From Halopenitus persicus (lineage in GTDB: Archaea > Halobacteriota > Halobacteria > Halobacteriales > Haloferacaceae), in the NCBI RefSeq assembly GCF_002355635.1, contig NZ_AP017558.1:2666001-2730000 (forward strand): DNA of 64,000 bases. Reading direction: 5' to 3'. The position numbers and the translations under genes were made by a program. Below the pieces are notes generated by a model that had not been told where the DNA came from, ran no database searches, and was given only the letters and a program-made list of their open reading frames with translations. This document shows positions 1 through 64,000 of the stretch, piece after piece. How positions within the stretch are numbered: the stretch's first letter is position 1; every line of letters begins with the position of its first letter.

Positions 1-759
1 CGCGCCGGGGACCTCGAGAAGGTCGTCCTCGCGCAGGCGCTTGCTGCCGACCTCCACGCTGACGCGCCCCGCGCCGCGACGGTCGACCGGCTCCGGAATC
101 GATACCCGAACTGCTACCCGTTCCTCGTCGAGACCGACCCGGCGGGTGCGGCCTTCGTCGGCGCGACCCCGGAACGGCTCGTCTCGACGCGGGGACGAAC
201 CGTCGAGACCGACGCACTGGCCGGGACCACCGGCCGGGGCGAGACGCCCGCGGAGGACGAGTGGCTCGCCTCGGAGTTGGCCGCCGACCGGAAGAACGCA
301 CACGAACACGACCTCGTCGTCGACGCGATCCGCGACCAGCTCGCGCCGTTCACCGCCTCCATCACGGCGGGCGACCGCCGGATCAAGCGGCTGGCGGAGG
401 TTCAACACCTCCACACGCCGATCACGGCCGAGCTCGAGGCGAACACCCACGTGCTGGAGCTGGTCGAGGCGCTGCACCCGACGCCGGCGGTCGGCGGGCT
501 CCCGCCCGCGGCCGCGCTCGAGACCATTCGCGAAACCGAGCCGTTCGACCGCGGCTGGTACGCCGCACCGGTCGGCTGGATCGACGCGGCGGGCAACGGG
601 ACCTTCGCGGTCGGGATCCGATCGGCGGTCCTCGAACCGCGGGCGGCGACGCTGTTCGCCGGGGTCGGCATCGTCGCCGACTCCGACGCCGACGAGGAGT
701 GGGACGAGATCCAGCTCAAATACCGCCCGATCCTGAACGAGCTCGAGGACGGGGACTGA
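1..759 (+). CDS. menF: Isochorismate synthase, C-terminal part (5' end outside window)
   Basis: The reading frame is open from base 1, so the gene begins upstream of the window. The product is the C-terminal two thirds of a chorismate-binding enzyme. It contains the GATPERL segment, a TDALAGTTGRG stretch and the downstream VQHLHTPI, HPTPAVGG and FVGIGI-like (FAGVGIVADSD) blocks that are typical of isochorismate synthases. Known role of the family: conversion of chorismate to isochorismate, the first committed step of menaquinone synthesis, in the cytoplasm. Anthranilate and salicylate synthases share the fold, but the HPTPAVGG and WYAAPVGW blocks favour MenF. The neighbouring men genes would lie to the left and cannot be seen. 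Confidence 0.87.
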   Translation, partial: RAGDLEKVVLAQALAADLHADAPRAATVDRLRNRYPNCYPFLVETDPAGAAFVGATPERLVSTRGRTVETDALAGTTGRGETPAEDEWLASELAADRKNAHEHDLVVDAIRDQLAPFTASITAGDRRIKRLAEVQHLHTPITAELEANTHVLELVEALHPTPAVGGLPPAAALETIRETEPFDRGWYAAPVGWIDAAGNGTFAVGIRSAVLEPRAATLFAGVGIVADSDADEEWDEIQLKYRPILNELEDGD

Positions 760-793
760 GACCCCGCCACGGGAGCGGAGCCGCCTCCGGCTT

Positions 794-1534
794 TTACTGA
801 TACATTCGCAACGGACGCGCCTCGGTGCTCTCCTCCTCGACGTCCTGCATCCGCATCGCGAGCTGCTCTTTGGCGCGCTGGATCTCGTCGGCGCGGTCGA
901 CGAGCGTGTCGGTCGGGATGTCGACCTCCGTGATCGGCGCGAGTCCGTTGGTGATCAGCGCCCGCGACGCCTCGGGGTCGGGGAACTGCGGGTCGGACTC
1001 GACGACGAGTCCGACGGCGGTCGTGTCGTTCTCCAGCGCGTGGGAGAGGAGCGCGCCGGTCGGGCCGGTGACGAGCCCCATCTCGGAGGGGGCGTCGATG
1101 CCGACGCGCTCGAGATGCGCGGCGCCGTCGCCGGTCGCGATCCCGTACAGCGCCGGCGGTTCCGTATCCTTCTCCGCCGGCCGACCGGAGAGGTACAGCG
1201 GCGTGACGCCCTTCTCGTCGAACCAGCCGGCGACGCAGTCGGCGAACTCCGTCGCCGCGGCCGGCGAGACCGGCACGTCGCTCTGCAGCACCAGCAGGTC
1301 TCGGTCGGCATCGGCGTAGATCCGAACCGGCGTCGACAGCCGCGAGTCGTTCTCGGGGTAGGTCACGACCGGGGGGACACCGTCGCAGTGGACGTTCGCG
1401 TAGTGAACCATGTCGAACGCCTCCACGATGTGGTCGGCGGCGATCTTCCCGACGAGCCCGACGCCCGGTAGCCCCTCGACCAGAAACGGCGCGTCCAGCT
1501 CGACGTCCTCGGCGAGTACGTTGATGCGAGCCAT
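794..1534 (-). CDS. PAC2 family protein (proteasome-assembly-chaperone-like)
   Basis: The 246-residue protein starts with the PAC2 signature FLVEGLPGVGLVGKIAADHIVE, followed by the GLVTGPTGALL block near residue 155. These match archaeal homologues of the eukaryotic proteasome assembly chaperone PAC2. Cellular function in archaea is not established; the family is usually described as ATP-grasp-like or chaperone-like. The C-terminal 45 residues are charged and probably helical. The start at 1534 is supported by a TATA box 24-33 nt upstream. The gene is convergent with menF (35 nt between stops) and divergent from the RNA methyltransferase. Confidence 0.88.
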   Translation of the reverse strand: MARINVLAEDVELDAPFLVEGLPGVGLVGKIAADHIVEAFDMVHYANVHCDGVPPVVTYPENDSRLSTPVRIYADADRDLLVLQSDVPVSPAAATEFADCVAGWFDEKGVTPLYLSGRPAEKDTEPPALYGIATGDGAAHLERVGIDAPSEMGLVTGPTGALLSHALENDTTAVGLVVESDPQFPDPEASRALITNGLAPITEVDIPTDTLVDRADEIQRAKEQLAMRMQDVEEESTEARPLRMYQ

Positions 1535-1557
1535 ACGCGACGGTTCGGCTGCCAGCC

Positions 1558-1567
1558 ACTTATAAGG
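1558..1567 (-). promoter_or_regulatory. TATA box of the PAC2 gene
   Basis: On the minus strand the sequence reads CCTTATAAGT, centred about 28 nt before the start codon at 1534, so the transcript is probably leaderless. The core is palindromic and could also be read on the plus strand, but there it would lie 66 nt before the next gene. Confidence 0.6.
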
Positions 1568-1632
1568 ACGCGCGGATCGCTTCCGCGAATGGGAGTCGAA
1601 ATCGACAAACCGACCGGCCGCGAACCGAACGT

Positions 1633-2637
1633 ATGAATCCGCTCGAGCGGTACCTCCCGCTCGTCGACGACGAGGACGCGTTTCTGGCCGCCTGCGACCG
1701 GCCGCTGCCCTCCGTCGTCCGCACGAACCCGATCGCGGCCACGCCCGAGCGCGTTCGTCGGGCGTTCGACGAGGAGGGGATCGACTACGAACCGGTCGAC
1801 TGGCACGACGGACTGTTCCGGCTGCCGGGGGGCAGCCCCGGAACGAACTGGCCGTACGTCCACGGCTGGATCCACGGCCAGGAGGAGGTCTCGACGCTGC
1901 CCGGGCTCGCCCTCGACGCGCAGCCGGGCGATCGCGTGCTCGACGCCTGCGCCGCGCCGGGCAGCAAGACGACCCAGATCGCGGCCGACATGGACGACCG
2001 CGGCACCCTCGTCGCGAACGACAACAACCTCGGTCGGCTCTCGGCGCTGCGGCACAACGCCGAGCGGCTCGGGGTGACGAACGTCGCCGTCACGAACCAG
2101 GACGCGCGGAACCTCTCGTTGCGGCCGTTTCCCTTCGACGCGTTCGACCGGGCGCTCGTCGACGTCCCCTGCTCGTGTGAGGGCACCTGCCGGAAGAACC
2201 CGGACGTCCTCGACGAGTGGACGCTCGACCACGTCGAAGCGATCGCCGGCGTCGGCAAGGGGATCCTGACCCGCGCCGTCCAGGCCACCCGCCCGGGCGG
2301 CGTCGTGGTCTTCTCGACGTGTACCTTCGCGCCCGAGGAGAACGAGGCCGTCCTCCAGCACGTCCTCGAGTCGGAGCCGTGTGAGCTCGCGACGTTCGAC
2401 CTCCCGCTCCGAACCGAGCCCGGCATCACCGAGTGGGAGGGTGAGACGTTCGACGACGCGATGCGACGGGCCCACCGGATCTACCCCCACCACAACGACA
2501 CGGGCGGGTTCTTCTGTGCGAAGCTTCGCGTGACCGACGGGCGGACGGACGGCGGGACCGCGGACGTCCGGGATTCGGACGGCGGGACCGCGGTCGATGC
2601 CGGCACCGAGAGGAGGAAGGAGGTGACCGCCGAATGA
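1633..2637 (+). CDS. RsmB/NOP2/Sun-family RNA cytosine-C5 methyltransferase
   Basis: 334 residues. The SAM-binding core begins with VLDACAAPGSKTTQIA (about residue 101), and both catalytic-loop cysteines are visible: the PCS motif in VDVPCSCEGTCRKNP and the TC motif in FSTCTFAPEENE. This defines an RNA m5C methyltransferase acting on tRNA or rRNA. The N-terminal part is the usual pre-domain of the family. The C-terminal 30 residues are a low-complexity GGTA repeat, and the RNA-binding PUA-like domain usually fused here in RsmF-type enzymes is absent. The stop codon overlaps the start of the next gene (ATGA), which appears to encode that missing domain. Confidence 0.92.
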   Translation: MNPLERYLPLVDDEDAFLAACDRPLPSVVRTNPIAATPERVRRAFDEEGIDYEPVDWHDGLFRLPGGSPGTNWPYVHGWIHGQEEVSTLPGLALDAQPGDRVLDACAAPGSKTTQIAADMDDRGTLVANDNNLGRLSALRHNAERLGVTNVAVTNQDARNLSLRPFPFDAFDRALVDVPCSCEGTCRKNPDVLDEWTLDHVEAIAGVGKGILTRAVQATRPGGVVVFSTCTFAPEENEAVLQHVLESEPCELATFDLPLRTEPGITEWEGETFDDAMRRAHRIYPHHNDTGGFFCAKLRVTDGRTDGGTADVRDSDGGTAVDAGTERRKEVTAE

Positions 2638-3194
2638 GCGACGAACGCGGACAAAGCGATGCGAACCCGCCGAGCAACGACGGCCAGCGCTTCGACCGGC
2701 TCCCCGAGACCGCCGCGGACCGGAAGGTTCCCGGCCGGCCGACCCGCGAGGAGGTCCTCGAGTGGTGGGACGAGCGGTTCGGCGTGGACCGGTCGGTCCT
2801 GGAGCCGTACACCTTCCTCGAGAAGGGCGCCGGGAAGGTCTGGATCTATCGCGGGGAGGCGACCGATCCGTGTCGGATCGAGGCGCTGGGAATGACGTTC
2901 CTCCGGACTCGCCAGGAACACTGGAAGCCGACGACGCGGGCCGTCTCCCGGTTCGGCCGGCACGCGAGCCGGAACGTGATCGAGCTCGAGCCTGCCGAAG
3001 CCGCCCGGTTCGTCGCCGGCGAGGACCAGCCGATCGACCGCTGGGACGGCGACTGGGGCTACCTGATCGCGGCCCACGAGCTGGCCGGCGGCCGGGAGCC
3101 GATCGGCGTCGGGCTCTACCTCCACGGCGAGCTTCGGTCCCGGGTTCCGAAGGGAAGTCGGACCGACGTCGGGCAGCTGGGTCGCGAGGAGTAG
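2634..3194 (+). CDS. PUA-like RNA-binding companion of the NOP methyltransferase (DUF7122-like)
   Basis: 186 residues, translated from an ATG that overlaps the previous stop by 4 nt (ATGA), so translational coupling is likely. The first 25 residues are polar and probably disordered. The rest resembles the C-terminal region of bacterial and archaeal NOP/RsmF enzymes: a KVWIYRGEA strand, a central hydrophobic FLRTRQEHWKPTTRAVSRFG segment, and a terminal IGVGLYLHGELRSRVPKGSR that matches the 'G.l(K/R)...PKG.R' ending of those proteins. Inference: it supplies RNA binding in trans to the upstream methyltransferase. The DUF number is from memory and less certain than the similarity to the RsmF tail. 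Confidence 0.7.
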   Translation: MSDERGQSDANPPSNDGQRFDRLPETAADRKVPGRPTREEVLEWWDERFGVDRSVLEPYTFLEKGAGKVWIYRGEATDPCRIEALGMTFLRTRQEHWKPTTRAVSRFGRHASRNVIELEPAEAARFVAGEDQPIDRWDGDWGYLIAAHELAGGREPIGVGLYLHGELRSRVPKGSRTDVGQLGREE

Positions 3195-3266
3195 CGCCGG
3201 AGCGCCCGCCCACGGACGCCCGCATCGATGCCGGCGCTTTATGGGTGATGCCGCCCGAGTGAGCGT

Positions 3267-4208
3267 ATGGCCGGCGAGGGACGACGGTTCAAGCGCGCGG
3301 CCGGGGCGAACGTCCTCGGGAACGCGGTCAAGATCCTCATCGAGGGAGCCGCCGGGGTCGCATTCGGGAGCGTCGCCCTCGTGGCCGACGCCGCCCACTC
3401 GGTCGCCGACCTCGTCGCCAGCCTCGTGGTGTTCGTGTGGGGCGGGGCCGCCTACGTCGGCCCGGACGAGACGCACCCGCACGGACACCAGCGCATCGAG
3501 CCGCTGACCGCCCTGTTCGTCGGCGCCGTCATCGTCCTGCTCGGCGCGAACCTGCTTCGGGAGTCCGCGCTCGCGCTGATCGAGGGCCCGGGAGTCGTCT
3601 TCGATCCGCTGTTGCTCGGCGCGCTCGCGTTCGCGATGGCGGACATGTACCTCCTGTACTGGTACACCACGCGGGTGAACGCCGACCTCGAATCGACCGC
3701 CCTCCACGCGCTCGCGGTCGACTGCCTCAACGACATCTACACGACGGTGGCCGCCGTCGCCGGCGTCCTCGGCGTCCTGCTCGGCTACCCGATCCTCGAC
3801 GCGGTTGCCGGCGGCCTGGTTAGCCTGCTCGTCGTCTACCAGGGCGTCGAGATCGCCCGCGAGAACGTGACTTATCTCGTCGGCGCCGCCCCGCCCGCGG
3901 AGGAGTACGACCGCCTCCGGGAGACCCTGCACGACCACCCCGCGGTCGAGGGCGTTCACGACCTCCGGGCCTTCTACGACGGGACCGACGTCGAGGTCGA
4001 GGTCCACGTCGAGGTCGACGGCGCGATGACGCTCCGGGAGGCCCACGACCTCGAGACCGAGCTGATGGATCGGCTCCGGGCGCTTCCGTCGGTCGGTGAC
4101 GCCCACGTCCATCTGGACCCCTCGGGCGTGGGCGAGTGGAAGGACGCCCCCGACGAGCGGTCGGAAGCGAGGGCGGATGCCGCAGCCGAACCCGACGGCG
4201 GCGAGTGA
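3267..4208 (+). CDS. Cation diffusion facilitator (CDF) family metal transporter
   Basis: 313 residues with the CDF pattern. A hydrophobic N-terminal region carries SVALVADAAHSVADLVASL (the metal-site AHS.aD block in TM2) and a cytoplasmic DETHPHGHQRIEPL loop. Then TM5 carries LHALAVDCLNDIYTTVAAVAG (the second DxxxD site), and a C-terminal cytoplasmic ferredoxin-like domain runs from about residue 205 with VEGVHDLRAFYDG and VEVHVEVDG. Family role: proton-coupled efflux of Zn, Fe, Mn or Cd across the plasma membrane; the actual metal cannot be read from sequence. A TATA-like CTTTATG lies about 28 nt upstream of the ATG. Confidence 0.9.
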   Translation: MAGEGRRFKRAAGANVLGNAVKILIEGAAGVAFGSVALVADAAHSVADLVASLVVFVWGGAAYVGPDETHPHGHQRIEPLTALFVGAVIVLLGANLLRESALALIEGPGVVFDPLLLGALAFAMADMYLLYWYTTRVNADLESTALHALAVDCLNDIYTTVAAVAGVLGVLLGYPILDAVAGGLVSLLVVYQGVEIARENVTYLVGAAPPAEEYDRLRETLHDHPAVEGVHDLRAFYDGTDVEVEVHVEVDGAMTLREAHDLETELMDRLRALPSVGDAHVHLDPSGVGEWKDAPDERSEARADAAAEPDGGE

Positions 4209-4284
4209 GTGGCCGCTCGCGACGACGGCGGGCGCGCAATCGGGACCGACGGCGGCGAGCGCGAGAGACCGACCAACCGGCGTG

Positions 4285-5037
4285 TCAAACCGGCTCGATC
4301 AGCGATGGGTCGTCGTTCGACGGGTCGTTCACGCGCTCGGAGACCGGGTGGGCCCGCAGGTCGTCGGGCGCGACCGGCTCGAGCAGCGACGCCGCGGTCT
4401 CGGGATCTCCGTGGAGATATCGCTCCTCGTCGGCCGGGTCGAGGATGACGGCCATCCGGTGGTGAAGGTCGGCGACGAGGTCGTTCGGCTCGGTCGTGAC
4501 GATCGAGAAGGTCTCGACCGGCTCCGGGCCGGCGTCCGCAGTCGGGTTTGACGACGTGACGGCGGAGTCGGGCTCGTTCCCGTCGACGTTTCGGGACCCA
4601 CCGGCAAACCGGTCGAGCCCCGTCTGGGTGGGTCCGTCGGGTTCGGGCGGCTCCCAGCGCTCGTATATTCCGGCCATCGCGAACGGGCGATCGTCCGCGA
4701 ACGCGACGCGATATGGCCGCGTTCCGGACCCCGTCTCCACCCACTCGTAGAAGCCGTCCGCGGGAACCAGACATCGGCGGCGCTCGAACGCGGATCGAAA
4801 CGCGGGCTTCTCTCGGATCGTCTCCGCACGCGCGTTGATCAGGCCCAGTCGGTCGTCCGCCCAGGCGGGCGTCAGCCCCCACTCCAGCCGTCTCGCCTCG
4901 GCCGGCGCGTCGGCGGTGATCACGGGGAGCCTCTGGCCGGGTGCACAGTTGTACCGCGGCGGCACGTCGGGGAACGCGGCGTCGAAGCGGGTCCGGAGAT
5001 CATCGCGAGGCGTCGACAGCGAGTACCGGCCGCACAT
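4285..5037 (-). CDS. SRAP / HMCES-type protein (YedK family)
   Basis: The start is placed at 5037 so that the product begins MCGRYSLST. In this family Cys2 directly follows the initiator Met and forms a thiazolidine crosslink with abasic sites in single-stranded DNA. An upstream in-frame start at 5064 would bury this cysteine. Further family motifs are YNCAPGQRLPV, LEWGLTPAWADD, INARAETIREKPAF, CLVPADGFYEW and the C-terminal TTEPND and HHRMAVIL blocks. A poorly conserved insert of about 45 residues (near residues 140-185) interrupts the fold between AGIYERWE and ETFSIVTTE. Known role: protection of abasic sites during replication. Confidence 0.92.
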   Translation of the reverse strand: MCGRYSLSTPRDDLRTRFDAAFPDVPPRYNCAPGQRLPVITADAPAEARRLEWGLTPAWADDRLGLINARAETIREKPAFRSAFERRRCLVPADGFYEWVETGSGTRPYRVAFADDRPFAMAGIYERWEPPEPDGPTQTGLDRFAGGSRNVDGNEPDSAVTSSNPTADAGPEPVETFSIVTTEPNDLVADLHHRMAVILDPADEERYLHGDPETAASLLEPVAPDDLRAHPVSERVNDPSNDDPSLIEPV

Positions 5038-5162
5038 ACGTTCAACTGGGGCCGCGAACGACAAAAGCGCTCGTGCTTCCGACGGTACACGCCACAGCCG
5101 GCGGCGTTCGGTCCACGTCGCGTCGCGAGGGGTTCAAGTGACCGGAGCGCGCCGGTGGGGAT

Positions 5163-5960
5163 GTGCGCATCGAGAACAGCTTCATCCCGGTCCGAGGGGT
5201 CGGCGAGCGGACGGAGCGCCGGCTCTGGGAACGGGGGATCACCCATTGGGACGACTTCGACCGATCCGTCGACGTGCGGGGGGTCGGCGCGACGACCGCC
5301 GATCGGATCGACGGGTTCATCGACCGGGCCCGCGACCGGCTCCGAGCCGGTGACGCCGCGTTCTTCGACGACGTCTTTCCGAGCGACCAGCGCTGGCGGC
5401 TCTACGAGGACTTCCGGACGGAGACGTGTTACTTCGACATCGAGACGACCGGCCTCGACGAGCAGGCCAACCAGGTCACGACAGTGAGCTTTCACCGCGA
5501 CGGCGAGACGACGACGCTCGTCGCCGGAGAGGACCTCACCGCCGAGGCGGTCCACGACCGACTGACCGACGCCGCCGTGATCGCCTCGTTCAACGGCGCG
5601 CGCTTCGACGTGCCGTTCCTGGAGACGAACCTCGGGATCGAGATCGATACCCCACACCTCGACCTGTTGTATCCCTGCCGGCAGCTGGGGCTTTCGGGCG
5701 GACTCAAGGCGATCGAGTCCGAGATCGGCGTCGAGCGCGACCGCCCCGACATCAGCGGCCGCGACGCCGTCCGGCTCTGGCACGAGTACGAGCGCGGCGA
5801 CGAGGAGGCGCTGGAGACGCTCGTCTCGTACAACCGGGAGGACGCGCGAAACCTCGAGACGCTGGCCGACGTCGTCTGTGAGTCCCTCCACCGAGACGTC
5901 TTCGGATCGGTCGCCGGGTCGGCGAACCCCGGCCGCTCCGAGCCGGCCGCCGGCGAGTAA
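5163..5960 (+). CDS. RNase H-like 3'-5' exonuclease-fold protein with N-terminal helix-hairpin-helix
   Basis: 265 residues, starting at a GTG (VRIENSF). Residues 1-60 contain a helix-hairpin-helix pair (GVGERTERRLWERGI and VRGVGATTADRIDGF), a non-specific DNA-binding element. The rest is an RNase H-like (YprB-type, RNase_H_2) domain: exo I is YFDIETTGLDE, exo II is IASFNGARFDVPFLE and exo III is LVSYNREDARNL. All four carboxylates expected for two-metal catalysis are visible. Probable role: DNA or RNA exonuclease in repair. The stop codon lies inside a 28-bp tandem repeat. Confidence 0.82.
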   Translation: MRIENSFIPVRGVGERTERRLWERGITHWDDFDRSVDVRGVGATTADRIDGFIDRARDRLRAGDAAFFDDVFPSDQRWRLYEDFRTETCYFDIETTGLDEQANQVTTVSFHRDGETTTLVAGEDLTAEAVHDRLTDAAVIASFNGARFDVPFLETNLGIEIDTPHLDLLYPCRQLGLSGGLKAIESEIGVERDRPDISGRDAVRLWHEYERGDEEALETLVSYNREDARNLETLADVVCESLHRDVFGSVAGSANPGRSEPAAGE

Positions 5961-6024
5961 CCGCTCCGGGCCGACTGCTGACGGTGAACCGCTCCGGGCC
6001 GATTGCTGACGGTGAACCGCTCCG
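5959..6024 (+). repeat. 28-bp tandem repeat starting in the stop codon of the RNase H-like gene
   Basis: Unit AACCGCTCCGGGCCGAYTGC plus TGACGGTG occurs at 5959-5986 and 5987-6014, followed by a 10-bp partial copy. The first two bases belong to the TAA stop. The repeat supplies a second in-frame stop (TGA at 5985). Confidence 0.85.
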
Positions 6025-6078
6025 ATCTGATCCGTCCGAACCGAAACGTTCCTACCCCGCGGCCGAGACGCCATCGAT

Positions 6079-7977
6079 ATGACGCCGTCCCCGGACGACC
6101 GTGGCTCCGAGCGCCGTCGAGGGTGGATCCGCGGGCTCGATCCACGGACGTGGGACCGGACCGACCGGCGGACGCGCGCCGCCGTCGCGGTCATCGTCGG
6201 CTGTTCGCTGCTCGCTCGGACGGTCGCTCTGGGCGATCGACCGTTCCACTGGGACGAGGCACGGGTCGGGTACTGGACGCTCCGCTCGCTCGAGACGGGG
6301 AGCTACGAGTACCGCCCGGTCGCCGGCGGGCCGGTCGTGTTCCATCTGAGCCGGCTCGCGCTCTCGGTCGCGCCGCCGAGCGACGCCCTCGCGCGGCTAC
6401 CGTTCGCGATCGCCGGCGGGCTCCTTCCGGCCGTCGCGCTCCTCTTCCGCGGCCGGCTCGGCGACGACGAGACCGTCGCCGCTGCTGCTGTACTCGGCTT
6501 CGCGCCGCCGCTGGTCCACTACGGGCGCTTCCTGCGCGGGGACGTGATCGCTGCCGGCGCTGCGCTTCTCGCGGTCGGTTGGCTCGTCCGGTGGATCGAC
6601 TCCGACTCCGGGACCCGACCGCGTGACCGATACCTGTACGGCGCCACCGTCGCTTCGGTGGTGGCCCTCGGCACCTCCGGGTTCGCGGTCGCGACGCTCG
6701 TGCTTGTGGTCGCCGCCGCGCTCGTCACGCTCGACCGGCCACGGGCCGAGGGACGCTCCTCGAGCCTCGGCGACGCAGCGCGCCGTGGCGGTCGATGGAT
6801 CGTCGACCGTGCGACGCCGCTCGCCCGCGCGGCGTTCGTGTTCCTCGGGACCTGGGCGGTGCTGTTCCTCCCGCGCGGCTCCGACAGCGGCGCGGGCGGA
6901 ACTCCCGGCGGACTCGCCGGACTCGTCGCCGACCCGATCGGGCTGGCGACGCGGACCTACGTGGCTCCCGTCGAGGCGTTCCTCGGGGTTCGGGTCGCGG
7001 AGCGGGCCGGGACGCAGTTCCTCCCGTTCGTGACCGACGCCGTCTCGACGGCGCTTGCGACCGCCGCACCGATCCTCGCGATCGCCGCGGCCGGATTCCT
7101 CGCGGACCGATACGGTCTCCTGGGTGACGCGACACGTCAGGGGACCGCGGGCGGACGACCGATCGTCCTGTTCGCGTCCGCCTGGGCCGGGCTCGGCCTG
7201 CTCGGCTATCCGATCGTAGCGGAGGTGATCGCCCCCTGGACGCTCGTGCACGTGCTCGTCCCGCTGGCGGTGCCGGCCGGCGTCGGGATCGCGGCCGTCT
7301 ACCGGTACGGACGCGAGGCGGCGGGTCGATCGCTGGGCTCGAACGTGGCCGCGTCCGGCGCGCGACGCGGGGGTGACGCCGCCTTCCGTGATGACGCCGC
7401 GGACGCCGATCGAGTGGCCGCCGGAGGTGCTGACCGAGTGACCGCCGGAGATACTGACCGACTGACCGTCGGTGACGCGGCACGGGTCGCGGCGGCCGGA
7501 CTCGTGCTGTTCGCGATCGTCGCGCACGCCGGGATCGTCACCCTCGATGCCGCCGCCGCCGAGCCGGGACCGGAGTCGCCGCTCGCGCAGTACGGCCAGC
7601 CCGCCGACGACCTCGAGCCGCTCGTCGATGAGATGGAGGCGGCGATCGCGGACGCGGAGGGAGAGAACGCGCGCGTCGTCTGGGTCGGCGACCGGTTCCA
7701 CCTGCCGGACGAGACGGTCGCGGACCGCCCCCCGATCGGAACGGAGGCGGCTCGCGAGGCGTGGGGCGACCGGTTGCCGCTTCCGTGGTACCTCGAGCGG
7801 ACCGACGCCGAGGTCGAGAGCGTGACCGCGCCGAGCGGCCTCACGGGCGAGCCCGCGGTGGTGATCGCCGATCCGGCCCACGAGGGGTCGCTCGATGCGA
7901 TGCTCCCCGCTCACGAGTCGCGGACCCTGCGGCTCGGGCTCTGGAACCGTGAGGTCGTCGTGTTCATCGCAAGCTGA
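6079..7977 (+). CDS. agl23: Flippase activity-associated protein Agl23 (TIGR03663-type membrane protein)
   Basis: 632 residues, polytopic. After a short cytoplasmic N-terminus comes ARTVALGDRPFHWDEARVGYWTL, a mannosyl/glycosyltransferase-39-like first loop with an acidic DE pair. Many hydrophobic segments follow up to about residue 420, then a hydrophilic C-terminal part containing VVWVGDRFHLPDE. This matches the haloarchaeal family associated with N-glycosylation and dolichol-phosphate flipping; the assignment is by recognition. An unusual linker at residues 430-475 consists of about 8-residue repeats (DADRVAAGG, ADRVTAGD, TDRLTVGD, AARV) inserted just before a late transmembrane segment. 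Confidence 0.8.
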   Translation: MTPSPDDRGSERRRGWIRGLDPRTWDRTDRRTRAAVAVIVGCSLLARTVALGDRPFHWDEARVGYWTLRSLETGSYEYRPVAGGPVVFHLSRLALSVAPPSDALARLPFAIAGGLLPAVALLFRGRLGDDETVAAAAVLGFAPPLVHYGRFLRGDVIAAGAALLAVGWLVRWIDSDSGTRPRDRYLYGATVASVVALGTSGFAVATLVLVVAAALVTLDRPRAEGRSSSLGDAARRGGRWIVDRATPLARAAFVFLGTWAVLFLPRGSDSGAGGTPGGLAGLVADPIGLATRTYVAPVEAFLGVRVAERAGTQFLPFVTDAVSTALATAAPILAIAAAGFLADRYGLLGDATRQGTAGGRPIVLFASAWAGLGLLGYPIVAEVIAPWTLVHVLVPLAVPAGVGIAAVYRYGREAAGRSLGSNVAASGARRGGDAAFRDDAADADRVAAGGADRVTAGDTDRLTVGDAARVAAAGLVLFAIVAHAGIVTLDAAAAEPGPESPLAQYGQPADDLEPLVDEMEAAIADAEGENARVVWVGDRFHLPDETVADRPPIGTEAAREAWGDRLPLPWYLERTDAEVESVTAPSGLTGEPAVVIADPAHEGSLDAMLPAHESRTLRLGLWNREVVVFIAS

Positions 7978-8084
7978 CGGTCGCAGTCGATCTGGACGGT
8001 TCGGAATCAGATGGGTCGGGACGGCCGAGTATTCAGATCCGGGATTCAGATCGGGGTTCAGCTCAGGATCTCACGACCGATTCG

Positions 8085-9035
8085 TCACCGAAACCCCATC
8101 GCCTCGATCTGCTCCTGGTACCGGTTGCGGATCGTGACCTCGGTCACCTGGGCGACCTGGGCGACCTCGCGTTGGGTCTTCTTCTCGTTGCACAGCAGCG
8201 AGGCCGCGTAGATCGCCGCCGCCGCGAAGCCGGTCGGCGACTTTCCGGAGAGCAGTCCCTGTTCGGCGGAGACGTCGATGATCTCGGTGGCCTTCGTCTG
8301 GACCTCCTCGCTGAGGTCGAGCGCGGAGGCGAATCGGGGAACGAACTGCTTGGGATCGACGGGTTTGAGCTCCAGCCCGAGCTCCTGGGAGATGTATCGA
8401 TAGGTCCGGCCGATCTCCTTTTGCGGAACCCTGGAGACCTCGGCGACCTCGTCGAGCGATCGGGGGATCCCCTCCTGGCGACAGGCGGCGTACAGCGCGG
8501 AGGTGGCGACGCCCTCGATGGACCGGCCTCGAATGAGGTCCTCGGCGAGCGCGCGCCGGTAGATGACGGAGGCGACCTCCCGGACCGAGCGGGGGACGCC
8601 CAGCGCGGAGGCCATGCGGTCGATCTCCGAGAGCGCGAACTGGAGGTTCCGCTCGCCCGCGTCCTTCGTCCGGATGCGCTCCTGCCACTTGCGCAGCCGG
8701 TGCATCTGCGAACGCTTCTCCGAGGAGAGGGACCGTCCGTAGGCGTCCTTGTCCTTCCAGTCGATCGTCGTCGTCAGCCCCTTGTCGTGCATCGTCTCGG
8801 TGATCGGGGCGCCCACGCGGGACTTCGACTGTCGTTCGGAGTGGTTGAACGCCCGCCACTCCGGCCCGCGATCGAGCTGTTGTTCGTCGAGCACCAGCCC
8901 GCAATCGTCACACACCAACTCGTGATCCGCGTCCGCGACGACCTCCGCGGAGCCACACTCCGGACAGGAGACCGTTTCGTCCGCCTCCTGTTCGGTCTCC
9001 CGTTCCTGCCCTCGCTGCCGGCTCGGACGTTCCAT
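8085..9035 (-). CDS. tfb: Transcription initiation factor IIB (TFB)
   Basis: 316 residues. A zinc ribbon at the N-terminus (CPEC near residue 24 and CDDC near residue 43) is followed by the B-finger/linker ([19 protein letters not shown]) and two cyclin folds (from about residues 110 and 215). The C-terminal helix-turn-helix [20 protein letters not shown] recognises the BRE. It recruits RNA polymerase to TATA-bound TBP. Haloarchaea carry several TFB paralogues; which one this is cannot be told from sequence. The ATG at 9035 is preferred over the longer frame because the zinc ribbon begins soon after it and a TATA box is correctly spaced. Confidence 0.96.
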
Positions 9036-9057
9036 ATAAGGTTTGTGGCTAGTGGCG

Positions 9058-9067
9058 TATTTAAAAG
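9058..9067 (-). promoter_or_regulatory. TATA box of tfb
   Basis: The minus strand reads CTTTTAAATA 23-32 nt before the tfb start codon, consistent with a leaderless or very short-leader transcript. Confidence 0.65.
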
Positions 9068-9216
9068 TTGGTGTCGGATGCGTTATGATAACTCGGATCC
9101 GGTGGTTGGATCCCCGCTCCCGCTGCCGGTTTCGTCGGCGAGCGACTCGCAACCAGCCCGACGGGAACGGCCGGTCGGGTCCGGTCGGCTACCGGATCCC
9201 CTGCGGTCCTACCGGA

Positions 9217-10623
9217 TCACTCGAGGTCGTCGACCGCGGTTTCGGCGGCGATCCTCCCGTAGACGGCGGCGTTGGTCAGGCCGGTTCCGCCGGGGTAGTT
9301 GTTGTAGAACAGGCCGCCGGTCGCGTTCCCGGCGGCGTAGAGTCCGGGGATGGGATCGTCGCGCGTGTCGAGCACCTCCGCGTCCGGCGTGACGGCCACG
9401 CCGCCGAAGCCGAACGTCATCCCGCCCGTCACCGGATAGCCGGTGAATGGCGGCTCGTCGATCGGGAGCGCCCAGTTCGACTTGGGCGGGTCGACGTCGG
9501 GCGCGTCGTTCCCGTCGAGGACGTTCGGCTCGTAGGCATCGAGGCCGTCCCCCTCGACCGTGCAGGCCTCGTTGAACCGCTCCACCGTCTCGACCGCCCG
9601 TTCGGGGTCCTCGATGTCGAGGCGTCTGACGAGCGATTCGATCGAGTCGGCCGTGACGGCCCGGCCGGGCCCCATGTGCGCGACGTCGTCGACGGTCTTC
9701 GAGTCGACGACGATGAACGCCTCGTGGTAGGGCTGCTCGAAGATCTCCCGGCCGAACTTCGCGTAGGTGTGTGCGCGTGCGTCCTCCCCCTCGTCGACGA
9801 ACCGCTCGCCGTCGTGGTTGAGGATGACGCCGTACTGGTAGCCGTCGATCCGGGTGATCCCGCCCTCGACCTCGGGCGATTGGACGTCGATGATCGCTAT
9901 GTGGGCGTCGCCCCATTCGCCCTCCGATTTGGCGCCGACGTCCATCGCGGCGTCGAGCGCCTCGCCGGTGTTGTACCGGCTGCCGCGGACCTTCATGTTC
10001 CCGTATCCGGGACCGTAGTACCGAGTCCGTCGCTCCTTGCTCGAGCCGTAATCGCCGGCCGCGAGGATCACTGCGTCGCCCTCGAAAAGCGTGCGGCGTC
10101 CCTCGTGACGCGCCTCGACGGCGGAGACGGTCCCGTCGTCGTCGCGCCGGAGGGACCGTGCCTCGGCCTCGTAGAAGATCTCCACGCCGCGGTCCTCGAC
10201 GATCTCGACGAGTTCGTCCACCATGTCCTCGCCGTGGAGCCAGACGCGTCCCGCGGTGTAGCCGGGATGCGGCGCCTGGTACTCCCAGCTGACGCCGTGG
10301 TCGGTCAGCCATTCGAAGGTCTCGGGCGACTCGGAGACGAGCCGGTCGACGAGGTCCTCGTCGGCCCGATAGTTCGTCACCTGCATGATGTCCGAGTAGA
10401 AGTCGGCCGTCGAGTAGTCCTCGACGTTGAAGCTCGCGTCGACGTCGACGTCCGCGGTCGGGATCCGGAACGACTCGGTGAACCGCGTGTGACCGCCGCG
10501 GTGTTCCTTCGGACTCTTCTCGAGGAGACAGACGGATCGGTCGAGCTCCGCCGCGCGGAGTCCGGCGGCGAGACCGGCGATGCCACAGCCAATGACGACG
10601 ATATCGAAGGAATGTCGGTTCAT
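9217..10623 (-). CDS. FAD-dependent dehydrogenase, fumarate-reductase/tricarballylate-dehydrogenase (TcuA)-like
   Basis: 468 residues. The N-terminal Rossmann motif is VIGCGIAGLAAG (starting near residue 9), and the C-terminal FAD-contact block is GLYAAGNATGGLFYNNYPGGTGLTNA. YGNMKVRGSRYNTGEAL and the YPGGTGL block recall tricarballylate and 3-ketosteroid dehydrogenases of the FRD/SDH flavoprotein superfamily. It likely oxidises or reduces a C-C double bond in a small carboxylic acid or steroid-like substrate; the substrate is unknown. No TcuB-type Fe-S partner is adjacent. The start at 10623 was chosen because the FAD motif then lies at the extreme N-terminus; the frame stays open further upstream to 10812. 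Confidence 0.8.
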   Translation of the reverse strand: MNRHSFDIVVIGCGIAGLAAGLRAAELDRSVCLLEKSPKEHRGGHTRFTESFRIPTADVDVDASFNVEDYSTADFYSDIMQVTNYRADEDLVDRLVSESPETFEWLTDHGVSWEYQAPHPGYTAGRVWLHGEDMVDELVEIVEDRGVEIFYEAEARSLRRDDDGTVSAVEARHEGRRTLFEGDAVILAAGDYGSSKERRTRYYGPGYGNMKVRGSRYNTGEALDAAMDVGAKSEGEWGDAHIAIIDVQSPEVEGGITRIDGYQYGVILNHDGERFVDEGEDARAHTYAKFGREIFEQPYHEAFIVVDSKTVDDVAHMGPGRAVTADSIESLVRRLDIEDPERAVETVERFNEACTVEGDGLDAYEPNVLDGNDAPDVDPPKSNWALPIDEPPFTGYPVTGGMTFGFGGVAVTPDAEVLDTRDDPIPGLYAAGNATGGLFYNNYPGGTGLTNAAVYGRIAAETAVDDLE

Positions 10624-10868
10624 TTTCGGGGTGTCATATCGGGGGGTCATATCGGATCGATGGTTGGATGGGTCATCGATTCGACCCAGCCGTCGGCGTC
10701 GATCGCGTTCGATATCCGTATCGATCGCATCTGAACCCCCATCGATCGCAATCGGGCGTTGGGACGTTTGCCACTTAACCGTTCGCGCGAACGGGTTGGG
10801 CCGGCGACCCAATAATAACTACTGAGCATTTACAAAGATATTTGTATAACCAGAGAATATGTGCTTGT

Positions 10869-11270
10869 ATGAGCACCACCGACTCCACGAGCGTTGACGG
10901 ACCGATCGCGGGGTGTCGTCCGGCGGACGTCGAGCCCGTCGTCGTCGACGGCGACGACCTCGAGAGCACCGCGCCCGAGTACCTCCGTGACCTGAAGGCC
11001 GAGCTGTCGCGGCAGGGCTACCAGCCCGCGGCGCTGGCGGTACGGGCGTGTTTCGCGGAGGACTGTTCGCTCGCCACCCAGGAGGAGGCCGACCGGCTTC
11101 GCGGGTTCGTCCGCGCGGCGGCGTTCCTCGGTGCGGGCCGGATCGAGATCGAGATCGACGACGTCGCCGAGCCGGAGACCGTCGACCCCGCGATCGCCGC
11201 CCTCTCCGAGCGGGCCGCGCGCGAAGGCGTCACGCTCCGCGTGACCGGCGACGCCGAGATCGCCGGCTGA
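10869..11270 (+). CDS. Conserved haloarchaeal protein of unknown function
   Basis: 133 residues, no recognised domain. The central part (EYLRDLKAELSRQGYQPAALAVRACFAED, then EEADRLRGFVRAAAFLGAGRIEIEIDDV and a final ALSERAAREGVTLRVTG) alternates helices and strands like part of an alpha/beta barrel or sandwich. There are two cysteines and no obvious catalytic motif. The ATG at 10869 follows an AT-rich TTTGTATAACC stretch about 25 nt upstream. It is 4 nt from the METTL5-like methyltransferase gene, so the two probably form an operon, which suggests a role connected with RNA modification (inference). Confidence 0.65.
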   Translation: MSTTDSTSVDGPIAGCRPADVEPVVVDGDDLESTAPEYLRDLKAELSRQGYQPAALAVRACFAEDCSLATQEEADRLRGFVRAAAFLGAGRIEIEIDDVAEPETVDPAIAALSERAAREGVTLRVTGDAEIAG

Positions 11271-11274
11271 TCGA

Positions 11275-11952
11275 ATGGCATCGCGACGCTCCCTGGCGAC
11301 GAAACTCGGCGTGGTCGCCGGCTTCGAGCAGCCGAGCGCGTCGCTCGAGCAGTACCCGACGCCGCCGGCGCTCGCCGCACACGTCGTCCACCTGGCCGAC
11401 CTGCAGGGAGACGTCGAGGGACGAACGGTCGTCGACCTCGGATCCGGGACCGGAATGCTCGCGCTGGCGGCGGCACTCCGCGGTCCGGCACGGGTGGTCG
11501 GTCTCGAGGTCGACGACGACCCGATCCGAACCGCCCGCGAGAACGATCGGCGCGTCGGGACGAACGCTCCGGTTCACTGGGTTCGCGGGGACGCAACCCG
11601 CCACCCGCTCCGGATCGCGGAACCCACGACCGTCCTGATGAACCCCCCGTTCGGCGCCCAGAACGGGAATCGCCACGCCGACCGCGGATTCCTGGCTGCC
11701 GCCGGCACGATCGCCGACGTCTCCTACTCGGTCCACAACGGGGGCAGCGAGGCGTTCGTCCGCGCGTTCGCCGCCGACAACGGCGGGACGGTCACCCACG
11801 CCTTCGCCGCCGAGCTCGACGTCGAGAACCGGTTCGACCACCACACCGCCGACTCGGCCGCGATCGACGCCGAGGTCTACCGGATCGAGTGGTCCGGCGA
11901 CGGGTCGGCGGGCAACGCCACGCGACCCGACGAGTCGACGTCGGGAACCTGA
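11275..11952 (+). CDS. METTL5-family RNA methyltransferase
   Basis: 225 residues. An N-terminal block SLEQYPTPPALAAHVV is followed by SAM motif I VVDLGSGTGMLALAAAL and the catalytic motif NPPFGAQNGNRHAD. This combination marks METTL5-type N6-adenine methyltransferases, which in eukaryotes modify 18S rRNA; archaeal homologues probably act on 16S rRNA or tRNA. The C-terminal 25 residues are low-complexity. The 3' end overlaps the convergent rhomboid gene by 76 nt. It follows the small unknown gene by 4 nt. Confidence 0.88.
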   Translation: MASRRSLATKLGVVAGFEQPSASLEQYPTPPALAAHVVHLADLQGDVEGRTVVDLGSGTGMLALAAALRGPARVVGLEVDDDPIRTARENDRRVGTNAPVHWVRGDATRHPLRIAEPTTVLMNPPFGAQNGNRHADRGFLAAAGTIADVSYSVHNGGSEAFVRAFAADNGGTVTHAFAAELDVENRFDHHTADSAAIDAEVYRIEWSGDGSAGNATRPDESTSGT

Positions 11953-13742
11953 TCGCCGCCGTCCGCCGCACGTTCAGCCACGCCGGCATCGACCACACCA
12001 ATTCCGACCGCTCCGCCTCCAACCGCCCCGATTTCAGCCGCTCCGAGATCGATCTCCCGTGCCCGTTCGCGTCCCTCGTATCGCTCGGCCTCGAGGACCC
12101 GCACCCGCGTCCCGTCCGTCTCGGCGTAGATGCGCCGATCCTCGCGAACGATCCGGAGCCCGGACAGGTTCACCGACTCGTTGTCGGCCGGGAGCGGTGC
12201 GGTTTCCGTGTCGTTTCCGTGTGTGACGGTGATCTCGAAGACCCCCTCACGGGCCGCCACGGTCACGTTCCGCCCCGCGATCGTCGGTTCCGCGGTCGCC
12301 GGATCGGAGACGTGGACGGTCCGCCGCTCCCCGTCGTGCTCGAGGTCGACGCGGTAGCTCACTCCCGCCCCGACCGCGCGCCAGCCGGTCCGGTGTGCCG
12401 TGACGGTCTCGCGCCAGCCGGCGCCGCCGACGGCGACCTCCCGGGACCCCCAGTAGGCGAGATTCCCCCGGGAGACGGCGGTGATCCAGACGTCGCGCTC
12501 CTCGTTTTTGACGATCACCCCCGAGGTCGTGACGTTCGTCGCCCCCTCGAACGCCTCGACGTCGATGACGTTCACCAGCTGATTGGGGACGTCCTCGGCG
12601 TAGGTCACCTCGTAGCCCTCGATTTCGACCGGCGTTCCGGGAGTCTCCTCGTCGGAGACGGCGATGAGGTTTGGGACGACCGAGGGACCGACGAGGATCC
12701 CGAGCGCGGCCACCACCAACACGGCGCCGACGATCCGCGGCGTAGTGGACCGCAGGGCCTCGCGCGTCGTCTCGGGGTTCGGGACCGCGTAGTCCGGCAG
12801 CAGGGGCCGGTCGTTTCCGGCCACCGCGAGCGTGACGATCGCCGCAAGCAGGGCGACGAGCGCGACGCCGACCGCCCGGTAGAGGACGTATCGCTCGTTC
12901 CCGAGATACCAGTAGACGGCCCACAACGACCGCGAGGACGCGAACAGGAGGACGCCGGCGAAAACGACGGCCGCGGACCGGGTCGCCGTTCCGCGGCGAC
13001 GGAGGATCACGATCCCGACCAGGACGCCGAGCAGGAACCCCACCGCATGTCCCTGGATCGAGACGTTCGCCCACCACGGCGCGCCGTAGGAGGGATTCGC
13101 TGCGGCCCGCGTGACGGGCGTTCTGAACGCAGCGTACAGCAGGTTCACGAGCGACGTCCCCGCAAGCCCGACGATCGACCCGAGCGGATAGTGGACGATC
13201 GCGACCCCCCAGAGCGCGAAGACGACCCCGGAGAAGCCGATGACGGGGCCGATCGACAGGACGCTCGAGAGGACCGCCCCGCCGAGGATCGCCGCCGGAA
13301 CGACGAGGAACGCCCGGACGTAGGGGTTGGACCGCCACGACCCGAACGAACTCGCCCCGCGTGCGCGGGGGTAGTGTCCGTAGGCGTACTCCGCGAGCGT
13401 CCCGGCGACGAGGGTCGCCAGAAGGTTCCCGGTGAGGTGGCCGAGGCTCGCGTGCGAGAGCCCCGCCAGGAGCAGCCCCTCGAGGTAGAAGTACGACCAC
13501 GCACGGAACGGGATCACGACCGGGGACGTCGGGTCGTCGATCCCACGCTGTACGAACAGGTAGACCAGGATCACGATCCCGACGGCGACGAGGGTTCCCC
13601 AGGGGACGCCGCGGAGGAGCCGTGAGCGTATCCGCCGTCCCCATCGTCCGCCCGGCCGGTCCATCGCCCACACGAGCCCGAACGCGAGGAGAAACGCCAC
13701 CGGAACGCTCAGACGGTGGACCGTGACCCACTCCGGAAGCAT
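11877..13742 (-). CDS. Rhomboid-family intramembrane serine protease with large C-terminal domain
   Basis: 621 residues from the ATG at 13742. The protease core is in the first 260 residues: the HLTGN segment near residue 102, catalytic serine in GFSGVVFAL (Ser171), and catalytic histidine in IQGHAVGFLLG (His232). Three further hydrophobic segments follow, then from about residue 385 a 235-residue hydrophilic, probably extracellular, beta-rich domain (EIEGYEVTYAEDVPNQLVNV onwards) and a low-complexity glycine/valine/alanine tail. Rhomboids cleave membrane proteins within the bilayer. The long extracytoplasmic domain is typical of some haloarchaeal members and may present substrates. A longer start at 13808 is possible but adds only a basic leader. 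Confidence 0.85.
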   Translation of the reverse strand: MLPEWVTVHRLSVPVAFLLAFGLVWAMDRPGGRWGRRIRSRLLRGVPWGTLVAVGIVILVYLFVQRGIDDPTSPVVIPFRAWSYFYLEGLLLAGLSHASLGHLTGNLLATLVAGTLAEYAYGHYPRARGASSFGSWRSNPYVRAFLVVPAAILGGAVLSSVLSIGPVIGFSGVVFALWGVAIVHYPLGSIVGLAGTSLVNLLYAAFRTPVTRAAANPSYGAPWWANVSIQGHAVGFLLGVLVGIVILRRRGTATRSAAVVFAGVLLFASSRSLWAVYWYLGNERYVLYRAVGVALVALLAAIVTLAVAGNDRPLLPDYAVPNPETTREALRSTTPRIVGAVLVVAALGILVGPSVVPNLIAVSDEETPGTPVEIEGYEVTYAEDVPNQLVNVIDVEAFEGATNVTTSGVIVKNEERDVWITAVSRGNLAYWGSREVAVGGAGWRETVTAHRTGWRAVGAGVSYRVDLEHDGERRTVHVSDPATAEPTIAGRNVTVAAREGVFEITVTHGNDTETAPLPADNESVNLSGLRIVREDRRIYAETDGTRVRVLEAERYEGRERAREIDLGAAEIGAVGGGAVGIGVVDAGVAERAADGGDQVPDVDSSGRVALPADPSPDHSIR

Positions 13743-13798
13743 ACCCCGGATTCGATCGTGATCGGTAAAGAACCCGCGGTCGGTGGCACGTCGACGAC

Positions 13799-13842
13799 GA
13801 GGCGTCACGATCGCCGTCGCGAGGCGCCACGATCGCCGTCGC
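13799..13842 (+). repeat. 22-bp tandem duplication just after the halocyanin stop
   Basis: Two copies (13799-13820 and 13821-13842) of GAGGCGYCACGATCGCCGTC plus GC differ at one base. They end 7 nt beyond the stop codon of the minus-strand halocyanin gene. Confidence 0.85.
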
Positions 13843-13849
13843 TACGGAG

Positions 13850-14299
13850 CTACTCGACGACGTCCACCGCGCCGCGCATCCCGCTCGCCTGATGCGGGGT
13901 ACAGACGTATCGGTAGGTCCCCATCTCCTCGAAGCGGTGGCTGAACGTCGCGCCCGACTCCCGATGCAGATCGCTTTCGAACCGGCCGCTCTCCTCGGTG
14001 ACGTCGTGTTGCCCGCCCTCGCCGGTCCACTCCCAGACGACCTCGGTTCCGGCATCGATCCGGACTGCCACAGGGTCGAACGCGAGCCCGCCCGCGGCGC
14101 CCACCGCGACCGTCACGGTCGACTCGCCGGTGCGGTCGACCACGCCGTCGTAGTTGTTGGCGCCTTCCAGCCACTCGTCGTTCCCGGAGGCGGCCGCGTC
14201 CCCGTCGCCGCTCAGACAGCCTGCCCCGAGCACGAGTCCGGCGGTACCGACCGCCGCGAGCACGGCGCGTCGGGAGGTTCTCCTGCGGTATCGCTCCAT
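13850..14299 (-). CDS. Halocyanin-like blue copper lipoprotein
   Basis: 149 residues. The N-terminus has a Tat-type signal (RRRTSRRAVLAAVGTAG) and the lipobox LGAGC, so the mature protein is probably lipid-anchored outside the cell. The cupredoxin domain shows type-1 copper ligands: His in GGQHDVTEE, and Cys, His and Met in YVCTPHQASGM. It carries electrons between membrane respiratory complexes. The ATG at 14299 was chosen over upstream in-frame starts because the Tat motif then follows directly. It diverges from the DUF5799 gene, with 101 nt between start codons. Confidence 0.92.
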   Translation of the reverse strand: MERYRRRTSRRAVLAAVGTAGLVLGAGCLSGDGDAAASGNDEWLEGANNYDGVVDRTGESTVTVAVGAAGGLAFDPVAVRIDAGTEVVWEWTGEGGQHDVTEESGRFESDLHRESGATFSHRFEEMGTYRYVCTPHQASGMRGAVDVVE

Positions 14300-14400
14300 A
14301 TTTCCCCTCGGATCGATCGCGGCAAAACGGCATCGATCGGTCGGGAACCACGGTCGATGTGAGCACAACGCTCTTTGGAGCGGTCCGCGTAGCGACGAGT

Positions 14401-14886
14401 ATGAGCGATTGGACGGACGCGATCGTCGGCGACAGAATGGCCGTCGATCAGGAGTTCAACGACCGGGTTATGAACTCCCAGTTCAGCAACCAGGAGTGGG
14501 GACTGATCATGACCGCCACGGAGTTCGACATCGAACACGCCGACGACCCGGAACGGGCCCGGATCGTCGCCGACACCTCGAAGCTGCCGGACATGATGCC
14601 GGAGCTCGACTCGCTGCGCGAGCAGATGCCGGCGGCGGCCGGCGGGGGCGGGGGCGGCGACTCCGGCGGCGGTCTCGGCGGCCTCGGCGGGGGCGGCAGC
14701 GGGCCGGGATTCCTGCGGAAGGTCCGCGGCGCGCTCGGCCTCGGCCGAGGCGGCGGCAGCGGCGGCGTCGACGAGGACCGGCTGGAGGCGGCCGAGACGA
14801 TGGTCCAGGAGTACGCCGACCGACTCCAGCAGCGTCTCGAGGAGAAAGGTGACTTCGAGCGCGCCCGAACCGCCTATCTGGAGTAG
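14401..14886 (+). CDS. DUF5799 family haloarchaeal protein
   Basis: 161 residues. The N-terminal half (WTDAIVGDRMAVDQEFNDRV, SQFSNQEWGLIMTATEFDIE, then ADTSKLPDMMPEL) matches a conserved haloarchaeal family of unknown function. A glycine-rich linker of about 45 residues, largely poly-Gly/Ser, separates it from a C-terminal helical region (DRLEAAETMVQEYADRLQQRLEEKG) able to form a coiled coil. No transmembrane segment. The ATG at 14401 was chosen because homologues begin MS..WTD. The function is unknown. Confidence 0.78.
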   Translation: MSDWTDAIVGDRMAVDQEFNDRVMNSQFSNQEWGLIMTATEFDIEHADDPERARIVADTSKLPDMMPELDSLREQMPAAAGGGGGGDSGGGLGGLGGGGSGPGFLRKVRGALGLGRGGGSGGVDEDRLEAAETMVQEYADRLQQRLEEKGDFERARTAYLE

Positions 14887-14985
14887 TCCACGACGCCGTA
14901 ACCGAGATCTGAGCGAGCGTCGATCCGCCGGTCGGGTACCGGTAGGAGGACCATTACTATCGGGTACGGGACCGCTTCGACGACC

Positions 14986-15255
14986 ATGTCCCGCTCGACG
15001 GACGGTACAGTTCCGGCCGACTCGCGTTCGGATCGACCGGAACGGATACGGCACGCCGCCGAACAGCTCGAGACCGTCCTGCAGTCGCTGGACCTCGAGG
15101 AGGAGGCGCAGCTTGCCGACGAACTGATCGAGGCGATCCGGGCGACGGACAGGGCCTCCGACCTCGCGACCACGGCTCGGAAGCCTGATCGGGAGCCGGA
15201 CGGGTTTCGCTTTACGTCGTCCCCGACCGACGGGGAGTCCTCCCGTGACCGATAA
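14986..15255 (+). CDS. Small hypothetical protein
   Basis: 89 residues, acidic, no cysteine. The middle part (RIRHAAEQLETVLQSLDLEEEAQLADELIEAIRATD) is predicted helical with a heptad-like spacing of leucines; both ends look disordered. Support is the acidic haloarchaeal composition and clear codon bias. No function can be given. Confidence 0.5.
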   Translation: MSRSTDGTVPADSRSDRPERIRHAAEQLETVLQSLDLEEEAQLADELIEAIRATDRASDLATTARKPDREPDGFRFTSSPTDGESSRDR

Positions 15256-15282
15256 CGTCGCGGAGGTTCCTCACCGTCGGCG

Positions 15283-15432
15283 TCACTCGGCGTCGCCGCT
15301 GTGAAACAGCGTCAGCTCCTCGGCCTCGTAGATGTTGATGAGCTCGGTGATGAGTTCGTCGTACTCCTCGTCCTCGACCCGCAGCCGGTCGAGCCGTTCG
15401 ATCGTCTCCTCGTCCAGATGTACCTGGGGCAT
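15283..15432 (-). CDS. Small haloarchaeal protein (DUF7557-like)
   Basis: 49 residues: it begins MPQVHLDEETIERLDRLR and ends ELINIYEAEELTLFHSGDAE. It has the form of a ribbon-helix-helix-type small protein: an N-terminal strand and two helices (IERLDRLR and YDELITELINIYE). Such proteins are often DNA-binding or antitoxin-like, but no partner gene is adjacent. The ATG at 15432 is the only one that leaves the strand at the N-terminus; the longer frame upstream overlaps the next gene in a different frame. Confidence 0.72.
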   Translation of the reverse strand: MPQVHLDEETIERLDRLRVEDEEYDELITELINIYEAEELTLFHSGDAE

Positions 15433-15533
15433 ATCGGTCGATTCGCCGCCGCGATCCATAAGTGATCGGGAGCGGGAACCGGGGCGGGTGGGGACGAGGA
15501 ATTGCCATCGGGAACCAGCAGTCGTCGCCGGAG

Positions 15534-16082
15534 TCACCAACCGACCAGGCGCCCGACGAGCGCGAAGGCGCCGAGCGCGACCGCCAGCCCGACGACGAAC
15601 AGCCCGTAGTTCGCCACCGTGTTGTCCGCCCGCCACAGGGACAGCGAGTAGGTCCGCCGGGAGACCGGCCAGAACAGCGGGACGCCCGCCGGCGTCAACG
15701 CGTCCGCGAGCAGATGCGCGCCGACCGTCGCGACGCCGAGGAGGAATCCGAAGGTGCCGAGCCCCACGGCGGCCGTCACGCCGAGTTCGCTCGCCGCGAG
15801 CGATCCCGCCGCGCCGAAGCCGACCCCGACGACCGCCGCGAACGCCAGGCTGTGTGTCGGCCCGCGGTGGGGTACGATCGGCAGACGATGGTCGACGTCG
15901 GGCAGCATCGTGAACCACATCATTACGGCGCCCGCGAACACGGCGAGCGCGTCGGCGCCGATGGCGATCAGCCCCGCGCCGAAGGGGGCATAAACCGCGA
16001 TCGACGTCCCGAGGTGACCGATCCGATACACGACCGAGCATCCGCGTTGGGCACGTATGAACCGTCGGGTTTCGGGCCGCAT
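15534..16082 (-). CDS. YdjM-like metal-dependent membrane hydrolase (LexA-binding family)
   Basis: 182 residues with several hydrophobic segments and the family signature LPDVDHRLPIVPHRGPTHSL. This contains the DxDH and HRGxTHS metal ligands of membrane-bound YdjM/DUF457 hydrolases; a later GAHLLADALTPAGVPLFWPVS block completes the site. Substrate unknown. The true start is uncertain: the ATG at 16082 gives a basic leader of 17 residues, while homologues commonly begin near VYRIGHLG, which would correspond to a GTG at 16031. It diverges from the HTTM gene. Confidence 0.82.
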   Translation of the reverse strand: MRPETRRFIRAQRGCSVVYRIGHLGTSIAVYAPFGAGLIAIGADALAVFAGAVMMWFTMLPDVDHRLPIVPHRGPTHSLAFAAVVGVGFGAAGSLAASELGVTAAVGLGTFGFLLGVATVGAHLLADALTPAGVPLFWPVSRRTYSLSLWRADNTVANYGLFVVGLAVALGAFALVGRLVGW

Positions 16083-16164
16083 CGAGCTTCGACGAACGTC
16101 GGGGGTCGACCGACCGCCGCTCCACAAAACCTATTCGTTCGACTGCGGTAGTCCGGACCGATAG

Positions 16165-17703
16165 ATGTCCGACCGCCCGTCACGTCGCCGGCCCGCGGAC
16201 GTGCCGAGACGACTCGCACGTATGCTCCGGCGGCTCGCGGGCGACCGCGCGGCGATCGACCGTCGCGCGCTTTCCGCCTTCCGGATCGGGCTCGGCGTCG
16301 TGATCCTGGTCGACCTCCTGCTCCGAAGCCGCCACCTTCGGGCCCTATATACCGAGTCGGGCGTGCTGACCACGGACGCGCTGGCGAGCGCGTATCCCCC
16401 GCTGGCCGGCGTCTCGGTACACGCCGTCGCCGATTCGGTCGCAGGACCGGCGGGCGTCGCCGTCCTGTTCGTCCTCGCCGGCGTGGCCGCGGTCGCGCTC
16501 GCGGTGGGGTATCACAGCCGGATTGCCGCGGTCATCTCGCTCGCGCTCACGCTCTCGTTGCAGGCGCGCAATCCGTTCGTGCTCAACTCGGGTGACCTGC
16601 TGTTGTGGCAGCTGTGTCTGTTCGCCACGCTGCTTCCGATCGGGTCGCGGTGGTCGGTCGATTCGGTTCGGACGTCCGCGTCGTCCGACCGAACGTCGAC
16701 GGAGCGGACCGGCGCACGGGTCGCATCGGTCGCGACCGCGGCCCTCCTCGTCCACGTCGCGCTCGTCTACGTCACGAACGCGGTCTTCAAGCTCCGCGGC
16801 GACCGCTGGATCGCGGGTGACGGTGCCGCGATCGCGTTCAGTATGGACCAGTTCACGGTCCTGCTGGGTCCGTGGGTCGCGGGGTCGCCGACGCTCCTGT
16901 GGGTCCTGAACTACGCGTGGCTCGGACTGCTCGTCGCCTCGCCGTTGCTCGTCCTTGCAGCCGGACGGATCCGGACCACGGTGGCGGCGGGGCTCGTCGG
17001 CGGTCACGCCGGAATGGTCCTCACGATGGCCATCGCGGTCTTTCCGCTGGTGTCGATCGTCTCGTTGCTCCCGTTCCTCGGCTCCGGCGTCTGGGACCGG
17101 ATCGACGACGCCATCGTGAACGTTCGCGAATGGTTCGCGGCCGCGGTTGGCGGCGATCATACCGGCGACGCCGGGTTCGCAAGCAGTCGTCTCGACCGTC
17201 GCCGGATCGGGCGCGGCCTTCGGATCGCCGCTCGGGCGTTCGCGGCCGCGTTGCTCGTCGGAACGCTCGTCTGGAACGCGGCCGTGCTCGGCTACGTGGA
17301 GACGGGAGCGGGCGATGCCGGGATCGATCCGGCCGAGTACGGCTGGAAGATGTTCGCCCCGGACCCCTCGGGGACCGACCGCTGGTTCGTGATCGACGCC
17401 GAATTGGCGAGCGGCGAGCACGTCGACGGCCTGGACCGCGGGTCCGTCACCCGCGATCCGCCCCCGGACGTGGACGCGACGTACCCCTCAGCGCGCTGGC
17501 GCAAGTATCTGATCGCGATCACGGTCGCCGACGACCCCGCGGTGTCGCGCTCGACCGCGGACTACGTCTGTCGGACCGTCGCCGACCGGACCGGCCAGCG
17601 CGTCGAATCCGTCGAGATCACCTACCTCGAGCGTTCCACGTGGCCCGAACCAAGCGAGGAGGTCGGGACGAACCGGCTCGTGCGACACGACTGTCGAACG
17701 TGA
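16165..17703 (+). CDS. HTTM-domain membrane protein (vitamin K gamma-carboxylase-like)
   Basis: 512 residues. After a basic N-terminus the HTTM domain starts with DRRALSAFRIGLGVVILVDLLLR, followed by LYTESGVLT, the ARNPFVLNSGDLLLWQLCLF block and VYVTNAVFKLRGDRWIAGD. It ends with a soluble C-terminal part (from about residue 385) carrying YGWKMFAPDPSGTDRWF and ARWRKYL. HTTM proteins share their membrane domain with vitamin K-dependent gamma-carboxylase; the function of microbial members is unknown. There is one gene unit with the following MFS transporter (68 nt apart). Confidence 0.86.
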   Translation: MSDRPSRRRPADVPRRLARMLRRLAGDRAAIDRRALSAFRIGLGVVILVDLLLRSRHLRALYTESGVLTTDALASAYPPLAGVSVHAVADSVAGPAGVAVLFVLAGVAAVALAVGYHSRIAAVISLALTLSLQARNPFVLNSGDLLLWQLCLFATLLPIGSRWSVDSVRTSASSDRTSTERTGARVASVATAALLVHVALVYVTNAVFKLRGDRWIAGDGAAIAFSMDQFTVLLGPWVAGSPTLLWVLNYAWLGLLVASPLLVLAAGRIRTTVAAGLVGGHAGMVLTMAIAVFPLVSIVSLLPFLGSGVWDRIDDAIVNVREWFAAAVGGDHTGDAGFASSRLDRRRIGRGLRIAARAFAAALLVGTLVWNAAVLGYVETGAGDAGIDPAEYGWKMFAPDPSGTDRWFVIDAELASGEHVDGLDRGSVTRDPPPDVDATYPSARWRKYLIAITVADDPAVSRSTADYVCRTVADRTGQRVESVEITYLERSTWPEPSEEVGTNRLVRHDCRT

Positions 17704-17771
17704 CGGTCGAAACGACCGGGAGGGAACGGACGAAGCGATCGTCGAGGAGATCGGTCGAAACGACTTAGGCG

Positions 17772-19109
17772 GTGACGGGCGACTCCCCGGAAGTGAGCGA
17801 ACGGTGGCTTCTCGCGTGGGGGACCGGCTACGCGGCGGTGGGAGCGGCGTCGCTGTTGATCCCCCTGTACGCGATCGAGCTCGGTGCCGGAGCGTTTCTG
17901 GTCGGAGCGATGGCCTCGACCGCCGCCTTCGCGGGCGTGCCGGGGGCGATCCTGTGGGGTCGTCTGGCGGCGAAAACCCGACGACGAAGGCCGTTCATCC
18001 TCGTCGCGCTCGCGTCGGTCGCGGGTGTGTTGGGAGTCATCCCGCTGTTGGGGTCGCCGTGGACGCTGCTGGTCGCGAACGCGGCCCTCTGGTTCGTCGT
18101 CTCGGCAGCCGCGCCCGTGCTCAACCTGATCGTCGTCGAGGGGGCCGCCACCGCCGACTGGGACGTCCGGATCGGCCGACTCAACGCCGTACAGGGATAC
18201 GGTTGGGTGGCGGGGCTGGTTCTCGGCACCGTCTGGACCGCCACCGTGGCGCGGATGGTTCCGGCTGCGACGGCACAGGAGCTGCTGTTCCTCGTGCTTG
18301 CCGCTATGAGCGCGGCGGCGACGCTCGCCGCGGTGCGATGGTATCCGGAGCGTCCCACGACGAGTCCCGAGCGGTTCGCCCGCGTCTTTCATCGGCTGAA
18401 CCGGCCGGACTGGGGCGCGGGGCGGTACCTCCGCGCGACGCCGTACGGCACCACCCGGCTCTACTGGGGGATCCGGGAGTGGGTCGACGCCCGGCGACGC
18501 GGTCGGCATCCGGGCGGATCCTTCGACGCGCCGCTCCGGCGGTACCTGATCGCGGTCGCGCTGTTCTCGGTCGGGTTCGCCGTCTTCTGGGGCCCGATGC
18601 CGGTCTATCTGACTGAATCGGGCGCCTCGACGGGAACGGTTTTCGTGTTGTTCCTGCTCGCGAACGCCGGCAGCGCGGTCTGTTACTCGCCGGTGGGCCG
18701 GATCGTGGGACAGCGCGGACCCTACGCGCTCCAGGCTGTCGCGCTCGGCGGTCGTACCCTGCTGTTTCCCGGGGTCGCAATCGTCGGGATCGCGGCGCCC
18801 GCGATCGCGCCCTACGCCAACGCGGTCGGCTTCACGCTGATCGGCGTGACGTGGGCGCTGATCGCGGTGACCGCGACGGGGATCGTCACGCGGCTGGCCG
18901 CGGAGCCGGTCCGCGGCTACGCGCTCGGCGCTTACACCGCGATCGCGGGCATCGGAACCGGCCTCGGGAGCGTTCTGGGTGGGGGCGTCGCCGAGGTGGC
19001 GGGATATCCCGCGACGTTCGCCGGCGCGGGACTCGTCGTGCTTGCGGCGCTCGGGCTGTTCCAGCGGTCGATCGGGTTTGACGGAGCCCGATCGAACGCC
19101 ACGGCGTAG
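17772..19109 (+). CDS. Major facilitator superfamily transporter
   Basis: 445 residues from a GTG start. About twelve hydrophobic segments are visible. The loop between helices 2 and 3 is ILWGRLAAKTRRRRPFILVA (the MFS 'G.la.r.gRr' motif), and a 60-residue central cytoplasmic loop separates the two halves. TTRLYWGIREWVDARRRGR and the second-half repeat VGRIVGQRGPYALQ are consistent with the family. The substrate is unknown. This is the last gene before the AT-rich island; the base composition changes within a few nucleotides of its stop. Confidence 0.87.
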   Translation: MTGDSPEVSERWLLAWGTGYAAVGAASLLIPLYAIELGAGAFLVGAMASTAAFAGVPGAILWGRLAAKTRRRRPFILVALASVAGVLGVIPLLGSPWTLLVANAALWFVVSAAAPVLNLIVVEGAATADWDVRIGRLNAVQGYGWVAGLVLGTVWTATVARMVPAATAQELLFLVLAAMSAAATLAAVRWYPERPTTSPERFARVFHRLNRPDWGAGRYLRATPYGTTRLYWGIREWVDARRRGRHPGGSFDAPLRRYLIAVALFSVGFAVFWGPMPVYLTESGASTGTVFVLFLLANAGSAVCYSPVGRIVGQRGPYALQAVALGGRTLLFPGVAIVGIAAPAIAPYANAVGFTLIGVTWALIAVTATGIVTRLAAEPVRGYALGAYTAIAGIGTGLGSVLGGGVAEVAGYPATFAGAGLVVLAALGLFQRSIGFDGARSNATA

Positions 19110-19417
19110 AATATGTATCTGAATGAAAATCGAATTTAGTTAAATTTACTGATAATTGGAGTTTATATTAAAAATTTTAAAGTTATATTCGATTTATAAT
19201 TGGGGATTTTGACAAGAAATAATAGATCATTAAACTGTGTTTTCATATTCAATCAAACATCTAGAAACAAATGCTGAAGATTCTGATAGCTCATTTGGTG
19301 CGTATTAGAGCTCATCAATTGGCTGTATTCGATCTACTACGAGCAGTTCACAATGGTTGAATTATTCTATTTAGTATGAACACTATATTGGTAGTATCTC
19401 AAATATAGTATTATTAT

Positions 19418-20260
19418 CTAAACCTGAGTATTCGTTCGATATCTGTTTGACTGATCTCCGAATATCTGTTCACGACGTTCGTATAGTTCGTCGGTACTCC
19501 ATCCGCCCGAACAGAATCCAACTCGTTCCAGTTCCGGGTTGGATACTATGCCGACGCTATCTCCCGCAGCTCGAACCGTACAACCGGTCATATCAGCAGC
19601 TTTCGCGTTGGCGAGGAAAGCAGCTACTGGTGCAACCTTTTCCGGAGGATATTCATCTGGATCCAAAATATTTTCCGTCATTTTTGTATATGCGATCGGA
19701 AGTAATGCATTAACGTGGACATCGAACTGCTCAAGCTCGGCTGCAGCAGTCCGCATCAATCCGAGAACGCCAGCCTTGGCGGCCGAATAGTTGGCTTGTC
19801 CGACGTTTCCGAGTGCCGATGGGCTGGTCACACAGACGAACGAACGAGGATCGCTACGCTCTTCGACGGTGTCACTCCATACTCCAGCCGCACTTCGAAG
19901 AAGTCCGAAATGTCCTCGTAAATGAACGGAGATTACATCTTCCCAGTCGGATGCCGTCATCTCGGTCAAATAGGCATCGCGAAGCAATCCAGCATAATTG
20001 ATTACACCATCGAGCCGCCCGTACGTGTCAATAACTGTATTTATTAACTTATCCGTATATTCTATATTGCTTACGTCTCCGAGATGAATCGTTGCAGTGC
20101 CACCGGCATCTTCCACTGACTGCGCAATAGCTTCGGCATTCTCCTTCTGAGTTGGCAGATCGTTTACGACGACCGTATGACCGTTTCGGCCCAGTTCTTC
20201 ACTGGTTGCTTTACCCAGTCCGCCGGATCCGCCAGTAATAATGAACGTCCGATCTGTCAT
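19418..20260 (-). CDS. Short-chain dehydrogenase/reductase (SDR), 3-hydroxyacyl-CoA-dehydrogenase-like
   Basis: 280 residues. Cofactor motif TGGSGGLG (residues 9-16), then a LGDVS acidic/adenine-pocket block, VINYAG in place of the usual NNAG, and the catalytic Ser...YSAAK in SPSALGNVGQANYSAAKAG. The C-terminal 45 residues after DMTGCTVRAAGD extend beyond a classical 250-residue SDR. This resembles the dehydrogenase unit of peroxisomal multifunctional enzyme type 2, which oxidises 3-hydroxyacyl-CoA. In this island it would follow the enoyl-CoA hydratase in a beta-oxidation sequence (inference). The ATG at 20260 fits the family; upstream Met codons only add a non-conserved leader. Confidence 0.85.
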   Translation of the reverse strand: MTDRTFIITGGSGGLGKATSEELGRNGHTVVVNDLPTQKENAEAIAQSVEDAGGTATIHLGDVSNIEYTDKLINTVIDTYGRLDGVINYAGLLRDAYLTEMTASDWEDVISVHLRGHFGLLRSAAGVWSDTVEERSDPRSFVCVTSPSALGNVGQANYSAAKAGVLGLMRTAAAELEQFDVHVNALLPIAYTKMTENILDPDEYPPEKVAPVAAFLANAKAADMTGCTVRAAGDSVGIVSNPELERVGFCSGGWSTDELYERREQIFGDQSNRYRTNTQV

Positions 20261-20326
20261 TGTTTTACACTCAGCACGGCGAAGATGTAATTTGTGCGCC
20301 TCATGGCAGGCAAGATACAATGGTAA

Positions 20327-20335
20327 TATATAAAT
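20327..20335 (-). promoter_or_regulatory. Probable TATA box of the SDR gene
   Basis: On the minus strand an AATTTATATA stretch lies roughly 70 nt before the SDR start, in the divergent spacer with the thioesterase gene. Because that spacer is AT-rich throughout, the exact element is uncertain. Confidence 0.3.
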
Positions 20336-20460
20336 TTAACTTTAAACAACTGGATTCGAACATATAAAATAGGGATAAGTTAAGATAAAATTGTGAGAGA
20401 TACAGCAAGTACCACGGTAACAATTAGTTATATATCTAGCTCATATCGATGTGTGTGTGT

Positions 20461-20868
20461 ATGGCAAATAACTCCGATCATCCGGCTGAGGATGCGTTTT
20501 GTGAAACGCTCGACGTGGTCTTCCAAGAGGTTTCTGAAGGGTCAGCAATTGCTAAAATGACGGTAACGGAGGAGCATCTTAATTTTGGCGGGGTCCTTCA
20601 CGGTGGTGCCGCTTTCTCGCTCGCGGACGCAGCTGCTGGGGCAGCAATGCAATCAGTGCTTGACGAAGACATAAGCACGGCTCTTGAAGCAAACATATCG
20701 TTCCTCTCGGCAGTTGACCCAGGTCAAGACATCGTCGCAAAAGCTGATGTAACCCACAAAAGTCGAAAGACCGGTGAAGTAACGGTGACTCTCGAAACGG
20801 GGGACGGAGAATCCGTCGGTTCGTATCGGGCCCGTGCGTATCGGATTACATCGTCTCAACGCGAGTAG
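20461..20868 (+). CDS. Hotdog-fold acyl-CoA thioesterase, PaaI-like
   Basis: 135 residues. The diagnostic helix block is NFGGVLHGGAAFSLADAAAGAA, including the HGG substrate loop and catalytic Asp, followed by the beta-strands ANISFLSAVDPGQDIVAKADVTHKSRKTG. PaaI-type enzymes hydrolyse aberrant hydroxyphenylacetyl- or other aryl-CoA thioesters and free trapped CoA. The ATG at 20461 follows a TATA-like GTTATATAT about 27-35 nt upstream. It diverges from the SDR gene and converges on the IclR gene (52 nt between stops). Confidence 0.88.
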   Translation: MANNSDHPAEDAFCETLDVVFQEVSEGSAIAKMTVTEEHLNFGGVLHGGAAFSLADAAAGAAMQSVLDEDISTALEANISFLSAVDPGQDIVAKADVTHKSRKTGEVTVTLETGDGESVGSYRARAYRITSSQRE

Positions 20869-20920
20869 TGGAAATGAGCGTTTCGATAGACACGATGTAG
20901 CTCGAAGAATAGTGATATGG

Positions 20921-21676
20921 CTATCTGTGCCGGTAGTTCAACAGCGTCTCCTCTGCTGCCTCTTTTAGGAGCCCAAGTATTCGATCTTGATTGTCTTGAT
21001 CCTGCATTTTTGACGTGAGTGTGGCTATTGAAACCGTGCCTAGGAATTCTCCTTCCGCGGAGATCGGTCGCGCAGCAGTTCCCACACCAAGTGCTTGTTC
21101 ATCCCAAGTTATGGCGTAGCTCTGCTCACGAATCCGGTCTAATTCAGTCGCTAACTCCTTCGGATTCGTCGTCGTTTTTTCCGTTCTGGCTTCCAACTCT
21201 TGGGACATAATCATCGAATCGCGTTGCTCCGGATTCATATTCGCCAATACGACTCTCCCTGCCGCGTGTGTATGGAGAGGTAGCCGTAGACCGGAGTAGG
21301 TACGCAAATCTAGGGAAGCGACGTCACCTTCCCTGTGAAGAACGATCCACTCACCGGATTCTTCAATTCCGAGAAACGCTGGCTCCTCAAGCTTGGATGC
21401 CAATCGCCGGAGTGGCTCTTGCCCGACCTTAAAGAGCGTTTGTCGATATTTCAATCGGCTGCCCAAACCTAATATCTTGTAGCTCGGTCGGTATACACCA
21501 TCGTCGTTTCGTGCATATCCTCCCTCGACCAGTGTCGCGAGGTATTTATATGCTGTCGGCCGAGCAATGTCCAATCGGTCAGCTAATTTGGATGGGCCGA
21601 CCTCGCCTTCAGCTTCGAGTATCTCCAAAACCTCCAACGCTGTCAGGGCTGTCGTGAGTTGGTTTGGCGTGGTCAT
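20921..21676 (-). CDS. IclR-family transcriptional regulator
   Basis: 251 residues. The N-terminal winged helix-turn-helix contains LEILEAEGEVGPSKLADRLDIARPTAYKYLATLVEGGY, and the C-terminal effector domain contains LHTHAAGRVVLANM, the typical SYAITWDEQALGVGTAARPI block and VSIATL. IclR regulators bind small aromatic or organic acids and control catabolic operons. It is the only regulator in the island, so it is the likely controller of the CoA-ligase/transporter genes (inference). The start at 21676 gives the usual family length. Confidence 0.9.
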   Translation of the reverse strand: MTTPNQLTTALTALEVLEILEAEGEVGPSKLADRLDIARPTAYKYLATLVEGGYARNDDGVYRPSYKILGLGSRLKYRQTLFKVGQEPLRRLASKLEEPAFLGIEESGEWIVLHREGDVASLDLRTYSGLRLPLHTHAAGRVVLANMNPEQRDSMIMSQELEARTEKTTTNPKELATELDRIREQSYAITWDEQALGVGTAARPISAEGEFLGTVSIATLTSKMQDQDNQDRILGLLKEAAEETLLNYRHR

Positions 21677-22207
21677 ACCGACATATTATCTCCAGGGAAC
21701 AAATACGTTTATGCATATCTAACGAAGCCCGAGCGAACCAAGTTTTGCGCTCTGACGTCGCGTTTATTCAGATCCCTATGTGACAGGTGCGTCACTGAGA
21801 TCTGCTATTGGGATCGTCCGTTACGTCTCCCGTCGGCCCACAGTGTGTTAATATATTAGAAACGGATGTGATCTGATGGCTCCTGTATTACATACATAAT
21901 ATTGTAATTATTGCGTGAGGCATCGGACCTGGATCTCTACACACTGTTATATTAAACATCAATGAATGACAATCGTGATTACTTCAGGCCATATGTTACG
22001 TTATAATGAACGAGTGTTGGCTGATTAAATAGAGCTACCATCGGATCTGGTGGAACCAATCGGTTCTGATCTCTCAATGTACCACGGTACGCCGTCTTCG
22101 CATCCGCAGATCGCGTCTGTGTGTCGATAGAATGAATCGGATCTATTGAAACGGCTCGAGATCAGTGGAAAATCGGAACCGCAGAATGGCGGAACGTGAA
22201 TGCCGCC
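21677..22207. other. AT-rich intergenic region, no gene seen
   Basis: 531 bases between the IclR start and the end of the CoA ligase. It must contain the iclR promoter (a GCATAAACG stretch about 25-40 nt upstream of its start). No open frame with haloarchaeal codon use, tRNA or clear repeat was found in the remainder. Confidence 0.5.
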
Positions 22208-23563
22208 TCAGTCGTCGTTCTCAACGCGTATCAGATCGGTTTTGTAGACGGATAAATCGACGTTTTCCCTCGAAACCATCGAAGGATCAATCCGAACTTT
22301 GAGACGCTCACGAACCAGAGAAGCGAACTCCTCAGCAATCTCTTTGTCCGTCCGATCCGTGTTCTCCTCGCGAACGACCTCGACAGGGATTGGATCAGTA
22401 AAGTGGACCTTGTTCTCTTCGGGCAGTATGATCTTCATCCGGGAGCTCGCGCCCTCAACATCGGCAAGTACCTCACGAATTCCTGCAGGATAGACGTTTT
22501 GAGCCTTGTATATCAACATATCATCGGCTCGTCCAATAACCTGGATCTTCGGAGAAGTGCGACCACACGAACACTCATCCGTGCCAGTAATTCGTGCGTA
22601 ATCACCTGACCGGAAGCGTAACAGCGGTGTTGCCTCTCGGTTCAGTGGCGTGTAGACGAGTTCACCCTCCGCACCAGGTTCCATCTCGATATGGTCCTCC
22701 GTCTCAGGATCGATGAGCTCAACGTAGACGTATTCCTGACACACAAGGTGCATCCCGTCCTCTTCCTCACACTCACCGGACAAGGCTGCGCCGACGTCAC
22801 CGATTCCCATCACCTCTGCAGCTCTATCAGCACCATATTCTTCGTGCAATTGTTGTCTTATCTCCGGATTCGCCATTCCGGGTTCTCCACCCCCGATGAG
22901 TTTGTCCAGAGCCATCTCTTCGACCTCCTTTCCGACCGTTTCAGGGGCCCGATCAATGAGATACTGATGGTAGGATGCCGTCCCGAATAATCCGTCTGCA
23001 TCTAATTTTTCGGTCGTTTTCAGAATTCGTTCAGTACTCCCATCGCCGGCTGGAACAGCTGTCGCGCCGATTCGCTCGATCCCTTGAATGTAGGGAAGCC
23101 CCCCAGGAACCATCGTTCGACCGATCGCGTGAACGAATATATCGTCCGGTCTTACGCCGGCTGCATACACTGATCGAGCACACATTTCGATCCACGCGTC
23201 AAGGTCGCTTTCAGTCAGCCCAAAAAAGGTCGGTTCGCCGGTCGTTCCGGACGAGGACATCACTCGATTGATCTCTTGCCGATCGGCAGCTTGGTGGGAT
23301 CCGAGAGGCTGGTCACGTGTGGTCGTCGTCTGGTTTTCTCGTTCGTCGTCTTTCACCGTGAACGGGATCCGTCTGAAATCTTCGACGGTTTCGATCGAAC
23401 TGGCGTCAATTCCCCATTCACTGAACTGTTTTTGGTAGAACTCCGAGTGTTCGGCGAGATAGTTCACCTGTTCGATCAGTCGTTTCTCTTGTAGGTCCTG
23501 GACCTCACTCCACGGACGGGCCTCGATCTCGGAGAAAACGTTCTCGTTGTATGGTGTTGACAT
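22208..23563 (-). CDS. Phenylacetate-CoA ligase-like adenylate-forming enzyme (PaaK family)
   Basis: 451 residues. The P-loop-like AMP motif is SSGTTGEPTFFGLTESDLDAW. Later motifs are GGGEPGM, MGIGDVGAALSGECEE, the A8-type hinge in TPLLRFRSGDYARI, CSCGRTSPKIQVIGRADDMLIYKAQNVYP, and a C-terminal domain ending KIILPEE and VKVRI-like KVRIDP. The family activates phenylacetate or other aryl acids to CoA thioesters with ATP. Which acid is used here is unknown; the adjacent ABC importer probably supplies it. Length matches PaaK (about 430-450). It is transcribed leftward, after the hydratase gene (65 nt gap), probably in one operon. Confidence 0.88.
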   Translation of the reverse strand: MSTPYNENVFSEIEARPWSEVQDLQEKRLIEQVNYLAEHSEFYQKQFSEWGIDASSIETVEDFRRIPFTVKDDERENQTTTTRDQPLGSHQAADRQEINRVMSSSGTTGEPTFFGLTESDLDAWIEMCARSVYAAGVRPDDIFVHAIGRTMVPGGLPYIQGIERIGATAVPAGDGSTERILKTTEKLDADGLFGTASYHQYLIDRAPETVGKEVEEMALDKLIGGGEPGMANPEIRQQLHEEYGADRAAEVMGIGDVGAALSGECEEEDGMHLVCQEYVYVELIDPETEDHIEMEPGAEGELVYTPLNREATPLLRFRSGDYARITGTDECSCGRTSPKIQVIGRADDMLIYKAQNVYPAGIREVLADVEGASSRMKIILPEENKVHFTDPIPVEVVREENTDRTDKEIAEEFASLVRERLKVRIDPSMVSRENVDLSVYKTDLIRVENDD

Positions 23564-23628
23564 TGCTCGCAGTGTATGCGGTGAACTAATAGCACTTATA
23601 ATTAACTATTAATGTGATCCGTCTGGGT

Positions 23629-24384
23629 TTAGAATTCCGGCTCTCGGTCCTCAAAGAAGGCCTCCCTGCCTTCCTTGAAATCCTCGTTCGACGCAAGACA
23701 TCTCGCGAGTTCGAGATCCCACTTTGCGGACGAGATCGGATCCGGATATGACTCGTTCAATGACTTCGTAATTGCTGAGACGGCAGCCGGTGACTGTGAT
23801 GCAACCGATTCCGCAAGTTTCCTCGTTTCGCCGGAGAAATCCTCCTCAACTGATTCTACAATGAGACCCCACTCTTCGGCTTCAGCCGCACTAAACGAGC
23901 GGCCTGTTAACAATAGTTCCCTCGCACGAGATATTCCGACTGCCTGAGCGAGGAAACGAACTGCACCGGCTGGTGGGATAATTCCACGTGACGCTTCAGG
24001 TAATGCGAAAGTCGTTCCAGCCGCAGCGATACGGAGGTCACAGCCAAGCGCAATCTCCAGCCCGCCACCAACCGAAACCTCTTCCATAGCTGCTATATAT
24101 GGTGTCCCGGATTGGTGAATCTCGATGATGGCGTCGATCGTCACGTTTACTGCTTGAATAAACGTTTCCGGATCTTGGGAAAGATCCCCGCCGGCACAAT
24201 AAACTCCATCTGACCCCCTGATGATCGCCGCCCGGTATTCCCCTGATTCTACGTGTTTGATTGCCTCGGCAAAATCTTTCGACGTTTCCAAATCAATCGC
24301 GTTCACCTTGGATGAACTGTTCAAAATTATCTGTGCGATCTCCTCGGACTCCTCAACAGTAACGGATCCGTTAGTACACTCCAT
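23629..24384 (-). CDS. Enoyl-CoA hydratase/isomerase family protein
   Basis: 251 residues of crotonase fold. The oxyanion-hole segments are VYCAGGDLSQD and VSVGGGLEIALGCDLRIAA, and LPEASRGIIPPAGAVRFLAQAVG supplies the Glu of classical hydratases at the LPE position. The first catalytic Glu of crotonase (normally in the 'E..lGGG.elal' block) is replaced by Ser in EVSVGGG, so isomerase, hydrolase or other crotonase chemistry cannot be excluded. Upstream gene of the leftward operon with the CoA ligase. It diverges from the ABC importer genes. Confidence 0.85.
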   Translation of the reverse strand: MECTNGSVTVEESEEIAQIILNSSSKVNAIDLETSKDFAEAIKHVESGEYRAAIIRGSDGVYCAGGDLSQDPETFIQAVNVTIDAIIEIHQSGTPYIAAMEEVSVGGGLEIALGCDLRIAAAGTTFALPEASRGIIPPAGAVRFLAQAVGISRARELLLTGRSFSAAEAEEWGLIVESVEEDFSGETRKLAESVASQSPAAVSAITKSLNESYPDPISSAKWDLELARCLASNEDFKEGREAFFEDREPEF

Positions 24385-24401
24385 ACAGTGCGAGGTGATC
24401 T

Positions 24402-24411
24402 AGTATTATTT
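24402..24411 (-). promoter_or_regulatory. TATA box of the hydratase/CoA-ligase operon
   Basis: Minus-strand ATTTAAATAA-like sequence 18-27 nt before the hydratase start at 24384, in the divergent promoter region shared with the ABC importer. Confidence 0.5.
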
Positions 24412-24517
24412 AAATCTTCTCCACACCTTGGAGTTCTAACTATGGTGTAGATTCAATCATATAAAATATTCATTAGAAAATTATTTATTGTAGTAGTTTA
24501 ACGTGGATGCTAGACGT

Positions 24518-25762
24518 ATGTCACACGGTAAGAGTTACCCATCGAATCGAAGTAATCGACGAACGCTTCTGAAGACGCTCGGAGCTGGAGGGATCGCACT
24601 TACTACAAGTATGTCTGGCTGTATCGGCGGTAGTGAGGGCGGGTCTACGCTTCAATTCGGAATTATGAATCCGATGGAGGGACCATACTCCGGCCTCGGG
24701 TCAAATCAACGCCAGGGTTACGAGCTGGGTATACAGAAAATCAACGAGAGCGACGAATTCGATTTTACTATCGATGCTACCTTCGAGAACACGAAATCAG
24801 AAGTCTCGACGGCTAGGCAAAAGGCACAAAAACTCGTTCAGCAGGACAACAAGGATTACCTCTCCGGATGTGTCTCAAGCGCAGCTAGCTTAGCGATCAA
24901 CTCCTTCGCGCAGGAACAGGAGATTCTCTGGGTTCCCGGTGGAGGGGCGATTCAAATCACTGGCAGCGGTTGTAACGAATGGAGTTTCCGGGCAGAAACC
25001 CACTCTGGTCAGATCGCACGGGCGTTCGGTCCCTGGATCCCGAAGAACATTGGCACCCAAGGTTGGATCCACTATGCGGATTACTCCTATGGAAAGGATA
25101 TTAATACCTCGTTTACTGAACAGATGAAAGCCTCCGATGCAAATGTAAACATCGTGGGGCGGTCAACCTCGCAGCTCGGTGCAACGAACTTCTCGTCCTA
25201 CATCAGCCAGATCGAAAATTCGGAGGCCGAGTTCGTCGTCCTCGGTCTCGCCGGAGGCGATCTAATCACGTTTGTCAAGCAAGCAGTTGATGCGGGCCTC
25301 AAAGAGACCGTGACGATCACCAGCCCGACGATGTGTATGCAGGCTATCCGGAATGCGCTCGGTGAGGCAGCGAACGGAACCTATGGCGGCGTCCGCTACG
25401 ACCCAAAGATCGACACTCCAGCCAACCAGGACTTCGTCGAGCGATATCAGGAGGAATACGACGGCAATCCCGATGCCTTCGCTCGTGCCGGATTCGATGC
25501 GATATGGATGACTGCACAGGGGATCCAGGAAGCTGACGACACAGGTCCAGCAACGGTTAAGGATTCGCTCCCCGGCCAAGAAGTATCCTCGGTGTTCGGT
25601 TCCAATACCTATCGTGAATGCAATAATCAAGCGACTAATCCGGTCTGGGTCGGGAAGAACGTACCAAGTGACCAGGGAGGATCGAGTAGCGTCGAACTTC
25701 TCTCTCAAAAGAGCGGACAGGAAGCAGTCGCACCGTGCAGTGAGGTCAATTGTAGCCTCTAA
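24518..25762 (+). CDS. Branched-chain amino acid/aromatic acid-type ABC transporter substrate-binding lipoprotein
   Basis: 414 residues from the ATG at 24518. Tat-type signal SNRRTLLKTLGAGGIALTT followed by lipobox MSGC, so it is exported folded and lipid-anchored. The mature part is a type-1 periplasmic binding protein (LivK/amide-receptor-like): FGIMNPMEGPYSGLGSNQRQGYELGIQKIN, then GWIHYADYSYGKDI and a C-terminal GFDAIWMTAQGIQEAD. It contains an unusually large number of cysteines for a haloarchaeal secreted protein, including two close to the C-terminus (APCSEVNCSL), suggesting disulfides. First gene of a four-gene importer operon. Confidence 0.9.
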   Translation: MSHGKSYPSNRSNRRTLLKTLGAGGIALTTSMSGCIGGSEGGSTLQFGIMNPMEGPYSGLGSNQRQGYELGIQKINESDEFDFTIDATFENTKSEVSTARQKAQKLVQQDNKDYLSGCVSSAASLAINSFAQEQEILWVPGGGAIQITGSGCNEWSFRAETHSGQIARAFGPWIPKNIGTQGWIHYADYSYGKDINTSFTEQMKASDANVNIVGRSTSQLGATNFSSYISQIENSEAEFVVLGLAGGDLITFVKQAVDAGLKETVTITSPTMCMQAIRNALGEAANGTYGGVRYDPKIDTPANQDFVERYQEEYDGNPDAFARAGFDAIWMTAQGIQEADDTGPATVKDSLPGQEVSSVFGSNTYRECNNQATNPVWVGKNVPSDQGGSSSVELLSQKSGQEAVAPCSEVNCSL

Positions 25763-25773
25763 TAACACAGAAA

Positions 25774-27729
25774 ATGTCGCTTCTATTTGAGCAGTTATTG
25801 AATGGACTGACGATCGGGGTCGTCTACGTTCTCATAGCTGCCGGACTTTCGGTCATCTTCGGCGTAATGGACGTCATCAACTTCTCCCATGGTGAACTCT
25901 TCGCGCTGGGTGCATACTTCGCCATCTCGCTGGCGGCCCCGTTCGGCGGTCCGGGATTCTGGCTAGCACTCGTGGTTGCACCGCTACTCGTCGGGATCAT
26001 CGGGGCTGCCATCGAACGGTTCACCATTCGGCCTCTTTATGGACGGAATCCGCTCTATCAGATCCTCCTCACCTTCGGACTCGTTCTCGTCATCGCCGAC
26101 GTGATCGTGTTAATCTGGGGGCGTCAACAACAGCAGTTTTCGGGACCTCCATCATTGGCGGGTTCCATCCAAATATTCGGATTCAGCTATTCGATTTATA
26201 ATCTCTTCATCATCGTTTTCGGCCTCGCACTTGCGGGGGCAATTTGGTACGGTCTGAATAACACGCGTGTTGGGTTGGTCATCAGAGCGGGAGCACAAGA
26301 CCGAGAGATGGTCCAGAACCTGGGGATCGAAATAGATCGATACTATACGCTCGTTTTCGGTGTTGGTTCAGCGATCGCCGCGGCCGGTGGAGTCGTATTA
26401 GGAGGATACCAATCCGTATCCCCCGCAATGGGCCACTCCGTCATTATTCCAGCCTTCGTGATCGTCGTTCTTGGAGGACTTGGTAGTTTCAGAGGCGCAG
26501 TTGCAGGTGGGCTTCTGGTTGGGGTCATCCAAACCCTAACGCGCTCATACGTTCCTCTATTGGAAGGATTGGTCGTTTTCCTGCTGATGATCGCTGTTCT
26601 CCTAGTCAAACCCTCTGGTTTGTTTGGGGATCCAGAATGGCAAGAAGCCGGAGAGGAGCATACGACGTTATCCACCGGTAGCGGTGGTATCTTGACGAAG
26701 TCGCAACGACTGCGTGTCGGCGCCGCCGTAGTCGGTGCATTGCTGGTGATTCCACTCGGGACGAACGTGTTGTACTCCCCGTACATCGTTTCGATAACGA
26801 GTGATATCCTGATTTGGGCTCTGTTTGCCCTCAGTCTCGATTTGGTACTGGGGTACGCTGGCCTGGTTTCGCTCGGGCACGCAATGTTCTATGGGCTCGG
26901 GGCGTACACGACGATGCTTACAATGCTGCATCTCACACCATCGGTGCCGGTCGCTCTTGTAATCGCGATCATCGTGGCCGGGATAATTGCTTGGGTCGTC
27001 GGTTACCTCTCGATTCGCGTGTCAGGAATTTACTTCGCGATGATTACGCTCGCGTTCGCCCAGGTGTTCTACAATTTAGTCTACAAGTTCGAGTGGACCG
27101 GTAGTAGCCAGGGGCTCTATGGGGCAACTCCGATGTATGGTATTGCGGGTATTGGTGTCGCGGTTGGAGATCTCTCACTGTCAGTGGGACCAATCAGCAT
27201 TAGTAGCGCGGAAGTGTTCTATTATCTTCTCGTCGTGATTGCAGTCTGTTCCTTCCTCCTTGTCCGTCGTATTATGGCAGCTCCATTCGGAAGCGTATTA
27301 AAATCCATTCGTGAAAGCCAGAAACGCTCGCGGTTCGTCGGGTACAACGTTACTGCCCACAAACGCAATGCGTTCGTTCTTAGCGGAGGACTCGCTGGAC
27401 TCGCTGGAGGACTATATGCGATCTCCAACGGCTTCGTCTCACCGGACGTCCTCCATTGGCTTCGATCAGGTGAACTCGTCGTGATGGCCGTTTTGGGCGG
27501 CATCGGTACGCTGTACGGGCCGATGCTTGGTGCTGGCGTATTCATCTTCTTTGAGGATCTGTTATCCACGTATATCGAGCAATGGCGGATGGTCCTTGGA
27601 ACAATATTCATTCTATTTGTCATTTATGTCCCTCGAGGAATCGTATCGATCGGCCCGTACCTGAGGGATAGAGGGATCATCGATATTACTGAACAGAGGT
27701 TCGAAAGGAGTGAGATCGATGACGACTGA
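25774..27729 (+). CDS. Fused LivH-LivM ABC transporter permease
   Basis: 651 residues, two permeases in one chain. Residues 1-295 are LivH-like (LNGLTIGVVYVLIAAGLSVIFGVMDVINFSHGELFALGAY, and the EAA-like GGLGSFRGAVAGGLLVGVIQ loop). After a hydrophilic linker (residues 293-320) comes a LivM-like half with LSLDLVLGYAGLVSLGHAMFYGLGAY and the second coupling loop VLGGIGTLYGPMLGAGVF. In most organisms these are separate genes. The protein forms the membrane channel of the importer. It starts 11 nt after the binding-protein stop and overlaps livG by 11 nt. Confidence 0.93.
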   Translation: MSLLFEQLLNGLTIGVVYVLIAAGLSVIFGVMDVINFSHGELFALGAYFAISLAAPFGGPGFWLALVVAPLLVGIIGAAIERFTIRPLYGRNPLYQILLTFGLVLVIADVIVLIWGRQQQQFSGPPSLAGSIQIFGFSYSIYNLFIIVFGLALAGAIWYGLNNTRVGLVIRAGAQDREMVQNLGIEIDRYYTLVFGVGSAIAAAGGVVLGGYQSVSPAMGHSVIIPAFVIVVLGGLGSFRGAVAGGLLVGVIQTLTRSYVPLLEGLVVFLLMIAVLLVKPSGLFGDPEWQEAGEEHTTLSTGSGGILTKSQRLRVGAAVVGALLVIPLGTNVLYSPYIVSITSDILIWALFALSLDLVLGYAGLVSLGHAMFYGLGAYTTMLTMLHLTPSVPVALVIAIIVAGIIAWVVGYLSIRVSGIYFAMITLAFAQVFYNLVYKFEWTGSSQGLYGATPMYGIAGIGVAVGDLSLSVGPISISSAEVFYYLLVVIAVCSFLLVRRIMAAPFGSVLKSIRESQKRSRFVGYNVTAHKRNAFVLSGGLAGLAGGLYAISNGFVSPDVLHWLRSGELVVMAVLGGIGTLYGPMLGAGVFIFFEDLLSTYIEQWRMVLGTIFILFVIYVPRGIVSIGPYLRDRGIIDITEQRFERSEIDDD

Positions 27730-28492
27730 AAGGGAGACAAACATAGCCCTCGAAACACGAGGACTCACACGACAGTTCGGTCAATTAGTCGCCGTTGATG
27801 AGGTTGACCTCACCGTTGAAAAGGACAGCTTCCACTGTATTATCGGGCCGAACGGTGCAGGCAAGACGACGCTATTTAATCTGCTCTCGGGAGCGCTCAG
27901 TCCGACGAGCGGATCGATCACTTTGAACGGACGAGATATAACCAATACGACCCCGGAACAGCGAGTCCATTACGGACTTGGCAGATCATTTCAAATTTCT
28001 GATGTATTCACAAATCTCACGGTTAAAGAGAACATTCGGCTAGGAATTCAATCACGACAGTATCGAGATCTCGGGGTCGTGGATAAACTGTTCAGTCCAA
28101 CATCTACGTTTGAGGACATAGAACGTCGGACCGCCGAAGTGCTCGAACAAACGCATCTAATGGAATACGCCGATACGGAGGCATCCGCCCTATCGTACGG
28201 AAATAAACGTCGACTGGAGATCAGCATCGTGCTCGCAACCGACCCGGAGGTCGTCCTCTTGGACGAACCAACAGCAGGGATGAGTAGAGAAAATACGATG
28301 GCGACGATCGAGATGCTACAAGGTATACTAGCCGATAAGACGCTTGTACTCGTTGAACACGACATCGACCTCGTTATGGAATTGGCCGATAGGATCACCG
28401 TCCTGCACAACGGGGCCACACTTGCCGTCGGAAGCCCCAACGAGATCGCCGATAGCGAGGAAGTGAATCGAGTGTATCTCGGAGAAACCTGA
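27719..28492 (+). CDS. livG: ABC transporter ATP-binding protein LivG
   Basis: 257 residues. Walker A GPNGAGKTT, Q-loop region LGRSFQISDVFTNLTVKENI, ABC signature LSYGNKRRLEIS and Walker B VVLLDEPTAGM with switch His in VEHDIDLVMELADRI. The long loop between Q-loop and signature is typical of LivG. Energises the LivH-LivM channel on the cytoplasmic side. Start at 27719 has a ribosome-binding-like AAAGGAGTGAG just upstream inside the permease gene; an alternative ATG-equivalent at 27710 is less likely. Confidence 0.93.
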   Translation: MTTERETNIALETRGLTRQFGQLVAVDEVDLTVEKDSFHCIIGPNGAGKTTLFNLLSGALSPTSGSITLNGRDITNTTPEQRVHYGLGRSFQISDVFTNLTVKENIRLGIQSRQYRDLGVVDKLFSPTSTFEDIERRTAEVLEQTHLMEYADTEASALSYGNKRRLEISIVLATDPEVVLLDEPTAGMSRENTMATIEMLQGILADKTLVLVEHDIDLVMELADRITVLHNGATLAVGSPNEIADSEEVNRVYLGET

Positions 28493-28494
28493 CA

Positions 28495-29226
28495 ATGGGA
28501 TCAAGCAACACTTATACCCACCTCCTGGAGTTGGATGACGTCCGCTCGGGATATGGCGAAACGGAAGTTCTGAACGGAATCTCTATGACGGTAGACGAAG
28601 GTGAAGTCGTTGCGCTCATTGGTCGGAATGGAGCCGGGAAAACGACCACCCTTCGCACAATTATGGGTCACATAATACCGACTACAGGTATGATCAATTA
28701 TAGAGGGGATGATATATCACAGAGAGACGTCGCCAAAACGGCACAGCAAGGAATCACCCTTGTCCCGGAGGATCGCCAGATATTCCCCGGTCTTTCGATC
28801 CGGGAGAACGCTAAGATCTCGGAAGTAGGACCAACACACAACGAAGGCTGGGACGTTGATGACGCCCTTTCGCTGTTTGCGAATTTGGAAGGGAAGGAGA
28901 ACCGACCGGGAAGTGCATTGAGCGGTGGTGAGCAGCAAATGTTAGCGATCGCGAGAGCACTCGTCTCCGGTCCGGAATTACTGGTGTTGGACGAACCAAC
29001 CGAGGGGTTAGCACCCAAGATCGTCGACGAGGTCGCTGGGATCATCGCTGATCTCAAATCACGAGGACTGACGATCCTGCTCGTCGAACAGAACGTTGAA
29101 ACCGCCATTGATCTGGCGGATAGAGTGTACGTCCTTGACCGAGGGGAGATCGTGTTTGAGGGAACGACGAAGGAGTTCAACGCGAATGAGCAAATCAAGG
29201 AGCGTTACTTAGGGGTGTCCGAGTAA
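28495..29226 (+). CDS. livF: ABC transporter ATP-binding protein LivF
   Basis: 243 residues. Walker A GRNGAGKTTT, Q-loop block TLVPEDRQIFPGLSIRENAKI, signature LSGGEQQMLAIARAL, Walker B LLVLDEPTEGLAP and switch His replaced by Gln in VEQNVETAIDLADRVYVLDRG, as usual for LivF. Starts 2 nt after the livG stop, so the four importer genes form a single operon. Second ATPase of the importer. Confidence 0.94.
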   Translation: MGSSNTYTHLLELDDVRSGYGETEVLNGISMTVDEGEVVALIGRNGAGKTTTLRTIMGHIIPTTGMINYRGDDISQRDVAKTAQQGITLVPEDRQIFPGLSIRENAKISEVGPTHNEGWDVDDALSLFANLEGKENRPGSALSGGEQQMLAIARALVSGPELLVLDEPTEGLAPKIVDEVAGIIADLKSRGLTILLVEQNVETAIDLADRVYVLDRGEIVFEGTTKEFNANEQIKERYLGVSE

Positions 29227-29584
29227 TATCGTCGAAAAATTCAGAGTTTCGATATTTCGTCGACCACAGTGTGACACCCTCTTTTCTCCGGCCAGCTGCA
29301 AACCGGCACTCCACATACCGCCTGAAGGCTATATCATGCATCATACACCAATATCATCAACCATATAGATAATCTGTATAATTGATAATTGTGCGTAAGG
29401 AGACTATCAATATTCATCGCTCAGCTCGGTGCCGTTTCTTTCACACGGTCTCTTTCGGGATAGTTGCTACCACGGTTACGGCGGACAATATGACTTAAAA
29501 ATTGCTTCCTCTCGTTCTTCAATCTGGTCTGGATGTGCGCGGAAGGGGCGTGTCGTTTATCCGCGTCCCCGCCGTGGGTCGCGT
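29227..29584. other. Right border region of the AT-rich island, no gene seen
   Basis: 358 bases after livF. The first 270 are AT-rich like the island; composition returns to GC-rich near 29500. No stem-loop terminator with a clear T-run, integrase remnant or repeat matching the left border (19110) could be found. A TTTAT element about 25-30 nt before 29585 may be the TATA box of the next gene. Confidence 0.5.
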
Positions 29585-30442
29585 ATGGAGTTGCAGCGAC
29601 TCGTTCGGGGGCGGATCGACTGGTCCGAGATCGAACGAGTCGCCGCCGAACTCGCCGACCGATACGACCGCGACGCGGTCCACGTCAGGTTCCTCGACGC
29701 GGACAACTGGCTGTCAACCCCGATGGTACTCGACGACGACCGCTTCGTGAAGGTGATCACGAAACAGAACACCCTGGTCCACGCCCTGTTCACGACCGGG
29801 CGCAACCTCGGGGCGTTCTCCTCGGGGACGGAGGGCTTCTTCGAGCGGTTCGAGACGCCCTACGAGATGGCTCGCCACGAGCTCGAGGCGACCCGGAAGA
29901 TCCGCGATCTCGGCGTCAACGCGCCCGAGCCGATCGAGGCGCTCGAGATCGACGGGCTCGGCGTGCTCGTCCTGGAGTACCTCCCGGAGTTCCGGTCGCT
30001 CGAGGAGCTGGATACGGACCGCGAGCGCGAGCTTGCCCCCGCCCTCTTCGAGACGCTGCGGACGATCCACGACGCGGGGCTCGCTCACGGCGACCTCCGG
30101 GCGGAGAACGTGTTGATCCTCGACGGCGAGATCTACGTCATCGACGCGACGAACGTCGCCGACGACGCCAGGGACGACGCCCGCGCGTACGACCTCGCGA
30201 GCGCGCTCGCCTCGCTTGAGCCGCTCATCGGTCCGCGGGAGACGATCGCGGCCGCGTTGACCGCCTACACCACGGCGGAGCTGCTCGACGCCCGCCGCTT
30301 TCTGGACTTCGTCGCGATGCGACCCGACCACGATTTCGACGCGACGGGCCTGAAAGGTGAACTCGAAAAGCGTGCGACCCGGCCGGGAAAGGCCGACAGC
30401 GCTGAATTTCCCTCGCCCGATGAGAAACCGGTTGACGAGTGA
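29585..30442 (+). CDS. RIO1-like serine/threonine protein kinase
   Basis: 285 residues from the ATG at 29585. Small kinase fold: the lysine in FVKVITKQ, ATP-site acidic residue in MARHELEATRKI, LVLEYLPEFRSLEEL hinge region, catalytic loop HGDLRAENVLIL (H.D....N) and a degenerate metal-binding loop VIDATNVADD in place of DFG/DxD. This arrangement fits RIO/AarF-type atypical kinases common in haloarchaea. A target cannot be named. The low-complexity tail ends in a 16-bp tandem repeat that starts at the stop codon. Confidence 0.82.
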   Translation: MELQRLVRGRIDWSEIERVAAELADRYDRDAVHVRFLDADNWLSTPMVLDDDRFVKVITKQNTLVHALFTTGRNLGAFSSGTEGFFERFETPYEMARHELEATRKIRDLGVNAPEPIEALEIDGLGVLVLEYLPEFRSLEELDTDRERELAPALFETLRTIHDAGLAHGDLRAENVLILDGEIYVIDATNVADDARDDARAYDLASALASLEPLIGPRETIAAALTAYTTAELLDARRFLDFVAMRPDHDFDATGLKGELEKRATRPGKADSAEFPSPDEKPVDE

Positions 30443-30518
30443 CCTGGTCGAGGAGGGACTCGGTCGAGGAGTGATCCGGTCACCGAGTGATCCGGTCACC
30501 GAGTGATCCGGTCGACGA
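30439..30518 (+). repeat. 16-bp tandem repeat spanning the stop codon of the RIO-like kinase gene
   Basis: Five consecutive units; the three at 30471-30518 are nearly identical (GTGATCCGGTCACCGA, twice, then GTGATCCGGTCGACGA), the two before are degenerate. The first unit contains the TGA stop at 30440. Because the unit length is not a multiple of three, TGA appears in all three frames. Confidence 0.85.
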
Positions 30519-30558
30519 ATGATCCGGGGATCTCGCGGCGTCGCTCCGTCGACGCCGC

Positions 30559-31026
30559 TCAGGGATCGTCGACGAGCTCCGCCGGATCGAAGGGTTCGTT
30601 CCGTCCGCCCCACTTCTCCTGGCCGGTTTGCTCCCGGGTATCGAGATAGACCTCGATCCCGTTCCCGTCGGGATCGTCGAAGTACAGCGCCTTGCTGATG
30701 CCGTGGTCAACCGGGGAAACGCGGACGCCGCGCTCTTGGAGCCGCTCGTGGATCGCCGCCAGCGCCGCCCCCGTCGGGACCTCGAAGGCGGCGTGATAGA
30801 GCCCAACGCCTTGCGAAGGGCTGGGCGCGTCTCCGCCGATCGCCTGGAGCGCGACGTCGTGGTGCCGGTCGCCGTACGAGAGGAACGCGAACCGGTCGTA
30901 CCTCTCGGTGACCTCGAGGTCGAGCACGCTCGTGTAGAACTCGACCGCAGGCTCGATGCGGCGGACCTTGAGATGGACGTGACCGACCATCGTCGGGGCT
31001 GCCGTCTCGTCGTCGGTGGAACTCAT
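30559..31026 (-). CDS. VOC-family (glyoxalase/extradiol dioxygenase-like) protein
   Basis: 155 residues with two beta-alpha-beta-beta-beta modules. First: MVGHVHLKVRRIEPAVEFYTSVLDLEVTERYDRFAFL; second: YHAAFEVPTGAALAAIHERLQERGVRVSPVDHGISKALYFDDPDGNGIEVYLD. Metal ligands His (HVHLKV), His (LYHAAF) and Glu (IEVYLD) are all present, as in catechol-2,3-dioxygenase-type members; glyoxalase I or other chemistry is possible. The start at 31026 is preferred to 31044. Confidence 0.85.
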   Translation of the reverse strand: MSSTDDETAAPTMVGHVHLKVRRIEPAVEFYTSVLDLEVTERYDRFAFLSYGDRHHDVALQAIGGDAPSPSQGVGLYHAAFEVPTGAALAAIHERLQERGVRVSPVDHGISKALYFDDPDGNGIEVYLDTREQTGQEKWGGRNEPFDPAELVDDP

Positions 31027-31088
31027 CGATCCGAACCACGACACGCGCTGCTATATGCGGTCCGGTTCCGGAGGCCGGTCGAGACCGG

Positions 31089-33344
31089 CTACTCCTCCGG
31101 GTCGACGATCTCGGCGTCGTCCGCGGCGGGGTCGAAGCCATCGGACTCGGCCACCGCATCGTCGCTGTCGGATGGTCCGTCACCGCCCGGATCGGAGCGG
31201 ACCTCGGCGTCCTCCTCGAGTCCCGCGCCGGCGGGTTCGCTTTCGTCGACGTCCGCGTCGCCACTCCTGCCCGAATCGGCCGCGATCGACCTGGCGGCTT
31301 CGCTCAACCCCGGCGTGGCGATCGAGGTGGCGACCGCCTCGGCTCCCGACCCGTCGTCTCCCGAGGCGTCGGCGGCGTCCGTCGCGACCGACCCCGACTC
31401 GAGTGCCGCGTCGATCCGGGACACGTCCATCCCGGACGCAGCGACCGCGTCGGAATCCTCCGAGGCGTCGGCCGGAGTGGGACCGTTCGCGGCCTCGGGA
31501 CCGCGTTCGGCGGGCGGGACGAAGGCGTCCTCGACGGCGGCGACCATCCCGGCGACCGCGTCCTCCTCGAGGCGGTCGGCGTACGCCTCCCGGACGAGCC
31601 AGGGGATCCCGTACTCGTAGCGGCTGCCCTCCACGTGGCGAACGAGGCCCGACCGACGAAGGGGACGATGCCGTGCGTAGGCGTGCTCGGTGTCGCCGTC
31701 GCCGCCGGCCGCGATGTGGGCGGTGACCGGATCACTCGTTTCCTCCCGGCGGTAGTGGCGCAGCATCGCCGTCGAGATCTCCGGCAGTGCCTCGACCCGG
31801 TCCCGGAGGTTCTCGACCACGGCCTCGCGGGTTCCCAGATCGATCGCCTCGTCGAACCGGAGCGCGCTCTCCGCGACGTCGGCGGCGGTGATGGGGGTGA
31901 GGTCATCGATCCCGGGTGCGTCGGCGACGGCAGCGTCAGTCCCGGTGGCGTCGTCGATGGCGTCCGCGAGGTCCTCGCCGTCCGTGACCGCCTTCGGGTC
32001 CTCGATCCACTCGATCGAGGGGTCCGTAGCCGCATCGCCGGCCCCCTCCATCGCATCCGTGGATTCGACCGTGTCGTGCCCGTCGTCCGCGCTGCCCGCG
32101 TCACCCCTGCCGTGCTCGTCGTTTTCTCCGTGCTCATCGGTCCCGGCGTCCGCGCCATTCCCGTCGTCCCCATCATCCGCGCCGCGCTCGTGATCGCCGA
32201 GGGTCGACTGGTCCTCACCCTCAGCGTTCGCGTCCGCGGCCTCCTCGGCGGCGCGGTTCCGGCCGGATCCGCCCCGGTAGGACGCCTCGGAGCGTCGAAG
32301 CAGCGCCTGTGAGAACCGGTCGGCCATCCGGGAGAGATCCTTGGCGTCCTCGAGTTCCTGCTCGAGCTGGGTGATCCGGGCGCGCTTCTTGTCGAGTTCC
32401 TGTCTGAGGTCGGCCAGCTCGGACTCCCGTTGTGCCTGCTCGTCGGAGATCGTTTCGAGCTCCGAGACCAGGTCGCCGGAGACGGACTTCAGCTCCGGCC
32501 GTTCGAAGTCCTCGAGGCCGGGGGTCGCGCCGGCGTCGAAGGTCTGCTTGCGGTGGAACTGGATGCGCCGGATCGACTCGTCCCAGTCGGTCATCAGGAA
32601 CGCCTCGCCGTCGCCCATGTCCTCGATCGCGTCGGCGTACTCGGAGCCGAGGATCCGGCTCACGACGTTGGTGTCGTTGTCCCAGGTGAGCCGGTGCCAG
32701 ACGAGCCAGTCGCACTGGGTGATGAAGTCCTTCTTGACGTCGGCGGGACGCTGGCTAATGCCGACGATTCCCAGTCCGTGTTTGCGCCCGCGCTTGCCCA
32801 CCTTGATGAGCATCTTGCCGGTCTCGTCCATCCCGCCGCCCTCGGGGATGTACTCGTGACACTCCTCGATCACCAGCAGGAAGGGCCGCTTGAGCTTCTT
32901 CTCCTTCGCGAAGAGGTGTTTGACCACGTTGAGGATGAGCTCGGAGGCGACCGACTCCTCGAGATAGCCCGAGACGTCGAGGATGATCGGGACGTTCTGA
33001 TCGAGCGCGAGGGTGGCGATCTTCTCGGCGTGCTCCGGCGAGACGACGATGTCGCACTCGTCGTCGGCCCCGACGTGGAGGATCTCGTACTCCTCCTTGA
33101 GCCCGTAGTACTCCCCGTCGCTGTCGACGATCAGCACGGGATAGTTGTCCGCCAGCAGGTTCTCGATCAGCACCGAGGCGGTGTTCGACTTCCCGGACCC
33201 GCTCTTGCCCGTGATGAACGACCGCCCGGTCAGGACGTCGACCACGGGCAGCTCGACCGGGTCGCCCGGATCCGATTCCGCGTCCCCTCCGACTCCGTCG
33301 CTCACCTCGGCGACGTGGATCGTCTCCGCGTTGTCCTCGCTCAT
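31089..33344 (-). CDS. HerA-like (DUF87) ATP-binding protein with acidic C-terminal extension
   Basis: 751 residues. The N-terminal 300 residues are a HerA/FtsK-like ATPase: Walker A GKSGSGKSNTASVLIENLL, the acidic VDSDGEYYGL, Walker B LLVIEECHEYIP, and a sensor/arginine-finger-like GRKHGLGIVGISQRPADV. A coiled coil (about residues 295-350, SELADLRQELDKKRARITQLEQELEDAKDL) follows. Then a long Asp/Glu/Gly-rich linker leads to a folded piece near residues 480-610 (LRDRVEALPEISTAMLRHYRR, RSGLVRHVEGSRYEYGIPW) that resembles a winged helix, and an acidic tail. HerA proteins translocate DNA with NurA in end resection, but no nurA is adjacent. Confidence 0.83.
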   Translation of the reverse strand: MSEDNAETIHVAEVSDGVGGDAESDPGDPVELPVVDVLTGRSFITGKSGSGKSNTASVLIENLLADNYPVLIVDSDGEYYGLKEEYEILHVGADDECDIVVSPEHAEKIATLALDQNVPIILDVSGYLEESVASELILNVVKHLFAKEKKLKRPFLLVIEECHEYIPEGGGMDETGKMLIKVGKRGRKHGLGIVGISQRPADVKKDFITQCDWLVWHRLTWDNDTNVVSRILGSEYADAIEDMGDGEAFLMTDWDESIRRIQFHRKQTFDAGATPGLEDFERPELKSVSGDLVSELETISDEQAQRESELADLRQELDKKRARITQLEQELEDAKDLSRMADRFSQALLRRSEASYRGGSGRNRAAEEAADANAEGEDQSTLGDHERGADDGDDGNGADAGTDEHGENDEHGRGDAGSADDGHDTVESTDAMEGAGDAATDPSIEWIEDPKAVTDGEDLADAIDDATGTDAAVADAPGIDDLTPITAADVAESALRFDEAIDLGTREAVVENLRDRVEALPEISTAMLRHYRREETSDPVTAHIAAGGDGDTEHAYARHRPLRRSGLVRHVEGSRYEYGIPWLVREAYADRLEEDAVAGMVAAVEDAFVPPAERGPEAANGPTPADASEDSDAVAASGMDVSRIDAALESGSVATDAADASGDDGSGAEAVATSIATPGLSEAARSIAADSGRSGDADVDESEPAGAGLEEDAEVRSDPGGDGPSDSDDAVAESDGFDPAADDAEIVDPEE

Positions 33345-33533
33345 TACCGTAACGACGCCGGCCGGTCCTCAAAGACCTTCGCCCGCGTCCGACGTACGTC
33401 TGACGACGATCGGGCGGTGCTGATCTCACCACGTCTGTTCCGGATCGCCGTCAGGTGGCTTCCATTCCACCATCGGATGATGGCGATTACTCTCCGTTCA
33501 CCGTTCAGTCGGTCGATTCGGTTCGTGAGAAGG

Positions 33534-33543
33534 ACTTAAATAA
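33534..33543 (+). promoter_or_regulatory. TATA box of the TraB-like gene
   Basis: ACTTAAATAA, 32-41 nt before the ATG at 33575, in an otherwise GC-rich divergent spacer with the HerA-like gene. Confidence 0.5.
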
Positions 33544-33574
33544 TCCCACGTTAACGAACTAGCGTCCCCTTCTA

Positions 33575-34330
33575 ATGGACCCTCTACCGGCCATCGACGT
33601 CGAATCGGACCCACGCGTCACTGGCGAATACGTCCGCCGGATGCCGGGATCGCCACCCCATCCTGATGCCGGGGCGCTGACGCTCGTCGGCGTCGTCCAC
33701 GATCACCCGGCGAGTACGTACCGGGTTCGGCAGGTCGTCGACGGACTCGATCCGGAGATGCTCGCGCTGGAACTGCCGCCGATCTCGATCCCCCTGTTCG
33801 AGCAGTACGCGACCGTCGACCGATCTCCCCCCGTCTTCGGCGGCGAGATGAGCGCAGCCATTCAGGCCGCCACCTCGACCGAAGTCGTCGGCATTGACCG
33901 ACCGACGGGCGGCTTCTTCCGTCGGCTGGGTCGACTCCTGCTTCGGGAACGACCATCTGCATCGACGGTTCGAAACGTCGTTTCGAATGCCATCAAAACG
34001 ACGACACACGCGGTCGCCTGTCGTATCGCGGCGGCCATCGGCGCCCGAACCTCGGTCCGGCTGGAAGTCGACTCGCCGATGTCACACGACGTCGACCGGA
34101 CGGACGCACCCGACGACCAGGCACGCCACGAGCGCGAGCAGGTTCGTCGATCCCGGTCGTTTATGAACGCGTTTCGGACCGCGAGTCGCACCCGAGCCTC
34201 CCGGCTCGAGGACGAAGCCCGGGAGGAGGAGATGGCCGCTCGGCTTAGGGAGCTCCGTGAAGACGGCACCACCGTCGCCGTGGTCGGCATCGACCATCTC
34301 GAGCCGCTTGCCGAACGTCTCGATCACTGA
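33575..34330 (+). CDS. TraB/PrgY (TIKI-superfamily)-like protein, haloarchaeal
   Basis: 251 residues. The N-terminal strand-loop LTLVGVVHDHPASTYRV and the following MLALELPPISIPLFEQY match the 'VGtaHvs..S' and 'vaVELd' motifs of TraB-domain proteins, and the C-terminal DEAREEEMAARLREL with TVAVVGIDHLEPLAERL matches their closing 'R...M...l' and 'VG.gHl' blocks. The family is an erythromycin-esterase/TIKI-type hydrolase fold, sometimes proteolytic. Membrane helices seen in classical archaeal TraB proteins are missing. Function unknown. Confidence 0.68.
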   Translation: MDPLPAIDVESDPRVTGEYVRRMPGSPPHPDAGALTLVGVVHDHPASTYRVRQVVDGLDPEMLALELPPISIPLFEQYATVDRSPPVFGGEMSAAIQAATSTEVVGIDRPTGGFFRRLGRLLLRERPSASTVRNVVSNAIKTTTHAVACRIAAAIGARTSVRLEVDSPMSHDVDRTDAPDDQARHEREQVRRSRSFMNAFRTASRTRASRLEDEAREEEMAARLRELREDGTTVAVVGIDHLEPLAERLDH

Positions 34331-34487
34331 CCGAACGGATGGACTCCGCGGGCGCGGCGTGACGGCAGCCAAAACGCGCATCCGCTTCCGACGACCAACG
34401 CGTGGCTGAAACCTGCGGATACTGGCGGGAGACGAATCGGCCGACTGCCGTAACGCGGGTCTACCGGTCCCCCGTTTCGGATATCAT

Positions 34488-34497
34488 CTTTATAACA
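34488..34497 (+). promoter_or_regulatory. TATA box of the PRC-barrel gene
   Basis: CTTTATAACA, 31-40 nt before the ATG at 34528. Confidence 0.5.
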
Positions 34498-34527
34498 ATA
34501 TCCACGCGAGGAATAGCCCCGGACGCG

Positions 34528-34773
34528 ATGGAGCGAAAGCACGTCACCGACGACGACCAAGGCAAAGCAGTTGTCGACTCCCACGGCGAAAAGATCGGAA
34601 TGGTCACGGAGGTCAAATCCGGGACCGCGTACGTGAACGCGGATCCGGGTCTCGCTGACACCATTCGATCGAAACTCGGCTGGGGAGACGCCGACCAGGA
34701 CGACTATACACTCGAGGAAAACCGCATCCACACGATAACTGACGACGAGATTCGACTTACGGACGACCTGTAG
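34528..34773 (+). CDS. PRC-barrel-like small protein
   Basis: 81 residues. The core VVDSHGEKIGMVTEVKSGTAYVNAD followed by RIHTITDDEIRL has the beta-barrel pattern of PRC domains (as in RimM or the photosynthetic reaction-centre H subunit), here as a short stand-alone haloarchaeal form. Usually an RNA- or protein-binding adaptor; the specific role is unknown. ATG start supported by a spaced TATA box. No obvious operon partner. Confidence 0.75.
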   Translation: MERKHVTDDDQGKAVVDSHGEKIGMVTEVKSGTAYVNADPGLADTIRSKLGWGDADQDDYTLEENRIHTITDDEIRLTDDL

Positions 34774-34940
34774 GCGCCCCTCCCAACCGGGCGCACGCGA
34801 ATTTTTCGTGGTGTCGTCAGGACGACGCAGCGTGATGGCGTCAGGACGCGTGGTGGCCGTCAGGACGACGCAGGACGACACGGGTCACGAAAGCGCGCGA
34901 GATGACTGCGGTTCGATAAGTCACGATTACTTGACCCCCT

Positions 34941-34966
34941 CCTCCTCGCGCTGCAGCGCGAGGAGG
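34941..34966. repeat. Perfect 26-bp palindrome at the 5' edge of a truncated gene
   Basis: CCTCCTCGCGCTG is followed directly by its exact reverse complement CAGCGCGAGGAGG. There is no unpaired loop and no T-run, so it does not look like a simple terminator. Its right arm abuts the first usable codon (GTG at 34966) of the channel-like gene and even supplies a ribosome-binding-like GAGGAGG. Confidence 0.9.
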
Positions 34967-35424
34967 TGGTGCTTTCGGAGTGGATCGCGAGCGCCGTCTC
35001 GGATCTCCCCGCGTTCATCGCCGGCGTGCTCATCATCATCGTCGGATTCGTTCTCGCCGACTTCCTTAGTGACGTCGTCGCGCACACCGAATCGCTCACC
35101 GACACGACCTACACCGAGACGTTCGCGGATGGGTTACGCGTGTTCCTGTATTTCGTCGTGACCGTCATCGGTCTCGGGACGATGGGCGTTGATGTTCGGA
35201 TACTTAATACGTTCGCGCAGGCAGCGGCGTGGGGAGTGGTTGCGGGGATCGCCCTTGCCATCGGGATCGCGTTCGGTCTCGGCGGACGGGACTACGTCGC
35301 CGCCAACATCGGCGACTGGCTCCCGGGGCACTCGCCGGATACGGCCACGACGAGCCCACCGGATACCGACGCGACGGCCACGTCGGTTGGACAAACCGAC
35401 GGTGGTGCCGAATCCAGTAAGTGA
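34966..35424 (+). pseudogene. 5'-truncated MscS-type TM-helix (mechanosensitive-channel-like) gene
   Basis: 152 residues from a GTG. It contains VLSEWIASAVSDLPAFIAGVLIIIVGFVLADFLSDVV, a second membrane pair around RVFLYFVVTVIGLGTMGVDVRILNTFAQ and AAWGVVAGIALAIGIAFGLGGRDYVAANIGDWL, then a disordered tail. This is the C-terminal half of a haloarchaeal 'conserved TM helix' protein. Full-length relatives have an N-terminal half of about 100-120 residues with another copy of the same repeat before the LSEW block. Here that half is missing and the sequence breaks off at the 26-bp palindrome. It may still be expressed as a short protein; I judge truncation more likely. Confidence 0.62.
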
Positions 35425-35477
35425 ACGGTACCGCAAGCCGTGACGGCCGGACGCACCGGGCTCGCGATCCGATGGCA

Positions 35478-36959
35478 TCACTCGAACTCGCCGAGTGATG
35501 CCTGTCCCTCGCGGTGCCGACGCTCATCGGTTCGGTCGCCGTCGTCTCGATCCGCTTCGACGTCGGACTTCGCCGACTCGTGTTCGATCCAGTCGGTGAG
35601 CGGCCGGTGGTCCTCGGGCTGTTCGCGGTCGTAGCCGTCAGGCTGTTCGCGGTCGTGGTCGTCCGTTCGGGACCGATCGCCGTCGGCGCCACGATCACGG
35701 TCGTGGTCGTCGGTAGCGCCGTGCCCCGCCGGCGCGTCCTCGAACCCGGTCAGCGTCGACTGGTCGCTGTCGGCGAAATCGAGCTTGGCGACGCGGACGC
35801 CGAGCTTGCGAGCCCGGTCGTCGGCGAACTCCCCGAGGAGATCGAGCGCCACCGACTCGACCAGCTCGGGGTCGTCGACCGGGCCGGGAAGGCTCCGTGC
35901 GCGGGTGTGCACCTCGTAGGGGGGCGTGACCACCTTCACCCCGATGGTTCGATAGAGACACTCCCGCTCGCGGGCGCGTCGGGCGACGTCGGCCGCGAGC
36001 GCTTTCACGCGGTCGCGTTTGGTCGCCTCGTCGTCGGTCGGCGGGAGCGACGACTCCCGCGAGAGACTCTTTGGAAGCCCCGTCGGCGTCACCTCGCGGT
36101 CGTCCTCGCCGCGGGCACGTTCGTGGAGCTCGCGCCCGCGCTCGCCCAGCTCGAGCTCGAGGGTATCGGGGTCGGCGTCGGCCAGCTCGCCCGCGGTCTC
36201 GATGTCCATCTCGGCGAGCGTCCGTGCGGTAACGGGCCCGACGCCGTGCACCGCGTCGGTCGAAAGCGGCGCGAGGAACTCCCGCACCCGGCCCGGCGGG
36301 ACGACCACCAGCCCCTGGGGCTTGTCGTGGTCGCTGGCGATCTTGGCGGCGGACATATTGGGCGCGACGCCGACGCTGGCGGGCACGCCCGCCTCGCGCT
36401 CGATCCGGTCGCGGACGTATCTCGCATAGCCCTCCGCGAGCGTTCGTCGCTCCGCCGGGCCGGCGGCCGCGCTGTCGGGGACCTCGGTCGACCGTCCGAC
36501 GACGTTCCACGAGGTGCGGTCCGTCACGTCCAGGTACGCCTCGTCGATGCTGACCTCGCGGACGACGTCCGCGCAGTCGTGTAGCACCGCCTTCACGTCC
36601 GCCGCGACCGACTTGTAGCAGTCCATATCGACGGGACGGTAGTAGGCGGTTTCCTCGGGATTCGGGGCCTCCGGGTCCCTGGCGTCGGCGTCGACCCGGC
36701 GGGGGAGCCGGTCGAGCGCCCGGGAGATCGGGTCCGCGCTGTCCACGCCGAACTCGCGGGCCTCGTAGCTCGCGGTGGCGACCGCGCCGATCGTCTCGCC
36801 GGGCTCGTAGCCCATGCCGACGACGACGGGTTCACCGCGGAGGGCCGGATCACGCAGGCGCTCACAGGACGCGTAAAAGCAGTCCATGTCCACGTGGAGG
36901 ATCACCCGGTCGGTCCCCGTCGTGGCGGGCTCGGTTCCCGGGAGCGTGTCCCCATCCAT
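35478..36959 (-). CDS. dinB: DNA polymerase IV (Y-family translesion polymerase)
   Basis: 493 residues from the ATG at 36959. Palm motifs ILHVDMDCFYASCE and VSIDEAYLDVTD carry the three catalytic carboxylates. The fingers block GYEPGETIGAVATASYEAREFGV, thumb VGVAPNMSAAKIASDHDKP, HhH GVGPVTARTLAEM and little-finger domain (SLPGPVDDPELVESVALDLL) follow in order. After residue 410 comes an acidic low-complexity linker of DHDRE repeats, then a terminal QASLGEFE, a PCNA-interacting (PIP) box. Role: lesion bypass at the replication fork. Insertions around residues 75-105 (RRVDADARDPEAPNPEE) are typical of haloarchaeal versions. Confidence 0.95.
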   Translation of the reverse strand: MDGDTLPGTEPATTGTDRVILHVDMDCFYASCERLRDPALRGEPVVVGMGYEPGETIGAVATASYEAREFGVDSADPISRALDRLPRRVDADARDPEAPNPEETAYYRPVDMDCYKSVAADVKAVLHDCADVVREVSIDEAYLDVTDRTSWNVVGRSTEVPDSAAAGPAERRTLAEGYARYVRDRIEREAGVPASVGVAPNMSAAKIASDHDKPQGLVVVPPGRVREFLAPLSTDAVHGVGPVTARTLAEMDIETAGELADADPDTLELELGERGRELHERARGEDDREVTPTGLPKSLSRESSLPPTDDEATKRDRVKALAADVARRARERECLYRTIGVKVVTPPYEVHTRARSLPGPVDDPELVESVALDLLGEFADDRARKLGVRVAKLDFADSDQSTLTGFEDAPAGHGATDDHDRDRGADGDRSRTDDHDREQPDGYDREQPEDHRPLTDWIEHESAKSDVEADRDDGDRTDERRHREGQASLGEFE

Positions 36960-37009
36960 CGGTCGGTCGTTGGCGCGCGGACGTCTTAAACGTCGGCCGC
37001 GGGGAGGTC

Positions 37010-37059
37010 GGAAGTGGAGGGTGAAGTGGACGGCGGAAGTGGAGGGTGAAGTGGACGGC
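37010..37059 (+). repeat. 25-bp perfect tandem duplication upstream of dinB
   Basis: GGAAGTGGAGGGTGAAGTGG plus ACGGC occurs at 37010-37034 and 37035-37059, identical. It lies 51 bp upstream of the dinB start codon, behind the presumed promoter. Confidence 0.9.
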
Positions 37060-37665
37060 GATGCCGCCCACCGGTGAACGAGTCGATATGGGATCCGGTT
37101 CGACACGAGCGCACGGATATAAACCAAAATATAAATGATGGAAAGATATCACTATATAATATACCTGGTACGTCTCCGACGTTATATTTGAATATTGTGA
37201 ATAGAACGGTTCTGAAAACGTCCCACATACTCTTAGTATACTTATAAATGAATAAGAATATATTATATTGAATATATGAATGTGTACGTATGTTTATTTG
37301 CGGGGCAAACGACCGAAACCGAGACCAGACGGAACCACTATTAGAGAACGATTCTCGCTCGCCGGTACTTACAAACATATCCGTGTCATTATCGTCCCGG
37401 GATCGGCCTTCTCGCCCGACTTTCGGCGAGCAAGCGGCGGAATCCGCGCGAGGAAGGCCGACGCGGTCGGCCGGCGATCGGGCGTGATATCGCCGCTTCG
37501 AATCCATATGTTCTCCATTAGATAACACGTGATCGCCGTCGAGGCCGCACGACTCCGAGCTGGTCGGCGGCACGCTCCACCGGTGGCAGCCCATCCTCTC
37601 CCGACGACGACGACGGAACGCGGGATCGACCCCGGAGCACCGAACCGATGGCGGACCACAAATTT

Positions 37666-37675
37666 CATATATAAG
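37666..37675 (+). promoter_or_regulatory. TATA box of the amidohydrolase/Rieske operon
   Basis: CATATATAAG 19-28 nt before the ATG at 37694, which implies a leaderless transcript. Confidence 0.55.
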
Positions 37676-37693
37676 GATCGATGATAGTGGCGT

Positions 37694-38830
37694 ATGGCAT
37701 CATCAGTCAAGCGATTGGACGCCGACGCGGAAGTCCCCGAGCAGGCGTTCGATGACCACATCATCGACATGGACTTCCACGTCAACCCGGTCGAGGACGA
37801 GTTGTTGGCCTACGTGGAGGACGACCGCGCCCTCGACAAGCTGACGACCGAGTTCGGCGCGACGCCGGTCGTCGGCAAGTGGGACGCCGCCTACGGCATC
37901 AAGGAGGGCCAGGAGGGCCTGTTCACCCAGGGACGCGCGAAGTACGCCGCCGACGTCCGGGAGGCCTGCAAGAACATCGCGGTCGACGACCCGATCGTCA
38001 ACCCGGGGATCAACAACCTCAACCTCCAGCACCATCCGGTGTTGAAGAACGCCGTCGTGCAGGCGGCGAACGACTACATGCTCGACAACTTCGTCGACGA
38101 GGGGGTCTCCACGTCGATGATGGTTCCCAAGTGGGATCCGGAGTACGCCGTCGCGGAGATCGAGCGCGTCGCCGAGGAGGACGGCATCGTCGCCGCCTAC
38201 TCCTGGTTCGACCCGAAGGTTCCGTGGGGCAACGAGCAGTTCGACCCGGTCTTCGAGGCCCTGGTCGAACACGACCTGCCGCTGTTGCTGCACGGGTCGC
38301 TCGCCTACTGGCCCCAGCACTCCTACATCGGCGACGATATGCTGACCTGGACGGAGGTCCTCGGGTTCGACTGGCCGCTCCACACGATGGTCAACATCGT
38401 GAACATGATCATGCGGGGCGTCTTCGACAAATACCCCGAGCTGGACGTCGTCTTCCAGGAGGGCGGCCATTGGTGGGTCCCGTTCCTCCGCTACCGAATG
38501 GACGAGTTCTACGAGATGCACCCCGACGACGTCAAGATCACGCCCCGGAAGATGGACTCCGGCGAGGAGTACCTCCAGCGCTCCCCGAGCGAGTACCTGC
38601 GTGACAATATCTACGTCTGCACGCAACCGTTCGCGCTGCCGCGCAACGCGGGCCACGCCAGCGACCTGCTGACCCTCTCGATGGCGGAGGACATGTTCAT
38701 CTACTCCAGCGACTGGCCCCACCAGACCCTGGACCCCCCGACGTGGTTCTACACGTCGAACGCCTTCGACGACGACACCCGGGAGGCCGTGTTGCACGAA
38801 AACGCCGAGGAGATCCTACGGGGGTACTGA
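37694..38830 (+). CDS. Amidohydrolase-2 family enzyme (ACMSD/gamma-resorcylate-decarboxylase-like)
   Basis: 378 residues of the metal-dependent TIM-barrel family. DHIIDMDFHVNPVEDELL gives the N-terminal metal-site block (D-x-D-x-H in place of the HxH of classical amidohydrolases). LPLLLHGSLAYWPQHS gives the central His, DVVFQEGGHWWVPFLRYRMDEFYEM the barrel loop and MFIYSSDWPHQTLD the last metal-binding Asp. The family includes nonoxidative decarboxylases and C-C hydrolases of hydroxylated aromatic or muconate-type acids. The substrate is unknown. The stop overlaps the Rieske gene start (TGATG), indicating translational coupling. Confidence 0.85.
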   Translation: MASSVKRLDADAEVPEQAFDDHIIDMDFHVNPVEDELLAYVEDDRALDKLTTEFGATPVVGKWDAAYGIKEGQEGLFTQGRAKYAADVREACKNIAVDDPIVNPGINNLNLQHHPVLKNAVVQAANDYMLDNFVDEGVSTSMMVPKWDPEYAVAEIERVAEEDGIVAAYSWFDPKVPWGNEQFDPVFEALVEHDLPLLLHGSLAYWPQHSYIGDDMLTWTEVLGFDWPLHTMVNIVNMIMRGVFDKYPELDVVFQEGGHWWVPFLRYRMDEFYEMHPDDVKITPRKMDSGEEYLQRSPSEYLRDNIYVCTQPFALPRNAGHASDLLTLSMAEDMFIYSSDWPHQTLDPPTWFYTSNAFDDDTREAVLHENAEEILRGY

Positions 38831-39324
38831 TGACGTCCGATTCACCGTCCGACGTCACCTGCGATCACGGGTCCTGCGCCGAGGCCAAGATCGATCCCGA
38901 GGACGGGATCGACACGGCCACCGACGGCGGAACGACCGTCACCGATCCCGACGACGAGGAGTTCGACCGCGAGGCGTTCACCCAGGTCGCGACCGTCGAC
39001 GAGATCCCCGTCGGCGAGGGCGAGGGATACACCGTGAAGGGCATCGAGATCGCGGTGTTCAACCTCGACGGCGAGTTCCGGGCGATCAGCAACCGGTGTG
39101 CCCACCAGCGGGCCCCGCTACACAAGGCCGGCGACCGGAAGATCAACGCCGAGGACACCTGGACCGAAAAACGCGGCGGCGTCAACGTCGAGGACTGCAC
39201 GGTCTCGTGTCCCTGGCACCTCTGGGAGTGGGACCTCGAGACCGGCATCCACGAGGCCTCCGGCAAGCGCATCGGCACCTTCGACTGCGTCGTCGACGAC
39301 GAGGACGTCCTCGTCCGGATCTGA
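38830..39324 (+). CDS. Rieske [2Fe-2S] ferredoxin
   Basis: 164 residues. Both Rieske cluster boxes are present: CAHQRAPLHKAGD (C-x-H) and CPWHLWEWDLETG (C-x2-H). Between them is an insertion-rich loop (KINAEDTWTEKRGGVNVEDC). The N-terminal 45 residues are acidic, with two extra cysteines (TCDHGSCAEAK). There is no signal peptide or membrane helix, so this is a soluble ferredoxin of the dioxygenase-electron-carrier type, not a bc1 subunit. Translationally coupled to the amidohydrolase; no oxygenase or ferredoxin reductase lies in this window. Confidence 0.9.
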   Translation: MTSDSPSDVTCDHGSCAEAKIDPEDGIDTATDGGTTVTDPDDEEFDREAFTQVATVDEIPVGEGEGYTVKGIEIAVFNLDGEFRAISNRCAHQRAPLHKAGDRKINAEDTWTEKRGGVNVEDCTVSCPWHLWEWDLETGIHEASGKRIGTFDCVVDDEDVLVRI

Positions 39325-39722
39325 GCACGTTCCCGCCGCGTTCAGCCAGCGCGTTCATTCGGCCCGTCCGTTCATCGCGTTCATTCGGTCCATCCTTCAG
39401 TTCGGTCGGTCGTCTCGTCCCGGAACGATCACTCCGATTATATAAATGCGTGTTCGATAGCTCGAGGATCGAACCGTGCCGAAACGGACGAGTCCCTGAT
39501 CGCCGGCGGCGAGCACGGTCCGGCGACCGTCCCGTTGTCGATGCGGATCACCAGCCGGATCGGCCTCACAACGCTGACAAAGACGTCTTTCGTGGGATGC
39601 CGCTCGATGTTGCGTTGGTCAAGCGATCCACACGCGCCGACCTATCGGGTGGACGGGCGACGATCCGGCCGTCCACTCATATGAAATATATACGGTATGA
39701 TGTGATATTTATAACTAAGTAG
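39325..39722. other. Intergenic region after the Rieske gene, no gene seen
   Basis: 398 bases. A degenerate 26-nt duplication (GCGTTCATTCGGYCC at 39351 and 39377) lies just beyond the Rieske stop. ATTATATAAATG near 39437 looks like a TATA box, but no convincing frame follows it. The last 60 bases are AT-rich and end at the lrp stop, and may hold terminators of both convergent units. Confidence 0.45.
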
Positions 39723-40151
39723 TCATTTCAGCCGTTCCTGAAGGAACGAGGGATGGGCCGCGGTGACGCCGTCGATCGTCAGCAGCTTCTCGGAGATGAC
39801 GTCGCCGAGCTCGTCGCCGTCGCCGGCGCGCACCTCGGCCATCAACATGTGGTCGCCCGAGGAGGTGTATAGCGCCTCGACCTCGGGGAGGTCCTTGATC
39901 GCGCGAGTCGCCTCGACGTACCGACCGCTGTCGACGTCCATCCCGACCAGCGCGATGGACTGTCCCGAAAGCTTCTTGGGGTCGACGTCGGCGGAGTAGC
40001 CGACGATGACCCCCTCCTCCTCCAGCTGCCGGATGTACTTGCGAACCGTCGGCTTCGAGACGTCCGCGCGGTCGGCGATCTCGGCGTAGGAGGCCTGCGC
40101 GTCCTCCTCCAACACGGAGAGGATGCGTTCCTCCGTCGACACGGTGCTCAT
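39723..40151 (-). CDS. Lrp/AsnC-family transcriptional regulator
   Basis: 142 residues. Helix-turn-helix ASYAEIADRADVSKPTVRKYIRQLEEEGVIVGY at the N-terminus, then a RAM effector domain (SIALVGMDVDSGRYVEATRAIKDL, VEALYTSSGDHMLMAEVRA). Such regulators sense amino acids and control central nitrogen and carbon metabolism. It lies just downstream of porAB in the same direction (205 nt gap), suggesting it may regulate pyruvate or amino-acid oxidation. The ATG follows a TATA-like AAGGTATTTTT on the minus strand. Confidence 0.92.
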   Translation of the reverse strand: MSTVSTEERILSVLEEDAQASYAEIADRADVSKPTVRKYIRQLEEEGVIVGYSADVDPKKLSGQSIALVGMDVDSGRYVEATRAIKDLPEVEALYTSSGDHMLMAEVRAGDGDELGDVISEKLLTIDGVTAAHPSFLQERLK

Positions 40152-40356
40152 ACGCGTTCCTTTCGCGTCACGGGAAAAATACCTTGCGAACCAACAAAGA
40201 GTCTTTTCTCCCCCGGTGTCGGTTTCACCGTCGCCGATCGGTTCCGGATCGTCTCCCGGCAGCTACCTCGTGACGGTTGCGTCCCGCCGTCGTCGGCCGG
40301 GCCGCGTCGTGGAACGTCGACCCGCGAGCGGGAAGGCGAGGGACCGCTTCGTTCGC

Positions 40357-41295
40357 TCAGGCGTGCTTGTCGAGGAAACGGTCGTAGGAGCGCTCCCACT
40401 CGTAGTCGTCGTCCCAGTAGCGCTCCGCGAGCGGCTCCTCGGGCATCTCGCCGATCGCCTGCTTCTCCTCCTGGTAGGAGGGTCGCTCCTCGTCGACGTA
40501 GAAGCGGCCGGTGAGGACCTCGCCGTCGTAGAGCGCCTGCTCGGTCGTCCGCATCATCTCCGCGGCCTCGACGCGGTCGGTGACGTCGAACTCGTAGTCT
40601 TCGGAGTCGTTGACGTCGATGTAGGGGACGTACTGGCGCGCGTCCTTGTTCCAGGTCGGACACTGGGTGAGGAAGTCAACGTGCGCGAAGCCGTCGTGTT
40701 CCATCGCCTCGATCAGGATCTCCTTGGCCTGGTTGGGGTTCACGGCGGCCGTCCGCGCCACGTAGGAGGCGCCCGCGTTGAGCGACAGCGAGAGCGGCTT
40801 CACCGGCTCCTTGGCGCTGCCGTGGGGCTGGGTCTTCGATTTGTGGCCCTTGGGACTCGTCGGGGAGGTCTGGCCCTTCGTCAGCCCGAAGATCTCGTTG
40901 TTGAACACGATGTAGGTCATGTCGTGGTTCTCGCGGGCCGTGTGGGTGAAGTGGTTCCCGCCGATGCCGTAGCCGTCGCCGTCACCGCCGGCCGCGATGA
41001 CCTCGAGACCGGGGTTGGCGAGCTTCGCCGCCCGCGCGACCGGCAGCGACCGGCCGTGGATGGTGTGGAACCCGTAGGAGTCGAGGTAGCTGTTCAGCTT
41101 GCCCGAACAGCCGATCCCGGTGCACAGCAGCGTCTCCTCGGGGGTGCGGCCGACCTCGGGCAGCGCCTGTTTGAGCGCCTTCAGGACGCCGAAGTCGCCA
41201 CAGCCCGGACACCACGTCGGTTGGGGCTCGACGCCGGGGGTGTATTCGTCGCGGTCGATCTCCCGTTCCTCGCCGATGGCTGAGAATGCGCTCAT
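40357..41295 (-). CDS. porB: 2-oxoacid:ferredoxin oxidoreductase beta subunit (pyruvate type)
   Basis: 312 residues. TPP-binding core: WCPGCGDFGVLKALKQ, GIGCSGKLNSYLDSYGFHTIHGR, GGDGDGYGIGGNHF and YIVFNNEIFGLTKGQTSPTSPKG. A cysteine in the CPGCG and GIGCSG blocks and QCPTWN ligate the single 4Fe-4S cluster. It catalyses CoA-dependent oxidative decarboxylation with the alpha subunit, reducing ferredoxin. Length (312) and that of the partner (630) fit the haloarchaeal pyruvate enzyme; the 2-oxoglutarate enzyme (korAB) is the alternative. Two nucleotides separate it from porA. Confidence 0.88.
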   Translation of the reverse strand: MSAFSAIGEEREIDRDEYTPGVEPQPTWCPGCGDFGVLKALKQALPEVGRTPEETLLCTGIGCSGKLNSYLDSYGFHTIHGRSLPVARAAKLANPGLEVIAAGGDGDGYGIGGNHFTHTARENHDMTYIVFNNEIFGLTKGQTSPTSPKGHKSKTQPHGSAKEPVKPLSLSLNAGASYVARTAAVNPNQAKEILIEAMEHDGFAHVDFLTQCPTWNKDARQYVPYIDVNDSEDYEFDVTDRVEAAEMMRTTEQALYDGEVLTGRFYVDEERPSYQEEKQAIGEMPEEPLAERYWDDDYEWERSYDRFLDKHA

Positions 41296-41297
41296 GT

Positions 41298-43190
41298 CTA
41301 ATCACCCGCCGCGGGTACGAAGGTGGTCGTGGAGCTGTCCAGGCCGTCCCCCTCGACGACGATCGACTCGAATCCGTCGACGATCTCGGCGGGCTCGAAG
41401 GGGTTGCCGTTGTACTTCAGCAGGCTCGAGAGCTTCTCGCCGTACCGACCGAGGTTCTTCTGGACGAGCCCGCGGAACTGGCCGGACGCGGTCATCTCGA
41501 CGACCAGCACCGCGTCGACGCTCTCGATGAACGCCTCGACCTCCGCGGTCGGGAACGGCAGCATGTCCGAGACGCCCAGCGCCTTCACGGAGTGGCCGTT
41601 CGCGTTCAACACGTCGACGGCCTCCGCGACGGTGCCCTGCTGGCTGCCGAAGGTGAGGATGCCGTAGTCGGCCTCCTCCGGCCCCATGTACGTCTGGGTG
41701 CCGAGGTCGTCGAGGTGCTCGCGGATCGCCTCGAGCTTCTCGAGTCGCCGGTCGATCTGTGCGGTCCGGTTGTCGGGGTCCTCGTTGATGTGGCCGCTCG
41801 GGCCGTGTTCGTTGCCGGTCGCGAGGTAGCGACCGCCCTTCTGGCCGGGGACCGACCGCGGGGACACGCCGTCGTCGGCCTCGTGCTGGAAGCGGTGGAA
41901 CTTCCCGTCGGGGGTGTGGGGCTGTTCCGCCAGCTGCGCCTCCGAGAGCGTCTTCCCGAGGTCCGCGTTCGGCTCGCGGTCGAAGTGGCTCTTCGGGACG
42001 TTCAGCATCTCGCCGCCGAGCTTCTGGTCGTACAGCAGGATCGCGGGGATCTGGTACTCGTAGGCGATCTCGAACGCGAGCCGGCTCTGTTCGTAGGCCT
42101 CCTCGATGGTTCCGGGAGCCAACACGACGCGCTGGGAGTCGCCCTGAGAGGTGTAGAGGACGTGCTCGAGGTCGGACTGTTCGGGCTTCGTCGGCATCCC
42201 GGTCGAGGGACCCGCGCGCATCGCCTCCACGAGGACGACCGGCGTCTCGGTCATCTCGGCGAGCCCGAGCGGCTCGGACATCAGCGCGAAGCCGCCGCCG
42301 GAGGAGCCCGACATCGCCTTCACGCCGGCGTGGGAGGCTCCGACCGCCATCGCGGCCGCGGCGATCTCGTCCTCGACCTGTTCGGAGATCCCGCCCAGCT
42401 CGGGCAGGTTCTTCGTCATGATCGTGAAGACCTCGGTCCACGGGGTCATCGGGTAGCCCGCGATGAACCGGCAGCCCTCGTCGATCGCGCCGTAGGAGAT
42501 GGCGTCCGAGCCGGACAGCAGCACCTGCTGTTCCTCGTGTTCGCCCGCCGGAACCGTCACGTCGTGGGCGTCCGCGTCGTACTCCTCGAGGACCGACTCG
42601 TAGGCGGTCTCGAGGATCTCGAGGTTCGGCTCGAGGATCTTCTCCGGCATGGCGTCGCTCATCAGGTCCTCGACGTGCTCGAGGTCCATCCCGATCAGCG
42701 CACACGTCGCGCCGACGCCGGCGGTGTTGCGCATCACTTCCCGGCCCTGTTCGCGGGCGAGTCCGCGGAGGTCGAGCGGGTAGACGTGCCAGTCGTTCGC
42801 CTCGACGCGCTCCTCGAAGTCCGGGATGTCGCTCGGGTCGAGCAGCCCCTCGTCGTAGACGATGACGCCGCCCTCGCGGAGCTCGTCCAGGTTCTCCGAG
42901 AGCGGCTTGATCTCCTCGTTGCCGTAGACGGCGTCCTCCTTGGGGTTCCGGGCGAAGGAGTCGCCCAGCGCCAGCAGGAAGTTGTAGCCGTCGCCGCGGG
43001 AGGTCACCGGGTCCGCGCGCGCGCGGATCTCCGTGTACGTGTGACCGCCGCGGATCCGCGACGGATAATGCCGATGCGTGAACACGTGTAGCCCCGATCG
43101 CATCAGGGCCTTCGCGAAGTTCTGGCTCGTCGAGGCGATCCCGTCGCCGGATCCCCCGGAGATGCGCCAGATGAGTTCGTTGTCAGTCAT
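41298..43190 (-). CDS. porA: 2-oxoacid:ferredoxin oxidoreductase alpha subunit (pyruvate type)
   Basis: 630 residues, a fusion of gamma-like and alpha-like domains. Residues 1-190 are the gamma part (RISGGSGDGIASTSQNFAKALMRSG and HYPSRIRGGHTY), and from about residue 210 the alpha (pyrimidine-binding) part: GSDAISYGAIDEGCRFIAGYPMTPWTE, MSGSSGGGFALMSEPLGLAEM, and the C-terminal VDAVLVVEMTASGQFRGLVQ. Works with PorB in ferredoxin-linked pyruvate oxidation to acetyl-CoA. Transcribed first in the porA-porB operon. A minus-strand CATAATAGG about 40-50 nt upstream may be its TATA box. Confidence 0.9.
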   Translation of the reverse strand: MTDNELIWRISGGSGDGIASTSQNFAKALMRSGLHVFTHRHYPSRIRGGHTYTEIRARADPVTSRGDGYNFLLALGDSFARNPKEDAVYGNEEIKPLSENLDELREGGVIVYDEGLLDPSDIPDFEERVEANDWHVYPLDLRGLAREQGREVMRNTAGVGATCALIGMDLEHVEDLMSDAMPEKILEPNLEILETAYESVLEEYDADAHDVTVPAGEHEEQQVLLSGSDAISYGAIDEGCRFIAGYPMTPWTEVFTIMTKNLPELGGISEQVEDEIAAAAMAVGASHAGVKAMSGSSGGGFALMSEPLGLAEMTETPVVLVEAMRAGPSTGMPTKPEQSDLEHVLYTSQGDSQRVVLAPGTIEEAYEQSRLAFEIAYEYQIPAILLYDQKLGGEMLNVPKSHFDREPNADLGKTLSEAQLAEQPHTPDGKFHRFQHEADDGVSPRSVPGQKGGRYLATGNEHGPSGHINEDPDNRTAQIDRRLEKLEAIREHLDDLGTQTYMGPEEADYGILTFGSQQGTVAEAVDVLNANGHSVKALGVSDMLPFPTAEVEAFIESVDAVLVVEMTASGQFRGLVQKNLGRYGEKLSSLLKYNGNPFEPAEIVDGFESIVVEGDGLDSSTTTFVPAAGD

Positions 43191-43284
43191 GATTGGTCGA
43201 GCCCGCCGTGGGCACGTGTCCGAACCTTACGAGGGGCACCTATTATGGCTTGCTATGGATTCACAATGAACGATCCTTGCAGAC

Positions 43285-43299
43285 CCTTATTTTATAAGG
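43285..43299. promoter_or_regulatory. Palindromic operator-like site between porA and UPF0058 genes
   Basis: CCTTATTTTATAAGG: six-base arms CCTTAT/ATAAGG around TTT, about 95 nt upstream of porA. It could be a TATA-overlapping operator, for example for the nearby Lrp regulator (inference), or simply a bidirectional TATA element. Confidence 0.4.
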
Positions 43300-43482
43300 A
43301 ACGATGATGATCGATGGCGCGGGATCGCGTGGCTTTGCTCCTCCCGGTGACCGGTTACCGGTGCCCCTTGATCACCGCTGACGCCCCTCAATGACTGCCG
43401 CCACTCGTCCGTCGGCCCGCACCGGACGATGTGTCCCCGAATCGGCGACGGATTTACCCGTCTGGATCCCCTTTTAATGGGT

Positions 43483-43767
43483 ATGCAAAAGAAGGAACTC
43501 ATCCACCTCCACGACCTGCTCGGCACGGTCTCGACGGACCTGTATGAGGAGGGGACGCTGGCGACCGACGACCTCTCCGCGTATCGGGATCTCGATACGT
43601 CGCCGATGTCGATCCGCGGCTCGCGGGCCGACCACGAGGCGGCGGTCCTCGAGCTGGCCGACGCGCTGGCAGGTGCGATCGAGTCGGAGCGAAGCGACGC
43701 GGAACACGGCGAGGAGCCGGCATCGGAGGACGCCCGTGAGGACGCCGAGCCCCCGGTTGCCGCTTAA
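43483..43767 (+). CDS. UPF0058 family protein
   Basis: 94 residues beginning MQKKELIHLHDLLGTVSTDLYEEG, the N-terminal signature of UPF0058, a small helical haloarchaeal/archaeal family of unknown function; SPMSIRGSRADHEAAVLELADALA completes the match. The C-terminal 25 residues are acidic and low-complexity. A Met two codons upstream (43477) is a possible alternative start. No operon partner. Confidence 0.85.
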   Translation: MQKKELIHLHDLLGTVSTDLYEEGTLATDDLSAYRDLDTSPMSIRGSRADHEAAVLELADALAGAIESERSDAEHGEEPASEDAREDAEPPVAA

Positions 43768-43855
43768 ACCCGCTCGGGATAGTTTATAAACCGTCGGCGG
43801 TTGTCCCGCTCGTCCTCGTCCTCAACCGCGTTTTTGCGGCTCGCTCCCGGCCGCA

Positions 43856-46120
43856 CTACCGGCTCGCCGACTCCGGCGGCGCGATCAGCTCGACCGGGTG
43901 TCGTGCGGGGCGGTCGAGCAGGGCGTCGAGCTGTTCGCCACAGGAAGTTCCGGAGGCGACCAGCGTCCGGTCGGTCCCGCCGAAGTCCTCGACGAGGGGC
44001 TCGCCGACGTCGATGCTCAGCTCGTAGTATTCCGCCTTATACCCGAACGAGCCGGCCATCCCGCAACACTCGGTGTCGGAGGTGCGGACGTCGTACCCGG
44101 CGCGCTCGAGCACTGCGAGCGTGTACTCCTCCAGGTCGAGCGTGCGCGCCTGGCAGTGCGGGTGGTACGCCAGCTCGCGATTCCGGGTGGAGTCGTCGCC
44201 GGGAGTGAGCGCGTCGATCGGCGCTCCGTTCTCGAGCAGGCCGTAGACGTACTCGAGGACCTCGTAGCTCGCGCCGGCGAGCCGCTCGAAGGAGTCGGGC
44301 TCGAGGAACCGCTCGTACTCCGAGCGGATCATCGCGAGGTCGCTCGGCTCCACGACCACGACGTCGCGACCGGCGTCGACGTGTTCCGCGAGGGCGGCGT
44401 ACAGGTCGTGGGCGCGCTCCTCGGCGGTCGCGACCATCCCCTGCGAGAGCGGCGGGCGACCGCTCGGCGGGAGGGGCGGAACCCGCACGTGGACGCCGAG
44501 CGCCTCGAGCGTCCGGACCGCCGCCTTGCCGCGCTCGACGTCGACGTAGTTGGTGTAGGTGTCCGGGTAGACGATCGCGTCGCGGTCGGCCTCGTCGATC
44601 GGAACCCGGGAGCCGCCGCGGCGGTCGAACCACTCCACGAGGCTCTCGCTCGCGAACTCGGGAAGGTCCCGCCGGCGGTCGATCCCGACGACGCGTTCGA
44701 GGGCGGCACGAACCGGTCCCGCGTTCGCGAGCCGGTTGGCCAGCGGCGCGGTCCGGTGACCCCACTCGGCGAGCGTCGCGAAGTCGCCGACGAACCGTTT
44801 GCCGAGGTCCAGTCCCGCCGGTTCCGCGTCAGGTGCCAGCCCGTCCGGCAGGAACGCGAAGTCGCTGGCGTCCGCTTTCCGGCGGTTGATCCGGTCCCGA
44901 ACGACCGTGTTGATCCACGGGATGTCGATCTGTACCGGGCAGGCGGGCACGCACCGGGAACAGCCGGTGCAGAGGTCGTTGAACTCGGCCGCGACGTCGA
45001 GGCCCTCGATCCCGGCCTCCCACCCGCCGGCGATCCCGCCGGTGTAGGTCTCGCCGCCGAAGACGTGTCCGCCGACGCTTTGGAAGTTGCCACAGGAGTT
45101 GGCACAGGCGCCACAGCGGACGCAATACAGCGTTTCACGGAGCTCATCGTCCTCACGCATCGCCAACCGGCCGTTGTCGATCAACACCAGGTGGAACTCG
45201 CGGTCGGAGTCCGCGGCCACGCCGGAGCCGTCACCGTTCCCGTCGACGAGCGACTCGGCCGGCGCGTCGAAGTCCGGGACCGGCGAGGCGACCGGCGGCG
45301 TCAGCAGGGAGGTGTACGCCGACAGCTCCTGGCCGGTGCCCGACCGCGAGAGCAGCTCGAGAAACGGCTGGAGGTCCTCGACGGTCGGCACGATCTTCTC
45401 GACGCCGGCGACCGCGACGTGGGTGTCCGTGGTCGCCGCGACCTTCCGCGCGTTCCCCTCATTGGTGACGATCGCGAGGGTCCCGGATTCGGCCACCACG
45501 AAGTTCGCGCCGGTCATCCCGACGTCGGCCTCGCGGATCCGCTTTCCGAGCTTCTCGCGGGCGAACGCCGTCAACTCGGCGGCCGTCTCCGGCGGTTCCG
45601 CGAGATCGAAGACGTCCGCGAACAGCTCGGCGATCTCCGCTCGCTCCTTGTGCATCGCCGGCCCGATGAGATGGGAGGGGGCCTCGTCGGCGAGCTGGAT
45701 CACCCACTCGCCGAGGTCGGTCTCGACCGGCTCCACACCAGCCGCGGCGAGCGCGTCGTTGACCTCGATCTCCTCGGTCGTCATCGACTTCGATTTCACG
45801 ACGGTGTCGGCGTCTCCGACCGCCTCGACGATGTACCGATTGGCGTCGGCGGCGTCGTCGGCGATGTAGAGGTGGCCGCCGTTCGCCGCGACGCTCTCGC
45901 GAAGCTCCTCGATGAGCTCCGGCAGGTTCTCGATCGCGTGCTCCTTCAGCTCCCGCGCACGCGTTCGTAGGTCCTCATACTCGGGAACGTTCTCGGCGGC
46001 AGCCTTCCGGCCCGCGTTGTGTTCGCGCGTGTTTCGAGCGACTGCGTCGCCTTCCTCGCGCATCACGTTGCGGATGCGCGCGGCCCGCTCCGCCCGATCA
46101 CCCCGGTCCGCTCGGCTCAT
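43856..46120 (-). CDS. LUD-domain Fe-S protein fused to a CCG (LutA-like) domain
   Basis: 754 residues. N-terminal LUD domain (LutB-like) with VVKSKSMTTEEIEVNDALAA, ANFVVAESGTLAIVTNEGN and an Asp/Glu-rich region. Then come two 4Fe-4S clusters, the first in CVRCGACANSCGNF and the second in CTGCSRCVPACPVQ. A C-terminal heterodisulfide-reductase-like half has YHPHCQARTLD and ECCGMAGSFGY (CCG motif). This merges the LutB and LutA components that are separate in Bacillus lactate oxidation (LutABC). It would pass electrons from lactate oxidation to the quinone pool. ATGA overlap with the upstream small LUD gene. Confidence 0.9.
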   Translation of the reverse strand: MSRADRGDRAERAARIRNVMREEGDAVARNTREHNAGRKAAAENVPEYEDLRTRARELKEHAIENLPELIEELRESVAANGGHLYIADDAADANRYIVEAVGDADTVVKSKSMTTEEIEVNDALAAAGVEPVETDLGEWVIQLADEAPSHLIGPAMHKERAEIAELFADVFDLAEPPETAAELTAFAREKLGKRIREADVGMTGANFVVAESGTLAIVTNEGNARKVAATTDTHVAVAGVEKIVPTVEDLQPFLELLSRSGTGQELSAYTSLLTPPVASPVPDFDAPAESLVDGNGDGSGVAADSDREFHLVLIDNGRLAMREDDELRETLYCVRCGACANSCGNFQSVGGHVFGGETYTGGIAGGWEAGIEGLDVAAEFNDLCTGCSRCVPACPVQIDIPWINTVVRDRINRRKADASDFAFLPDGLAPDAEPAGLDLGKRFVGDFATLAEWGHRTAPLANRLANAGPVRAALERVVGIDRRRDLPEFASESLVEWFDRRGGSRVPIDEADRDAIVYPDTYTNYVDVERGKAAVRTLEALGVHVRVPPLPPSGRPPLSQGMVATAEERAHDLYAALAEHVDAGRDVVVVEPSDLAMIRSEYERFLEPDSFERLAGASYEVLEYVYGLLENGAPIDALTPGDDSTRNRELAYHPHCQARTLDLEEYTLAVLERAGYDVRTSDTECCGMAGSFGYKAEYYELSIDVGEPLVEDFGGTDRTLVASGTSCGEQLDALLDRPARHPVELIAPPESASR

Positions 46121-46614
46121 TGCCCCGCCTCCACGAGGATCACGTGAACCTCACCGGGGCCGTGTGCGCCGACGACCAGGCTGCCCATATCGGCGGTCGC
46201 GCTCGGCCCGGTCGCAACGACCCCGGACCCGCCCGCCCGGAGGTCGGGGCCGAGACGGTCGATCGCCGTCGCGACGTCCGGTACTAGGTCGGCGTCGCGG
46301 AGGACGGCGACGTGGCGCCGCGGGTAGAGGCTCACGAGCTCGGTGCCGGCCCGATCGCTTTCGAGGTGGACGCTGCCGATCTCGGCGATCCCGAAGGCCG
46401 CCGGCGTGACCCCGGTGTCGGCGGTCTCGAGGTCGCCGTTCGTGGGCCGGTCGGCCACCGACGGCGGGAGCGCGAGCCCGTCCTGGAGCGGCACCCCGAT
46501 CGCCTCCCCCACGGTCGCGTCCGCGATGGCGTCCGCACACGAGTCGGGGGTCGTTCGGGTGACCTCGACGTCGAGTTCGGACAGCGACTCGAGGAACGTC
46601 GTTTCGGTCGACAT
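46117..46614 (-). CDS. LUD-domain protein, LutC-like
   Basis: 165 residues. LUD core with GVTPAAFGIAEIGSVHLES, LYPRRHVAVLRDADLVPD and the terminal ATGPSATADMGSLVVGAHGPGEVHVILVE. This is the short LutC-type subunit of the lactate-utilisation complex. First gene of the leftward operon. TATA-like CATTTAACAC lies 23-32 nt upstream on the minus strand. Its stop overlaps the start of the large LUD gene by 4 nt. Confidence 0.88.
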   Translation of the reverse strand: MSTETTFLESLSELDVEVTRTTPDSCADAIADATVGEAIGVPLQDGLALPPSVADRPTNGDLETADTGVTPAAFGIAEIGSVHLESDRAGTELVSLYPRRHVAVLRDADLVPDVATAIDRLGPDLRAGGSGVVATGPSATADMGSLVVGAHGPGEVHVILVEAGQ

Positions 46615-46970
46615 ACGCCACCCTTGACGGGAGGGTGTGTTAAATGGTCACGATCGGGTCGGCGCCCGGCCGGACTCGTGTTCCTGCCGTCCCACGACCG
46701 TCGGTCGTCCGGACACGGCGAAGTCGGCTCGAGCGTGGAGGTACCTCACGGCTGAAGTCACTGGGTAGGTGGACACAACTCTGCTTTCGGGGTCGTGAGA
46801 CGACGTGATTTAAATACTAAAATTTATATTTCTAATTAAATATCGATACATCTAGCTATTTTAAATGCCTTATATTGACGCGATAAGATCTTGTATACGT
46901 CTTATAAACGGCGTCTCGAATTCGAACGCCGCTATGCCATTGAAAATCTATTACCATTTACTATTATTTA
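46615..46970. other. Promoter side of the lactate locus up to the insertion sequence; no gene
   Basis: 356 bases. The first 35 contain the lutC-like promoter. 46800-46970 is very AT-rich. An imperfect inverted repeat (CGGCGT..CGAATTCGA..ACGCCG, about 46909-46932) lies 40-60 bp left of the IS. CCTCACGGCTGAAGTC at 46744 resembles the ends of haloarchaeal IS1341/TnpB elements, but no other part of such an element is present. Confidence 0.45.
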
Positions 46971-46979
46971 TAGTAAACA

Positions 46980-47471
46980 TTAGAAATAATTGCTCACGTT
47001 TGGAAGCGACAGTTGATCAAGAGCAGTATCGATCGCCGTCGTGAGTTCATCGAGCGAGTCAAAGAATCGGTTGCTCAGAGCATCCTGGAGTTGTCGCCAG
47101 CACTCTTCGACAGGATTGAGTTCCGGCGAATACGCAGGCAACGTGACGAAGGCAAGGTCGTCACGGGCCGCCAGATCCGTGACGGCCGACGCCTGGAAGT
47201 ACGGCGCTCCGTCTAGCACAACGATCAAGTCTTCTTCAAATTCTTTGCATAACGCGAGAATGAAATGTTTTGCGTGCTCGGCGGTGACGTACTCGGTGAA
47301 CCGTGAGAAAAAGCAGTCACCGTTTTCCGTGACTGCGCCGAGTAGACACGTCCAGTCACGTTGGCCAGAGAGTTCGACGCTCGGCCGCGTGCCGCGCGGA
47401 AACCACGCGGCACGCGGCTCAACCTGGACAGATTTTTTCGTCTGATCGATACAGACTACTGTGGCGTCCAT
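46980..47471 (-). CDS. IS630 transposase, C-terminal DDE part
   Basis: 163 residues when read from its own ATG. The DDE_3 catalytic triad is visible: Asp in VVCIDQTKKS, Asp in IVVLDGAPYF and Glu in SPELNPVEECWRQL. Read through a -1 frameshift from the upstream frame it would complete a transposase of about 333 residues, the normal size for the family. It overlaps the N-terminal frame by 16 nt. Confidence 0.88.
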   Translation of the reverse strand: MDATVVCIDQTKKSVQVEPRAAWFPRGTRPSVELSGQRDWTCLLGAVTENGDCFFSRFTEYVTAEHAKHFILALCKEFEEDLIVVLDGAPYFQASAVTDLAARDDLAFVTLPAYSPELNPVEECWRQLQDALSNRFFDSLDELTTAIDTALDQLSLPNVSNYF

Positions 47472-47980
47472 CTCCGCTCGCTTTTTTTGATCTCGTCGTG
47501 GAACTCCTCTTGGTCGGATTCCTCAGATTCAGCGGCTGTACGTCGAGGTTTTTGATAGCTGAGTCCAGCTTCTTTCAGCAACCGCCGACAACTCGGAGAA
47601 GAGTACTCGACGCCGTAGGTTTCTTCGAGAAATTCCTGAACGAGCGCCGGCGTCCACGCCGGCGCGTCGATCCCAACTTCCTCGGGCGGTTCGTGAACAG
47701 TTCGTTCGAACTCTTTTTGCTGTGATTCTGAGAGCTTTCGTTTTCTCCCAGATCGATGAGCATCAGACACAGCTTGCTCAAGCGGTTCGTCCGTATCAAG
47801 TCGCATCAACCAGCTGTAGATCGTTCTTCGCCCGGTGTCATGCCACTCTGCAAGTTCGGTCTGCGTGACACCGTCCTTGTACGCGATCGCAGCTAACAAC
47901 CGTTGAGTCGGCTTGTTTCCGTCAACATTGTTGAGGGCGTCTTGGAGTTCTTCGACGGAGATCTCGTCGAGATGATCCAT
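47456..47980 (-). CDS. IS630 transposase, N-terminal DNA-binding part
   Basis: 174 residues from the ATG at 47980. Helix-turn-helix domains: RLLAAIAYKDGVTQTELAEWHDTGRRTIYSWLMRL and the second, winged HTH_32-like part WTPALVQEFLEETYGVEYSSPSCRRLLKEAGLSY. It ends shortly after an A7 run on the coding strand (47482-47488), where a -1 slip would enter the DDE frame. IS630 elements are known to use frameshifting or transcriptional slippage at A-runs to make full-length transposase. Confidence 0.85.
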   Translation of the reverse strand: MDHLDEISVEELQDALNNVDGNKPTQRLLAAIAYKDGVTQTELAEWHDTGRRTIYSWLMRLDTDEPLEQAVSDAHRSGRKRKLSESQQKEFERTVHEPPEEVGIDAPAWTPALVQEFLEETYGVEYSSPSCRRLLKEAGLSYQKPRRTAAESEESDQEEFHDEIKKSERRWTPQ

Positions 47981-48214
47981 TGAGTATAGTAACAATCTTT
48001 GAGCGGAAAGTTCTAACGATTACTATAAAATTGTTACTTATTCGTGATAGTGACGAATACCCGTTTCACTGAGCGCGTTGAACGTCCGTTCGCGGTCCGC
48101 GAACTTCACGCCGACCCACTCGACCCCGATGCGGCGGTCACTTTCCGAGTATTGGTGCTCGAACCATCGACTGTCTCTCCGATACCTGCACTGCAGCGAC
48201 CGCGAGTCAACCAT

Positions 48215-48223
48215 TCTTTATAC
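48215..48223 (+). promoter_or_regulatory. TATA box and ribosome-binding site of the lactate dehydrogenase gene
   Basis: TCTTTATAC 23-31 nt before the ATG at 48246; a GGGAGGT lies immediately before the start codon. Confidence 0.55.
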
Positions 48224-48245
48224 GCGGGGCGTCCCACCGGGAGGT

Positions 48246-51200
48246 ATGAGCAAACGCGCGAGTGCGATCACACCGAATGACACGGACCCCCTCGTCGACG
48301 CCGACTTCGACTACCAGGGCGGGGACGTCGAACGGCCGGAGCTGCTGGCGGCGCTCTCCGAGCGCGTCGACGGCGAGGTGCGCTTCGACACCTACACCCG
48401 CCAGCTGTACGCCACGGACGCGTCGGCCTACGAGGTCACCCCGATCGGCGTCGTCTTCCCGCGGTCGACCGACGACGTCTCGCGCGTGACCGACTACTGC
48501 TTCGAGGAGGGGATCCCGGTACTCCCCCGCGGCGGCGGCACCTCCCTGGCGGGCCAGACGGTCAACGAGGCGGTCGTGCTCGACTTCTCGCGATTCATGG
48601 ACGACGTCCACGACGTCGATCCGGACGCACGGACCGCGACCGTCGACGCCGGCGCGTACGTCGGCGACCTCAACCGGGCGCTCGAGCCCCACGGCCTGAA
48701 GTTCGCCCCCGACCCGGCCTGGCGCGACAAGTCGGCCGTCGGCGGCGCGATCGGCAACAACTCGACCGGGTCACACTCGCTCGTCTACGGGAAGACCGAC
48801 CACTACGTCGAGGAGCTCGAGGTGGTGCTGGCCGACGGCACCGTGACGACGTTCGGCGAGGTGGACGTCGAGACCCTCCGCGAACGCGCCGCGGGAGTGG
48901 ACCTGGAGGCGGCGCTCGACCTGGAGGCGTCGCTCGAGGGGAAGCCCCCGGAGACGGCGACGGGCTCGGCCGCGGGGGCGGCCGACGATGACGTCGATCT
49001 CGAGGCCCGGATCGCGGCGGCCGTCGTCCGGATACTCGACGCGGAGGCCGACGCGATCGACGACCGGTACCCCGAGCTGAAGCGGAACGTCTCCGGATAC
49101 AACTTGGACCGCCTGCTCGCGGAGTATCGCGGCGAGTACGGCGAGGCGGGGACCGTCAACCTCGGGCGGCTACTGGCGGGCAGCGAGGGGACGCTCGCGG
49201 TCGTGACGCGAGCCACCGTCTCGCTGGAGGAGATCCCCGAGACGAAGGCGGTCGCGCTGTTGACCTACGGCGACCTGGTCGACGCGATGGAGGACGTCGA
49301 CCCGATCCTCGCACACGATCCGGCCGCGGTCGAGGTGATGGACGACGTCTTCCTGGAGCTTGCCGGCGACACCGAGGAGTTCGGCGAGGTCGTCGGGATG
49401 TTGCCCGAGGGGACCAACGCCGCGCTGCTCGTGGAGTTCTACGCCGCGGACGACGACCAGGGCCGGCGAAAGGTCGCCGACCTGATCGCCGACCGCGTCC
49501 CGGGCGGCGACTCGGAGGCCGACCCGAGCGAGGGCGCGGCGTCCGTCACCGACGCGCCGCGGCACGCGCTGACGGCGATGGAGGCCCACGACCAGGAGAC
49601 GCGCGACCGGTTCTGGAAGATGCGCAAGGCCGGCCTGCCGATCCTCCTGGGTCGGACCTCCGATGCGAAGCACATTTCGTTCATCGAAGACTGCGCGATC
49701 CCGCCGGAGCACCTCCCCGAATACACTCGCGGGTTCCAGGAGATCCTCGAGGATCACGACACCTTCGCGGCCTTCTACGCCCACGCCGGGCCGGGCGTGC
49801 TCCACGTCCGCCCGCTCGTGAACACCAAGACCGTCGAGGGCATCGAGACGATGGAGTCGCTGGCTGACGACGTCTCCGACCTCGTCGTAAGCCTGGGCGG
49901 GTCGATCTCGGGCGAGCACGGCGACGGGCGCGCACGCACGCAGTGGAACCGCAAGCTGTACGGCGAGGACCTCTGGCGGTCGTTCCGCGAGCTGAAGACC
50001 GCCTTCGACCCGGACTGGCTGTTGAACCCCGGCCAGGTCTGCGGCGACGTCGACATGACCGAGCACCTCCGGTTCGACGCAGACTACGACTTCGAGGCCG
50101 GCTTCGATCCCGCCCTCGAGTGGACCAACGAGAACGGGATGCAGGGGATGGTCGAGCTCTGTCACGGCTGCGGCGGCTGTCGCGGCCCCCAGGAGACGAC
50201 CGGCGGCGTGATGTGTCCGACCTACCGGGCGGCCGAGGAGGAGATCCAGGCGACCCGCGGCCGGGCCAACATGTTGCGTCAGGCGATGTCCGGCGACCTG
50301 CCCGAGGACCCGACCGACGACGAGTTCGCGACCGAGGTGCTCGACCTGTGTATCGGCTGTAAGGGCTGCTCGAAGGACTGCCCGAGCGAGGTCGACATGG
50401 CCAAGCTGAAGGCCGAAGTCACCCACGCGCGTCATCAGGAGCACGGCTCGAGCCTCCGCGACCGGCTGTTCGCGAGCATCGAGTCGCTCGCGCCCATCGG
50501 ATCGACGCTCGCACCGATCGCGAACGCGCTCCCGAAGCTGCCGGGCGCCGGCTGGGCGATGGAGAAGACGGTGGGGATCGCCGCCGAGCGCGACCTCCCG
50601 CAGTTCCGGTCGGAGAGCCTGATCGGCTGGTTCGAGGCTCGTGGCGGGGCCGCGGTTCCCCCCGAGGAGGCTGCCCACCGCGTCCTCCTGTTGCCCGACG
50701 TCTACACCACCTACATGCACCCCGCGGCCGGCAAGGCGGCGATCCACGTGCTCGAGGCCGCCGACTGCCACGTCGCGATCCCGGACGTCGACGGAAGCGG
50801 ACGGCCCGCGTATTCGAAGGGGTTCATCGACCGCGCGCGCGAGACCGCCCGCGGAACGGTCGCGGAGATCGCCCCGAAGGTGGCCGAGGGCTGGCACGTC
50901 GTGAGCGTCGAGCCCTCCGACGCCGTGATGCTCCAGTCCGATTACCTCGACATCCTCGGCAGCGACGACGAGGACGTCGTCCGCGTCGCCGAGAACGCCT
51001 ACGGCGTCTGTGAGTTCATCGACGCCCACCGGCTCGACGCGGACCTCGCGTTCGACGCGCCCGCCGAGTCGCTGGCGTATCACGGCCACTGTCACCAGAA
51101 GTCGACGACGAAGGATCACCACGCGGTCGGCGTGCTCCGGCGGGCCGGCTACGCGGTCGACCCCCTCGATTCGACCTGTTGCGGGATGGCCGGCTCGTTC

Positions 51201-51392
51201 GGCTACGAGGCCGAACACCTCTCGATGAGCGAGTCGATCGGCGCGATCCTCGCCGACCAGGTCGGCGACAGCAGCGGCGAGACCGTCGTCGCGCCCGGCG
51301 CCTCCTGCCGGTCGCAGCTCGACCACCTCGACGTCGAGACCGACGGCGAGCCGCCGCATCCGATCGAGAAGGTCGCGGCGGCGCTGGCGTAG
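48246..51392 (+). CDS. FAD-linked, Fe-S-containing (D-)lactate/2-hydroxyacid dehydrogenase
   Basis: 1048 residues. N-terminal FAD-binding-4 domain (VFPRSTDDVSRVTDYC, LPRGGGTSLAGQ, VGGAIGNNSTGSHSLVYGKT), then an oxidase-type C-terminal domain (GEHGDGRARTQWN, WLLNPGQVCGD). Two 4Fe-4S motifs follow (CHGCGGCRGPQE, plus CIGCKGCSKDCPSEVDM), then a CCG domain with AYHGHCHQKST and STCCGMAGSFGYEAEHLSM. This is the fused GlcD-GlpC architecture of Dld-type D-lactate or glycolate dehydrogenases. The divergent LUD genes make lactate the likely substrate. An acidic insert lies near residues 235-260. The long upstream open frame from 48078 is not conserved; ATG 48246 is preferred. Confidence 0.92.
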   Translation: MSKRASAITPNDTDPLVDADFDYQGGDVERPELLAALSERVDGEVRFDTYTRQLYATDASAYEVTPIGVVFPRSTDDVSRVTDYCFEEGIPVLPRGGGTSLAGQTVNEAVVLDFSRFMDDVHDVDPDARTATVDAGAYVGDLNRALEPHGLKFAPDPAWRDKSAVGGAIGNNSTGSHSLVYGKTDHYVEELEVVLADGTVTTFGEVDVETLRERAAGVDLEAALDLEASLEGKPPETATGSAAGAADDDVDLEARIAAAVVRILDAEADAIDDRYPELKRNVSGYNLDRLLAEYRGEYGEAGTVNLGRLLAGSEGTLAVVTRATVSLEEIPETKAVALLTYGDLVDAMEDVDPILAHDPAAVEVMDDVFLELAGDTEEFGEVVGMLPEGTNAALLVEFYAADDDQGRRKVADLIADRVPGGDSEADPSEGAASVTDAPRHALTAMEAHDQETRDRFWKMRKAGLPILLGRTSDAKHISFIEDCAIPPEHLPEYTRGFQEILEDHDTFAAFYAHAGPGVLHVRPLVNTKTVEGIETMESLADDVSDLVVSLGGSISGEHGDGRARTQWNRKLYGEDLWRSFRELKTAFDPDWLLNPGQVCGDVDMTEHLRFDADYDFEAGFDPALEWTNENGMQGMVELCHGCGGCRGPQETTGGVMCPTYRAAEEEIQATRGRANMLRQAMSGDLPEDPTDDEFATEVLDLCIGCKGCSKDCPSEVDMAKLKAEVTHARHQEHGSSLRDRLFASIESLAPIGSTLAPIANALPKLPGAGWAMEKTVGIAAERDLPQFRSESLIGWFEARGGAAVPPEEAAHRVLLLPDVYTTYMHPAAGKAAIHVLEAADCHVAIPDVDGSGRPAYSKGFIDRARETARGTVAEIAPKVAEGWHVVSVEPSDAVMLQSDYLDILGSDDEDVVRVAENAYGVCEFIDAHRLDADLAFDAPAESLAYHGHCHQKSTTKDHHAVGVLRRAGYAVDPLDSTCCGMAGSFGYEAEHLSMSESIGAILADQVGDSSGETVVAPGASCRSQLDHLDVETDGEPPHPIEKVAAALA

Positions 51393-51434
51393 GGCGACAC
51401 GCGAGGTCGGCGTCACCGCGTCGCCGATCGGGAC

Positions 51435-51830
51435 TCAGGCGTTGGCCGCGTGATTCCGTCTTGATGTCGCCGTGAGCGGGAGGTCAGCATCGATCTCGTC
51501 GTACCATACCACCGGCCGTTTGGCGTTGCCGTCGTCCTCGAGCTCGATGAGGCCGTAGTCGGCAAGTTCGTGTACGTTTTCGAGGACGTCGGGGGGATTC
51601 CGGTCAACGAGACGCGCGAGTTCGCGAATGCTCTCCGGCTCGTGTGCAACGATCGTCTCCAGGAGCTCGAGATTGGTCGACCGGAAGACGCGGCCGAACG
51701 TCTCGAGGTCCTCGATCGAAAGCGTCGGTTCGCCGGGTTCGACGTCCTCGCCGGCGTCGATCGCTGCGAGACGGTCCTCGAGGTCGCTACGGTCTGCGGG
51801 CGCGATACGAACGTGAAGCGTTCGGGTCAT
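51435..51830 (-). CDS. HVO_A0114-family winged-helix DNA-binding protein (probable antitoxin)
   Basis: 131 residues. The winged helix comprises FGRVFRSTNLELLETIVAHEPESIRELARLVDRNPPDVLENVHELADYGLIELEDDGNAKRPVVWYDEI in a typical archaeal MarR-like layout. The N-terminus TRTLHVRIAPADRSDLEDRL is family-typical. These proteins often sit directly downstream of TumE-type toxins, exactly as here (69 nt after the broken toxin frame), and are taken as antitoxin/autoregulator. The disordered C-terminus has an RRNH basic patch. Confidence 0.82.
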   Translation of the reverse strand: MTRTLHVRIAPADRSDLEDRLAAIDAGEDVEPGEPTLSIEDLETFGRVFRSTNLELLETIVAHEPESIRELARLVDRNPPDVLENVHELADYGLIELEDDGNAKRPVVWYDEIDADLPLTATSRRNHAANA

Positions 51831-51899
51831 GATTGGATTGGTATCGGTAAGTAGTCTGCTACCGAAACGGTATGCGTGGCGGTTGCCGCATCGGTTCGG

Positions 51900-52195
51900 T
51901 CACCAGTCGGCACGTTTCTCCGGCGGAAGCGCTGCCCGCCAGGCACGGAAGATGTTCGCGAGTCCGGGGTAGTCGATCTCGAACGTCTCGGATCCCAGGT
52001 GGAGTTCGTGTACGCCGTGGTGATTGTCGAATCTGATGATCGGATCATCCGCACCGGCGTTCCCGTAGTGGTAGGCATACTTGATCCCTTCCCGAAATCG
52101 TTCCGACGGTGGAACCGAGAGCACGCGTACTCGGGCAACGGTCCGTCGGCGTAGGCTTCGATCTCGTCTTCGAGTACGGTAACATCATTGCTCAT
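51900..52195 (-). pseudogene. TumE-family toxin (DUF6516-like), frameshifted
   Basis: Two frames together make a TumE-like protein. From the ATG at 52195 the frame reads MSNDVTVLEDEIEAYADGPLPEYA, then drifts into unrelated sequence. In the next frame, from 52124, VLSVPPSERFREGIKYAYHYG continues into DNHHGVHELHLGSETFEIDYPGLANIFRAW. Adding one G at about 52124 (GCG-TGC to GCG-GTGC) restores a 98-residue chain. Either the toxin is inactivated, or only a 74-residue product from the GTG at 52124 is made. Upstream of the antitoxin-like gene in the same direction. A sequencing error is possible. Confidence 0.72.
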
Positions 52196-52256
52196 CCACA
52201 CGTATATTGACGGATCCCATCCCGATAAGTGTTAGGCTGAATCCTAACGGTAGAGT

Positions 52257-53348
52257 TCACCGCCGCAGCGTCCGATATCGTGCCCGCTCGCGCCGGCGCT
52301 CGAGCAACCGCGTGATCCCCTTCCCGGGCCCGCCCTCGATCGGCCACCCCTGGGTGCGCCAGGCGGGTGGCTCCGGGGACACCGAGGGACACGAGCTCGA
52401 ACACTCGCGGGCGGTCGGACAGCGACCCTTCGCGGCGCAGTGGGGACGCATCGCCTCGCCCGCGTGAGCCAGCTGAAAGTGGCGACAGTCGGGTCGCATC
52501 GTGTCGTGGAACGAGCGCCAGCCTCTGCCGTAGACGCGCTCGGCAAGGACGAGCCGGCGGGTTTCGCGGTCCGGATCGGTCGCGGCGGCGTTCGATCCGG
52601 CGTCGCCGTCACTCCCGTCGCCGTCCTCATCGCCGCCACCGCCATCGCCGCCACCGGCGTCACCGCCGGTATCGCCGTTTCCCACGGTTCGGAGGTCGCT
52701 CGGGAGCCACGCGACCGTCCCCGACTCGGGATCCACGCCCGTCCCGAAGTCGGTGAGCACGATGCCGGCCTCGATCGGGATCTCGCGTCTGAGTGCCGGC
52801 TCGAGCCGCGACCCCGTCGCCTCCGTCGCGAGCCAGGTCTCGTCGAGAAGCCCGGCGTCGACGTCGTACTCGAGCTGGTCGGCGAGCGCCGCGGCGGCGC
52901 TCGCGTCGAGGTCCGGCTTGTTCTCGATCGCGACGATCCGGCGGACCCAGTCGGGGTACGGTCGCGTGCGTCGGATCTCGATCCGGCCGCCCGCGTCCCC
53001 GCTCGTGCGCTCGTCGATCAGGCCGCGGTCGGCCGCCCGATGGACCGCCTCGCGAACGTATCGCCAGGGATAGTCCGGCTCGGGAAGCGCATCACGATAC
53101 CACTCCCAGTCGGGCGGCGCCTCGCGGACGATCCCGAGCAGCTCGCGGTCGATCTCCCGGTCGCCGAGGGCCCGGCGCCGGCGAAACCCGTCGGGGTCCA
53201 CCTCGACGACGACGGTGTCCCACCGGCGCCGTCGGGTGCCGACCTGGCGGCCGACGATCGCGGGCGTCGGGTCGCCGTCCGGGCGCCAGGTCAACTCGGC
53301 CCACCGGCAGACGAGCAGCTCGTAGCCGAACTCGGCGTCTGGAACCAC
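52257..53348 (-). CDS. DUF5787-like protein: nuclease-like core with Cys/His cluster
   Basis: 363 residues from a GTG at 53348 (VVPDAEFGYELLVCRWAEL); the frame is open further upstream, but that part would overlap the methylase promoter. The N-terminal half resembles PD-(D/E)XK nucleases: DTVVVEVDPDGF early on, then VRRIVAIENKPDLDASAAAALADQLEYDVDAGLLDETWLAT, with E-x-K in IENKPD. A 30-residue Gly/Asp insert follows. The C-terminal region has Cys and His residues spaced as in a metal or Fe-S site (PDCRHFQLAH, RPHCAAKGRCPTARECSSSC). The family is haloarchaeal and uncharacterised. Divergent from a DNA adenine methylase. Confidence 0.7.
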   Translation of the reverse strand: MVPDAEFGYELLVCRWAELTWRPDGDPTPAIVGRQVGTRRRRWDTVVVEVDPDGFRRRRALGDREIDRELLGIVREAPPDWEWYRDALPEPDYPWRYVREAVHRAADRGLIDERTSGDAGGRIEIRRTRPYPDWVRRIVAIENKPDLDASAAAALADQLEYDVDAGLLDETWLATEATGSRLEPALRREIPIEAGIVLTDFGTGVDPESGTVAWLPSDLRTVGNGDTGGDAGGGDGGGGDEDGDGSDGDAGSNAAATDPDRETRRLVLAERVYGRGWRSFHDTMRPDCRHFQLAHAGEAMRPHCAAKGRCPTARECSSSCPSVSPEPPAWRTQGWPIEGGPGKGITRLLERRRERARYRTLRR

Positions 53349-53408
53349 GCTTCGGCGTGGGTCGCGCTCGTACAAAACGGTACGGCCGCGGGACGGCTCG
53401 ACGAGGCG

Positions 53409-53415
53409 TTTATAA
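53409..53415 (+). promoter_or_regulatory. TATA box of the adenine methylase gene
   Basis: TTTATAA, 32-38 nt before the ATG at 53447. Its presence argues against extending the divergent DUF5787-like gene upstream to 53444. Confidence 0.55.
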
Positions 53416-53446
53416 CCCCGGCGCGAGGAGTACCGCGCGAACACGA

Positions 53447-54373
53447 ATGGCGAAGCCCGTGTTGAAGTGGGCCGGCGGGAAACGGCAACTTCTCGAGGCG
53501 ATCTACCGGCGGTTCCCGACCGACTATGACCGATATCACGAGCCCTTCTTCGGCGGCGGCGCGGTCTTCTTCGACCTCGAGCCCGCGAACGCGACGATCA
53601 ACGACACGAACCCGCGGCTCGTCAACTTCTACGAGCAGGTCCGGGACGCGCCGGAGGCGCTGATCGACCGCCTCGAGTCGTTCGACGATCCGGAGGCCGA
53701 CCCCGACCCCGACCTGGCGTTCGCCGAGGAGACGCTGCGGGGAGCCACGGTCGATGCCTACTACTACCAGCAGCGCGCTCGGTTCAACAGGCGCCCCTAC
53801 GGAGAGTCGTTCGACGCGCTCGAGGAGGCCGCGCTGTTGGCCTATCTCAACCGGACCTGCTACAACGGGCTCTACCGCGAGAACGCCGACGGTGGATTCA
53901 ACGTTCCGATCGGCCGATACGCCGATCCGGACTGGGTGCAGGCCGACCGGATCCGGGAGGCCAGCCGCGTGCTGCAGGGGGCGACGATCCACAACCGCGA
54001 CTTCGAGTACGTCCGGGAGGTCGCGACGCCGGACGACCTGGTCTACGTCGATCCGCCCTACGAGCCGATGAGTCCGACCGCGAACTTCACCGACTACAGC
54101 GCGGACGGATTCGATCGCGAGGACCAGGAACGGCTTATCGATCTCGTGACGGACCTGGACGACGCCGGCGTTTCCGTCGTCGTCTCCAACAGCGGCGTGA
54201 CCGCCGACCGCTACCTCGAGGCAGGACTCGACGTCGATCTCGAGGGCGCCACGCGGGCGATCAACAGCGACGCGAGCAACCGCGATGAGGTCGACGAGAT
54301 CATTGCGACGACCGTGCCTGACGAGCGGCGACGCGGGACGGCCCAGACCGGACTGGGCGAGTTCTCGGAGTGA
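53447..54373 (+). CDS. dam: D12-class (Dam-like) DNA N6-adenine methyltransferase
   Basis: 308 residues. Hallmarks of the D12/Dam family in order: KPVLKWAGGKRQLLEAI at the N-terminus (SAM motif X), YHEPFFGGGAVFFDLEP (motif I), YLNRTCYNGLYRENADGGFNVPIG, the catalytic DPPY in DLVYVDPPYEPMSPTANF, and VVSNSG. Most members methylate GATC; the target here is not proven. The protein ends QTGLGEFSE, which fits a PCNA-interacting box (Q-x-x-L-x-x-F) like the DinB tail in this window. The stop codon starts an 8-bp triple repeat. Confidence 0.9.
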   Translation: MAKPVLKWAGGKRQLLEAIYRRFPTDYDRYHEPFFGGGAVFFDLEPANATINDTNPRLVNFYEQVRDAPEALIDRLESFDDPEADPDPDLAFAEETLRGATVDAYYYQQRARFNRRPYGESFDALEEAALLAYLNRTCYNGLYRENADGGFNVPIGRYADPDWVQADRIREASRVLQGATIHNRDFEYVREVATPDDLVYVDPPYEPMSPTANFTDYSADGFDREDQERLIDLVTDLDDAGVSVVVSNSGVTADRYLEAGLDVDLEGATRAINSDASNRDEVDEIIATTVPDERRRGTAQTGLGEFSE

Positions 54374-54394
54374 CCGGATGACCGGATGACCGGA
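54371..54394 (+). repeat. Triple 8-bp repeat starting with the stop codon of the methylase gene
   Basis: TGACCGGA three times in tandem. The first TGA is the stop codon; the next two TGA fall in the other two reading frames. Confidence 0.9.
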
Positions 54395-54414
54395 GCGACG
54401 GTCTCCTCGCCGCG

Positions 54415-56172
54415 TCACTCCTCGGACGCCGACTCACCGTCACGATCTGCGGATCGGGGATCGTCCCCGGTCGGCAGCTCCGTCGCCGACGTCTCGAGGT
54501 CGACCCCGGTGAACTCGAACCGCGCGCCGCCGGATTCGGCGTCGGTCACGCGGACGTTCCAGCCGTGTCCGGCCGTGATCTCCCTGACGATCGAGAGGCC
54601 GAACCCGGTCCCGTCGTTCGCCGTCGAATGGCCTGCCTCGAAGACGCGATCACGATCGGCGTCGGGGATTCCGGGGCCGTCGTCCGCGACGTAGAAGCCG
54701 TCGCCGTTCGGAAGCGTTCCGACCGTGATGGTCACGTCCTGGCCGCCGTGTTCGACCGCGTTGCCGAAGAGATTTTCCAGCACCTGCGTGAGCCGGCTCC
54801 GGTCGGCGTCGACGACTGCGTCGGTGCGAATCGACAGGTCGGCGTCGGCCGTTTCGACGGTGACCCAGCAGTCCCGACAGCAATCGGCAAGCGCGACGGG
54901 CCCGGTCTCGGTGATCGACTCGCCCTCCCGCGCGAGCGTCAGGAGGTCCGTGATGAGCGCGTCCATCCGATCGAGCGAGCGGTCGATCGCCGCCAGATGC
55001 TCCCGCCGATCGGCGTCCGTTTCGTCCGTAGCGGCGTCCGTTTCGTCCGTGGTGGCGTCCGTTTCGTCCGTAGCGGCGTCCGTTTCGTCCGCGGTGGCGT
55101 CGGATCGATCCGCCTCCATCGCGAGATCGAGTCGGCCGATCGCGACGTTGAGGGGATTCCGCAGGTCGTGGCTCACGATGCTCGCGAAGCGTTCGAGCCG
55201 CTCGTTGCGGTCGCGGAGCTCGGCGGTCGAGCGGCGGCGCTCCAGCTCGTAGCTCGTCCACTTGGTCAGCAGCCGCACCATCGATCGCTCGGCGTCCGAA
55301 ACGGGGCGGTCCCGCGCGCTCGTCGCCGCGAAACAGAGCGTTCCGTACAGCTCGCCGTCGACGATGACCTTCCCGCCGACGTACGAGCCGAGATCGAAGC
55401 GCTCGTACGCCGGGTCCCCGTCCCATCCGGCCGCGCCCGCGTCGCGGATGGCGAGGAGGTCCGGCGTCTCGATCGTCTTCCGGCAGTACGCCTCCGAGAG
55501 CGGGCACGACTCGCCCGGCTGCAGCTCCGGATGGGACCCGTGTGCCCGGACGATCGTCTGCTGCCGATCGCTTGGCGGTGCCCCCGTGACCACGTCGTCG
55601 GCGACGGGGACGGTCACGTCGTCCGCCCCGGCGACGCCCTCGGCGGAGATCCGGGTGAGAAACCCGTACGGGAGGTCGAGCTCCGCGCAGCCGATCGCCA
55701 GCAGACGATCGATCTTCTCCTCGAAGCTGTAGTCGCGATCGGTGGTCACGTCGTAGAGGCTCCGGAGGAACCCCGAGAGCGTCTCGAGCTCGCGCTCGCG
55801 CCGCTTTCGATCGGTGACGTCACGCGCGATCCCGACCGCGTACCGGCGGCCGCTCTCGGGATCCGGCTCGGCGTAGACGTCGGTTTTGATCCAGCGCACC
55901 TCGCCGTCGACGCGGATCCGGTACTCGATCGAATCCTCGTCTATCTCCCCGGAGAGGATCCGCCGGACCGACCGCTCGAACTCGGCCGCATTTCGCGGGT
56001 GAACGACGCGCCGTTCGAACGCCTCCCAGGTCGGGATGGCCGCCTCGTCGACCCCGAAGAGACGGTCGAGTTCCCCGAGGTGGGAGACCGCTCCCGACTC
56101 GGCGTCGATCTCGAAGAACACCGAATCGGTCCGCTCCAGGGCGAGTTCGAGGCGGTCGTCCGAGAGCGTCAT
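54415..56172 (-). CDS. PAS-GAF sensor histidine kinase
   Basis: 585 residues from the ATG at 56172. PAS domain (residues 8-125: LERTDSVFFEIDAESGAVSHLGELDRLFGV ... GIARDVTDRKRRE) is followed by a GAF domain (about 140-310, with SCPLSEAYCRKTI and SYVGGKVIVDGELYGTLCFAA). HisKA has phosphoacceptor His in FASIVSHDLRNPLN, and HATPase has N-box NLFGNAVEHGG, G1 DDGPGIPD and G2 GTGFGLSIVREI. The kinase has no membrane segments, so it probably senses a cytoplasmic signal. An acidic repeat (ATDETDA, four copies) is inserted in the helical hairpin after the H-box. No response regulator is adjacent. Confidence 0.92.
   Translation of the reverse strand: MTLSDDRLELALERTDSVFFEIDAESGAVSHLGELDRLFGVDEAAIPTWEAFERRVVHPRNAAEFERSVRRILSGEIDEDSIEYRIRVDGEVRWIKTDVYAEPDPESGRRYAVGIARDVTDRKRRERELETLSGFLRSLYDVTTDRDYSFEEKIDRLLAIGCAELDLPYGFLTRISAEGVAGADDVTVPVADDVVTGAPPSDRQQTIVRAHGSHPELQPGESCPLSEAYCRKTIETPDLLAIRDAGAAGWDGDPAYERFDLGSYVGGKVIVDGELYGTLCFAATSARDRPVSDAERSMVRLLTKWTSYELERRRSTAELRDRNERLERFASIVSHDLRNPLNVAIGRLDLAMEADRSDATADETDAATDETDATTDETDAATDETDADRREHLAAIDRSLDRMDALITDLLTLAREGESITETGPVALADCCRDCWVTVETADADLSIRTDAVVDADRSRLTQVLENLFGNAVEHGGQDVTITVGTLPNGDGFYVADDGPGIPDADRDRVFEAGHSTANDGTGFGLSIVREITAGHGWNVRVTDAESGGARFEFTGVDLETSATELPTGDDPRSADRDGESASEE
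55012..55095 (-). repeat. Four 21-bp tandem repeats inside the histidine kinase gene
   Basis: Units of GGCGTCCGTTTCGTCCGTAG plus C (plus-strand notation) at 55012, 55033, 55054 and 55075, differing only in the last few bases. They encode repeated ATDETDA in the kinase and preserve the reading frame. Confidence 0.92.
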
Positions 56173-56348
56173 CTGTGGCTGCCCATACGAACCGTTTCGG
56201 CGATGGGCTAATAAAGTGTCTGCGTGCGAACCACATATCCGAGACGCCCCGGCACGGACCGTCCGGGGCCCCGTCATTCGCCCGAGCGATCGACGGGGCC
56301 CCATCGTATCGCCGGAACTCCTAAGTCGGTGTCACCGTACCGTCACGT

Positions 56349-57347
56349 ATGGCCCTCCACGCCCTCCAGGACGTCGACGACGCCATCGAGGCGACGCGGT
56401 CGTTCCTGTTTCCTCCACGGATAGGTCGTTGGCTCAAGCTCGCCCTCGTCGCGTTCTTCGTCGGCGGATCTGGGTTCCCAACCGCCCAGTTCAACGCCGG
56501 AAGCAGCATCCCCGGACCGTCGGATCCGCCGTCATCGACGCCGCCCGGGGACCTCCCGACGTCGATCCCGGACGACGTGCTCCCGTTTCTCGTCGTCGGG
56601 ATCGCCCTCGTGATCCTGGTCGGGATCGTGCTCGGGGTCATTGGGGCGACGATGGAGTTCGTCCTGATCGAGTCGCTGCGGCAGCGACGCGTCGTACTGC
56701 GGGAGTATCTGAGCGACCGGTGGCGACAGGGGCTCCGCCTGTTCGGGTTCCGAATCCTGATCGGGCTCCCGGTCGCGGTGCTGTTCCTCGGCTGGGTCGG
56801 GCTGTTCATCGCCTCCCTGGGCGGCATCATCGACCCGGTGATCGCCTTCCCGACGTTCCTGGTCGGACTGGCCGTCCTGATCCTCCTCGGCATCCTGTTC
56901 GCGATCGTGGACACGCTCACGACCGTTTTCGTCGTCCCGATCATGACGATGACTGACGCCGGCGTGCTCGCCGCCTGGCGCCGGCTGTGGGCGTCGATCC
57001 GGGTCGCCTGGAAACAGTACCTCGCGTACCTCCTGGTGGCCGGCCTCCTGGGGATCGCGGCCGGACTGCTCGGCTCGATCGTCACCGGCGTCGTCGCGAT
57101 CGGACTGCTCCTCCCGGTCGCCGTGCTCGGGGCGATCGTCTACGCCACCGTCACGTTCGCCTCCACGGTCGGCACGGTCGTCCTGGCCCTCCTCGTCGCC
57201 GTGTTCCTCGCGGCGGTATTCGTGGTCTGGCTGCTCGTGCAGGCCGCCATCGTGACGTACCTCCGGTATTACGCGCTGTTGGTGCTCGGCGACGTCGAGC
57301 CGTCGCTGGATCTCATCCCCGACCAGCGCGCCGCGATCCGCGCGTAG
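56349..57347 (+). CDS. DUF7544-like polytopic membrane protein
   Basis: 332 residues. It starts MALHALQDVDDAIEATRSFLFP with an amphipathic helix, then GRWLKLALVAFFVGGSG; about six further hydrophobic segments follow after a Pro/Ser-rich loop (residues 52-75). Characteristic blocks are FVLIESLRQRRVVLREYLSDRWRQGLRLFGFR and LAAWRRLWASIRVAWKQYLAYLLV. This matches a haloarchaeal membrane family (glycerophosphodiester-like or DUF975-like topology) with no known function. Single-gene unit, divergent from the histidine kinase. Confidence 0.75.
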   Translation: MALHALQDVDDAIEATRSFLFPPRIGRWLKLALVAFFVGGSGFPTAQFNAGSSIPGPSDPPSSTPPGDLPTSIPDDVLPFLVVGIALVILVGIVLGVIGATMEFVLIESLRQRRVVLREYLSDRWRQGLRLFGFRILIGLPVAVLFLGWVGLFIASLGGIIDPVIAFPTFLVGLAVLILLGILFAIVDTLTTVFVVPIMTMTDAGVLAAWRRLWASIRVAWKQYLAYLLVAGLLGIAAGLLGSIVTGVVAIGLLLPVAVLGAIVYATVTFASTVGTVVLALLVAVFLAAVFVVWLLVQAAIVTYLRYYALLVLGDVEPSLDLIPDQRAAIRA

Positions 57348-57388
57348 TCGGACGGGAGCCGGTCGGTCGGAAAGCCCCGATCGGATCG

Positions 57389-57435
57389 CCGTCCACCTCA
57401 CTCACCGTCCACCTCACTCACCGTCCACCTCACTC
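57389..57435 (+). repeat. 16-bp tandem repeat between the DUF7544 and PQQ-dehydrogenase genes
   Basis: CCGTCCACCTCACTCA at 57389 and 57405, and a third copy at 57421 missing its last base. About 40 bp downstream of the DUF7544-like gene stop. Confidence 0.9.
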
Positions 57436-57551
57436 GACGTTCTCGATCCCAGACTCGGCATCGAGCTGGAGAGTCCGTACGGCGAATCCGCTGCACCCAA
57501 GCGGCCCTCCGCTCGGAGAGCTTTTTTGTAGCTGAGAGGGCATACTGGCGT

Positions 57552-58877
57552 ATGGATCGGCGACGGTTTCTCGCTGCGGTAACGGGCACGCTCGGCGGTC
57601 TGGCAGGGTGTGCTCTCCCCCCGTCGAGGTCGACCACGACCGCCGACCGGACGCCGACGGACGGCGAAACGACGGCGGTGCCCGCCCTCCCCTCGGTCGT
57701 GGGGCTCGACACGGTTGCGAGCGGTCTGCGCGTCCCGCTGGATATGGCCACCATCCCGGACGCCGCCGTCCAATACGTCGCCGAGCAGCACGGGCTGATC
57801 CGCGTCTTGGAGAACGGGGAACTTCGGTCCGAGCCGTTGCTGGACTTGCGCGAGACGGTCGTGACCGGCTACGAGATGGGTCTTCTCGGCATCGCGCCCC
57901 ACCCGGAGTTCGAGACCGATCGCCGCCTGTTCGTGCGCTACTCGGCCCCGCCACGGGCGGGGACGCCGTCGGGATTCAGCCACACCTTCGTCCTCGCCGA
58001 GTTCCGGGTTACGGAGGACGGGCGGGGCGTCCGACCCGACTCCGAGCGGACCGTCCTCACCATCCCCGAACCGCAAGCGAACCACAACGCTGGCTCCATC
58101 GTCTTCGGCCCGGACGGGTACCTCTACGTTGGGGTCGGCGACGGTGGCGCCGGTGGAGACCAGGGACGCGGTCACGTCTCCGACTGGTACGATGCGGTCC
58201 CGGGCGGCAACGGTCAGGACGTGACCGCCAATCGTCTCGGAAGCATTCTTCGGATCGACGTCGACGGCAGTCGGGGCGAGCGGGCCTACGCGATCCCGAA
58301 CGATAACCCGCTGGTCGGGGAGCCCGGCCCTGACGAACAGTTCGCGTGGGGATTCCGGAACCCGTGGCGGCTCGCCTTCGACGGTGCTGACCTCTACGCT
58401 GGAGACGTGGGTCAGAGCCGGTTTGAGGAGATCGATCGCGTCCGGAAGGGCGGTAATTATGGATGGAACGTGATGGAGGGGACCCACTGCTACGAGGCGG
58501 ACAGCTGTCCCGAAACCACGCCGCCGAGCGTCCGGGGCGGCGAACCGCTTCTGTCGCCGGTCGTCGAGTATCCCCACGACGGCGGTGTCGTTAGCGGAGT
58601 CTCGGTCATCACGGGCAACGTCTACCGCGGCCACGCGCTGCCCGGACTTCGTGGGCGGTTCGTGTTTGGCGACCACCGCGCGGAGGGGCGCTTGTTCGTC
58701 GCAACTCCCCGAAGCGAGGGACTGTGGCCGATCCAGCCGCTTCCCGTCGCGGACGACGATGCCGGGAGGCTGGCCCGTCTCTTCTCGTTCCACCGCCACG
58801 GCAGCGAGCTGTACGTCCTGGGAAGCACCGACGGCGGCAGCGGCGGTGGCGTATACCGTCTCCAACCAGCGACTTAG
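57552..58877 (+). CDS. PQQ-dependent aldose (glucose/sorbosone) dehydrogenase lipoprotein
   Basis: 441 residues. Tat-type signal and lipobox (RRRFLAAVTGTLGGLAGC) show export and lipid anchoring. The beta-propeller domain contains VASGLRVPLDMATIPD, MGLLGIAPHPEF, NHNAGSIVFGPDGYLYVGVGDGGAGGDQG, FAWGFRNPWRLAFDGADLYAGDVGQ and GGNYGWNVMEGTHCYE, all typical of soluble GDH-B/YliI-type aldose dehydrogenases. The CxxxxxC pair (HCYEADSC) suggests a disulfide. It oxidises sugars outside the membrane with PQQ as cofactor; no PQQ synthesis genes are near. Stop codon within a 19-bp duplication. Confidence 0.9.
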   Translation: MDRRRFLAAVTGTLGGLAGCALPPSRSTTTADRTPTDGETTAVPALPSVVGLDTVASGLRVPLDMATIPDAAVQYVAEQHGLIRVLENGELRSEPLLDLRETVVTGYEMGLLGIAPHPEFETDRRLFVRYSAPPRAGTPSGFSHTFVLAEFRVTEDGRGVRPDSERTVLTIPEPQANHNAGSIVFGPDGYLYVGVGDGGAGGDQGRGHVSDWYDAVPGGNGQDVTANRLGSILRIDVDGSRGERAYAIPNDNPLVGEPGPDEQFAWGFRNPWRLAFDGADLYAGDVGQSRFEEIDRVRKGGNYGWNVMEGTHCYEADSCPETTPPSVRGGEPLLSPVVEYPHDGGVVSGVSVITGNVYRGHALPGLRGRFVFGDHRAEGRLFVATPRSEGLWPIQPLPVADDDAGRLARLFSFHRHGSELYVLGSTDGGSGGGVYRLQPAT

Positions 58878-58909
58878 CGTCCACCCGGCCACTTAGCGTC
58901 CACCCGGCC
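58872..58909 (+). repeat. 19-bp tandem duplication containing the stop codon of the PQQ dehydrogenase
   Basis: ACTTAGCGTCCACCCGGCC at 58872-58890 and 58891-58909, identical. The TAG stop of the gene is in the first copy; the second copy's TAG lies in another frame. Confidence 0.9.
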
Positions 58910-59011
58910 ACCACTTCGGTCCCGGGTGCCGGCCTCCCGTCGCTCGCCGGCATCGTCGTTCCGCTTCTGACCAGTGCCGAGCCACAATGGGAGCCCCAGC
59001 AGCCTGTCCGC

Positions 59012-59470
59012 TCAGCGTTGCCCATACACGGCGAGGGGGGAATATTCTCGGCCGCTGATATCCTCGATCGTCAGGCCGATATATCGCAGGTCTATCTCCT
59101 CCGGAGAGACATTCAACACGTCAAAGTCCGGTGCGAAGACGGCGTTATCGGCCAAATTAAAGAACGCTTCCCCCTCTTCATCGTCGGGGATCTCATACAA
59201 CTCTCCCGTGACGATCACGCTTCGCCAGCGTTCGGGAGGGCCCTCCTCGTGTTCATACACCGTCAGGCAGGCAGTCGGATTCGACTCAAGGGCAGCCATC
59301 TTCCGGCTCTCAGCGTCTCCCTCCCGCTGCATCATGAAGCTGATCATCTCATCCCCATAGCCGAACGACATCGGGATTCCGTAGGGTTCCGTCCCTTCGA
59401 CCAAAGAAAGCACTCCGAGTCCGTTGTCGATGAGCACCTCCTCGATTTCGGCTTCATCGAGTGGCTTCAT
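59012..59470 (-). CDS. Pyridoxamine 5'-phosphate oxidase-like (split-barrel flavin) protein
   Basis: 152 residues from the ATG at 59470. KPLDEAEIEEVLIDNGLGVLSLVEGTEPYGIPMSFGYGDEMISFMMQ is the split-barrel start with the 'ylsl....pyg.P' motif; NPTACLTVYEHEEGPPERWRSVIVTGELYEI follows. The fold binds FMN, F420 or haem. Short haloarchaeal versions of this type are common, with unknown substrates. ATG 59470 is preferred to a start 24 nt upstream. Convergent with the PQQ dehydrogenase. Confidence 0.87.
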   Translation of the reverse strand: MKPLDEAEIEEVLIDNGLGVLSLVEGTEPYGIPMSFGYGDEMISFMMQREGDAESRKMAALESNPTACLTVYEHEEGPPERWRSVIVTGELYEIPDDEEGEAFFNLADNAVFAPDFDVLNVSPEEIDLRYIGLTIEDISGREYSPLAVYGQR

Positions 59471-59560
59471 ACAACCACCAGCGCCGGAAAGCACCTAAAA
59501 CTTGACGCACAGCGGTTGGCCACGAAACGGTTCCTCCGGAGCAACCCCTGTCAGTGAAAT

Positions 59561-59570
59561 ACACTTAATA
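59561..59570 (+). promoter_or_regulatory. TATA box of the signalling/glycosyltransferase operon
   Basis: ACACTTAATA, 24-33 nt before the ATG at 59594. Confidence 0.55.
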
Positions 59571-59593
59571 GTGAACCGTGAATAGCCGTTCGT

Positions 59594-60583
59594 ATGGATG
59601 AGGATCCTGAGGGTGGGGAAAAGACGGCGTCAGCATACCAGTTTCGTCGTCATCTCACCATCATTCAGGCTCAAACGGAGCTTCTTCTCAGGGACACCGC
59701 GGAGCTATCGGCGGATCGTCGAGATGCGCTGAGGCGGATTCAGCGGGTGAGCGCCGAGCTGAACGGGCTCGTCGAACGGATCCAGACGGCAAGCGAGTCG
59801 GGACACGCCCGAGCCGTACCGATCGTGTCCGCTCCTGAAACCGTCCATCGGATCCTCGTGTGGAGTACGAATCCACATCTCGCTGCACTGGTGGCGGACG
59901 ACCCGAGTTACTACAGCGGGATCGAGGTGGTGCATACGGATACCGCCGACGACGCGGTGGAGATGTTACGCAGTCAGTCCTTCGAGTACGTGCTTGTTGA
60001 CGCCATCTGGCCCGAAACCACCGGCGTTGAACTCATCAGTGAGCTATCAACGATGGAGACAGAGCTCCCGCCGTACGTTTTGATTTCGCTCTATACCGAG
60101 ACAACGACGCCGATCGCGCTTGCTCTCTCCGGGGTGATCTCGCCAACCATCTCGTCCGAACAGTTTACGCAAGCGCTACAACCCTTCGTAGAAACGCCGG
60201 CGACCGCAACCGTCGCCGGATTCTTTACGGAACATCCCGGCGGCGTGATTGCCGAACGGGTTGAGTCAAGCATCGGTACCCCACAGGAATTGGCGACCAC
60301 ACTAACGGAGACCGAGATAGCGGCCGACGTTGTCTGTCTCGATCCCGAGGTCTATCGTCGGTTGTCCGCACGTGACATCGACGGACTTCGAACGATCGCT
60401 CCCGGCAACGGTCGACCGCTGTTGGCCGTGGCTCCGACCGAGGCCGATCCGTATGATCGATCGTGGATCCCGACCTTGGGGGGCCGCCAGTTCCTCCATC
60501 GACCGCCCGATCTCACGGATCTCATTACGCAACTTCTCGCACAACATCCGATCCCACCGACGGCGTCCTTTGAATATTTATAA
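59594..60583 (+). CDS. Sensor-like protein: HisKA-type hairpin plus receiver-like domains, no kinase domain
   Basis: 329 residues. Residues 15-68 (FRRHLTIIQAQTELLLRDTAELSADRRDALRRIQRVSAELNGLVERIQTA) look like a histidine-containing dimerisation hairpin. Residues 85-200 resemble a CheY-type receiver with Asp in YVLVDAIWPETTG and a TLISLYTE-like segment (YVLISLYTE). Residues 205-320 may be a second, degenerate receiver (VCLDPEVYRRLSARDIDGL, LLAVAPTEADPYDRSW). No HATPase domain is present, so it cannot phosphorylate itself. It may act as an adaptor or phosphotransfer partner for the next gene. First gene of a tight four-gene operon. Confidence 0.7.
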   Translation: MDEDPEGGEKTASAYQFRRHLTIIQAQTELLLRDTAELSADRRDALRRIQRVSAELNGLVERIQTASESGHARAVPIVSAPETVHRILVWSTNPHLAALVADDPSYYSGIEVVHTDTADDAVEMLRSQSFEYVLVDAIWPETTGVELISELSTMETELPPYVLISLYTETTTPIALALSGVISPTISSEQFTQALQPFVETPATATVAGFFTEHPGGVIAERVESSIGTPQELATTLTETEIAADVVCLDPEVYRRLSARDIDGLRTIAPGNGRPLLAVAPTEADPYDRSWIPTLGGRQFLHRPPDLTDLITQLLAQHPIPPTASFEYL

Positions 60584-60584
60584 T

Positions 60585-60959
60585 ATGTCGGACATCCGTA
60601 CGGTACTCATCGTCGAGGACGACGACGATCTACAGCAACTGCTTCAGTTTACGTTCGAAAGTAACGGATTCGACGTGGTCGTTCGTAACGATGGTGCTGA
60701 AGCGTTGGAATACCTCGAAACGGCGGATTCACTGCCGGACGTCATCATACTCGATCTCCTCATGCCCGACGTCGGCGGGCTGGATTTTCTCCGACGGCGG
60801 TCCGATTTCGACCGGTTGGCGCCCATTCCGACGGTTATGTTGAGCGGGGTTGATGACGAGGAGCGGCTTGCGGAAGCATATGAACTCGGCGTCGATGACT
60901 ACGTGACGAAACCGTTCAGTCCAAGCGAACTCATCACGCGGGTAACGCATATGGACTAA
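60585..60959 (+). CDS. Single-domain response regulator (CheY-like)
   Basis: 124 residues, a complete receiver: acidic cluster VLIVEDDDDLQQLL, phosphoacceptor Asp in VIILDLLMPDVGG, Thr/Ser in PTVMLSGVDDEE and Lys in DDYVTKPFSPSEL. No output domain, so it must act by protein contact. The ATG lies 1 nt after the preceding stop, and the next gene starts 2 nt after its own stop, so it is firmly inside the operon. Confidence 0.93.
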   Translation: MSDIRTVLIVEDDDDLQQLLQFTFESNGFDVVVRNDGAEALEYLETADSLPDVIILDLLMPDVGGLDFLRRRSDFDRLAPIPTVMLSGVDDEERLAEAYELGVDDYVTKPFSPSELITRVTHMD

Positions 60960-60961
60960 AA

Positions 60962-62080
60962 ATGTCACCGACAGCGGTAGTAGGCATCATAGCCGGCGGC
61001 CTGTTCGTCGTCTTCGGTGCGTTATCAGTGCTCGCCATCGGCCTTGCCGCGTGGAAGCGACGGGTGGACACGATCACGGCACGGAGCCGTGAAACGGTCC
61101 GAGAAACGCTATTTGAGCGACAAAAGCGCTCTCATCCCGAGTGGGAGCGCTGGACCGAATCGCTGTCGGCTACCGAGCGTGACTGCCTCATCGCGGTCCT
61201 TGATCGATATCTCCGCGTCGTCGAAGGCGAGCAGCGAGAGACGTTTTTGGACGTCGCAGCGGCCCTCGACCTCGGAGAGCGGTCCGACGCCGCACTCGAC
61301 CGATCCGCGGTCGTCCCCCGCCTTCGAGCGCTCGCCAGGTTAGCGATGCTTGACCATCCACTCACCGTTGATCGTCTGCTCGAAACGTGTTCCGACACGC
61401 AACGAACGAGGGAGGCAGCCGCTCGGCTCCTCTATGAACGTCGGGACGAGTACGAAAACGCCGCTGAATTGGGGTCAAAACTCATCCTCTGGGACGGACA
61501 GGAGCCGATAACGATCTACGGACTTGAGACGCTTGCCGATCTGAATACCGGCGGGGAGACGCCGCTACTCCACCAAGCGGCGGATGCAGTCCCGGTCTGG
61601 AGGCAGTCGATACTCATTCAAACGTGCTTCGTGCTCGAGCATACGGAACAGATCGACCCGGACGCACCCATTGACTGGTTGTTCCCCCTGCTCGAGCACG
61701 AGTCACCGACGGTTCGAACTGCGGCGGTACGCGCGTTCAAACAACAGGGCTGGCGGGACGCCGTGCGAACCCGTCTCGATCTCCGATCGCTCATCACCGA
61801 CAACGCGGCGAACGTCCGACGAGCAACGTACGACGTACTCACGTACTGGGGGGACGAGCAATCACGGGACTACCTCGAATGGGCGACGATCACCGAAGCC
61901 GACGAGCGATGCCAACTCGTTGCTGTCAGGGGGTTACAGTCGTTGGAAACGCCAAGGGAAGGATACGGCGATCAGATCGGCCTCCGGAAGGCATGGGAGT
62001 GGGTCGAAGCCGAACTCGCGGTGAGTGACCAGCAAGGGGGACGCACATCGCCAGGCTCGCGCCCGGTGCACTCCCGATGA
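60962..62080 (+). CDS. Membrane-anchored HEAT-repeat protein
   Basis: 372 residues. One N-terminal membrane helix (VVGIIAGGLFVVFGALSVLAIGLAAW) is followed by a basic, helical cytoplasmic part. From about residue 60 to 350 there are helical-repeat units with HEAT-like spacing, clearest at IDWLFPLLEHESPTVRTAAVRAFKQQGW and LITDNAANVRRATYDVLTYWGDEQSRDYL. HEAT domains are protein-binding scaffolds. Placed between a response regulator and a glycosyltransferase, it is a plausible link that transmits the regulator's state to the membrane enzyme (inference). It ends in an ATGA overlap with the glycosyltransferase gene. Confidence 0.8.
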   Translation: MSPTAVVGIIAGGLFVVFGALSVLAIGLAAWKRRVDTITARSRETVRETLFERQKRSHPEWERWTESLSATERDCLIAVLDRYLRVVEGEQRETFLDVAAALDLGERSDAALDRSAVVPRLRALARLAMLDHPLTVDRLLETCSDTQRTREAAARLLYERRDEYENAAELGSKLILWDGQEPITIYGLETLADLNTGGETPLLHQAADAVPVWRQSILIQTCFVLEHTEQIDPDAPIDWLFPLLEHESPTVRTAAVRAFKQQGWRDAVRTRLDLRSLITDNAANVRRATYDVLTYWGDEQSRDYLEWATITEADERCQLVAVRGLQSLETPREGYGDQIGLRKAWEWVEAELAVSDQQGGRTSPGSRPVHSR

Positions 62081-63507
62081 CATTCGATCCATACGTGTCG
62101 ACCGTCCTGTTCGGGTTCGGCGTCTTCGCGATGGCGTACTTTCTCGTGATCAACGGCACCTACCTCACGCTCACGGTCTTCGCGATCACCCATATCCGGC
62201 AGCGCACGGAGCTGGAATCATACGAGCCTGCTGGGATACTGCAGTCCAATCAGTTCCTTCCCGGGATCGCGATCGTTGTGCCGGCGTATAACGAGGAAAA
62301 AGTGATCGTCGACAGCGTCACGTCCCTTCTATCGCTTGAATATCCGTTTTATGAGGTGATAGTCGTCAATGACGGGTCAACTGACGGCACGGTGGGCCGA
62401 CTCGTTTCGGAGTTCGAGTTGGAACGCATCGATGCGGACTATCCCGTCGAATTACCGTGTGAACCGGTCGATCGGATCTACCGTGCGCCGGACACGGATC
62501 TCGTCCTGATCGATAAAGCAAACGGCGGCAAAGCGGATGCGCTAAACGCGGGGCTGTTCTTCACGCAGAAGCCGCTTTTTTGTGCGATCGATGCCGACTC
62601 GCTCATCGAACGGGGCGCTCTGCAGGCGATCGTTGAGCCCTTCCTGACGAAGCCAACCGCCACGGTAGCAACGGGTGGAACGGTTCGGATCGCAAACGGC
62701 GTCTCGTTTGAGAAAGGTGCTCCAGCCGACGTCGCCCTCTCGAGGAGTCGGCTCGTTCGATTTCAGGCCGTCGAATATCTCCGGGCGTTCTTCTTGGGTC
62801 GAACCGGGCTCAGTCGCATTCGCAGCTTGATAATCATCTCCGGAGCGTTCGGGCTGTTCGATGCGGAAACGGTCCGCGAGATCGGTGGCTACGATACCGA
62901 CAGCATCACCGAGGACATGGAGCTCGTCGTTCGTCTCCATCGGCATCTCATCGACGCCGATCAAGAGTACGAGGTGACGTTTCTTCCACACCCCGTCGTC
63001 TGGACGGAGGTTCCCGAGTCGCTCTCCGTTCTGAGTCGACAGCGGCGGCGGTGGTTTCGGGGCTTGCTCGACACGCTCGTCAAACACCGGGATGCGATCG
63101 GCCGGCCATCGTACGGACTCGTCGGACTGGTTGCATTGCCGCTGTTTGTATTCGTCGAGGGAATCGGCCGGTTGGTTGAGGCGCTCGGATACGTCTTGGT
63201 GCCGTTGCTTTTCGTCATCGGGGCCCTCGACGTGTGGTTTTTCATCGCGTTCCTCTTCGTGTCCGTCGGGCTCGGTGCCATCTTGAGTACCGTCGCCATT
63301 TTTGGAGAGGTTCTCACGTATCGCCGGTACGATGATCCGAAGGACGTGGCCGTGCTCTTGGGATATGCGCTCCTCGAAAGTTTCAGCTACAGGCCGTGGC
63401 GTGCGCTCGTTTCGTGTCAAGCGACGTTTGAATATCTGCTTGGTGACAAATCATGGGGGAAGATGACCCGGACGGGGTTCGAAGAGCCAACCGACTCCTC
63501 GGACTGA
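62077..63507 (+). CDS. Processive family-2 glycosyltransferase (BcsA/PgaC/hyaluronan-synthase-like)
   Basis: 476 residues. After an N-terminal membrane helix comes the GT-A domain: VVPAYNEEKVIVDSVTSLLSLEYPFYEVIVVNDGSTDGT, KANGGKADALNAGL, the DxD-type motif AIDADSLIERGAL, the acid/base region ITEDMELVVRLHRH (TED) and QRRRWFRG, matching the (Q/R)xxRW box of processive synthases. Three or four C-terminal membrane helices follow, as in PgaC and hyaluronan synthase, where they form the export channel. Probable product: a polysaccharide (capsule or biofilm). Translationally coupled to the HEAT gene. Confidence 0.92.
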   Translation: MTFDPYVSTVLFGFGVFAMAYFLVINGTYLTLTVFAITHIRQRTELESYEPAGILQSNQFLPGIAIVVPAYNEEKVIVDSVTSLLSLEYPFYEVIVVNDGSTDGTVGRLVSEFELERIDADYPVELPCEPVDRIYRAPDTDLVLIDKANGGKADALNAGLFFTQKPLFCAIDADSLIERGALQAIVEPFLTKPTATVATGGTVRIANGVSFEKGAPADVALSRSRLVRFQAVEYLRAFFLGRTGLSRIRSLIIISGAFGLFDAETVREIGGYDTDSITEDMELVVRLHRHLIDADQEYEVTFLPHPVVWTEVPESLSVLSRQRRRWFRGLLDTLVKHRDAIGRPSYGLVGLVALPLFVFVEGIGRLVEALGYVLVPLLFVIGALDVWFFIAFLFVSVGLGAILSTVAIFGEVLTYRRYDDPKDVAVLLGYALLESFSYRPWRALVSCQATFEYLLGDKSWGKMTRTGFEEPTDSSD

Positions 63508-63877
63508 GGAGGAACAACGCTCCAGTCGAACGTGGCGGATTCGGGCATCGGGAACTGGTGTCTCCTCGCTCATCCCCAGTGAGCCCGGCGTCCGCACGTC
63601 GGTCGATGAGTCTTCGTCGATTCTCGGCGCGGAGACCGGAGTGACGTTGGCGCGGTGGACGTTCCCGTCAAGTTCGCCCGTTCGCGGGGTGCGTCGCCCG
63701 GGAGTGCCGTGAGCGAAGTGACCGAACTCAGACGTGCTCGCTCGCGTCGCTCGCTGTGCGCGACTGAGAGGGTTCAAATCCGTCGGCGATTTCTCTCACT
63801 TCGTTCGAGAAATGCGCCGGCCGGGATCCCCGCGAGCAACGCGAGCGGGGGTACGGCCGGTAAACGACCGAAGGGAG
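63508..63877. other. Intergenic region with tRNA-like fragments; no gene seen
   Basis: 370 bases. At 63768-63789 (plus strand) GAGGGTTCAAATCCGTCGGC resembles a tRNA T-arm and acceptor 3' strand with one mismatch in the stem. At 63813-63827 TGCGCCGGCCGGGAT repeats the last 15 bases of the tRNA-Gly gene found at 63878-63892. The rest shows no coding frame. Confidence 0.55.
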
Positions 63878-63949
63878 TGCGCCGGCCGGGATTTGAACCC
63901 GGGTCGTTGGCTTGGAAGGCCAAAGTCATACCAGCTAGACCACCGGCGC
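63878..63949 (-). tRNA. tRNA-Gly (anticodon UCC)
   Basis: 72-nt cloverleaf on the minus strand. Acceptor stem GCGCCGG pairs with CCGGCGC, discriminator A, no encoded CCA. The anticodon stem TTGGC/GCCAA encloses the loop CTTCCAA with anticodon TCC, and the T-arm has CCCGGGTTCAAATCCCGG. All stems pair well. No intron. The 3' end is the left end, facing the tRNA-like fragments. Confidence 0.95.
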
Positions 63950-64000
63950 TCGTCTAGGCGAAAACGCCGGTGGAATAAGGACCTTACTCTTTCGGGGCGA

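Follow-up and report, generated by a model that had tools for sequence, protein, structure and literature searches.

A core haloarchaeal DUF5787 protein with a predicted PD-(D/E)XK-like fold, encoded next to a Dam-family methylase in Halopenitus

The locus described here lies within a 64,000-nucleotide stretch of haloarchaeal DNA (the whole stretch analysed, hereafter the window) and carries two divergent genes, one for a DUF5787 protein and one for an adenine methylase. The genome is Halopenitus-like, with Hpt. persicus and Hpt. malekzadehii as its nearest relatives. Its arrangement raises two questions: whether the DUF5787 protein is a nuclease, and whether it works together with the methylase. 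The original prediction leaned towards yes on both: it saw in the protein a motif resembling that of PD-(D/E)XK nucleases together with a C-terminal Cys/His cluster recalling Cas4/AddB-type Fe-S nucleases, and in the pair a possible restriction-modification or methylation-directed repair system.

The two genes and their surroundings

Both genes are real at this locus (Table 1), and the predicted layout of a DUF5787-like protein divergent from a D12 methylase was borne out by family matches (PF19100 for the former, PF02086 and TIGR00571 for the latter) and by gene starts situated 98 bp apart. The longest open reading frame over DUF5787 extends from 52257 to 53444 (- strand), and since most orthologues begin at the position of the GTG at 53348, this codon is the likely start. 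The encoded protein is a full-length member of PF19100 (E=1.6e-102) and has a glycine- and aspartate-rich loop. Searches against Pfam and PDB sequences (with the single protein as well as with a profile) recovered no nuclease match, the PDB-sequence results being noise only, while PADLOC gave no defence-system or nuclease match and PHROGs nothing similar; the literature search, in the library covered, found no paper in which DUF5787 is named.

Table 1. Features of the locus, in window positions (residue numbers are those of the window's DUF5787 protein).
Feature	Position	Strand	Description	Basis
DUF5787 paralogue A	52257..53348	-	363 aa, GTG start	PF19100, orthologue alignment, L016 model
C288 to C320 codons	52389..52487	-	C-x15-C-x11-C-x3-C cluster; four Cys invariant in both paralogues	
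E142-N143-K144 codons	52917..52925	-	predicted E-x-K motif; both paralogues except one K-to-N	
D44 codon	53217..53219	-	predicted catalytic Asp, second core strand start; conserved in both paralogues	
Divergent intergenic region	53349..53446	.	98 bp, between DUF5787 and methylase starts	direct sequence reading
Dam-family D12 N6-adenine methyltransferase	53447..54373	+	308 aa; orphan type by family match	PF02086, TIGR00571, PADLOC, cHG W

The methylase matched PF02086 (E=1.1e-58), scored 250.5 bits against TIGR00571 (above the curated cut-off of 114.85 bits), and was recognised by the PADLOC models MTase_II and oMTase. A mechanically listed start at 52793 was rejected as a spurious upstream extension of its reading frame. 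Judged by family match, it is an orphan GATC-type enzyme; Dam-like methylases of this kind (orphan, GATC-type) occur in ~95% of Halorubrum and patchily elsewhere in the Halobacteria (PMC6471742). GATC reaches 1.13x its expectation in the window, a sequence count that is no proof of methylation, and a second Dam-like match was present elsewhere in the genome (G000:C1:715654-716259, 59% identity over residues 103-299). A TTTATAA on the + strand, roughly 30-40 bp ahead of the methylase ATG, could be the TATA box of this gene.

An HTH gene of the HVO_A0114 family (PF25212) is located next to DUF5787 (window 51827-52201 (-), and 51435-51830 (-) with the next ORF). The adjoining ORF resembles a TumE-type toxin and continues in another frame, so that the toxin gene looks broken.

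Distribution of DUF5787 and its gene neighbours

DUF5787 was found in 290 of the 292 sampled Halobacteria, nearly always at two places per genome, and was absent from all 50 sampled Halobacteriota outside this class; the IMG/VR viral contigs yielded no relative. The window carries paralogue A, and paralogue B of the same genome is encoded at G000:C1:1030082-1031050 (mean A-B identity 36%); the search with B again recovered 290 of 292 Halobacteria. This is the distribution of a core gene and not of a mobile restriction system. Two small-genome Halobacteria (G020 and G217; 1.9 and 2.1 Mb) lack both paralogues. An MBL-fold hydrolase is encoded near paralogue B in 16 of 19 neighbourhoods and gives no clear functional pointer.

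Within the 69 genomes of the family, DUF5787-A was present in all and a close Dam relative in 16, and the two were neighbours only in three Halopenitus. In the 13 non-Halopenitus genomes with both genes, these are on separate contigs or hundreds of kilobases from each other. Among the loci with flanking sequence, Dam was seen only at the window's own and at two other Halopenitus loci, and near DUF5787-A at none of 53 others (the flanks covered up to 6 kb at 23 of these loci, ~1.4 kb at the other 30). No restriction nuclease was identified among the neighbours examined. At the Hpt. persicus locus L001 the two genes are 1.1 kb apart, and between them (L001:4886-6000) are ORFs whose translations read as an AbrB-like antitoxin and a PIN-domain-like toxin (VapBC-like).

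A NUDIX gene is the conserved companion of DUF5787-A, lying close upstream at 45 of 55 loci (on the same strand and mostly within 250 bp at 20 of the 25 long-flank loci, and within the flanking sequence at 25 of the 30 further ones). In the window genome the NUDIX gene is located 325 kb from DUF5787-A, so that the usual pairing of the two has been broken up in this lineage. Other recurring neighbours were a ribosomal S10-like gene and DUF5797.

Predicted fold, active site and cysteine cluster

Across 86 A and B sequences, 52 positions were conserved (kept in at least 97% of them), including E6, E10, C14 and E18 (placed on one helix face by their spacing of four), D44, E142, N143, K144, Q158, D162 and the four C-terminal cysteines. 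The window protein reads V-A-I-E142-N-K144-P-D-L, a stretch in which E142, K144, P145, D146 and L147 were invariant in a 24-sequence alignment. In the window genome's paralogue B the motif is E-N-N, as against E-N-K in the 29 other B copies examined; hence, the predicted active site of this copy may have been lost, which would leave at least one copy inactive. A general loss of K144 in the paralogue B of Halopenitus was considered and rejected, as only the window genome's copy (for which L027 and L058 are the same) is affected.

The fold was predicted with AlphaFold (model m5bba302bc868) from a shallow alignment with the Halogranum orthologue L016 as query. This was the one good model in five (pLDDT 74.9, or about 75, the rest being at 57 to 45), with a pTM of 0.69 and most core blocks scoring 80 to 95, and a model seeded with the window protein (pLDDT 49) gave no useful structural match. 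In the L016 model a helix (6-21) is followed by three strands (31-39, 44-52, 134-142), a helix (148-164) and a strand (169-175), that is, by the alpha-beta-beta-beta-alpha-beta order of the PD-(D/E)XK core, and an insert (54-126) consists of helices and a two-strand wing. The Asp (D46, corresponding to window D44) is placed at the start of the second core strand and the E-x-K (E141-x-K143, window E142-x-K144) at the end of the third, as this fold requires.

Structure searches returned no match at E<=0.001, either in the PDB or in the viral library. The best PDB match was the restriction enzyme PaqCI (E=0.042, prob 0.85), followed by SfsA (second by E-value, yet of low probability), and ArsR-type winged helices were numerous, in agreement with the inserted domain of the model. 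From the viral library came weak matches to an MmcB-family protein (E=0.0076), several UL24, exonuclease 8 and a protein with a RecB-family name. We take PaqCI, SfsA, MmcB, UL24, exonuclease 8 and RecB to be PD-(D/E)XK families, and it is the recurrence of several such families that favours the fold, none being significant alone. The predicted topology, the positions of the motif residues and their retention by both paralogues lead us to assign DUF5787 a PD-(D/E)XK-like fold and motif with moderate confidence. What had been anticipated from the E-x-K motif is supported in these respects (the core order in one model), the fold search giving weak matches (all at E>0.001).

The C-terminal cluster, foreseen as a mixture of Cys and His, turned out to be all Cys: C288, C304, C316 and C320 are invariant in both paralogues, but no His of the cluster is conserved in both (alignments of A and B). 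A fifth invariant Cys (C14) is situated in the first helix. The four-Cys cluster probably binds a metal, which on the sequence may be zinc or Fe-S.

Interpretation and comparison with known systems

We favour, with a probability of about 0.6, the reading that DUF5787-A represents an undescribed PD-(D/E)XK-like family engaged in core haloarchaeal DNA maintenance, and that its linkage to the methylase arose by chance. Here we build on conservation, universality, synteny, the lack of association with Dam and the predicted topology. As regards catalysis, DNA as the substrate, the identity of the metal and the cellular role, we reason as follows. DUF5787-A would be one of two ancient paralogues retained by nearly all Halobacteria, most likely with a PD-(D/E)XK nuclease-type fold in which a winged-helix DNA-binding domain is set between strands two (D44) and three (E142-x-K144). 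The winged helix would place the protein on DNA, D44 and E142 would hold Mg2+, and K144 would aid phosphodiester hydrolysis, while the four-Cys metal site would stabilise the shape of the C-terminal part. The protein would probably serve in housekeeping DNA or nucleotide maintenance, beside the NUDIX hydrolase, and an orphan GATC-type Dam gene would have become its neighbour in the Halopenitus lineage.

A restriction-modification or methylation-directed repair pair made up of DUF5787 and Dam seems, as an alternative, highly improbable. Although the genes are divergent and close in the window and adjoin in two other Halopenitus, the universal spread of DUF5787 contrasts with the patchy one of Dam, the two are kept apart in 13 of 13 non-Halopenitus genomes carrying both, other ORFs (1.1 kb) intervene in Hpt. 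persicus, and DUF5787 is devoid of any defence-system match (PADLOC). Distribution and synteny thus lead us to reject the pair, the linkage being limited to Halopenitus: DUF5787 is a core haloarchaeal gene that has no methylase association outside one genus, an outcome that the original prediction had itself named as speaking against it.

Two further alternatives concern the protein itself. It is unlikely, in our judgement, that the fold and its winged helix make up a DNA-binding or structural protein whose motif serves metal or DNA binding and not cleavage: the many structure matches yielded by the winged-helix insert, conservation that reaches well past the motif and the K lost in the window genome's paralogue B would all agree with it, but E142 and K144 are present in all A and in all sampled B except that one copy. 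Less probable still is a mistaken PD-(D/E)XK assignment, with DUF5787 being some other metal-binding enzyme or an RNA-binding protein; weak structure matches throughout, the shallow alignment and the single good model in five would allow for it, whereas the return of several different PD-(D/E)XK families among the best matches and the position of D44 and E-x-K where that fold requires them argue the other way.

The nuclease idea survives as a predicted fold and active site, in which we have moderate confidence. The wider proposal, of DUF5787 as a haloarchaea-wide PD-(D/E)XK nuclease family (with inserted winged helix, 4-Cys metal site and two ancient paralogues) that carries out core repair or nucleic-acid processing special to Halobacteria, is put forward tentatively, at somewhat less than even odds. 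Were the nuclease reading true, two genes that occur in almost every haloarchaeon and are absent from sampled relatives would gain an enzymatic function, and a DNA maintenance step specific to haloarchaea would be indicated. The methylase linkage, being without functional meaning, is removed as a false lead.

Compared with known systems, the window protein shows no difference from the PF19100 family (to which no function is assigned), and the window methylase none from the orphan Dam methylases of Halobacteria (cHG W; PMC6471742), with which it has in common the family, the patchy spread and the lack of a known cognate nuclease. DUF5787 shares with Cas4 and AddB the E-x-K, invariant near-C-terminal Cys and a single first-helix Cys. 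The proposed Fe-S likeness to these proteins was not sustained, as its Cys spacing (C-x15-C-x11-C-x3-C) differs from that of haloarchaeal Cas4 (C-x2-C-x5-C) and a profile comparison with the latter (hhalign) gave a probability of 0.2% over 6 columns, i.e. no homology. DUF7140 (PF23601), a small Cys domain of haloarchaeal membrane proteins, weakly matches C288 to C304 (in 15 of 24 DUF5787 orthologues, best E=0.003) and has a similar run (C-x15-C-x(11-12)-C), whereas DUF5787 lacks the first Cys of its C-x2-C pair and bears an extra terminal C-x3-C. From the PD-(D/E)XK superfamily, DUF5787 is set apart by the want of a sequence-level match, by structure matches below significance and by a D44-E142 gap of 97 residues that holds the winged-helix-like insert; shared with the superfamily are the predicted core order, the placement of D and E-x-K, and Q158 and D162 in the helix that follows the motif.
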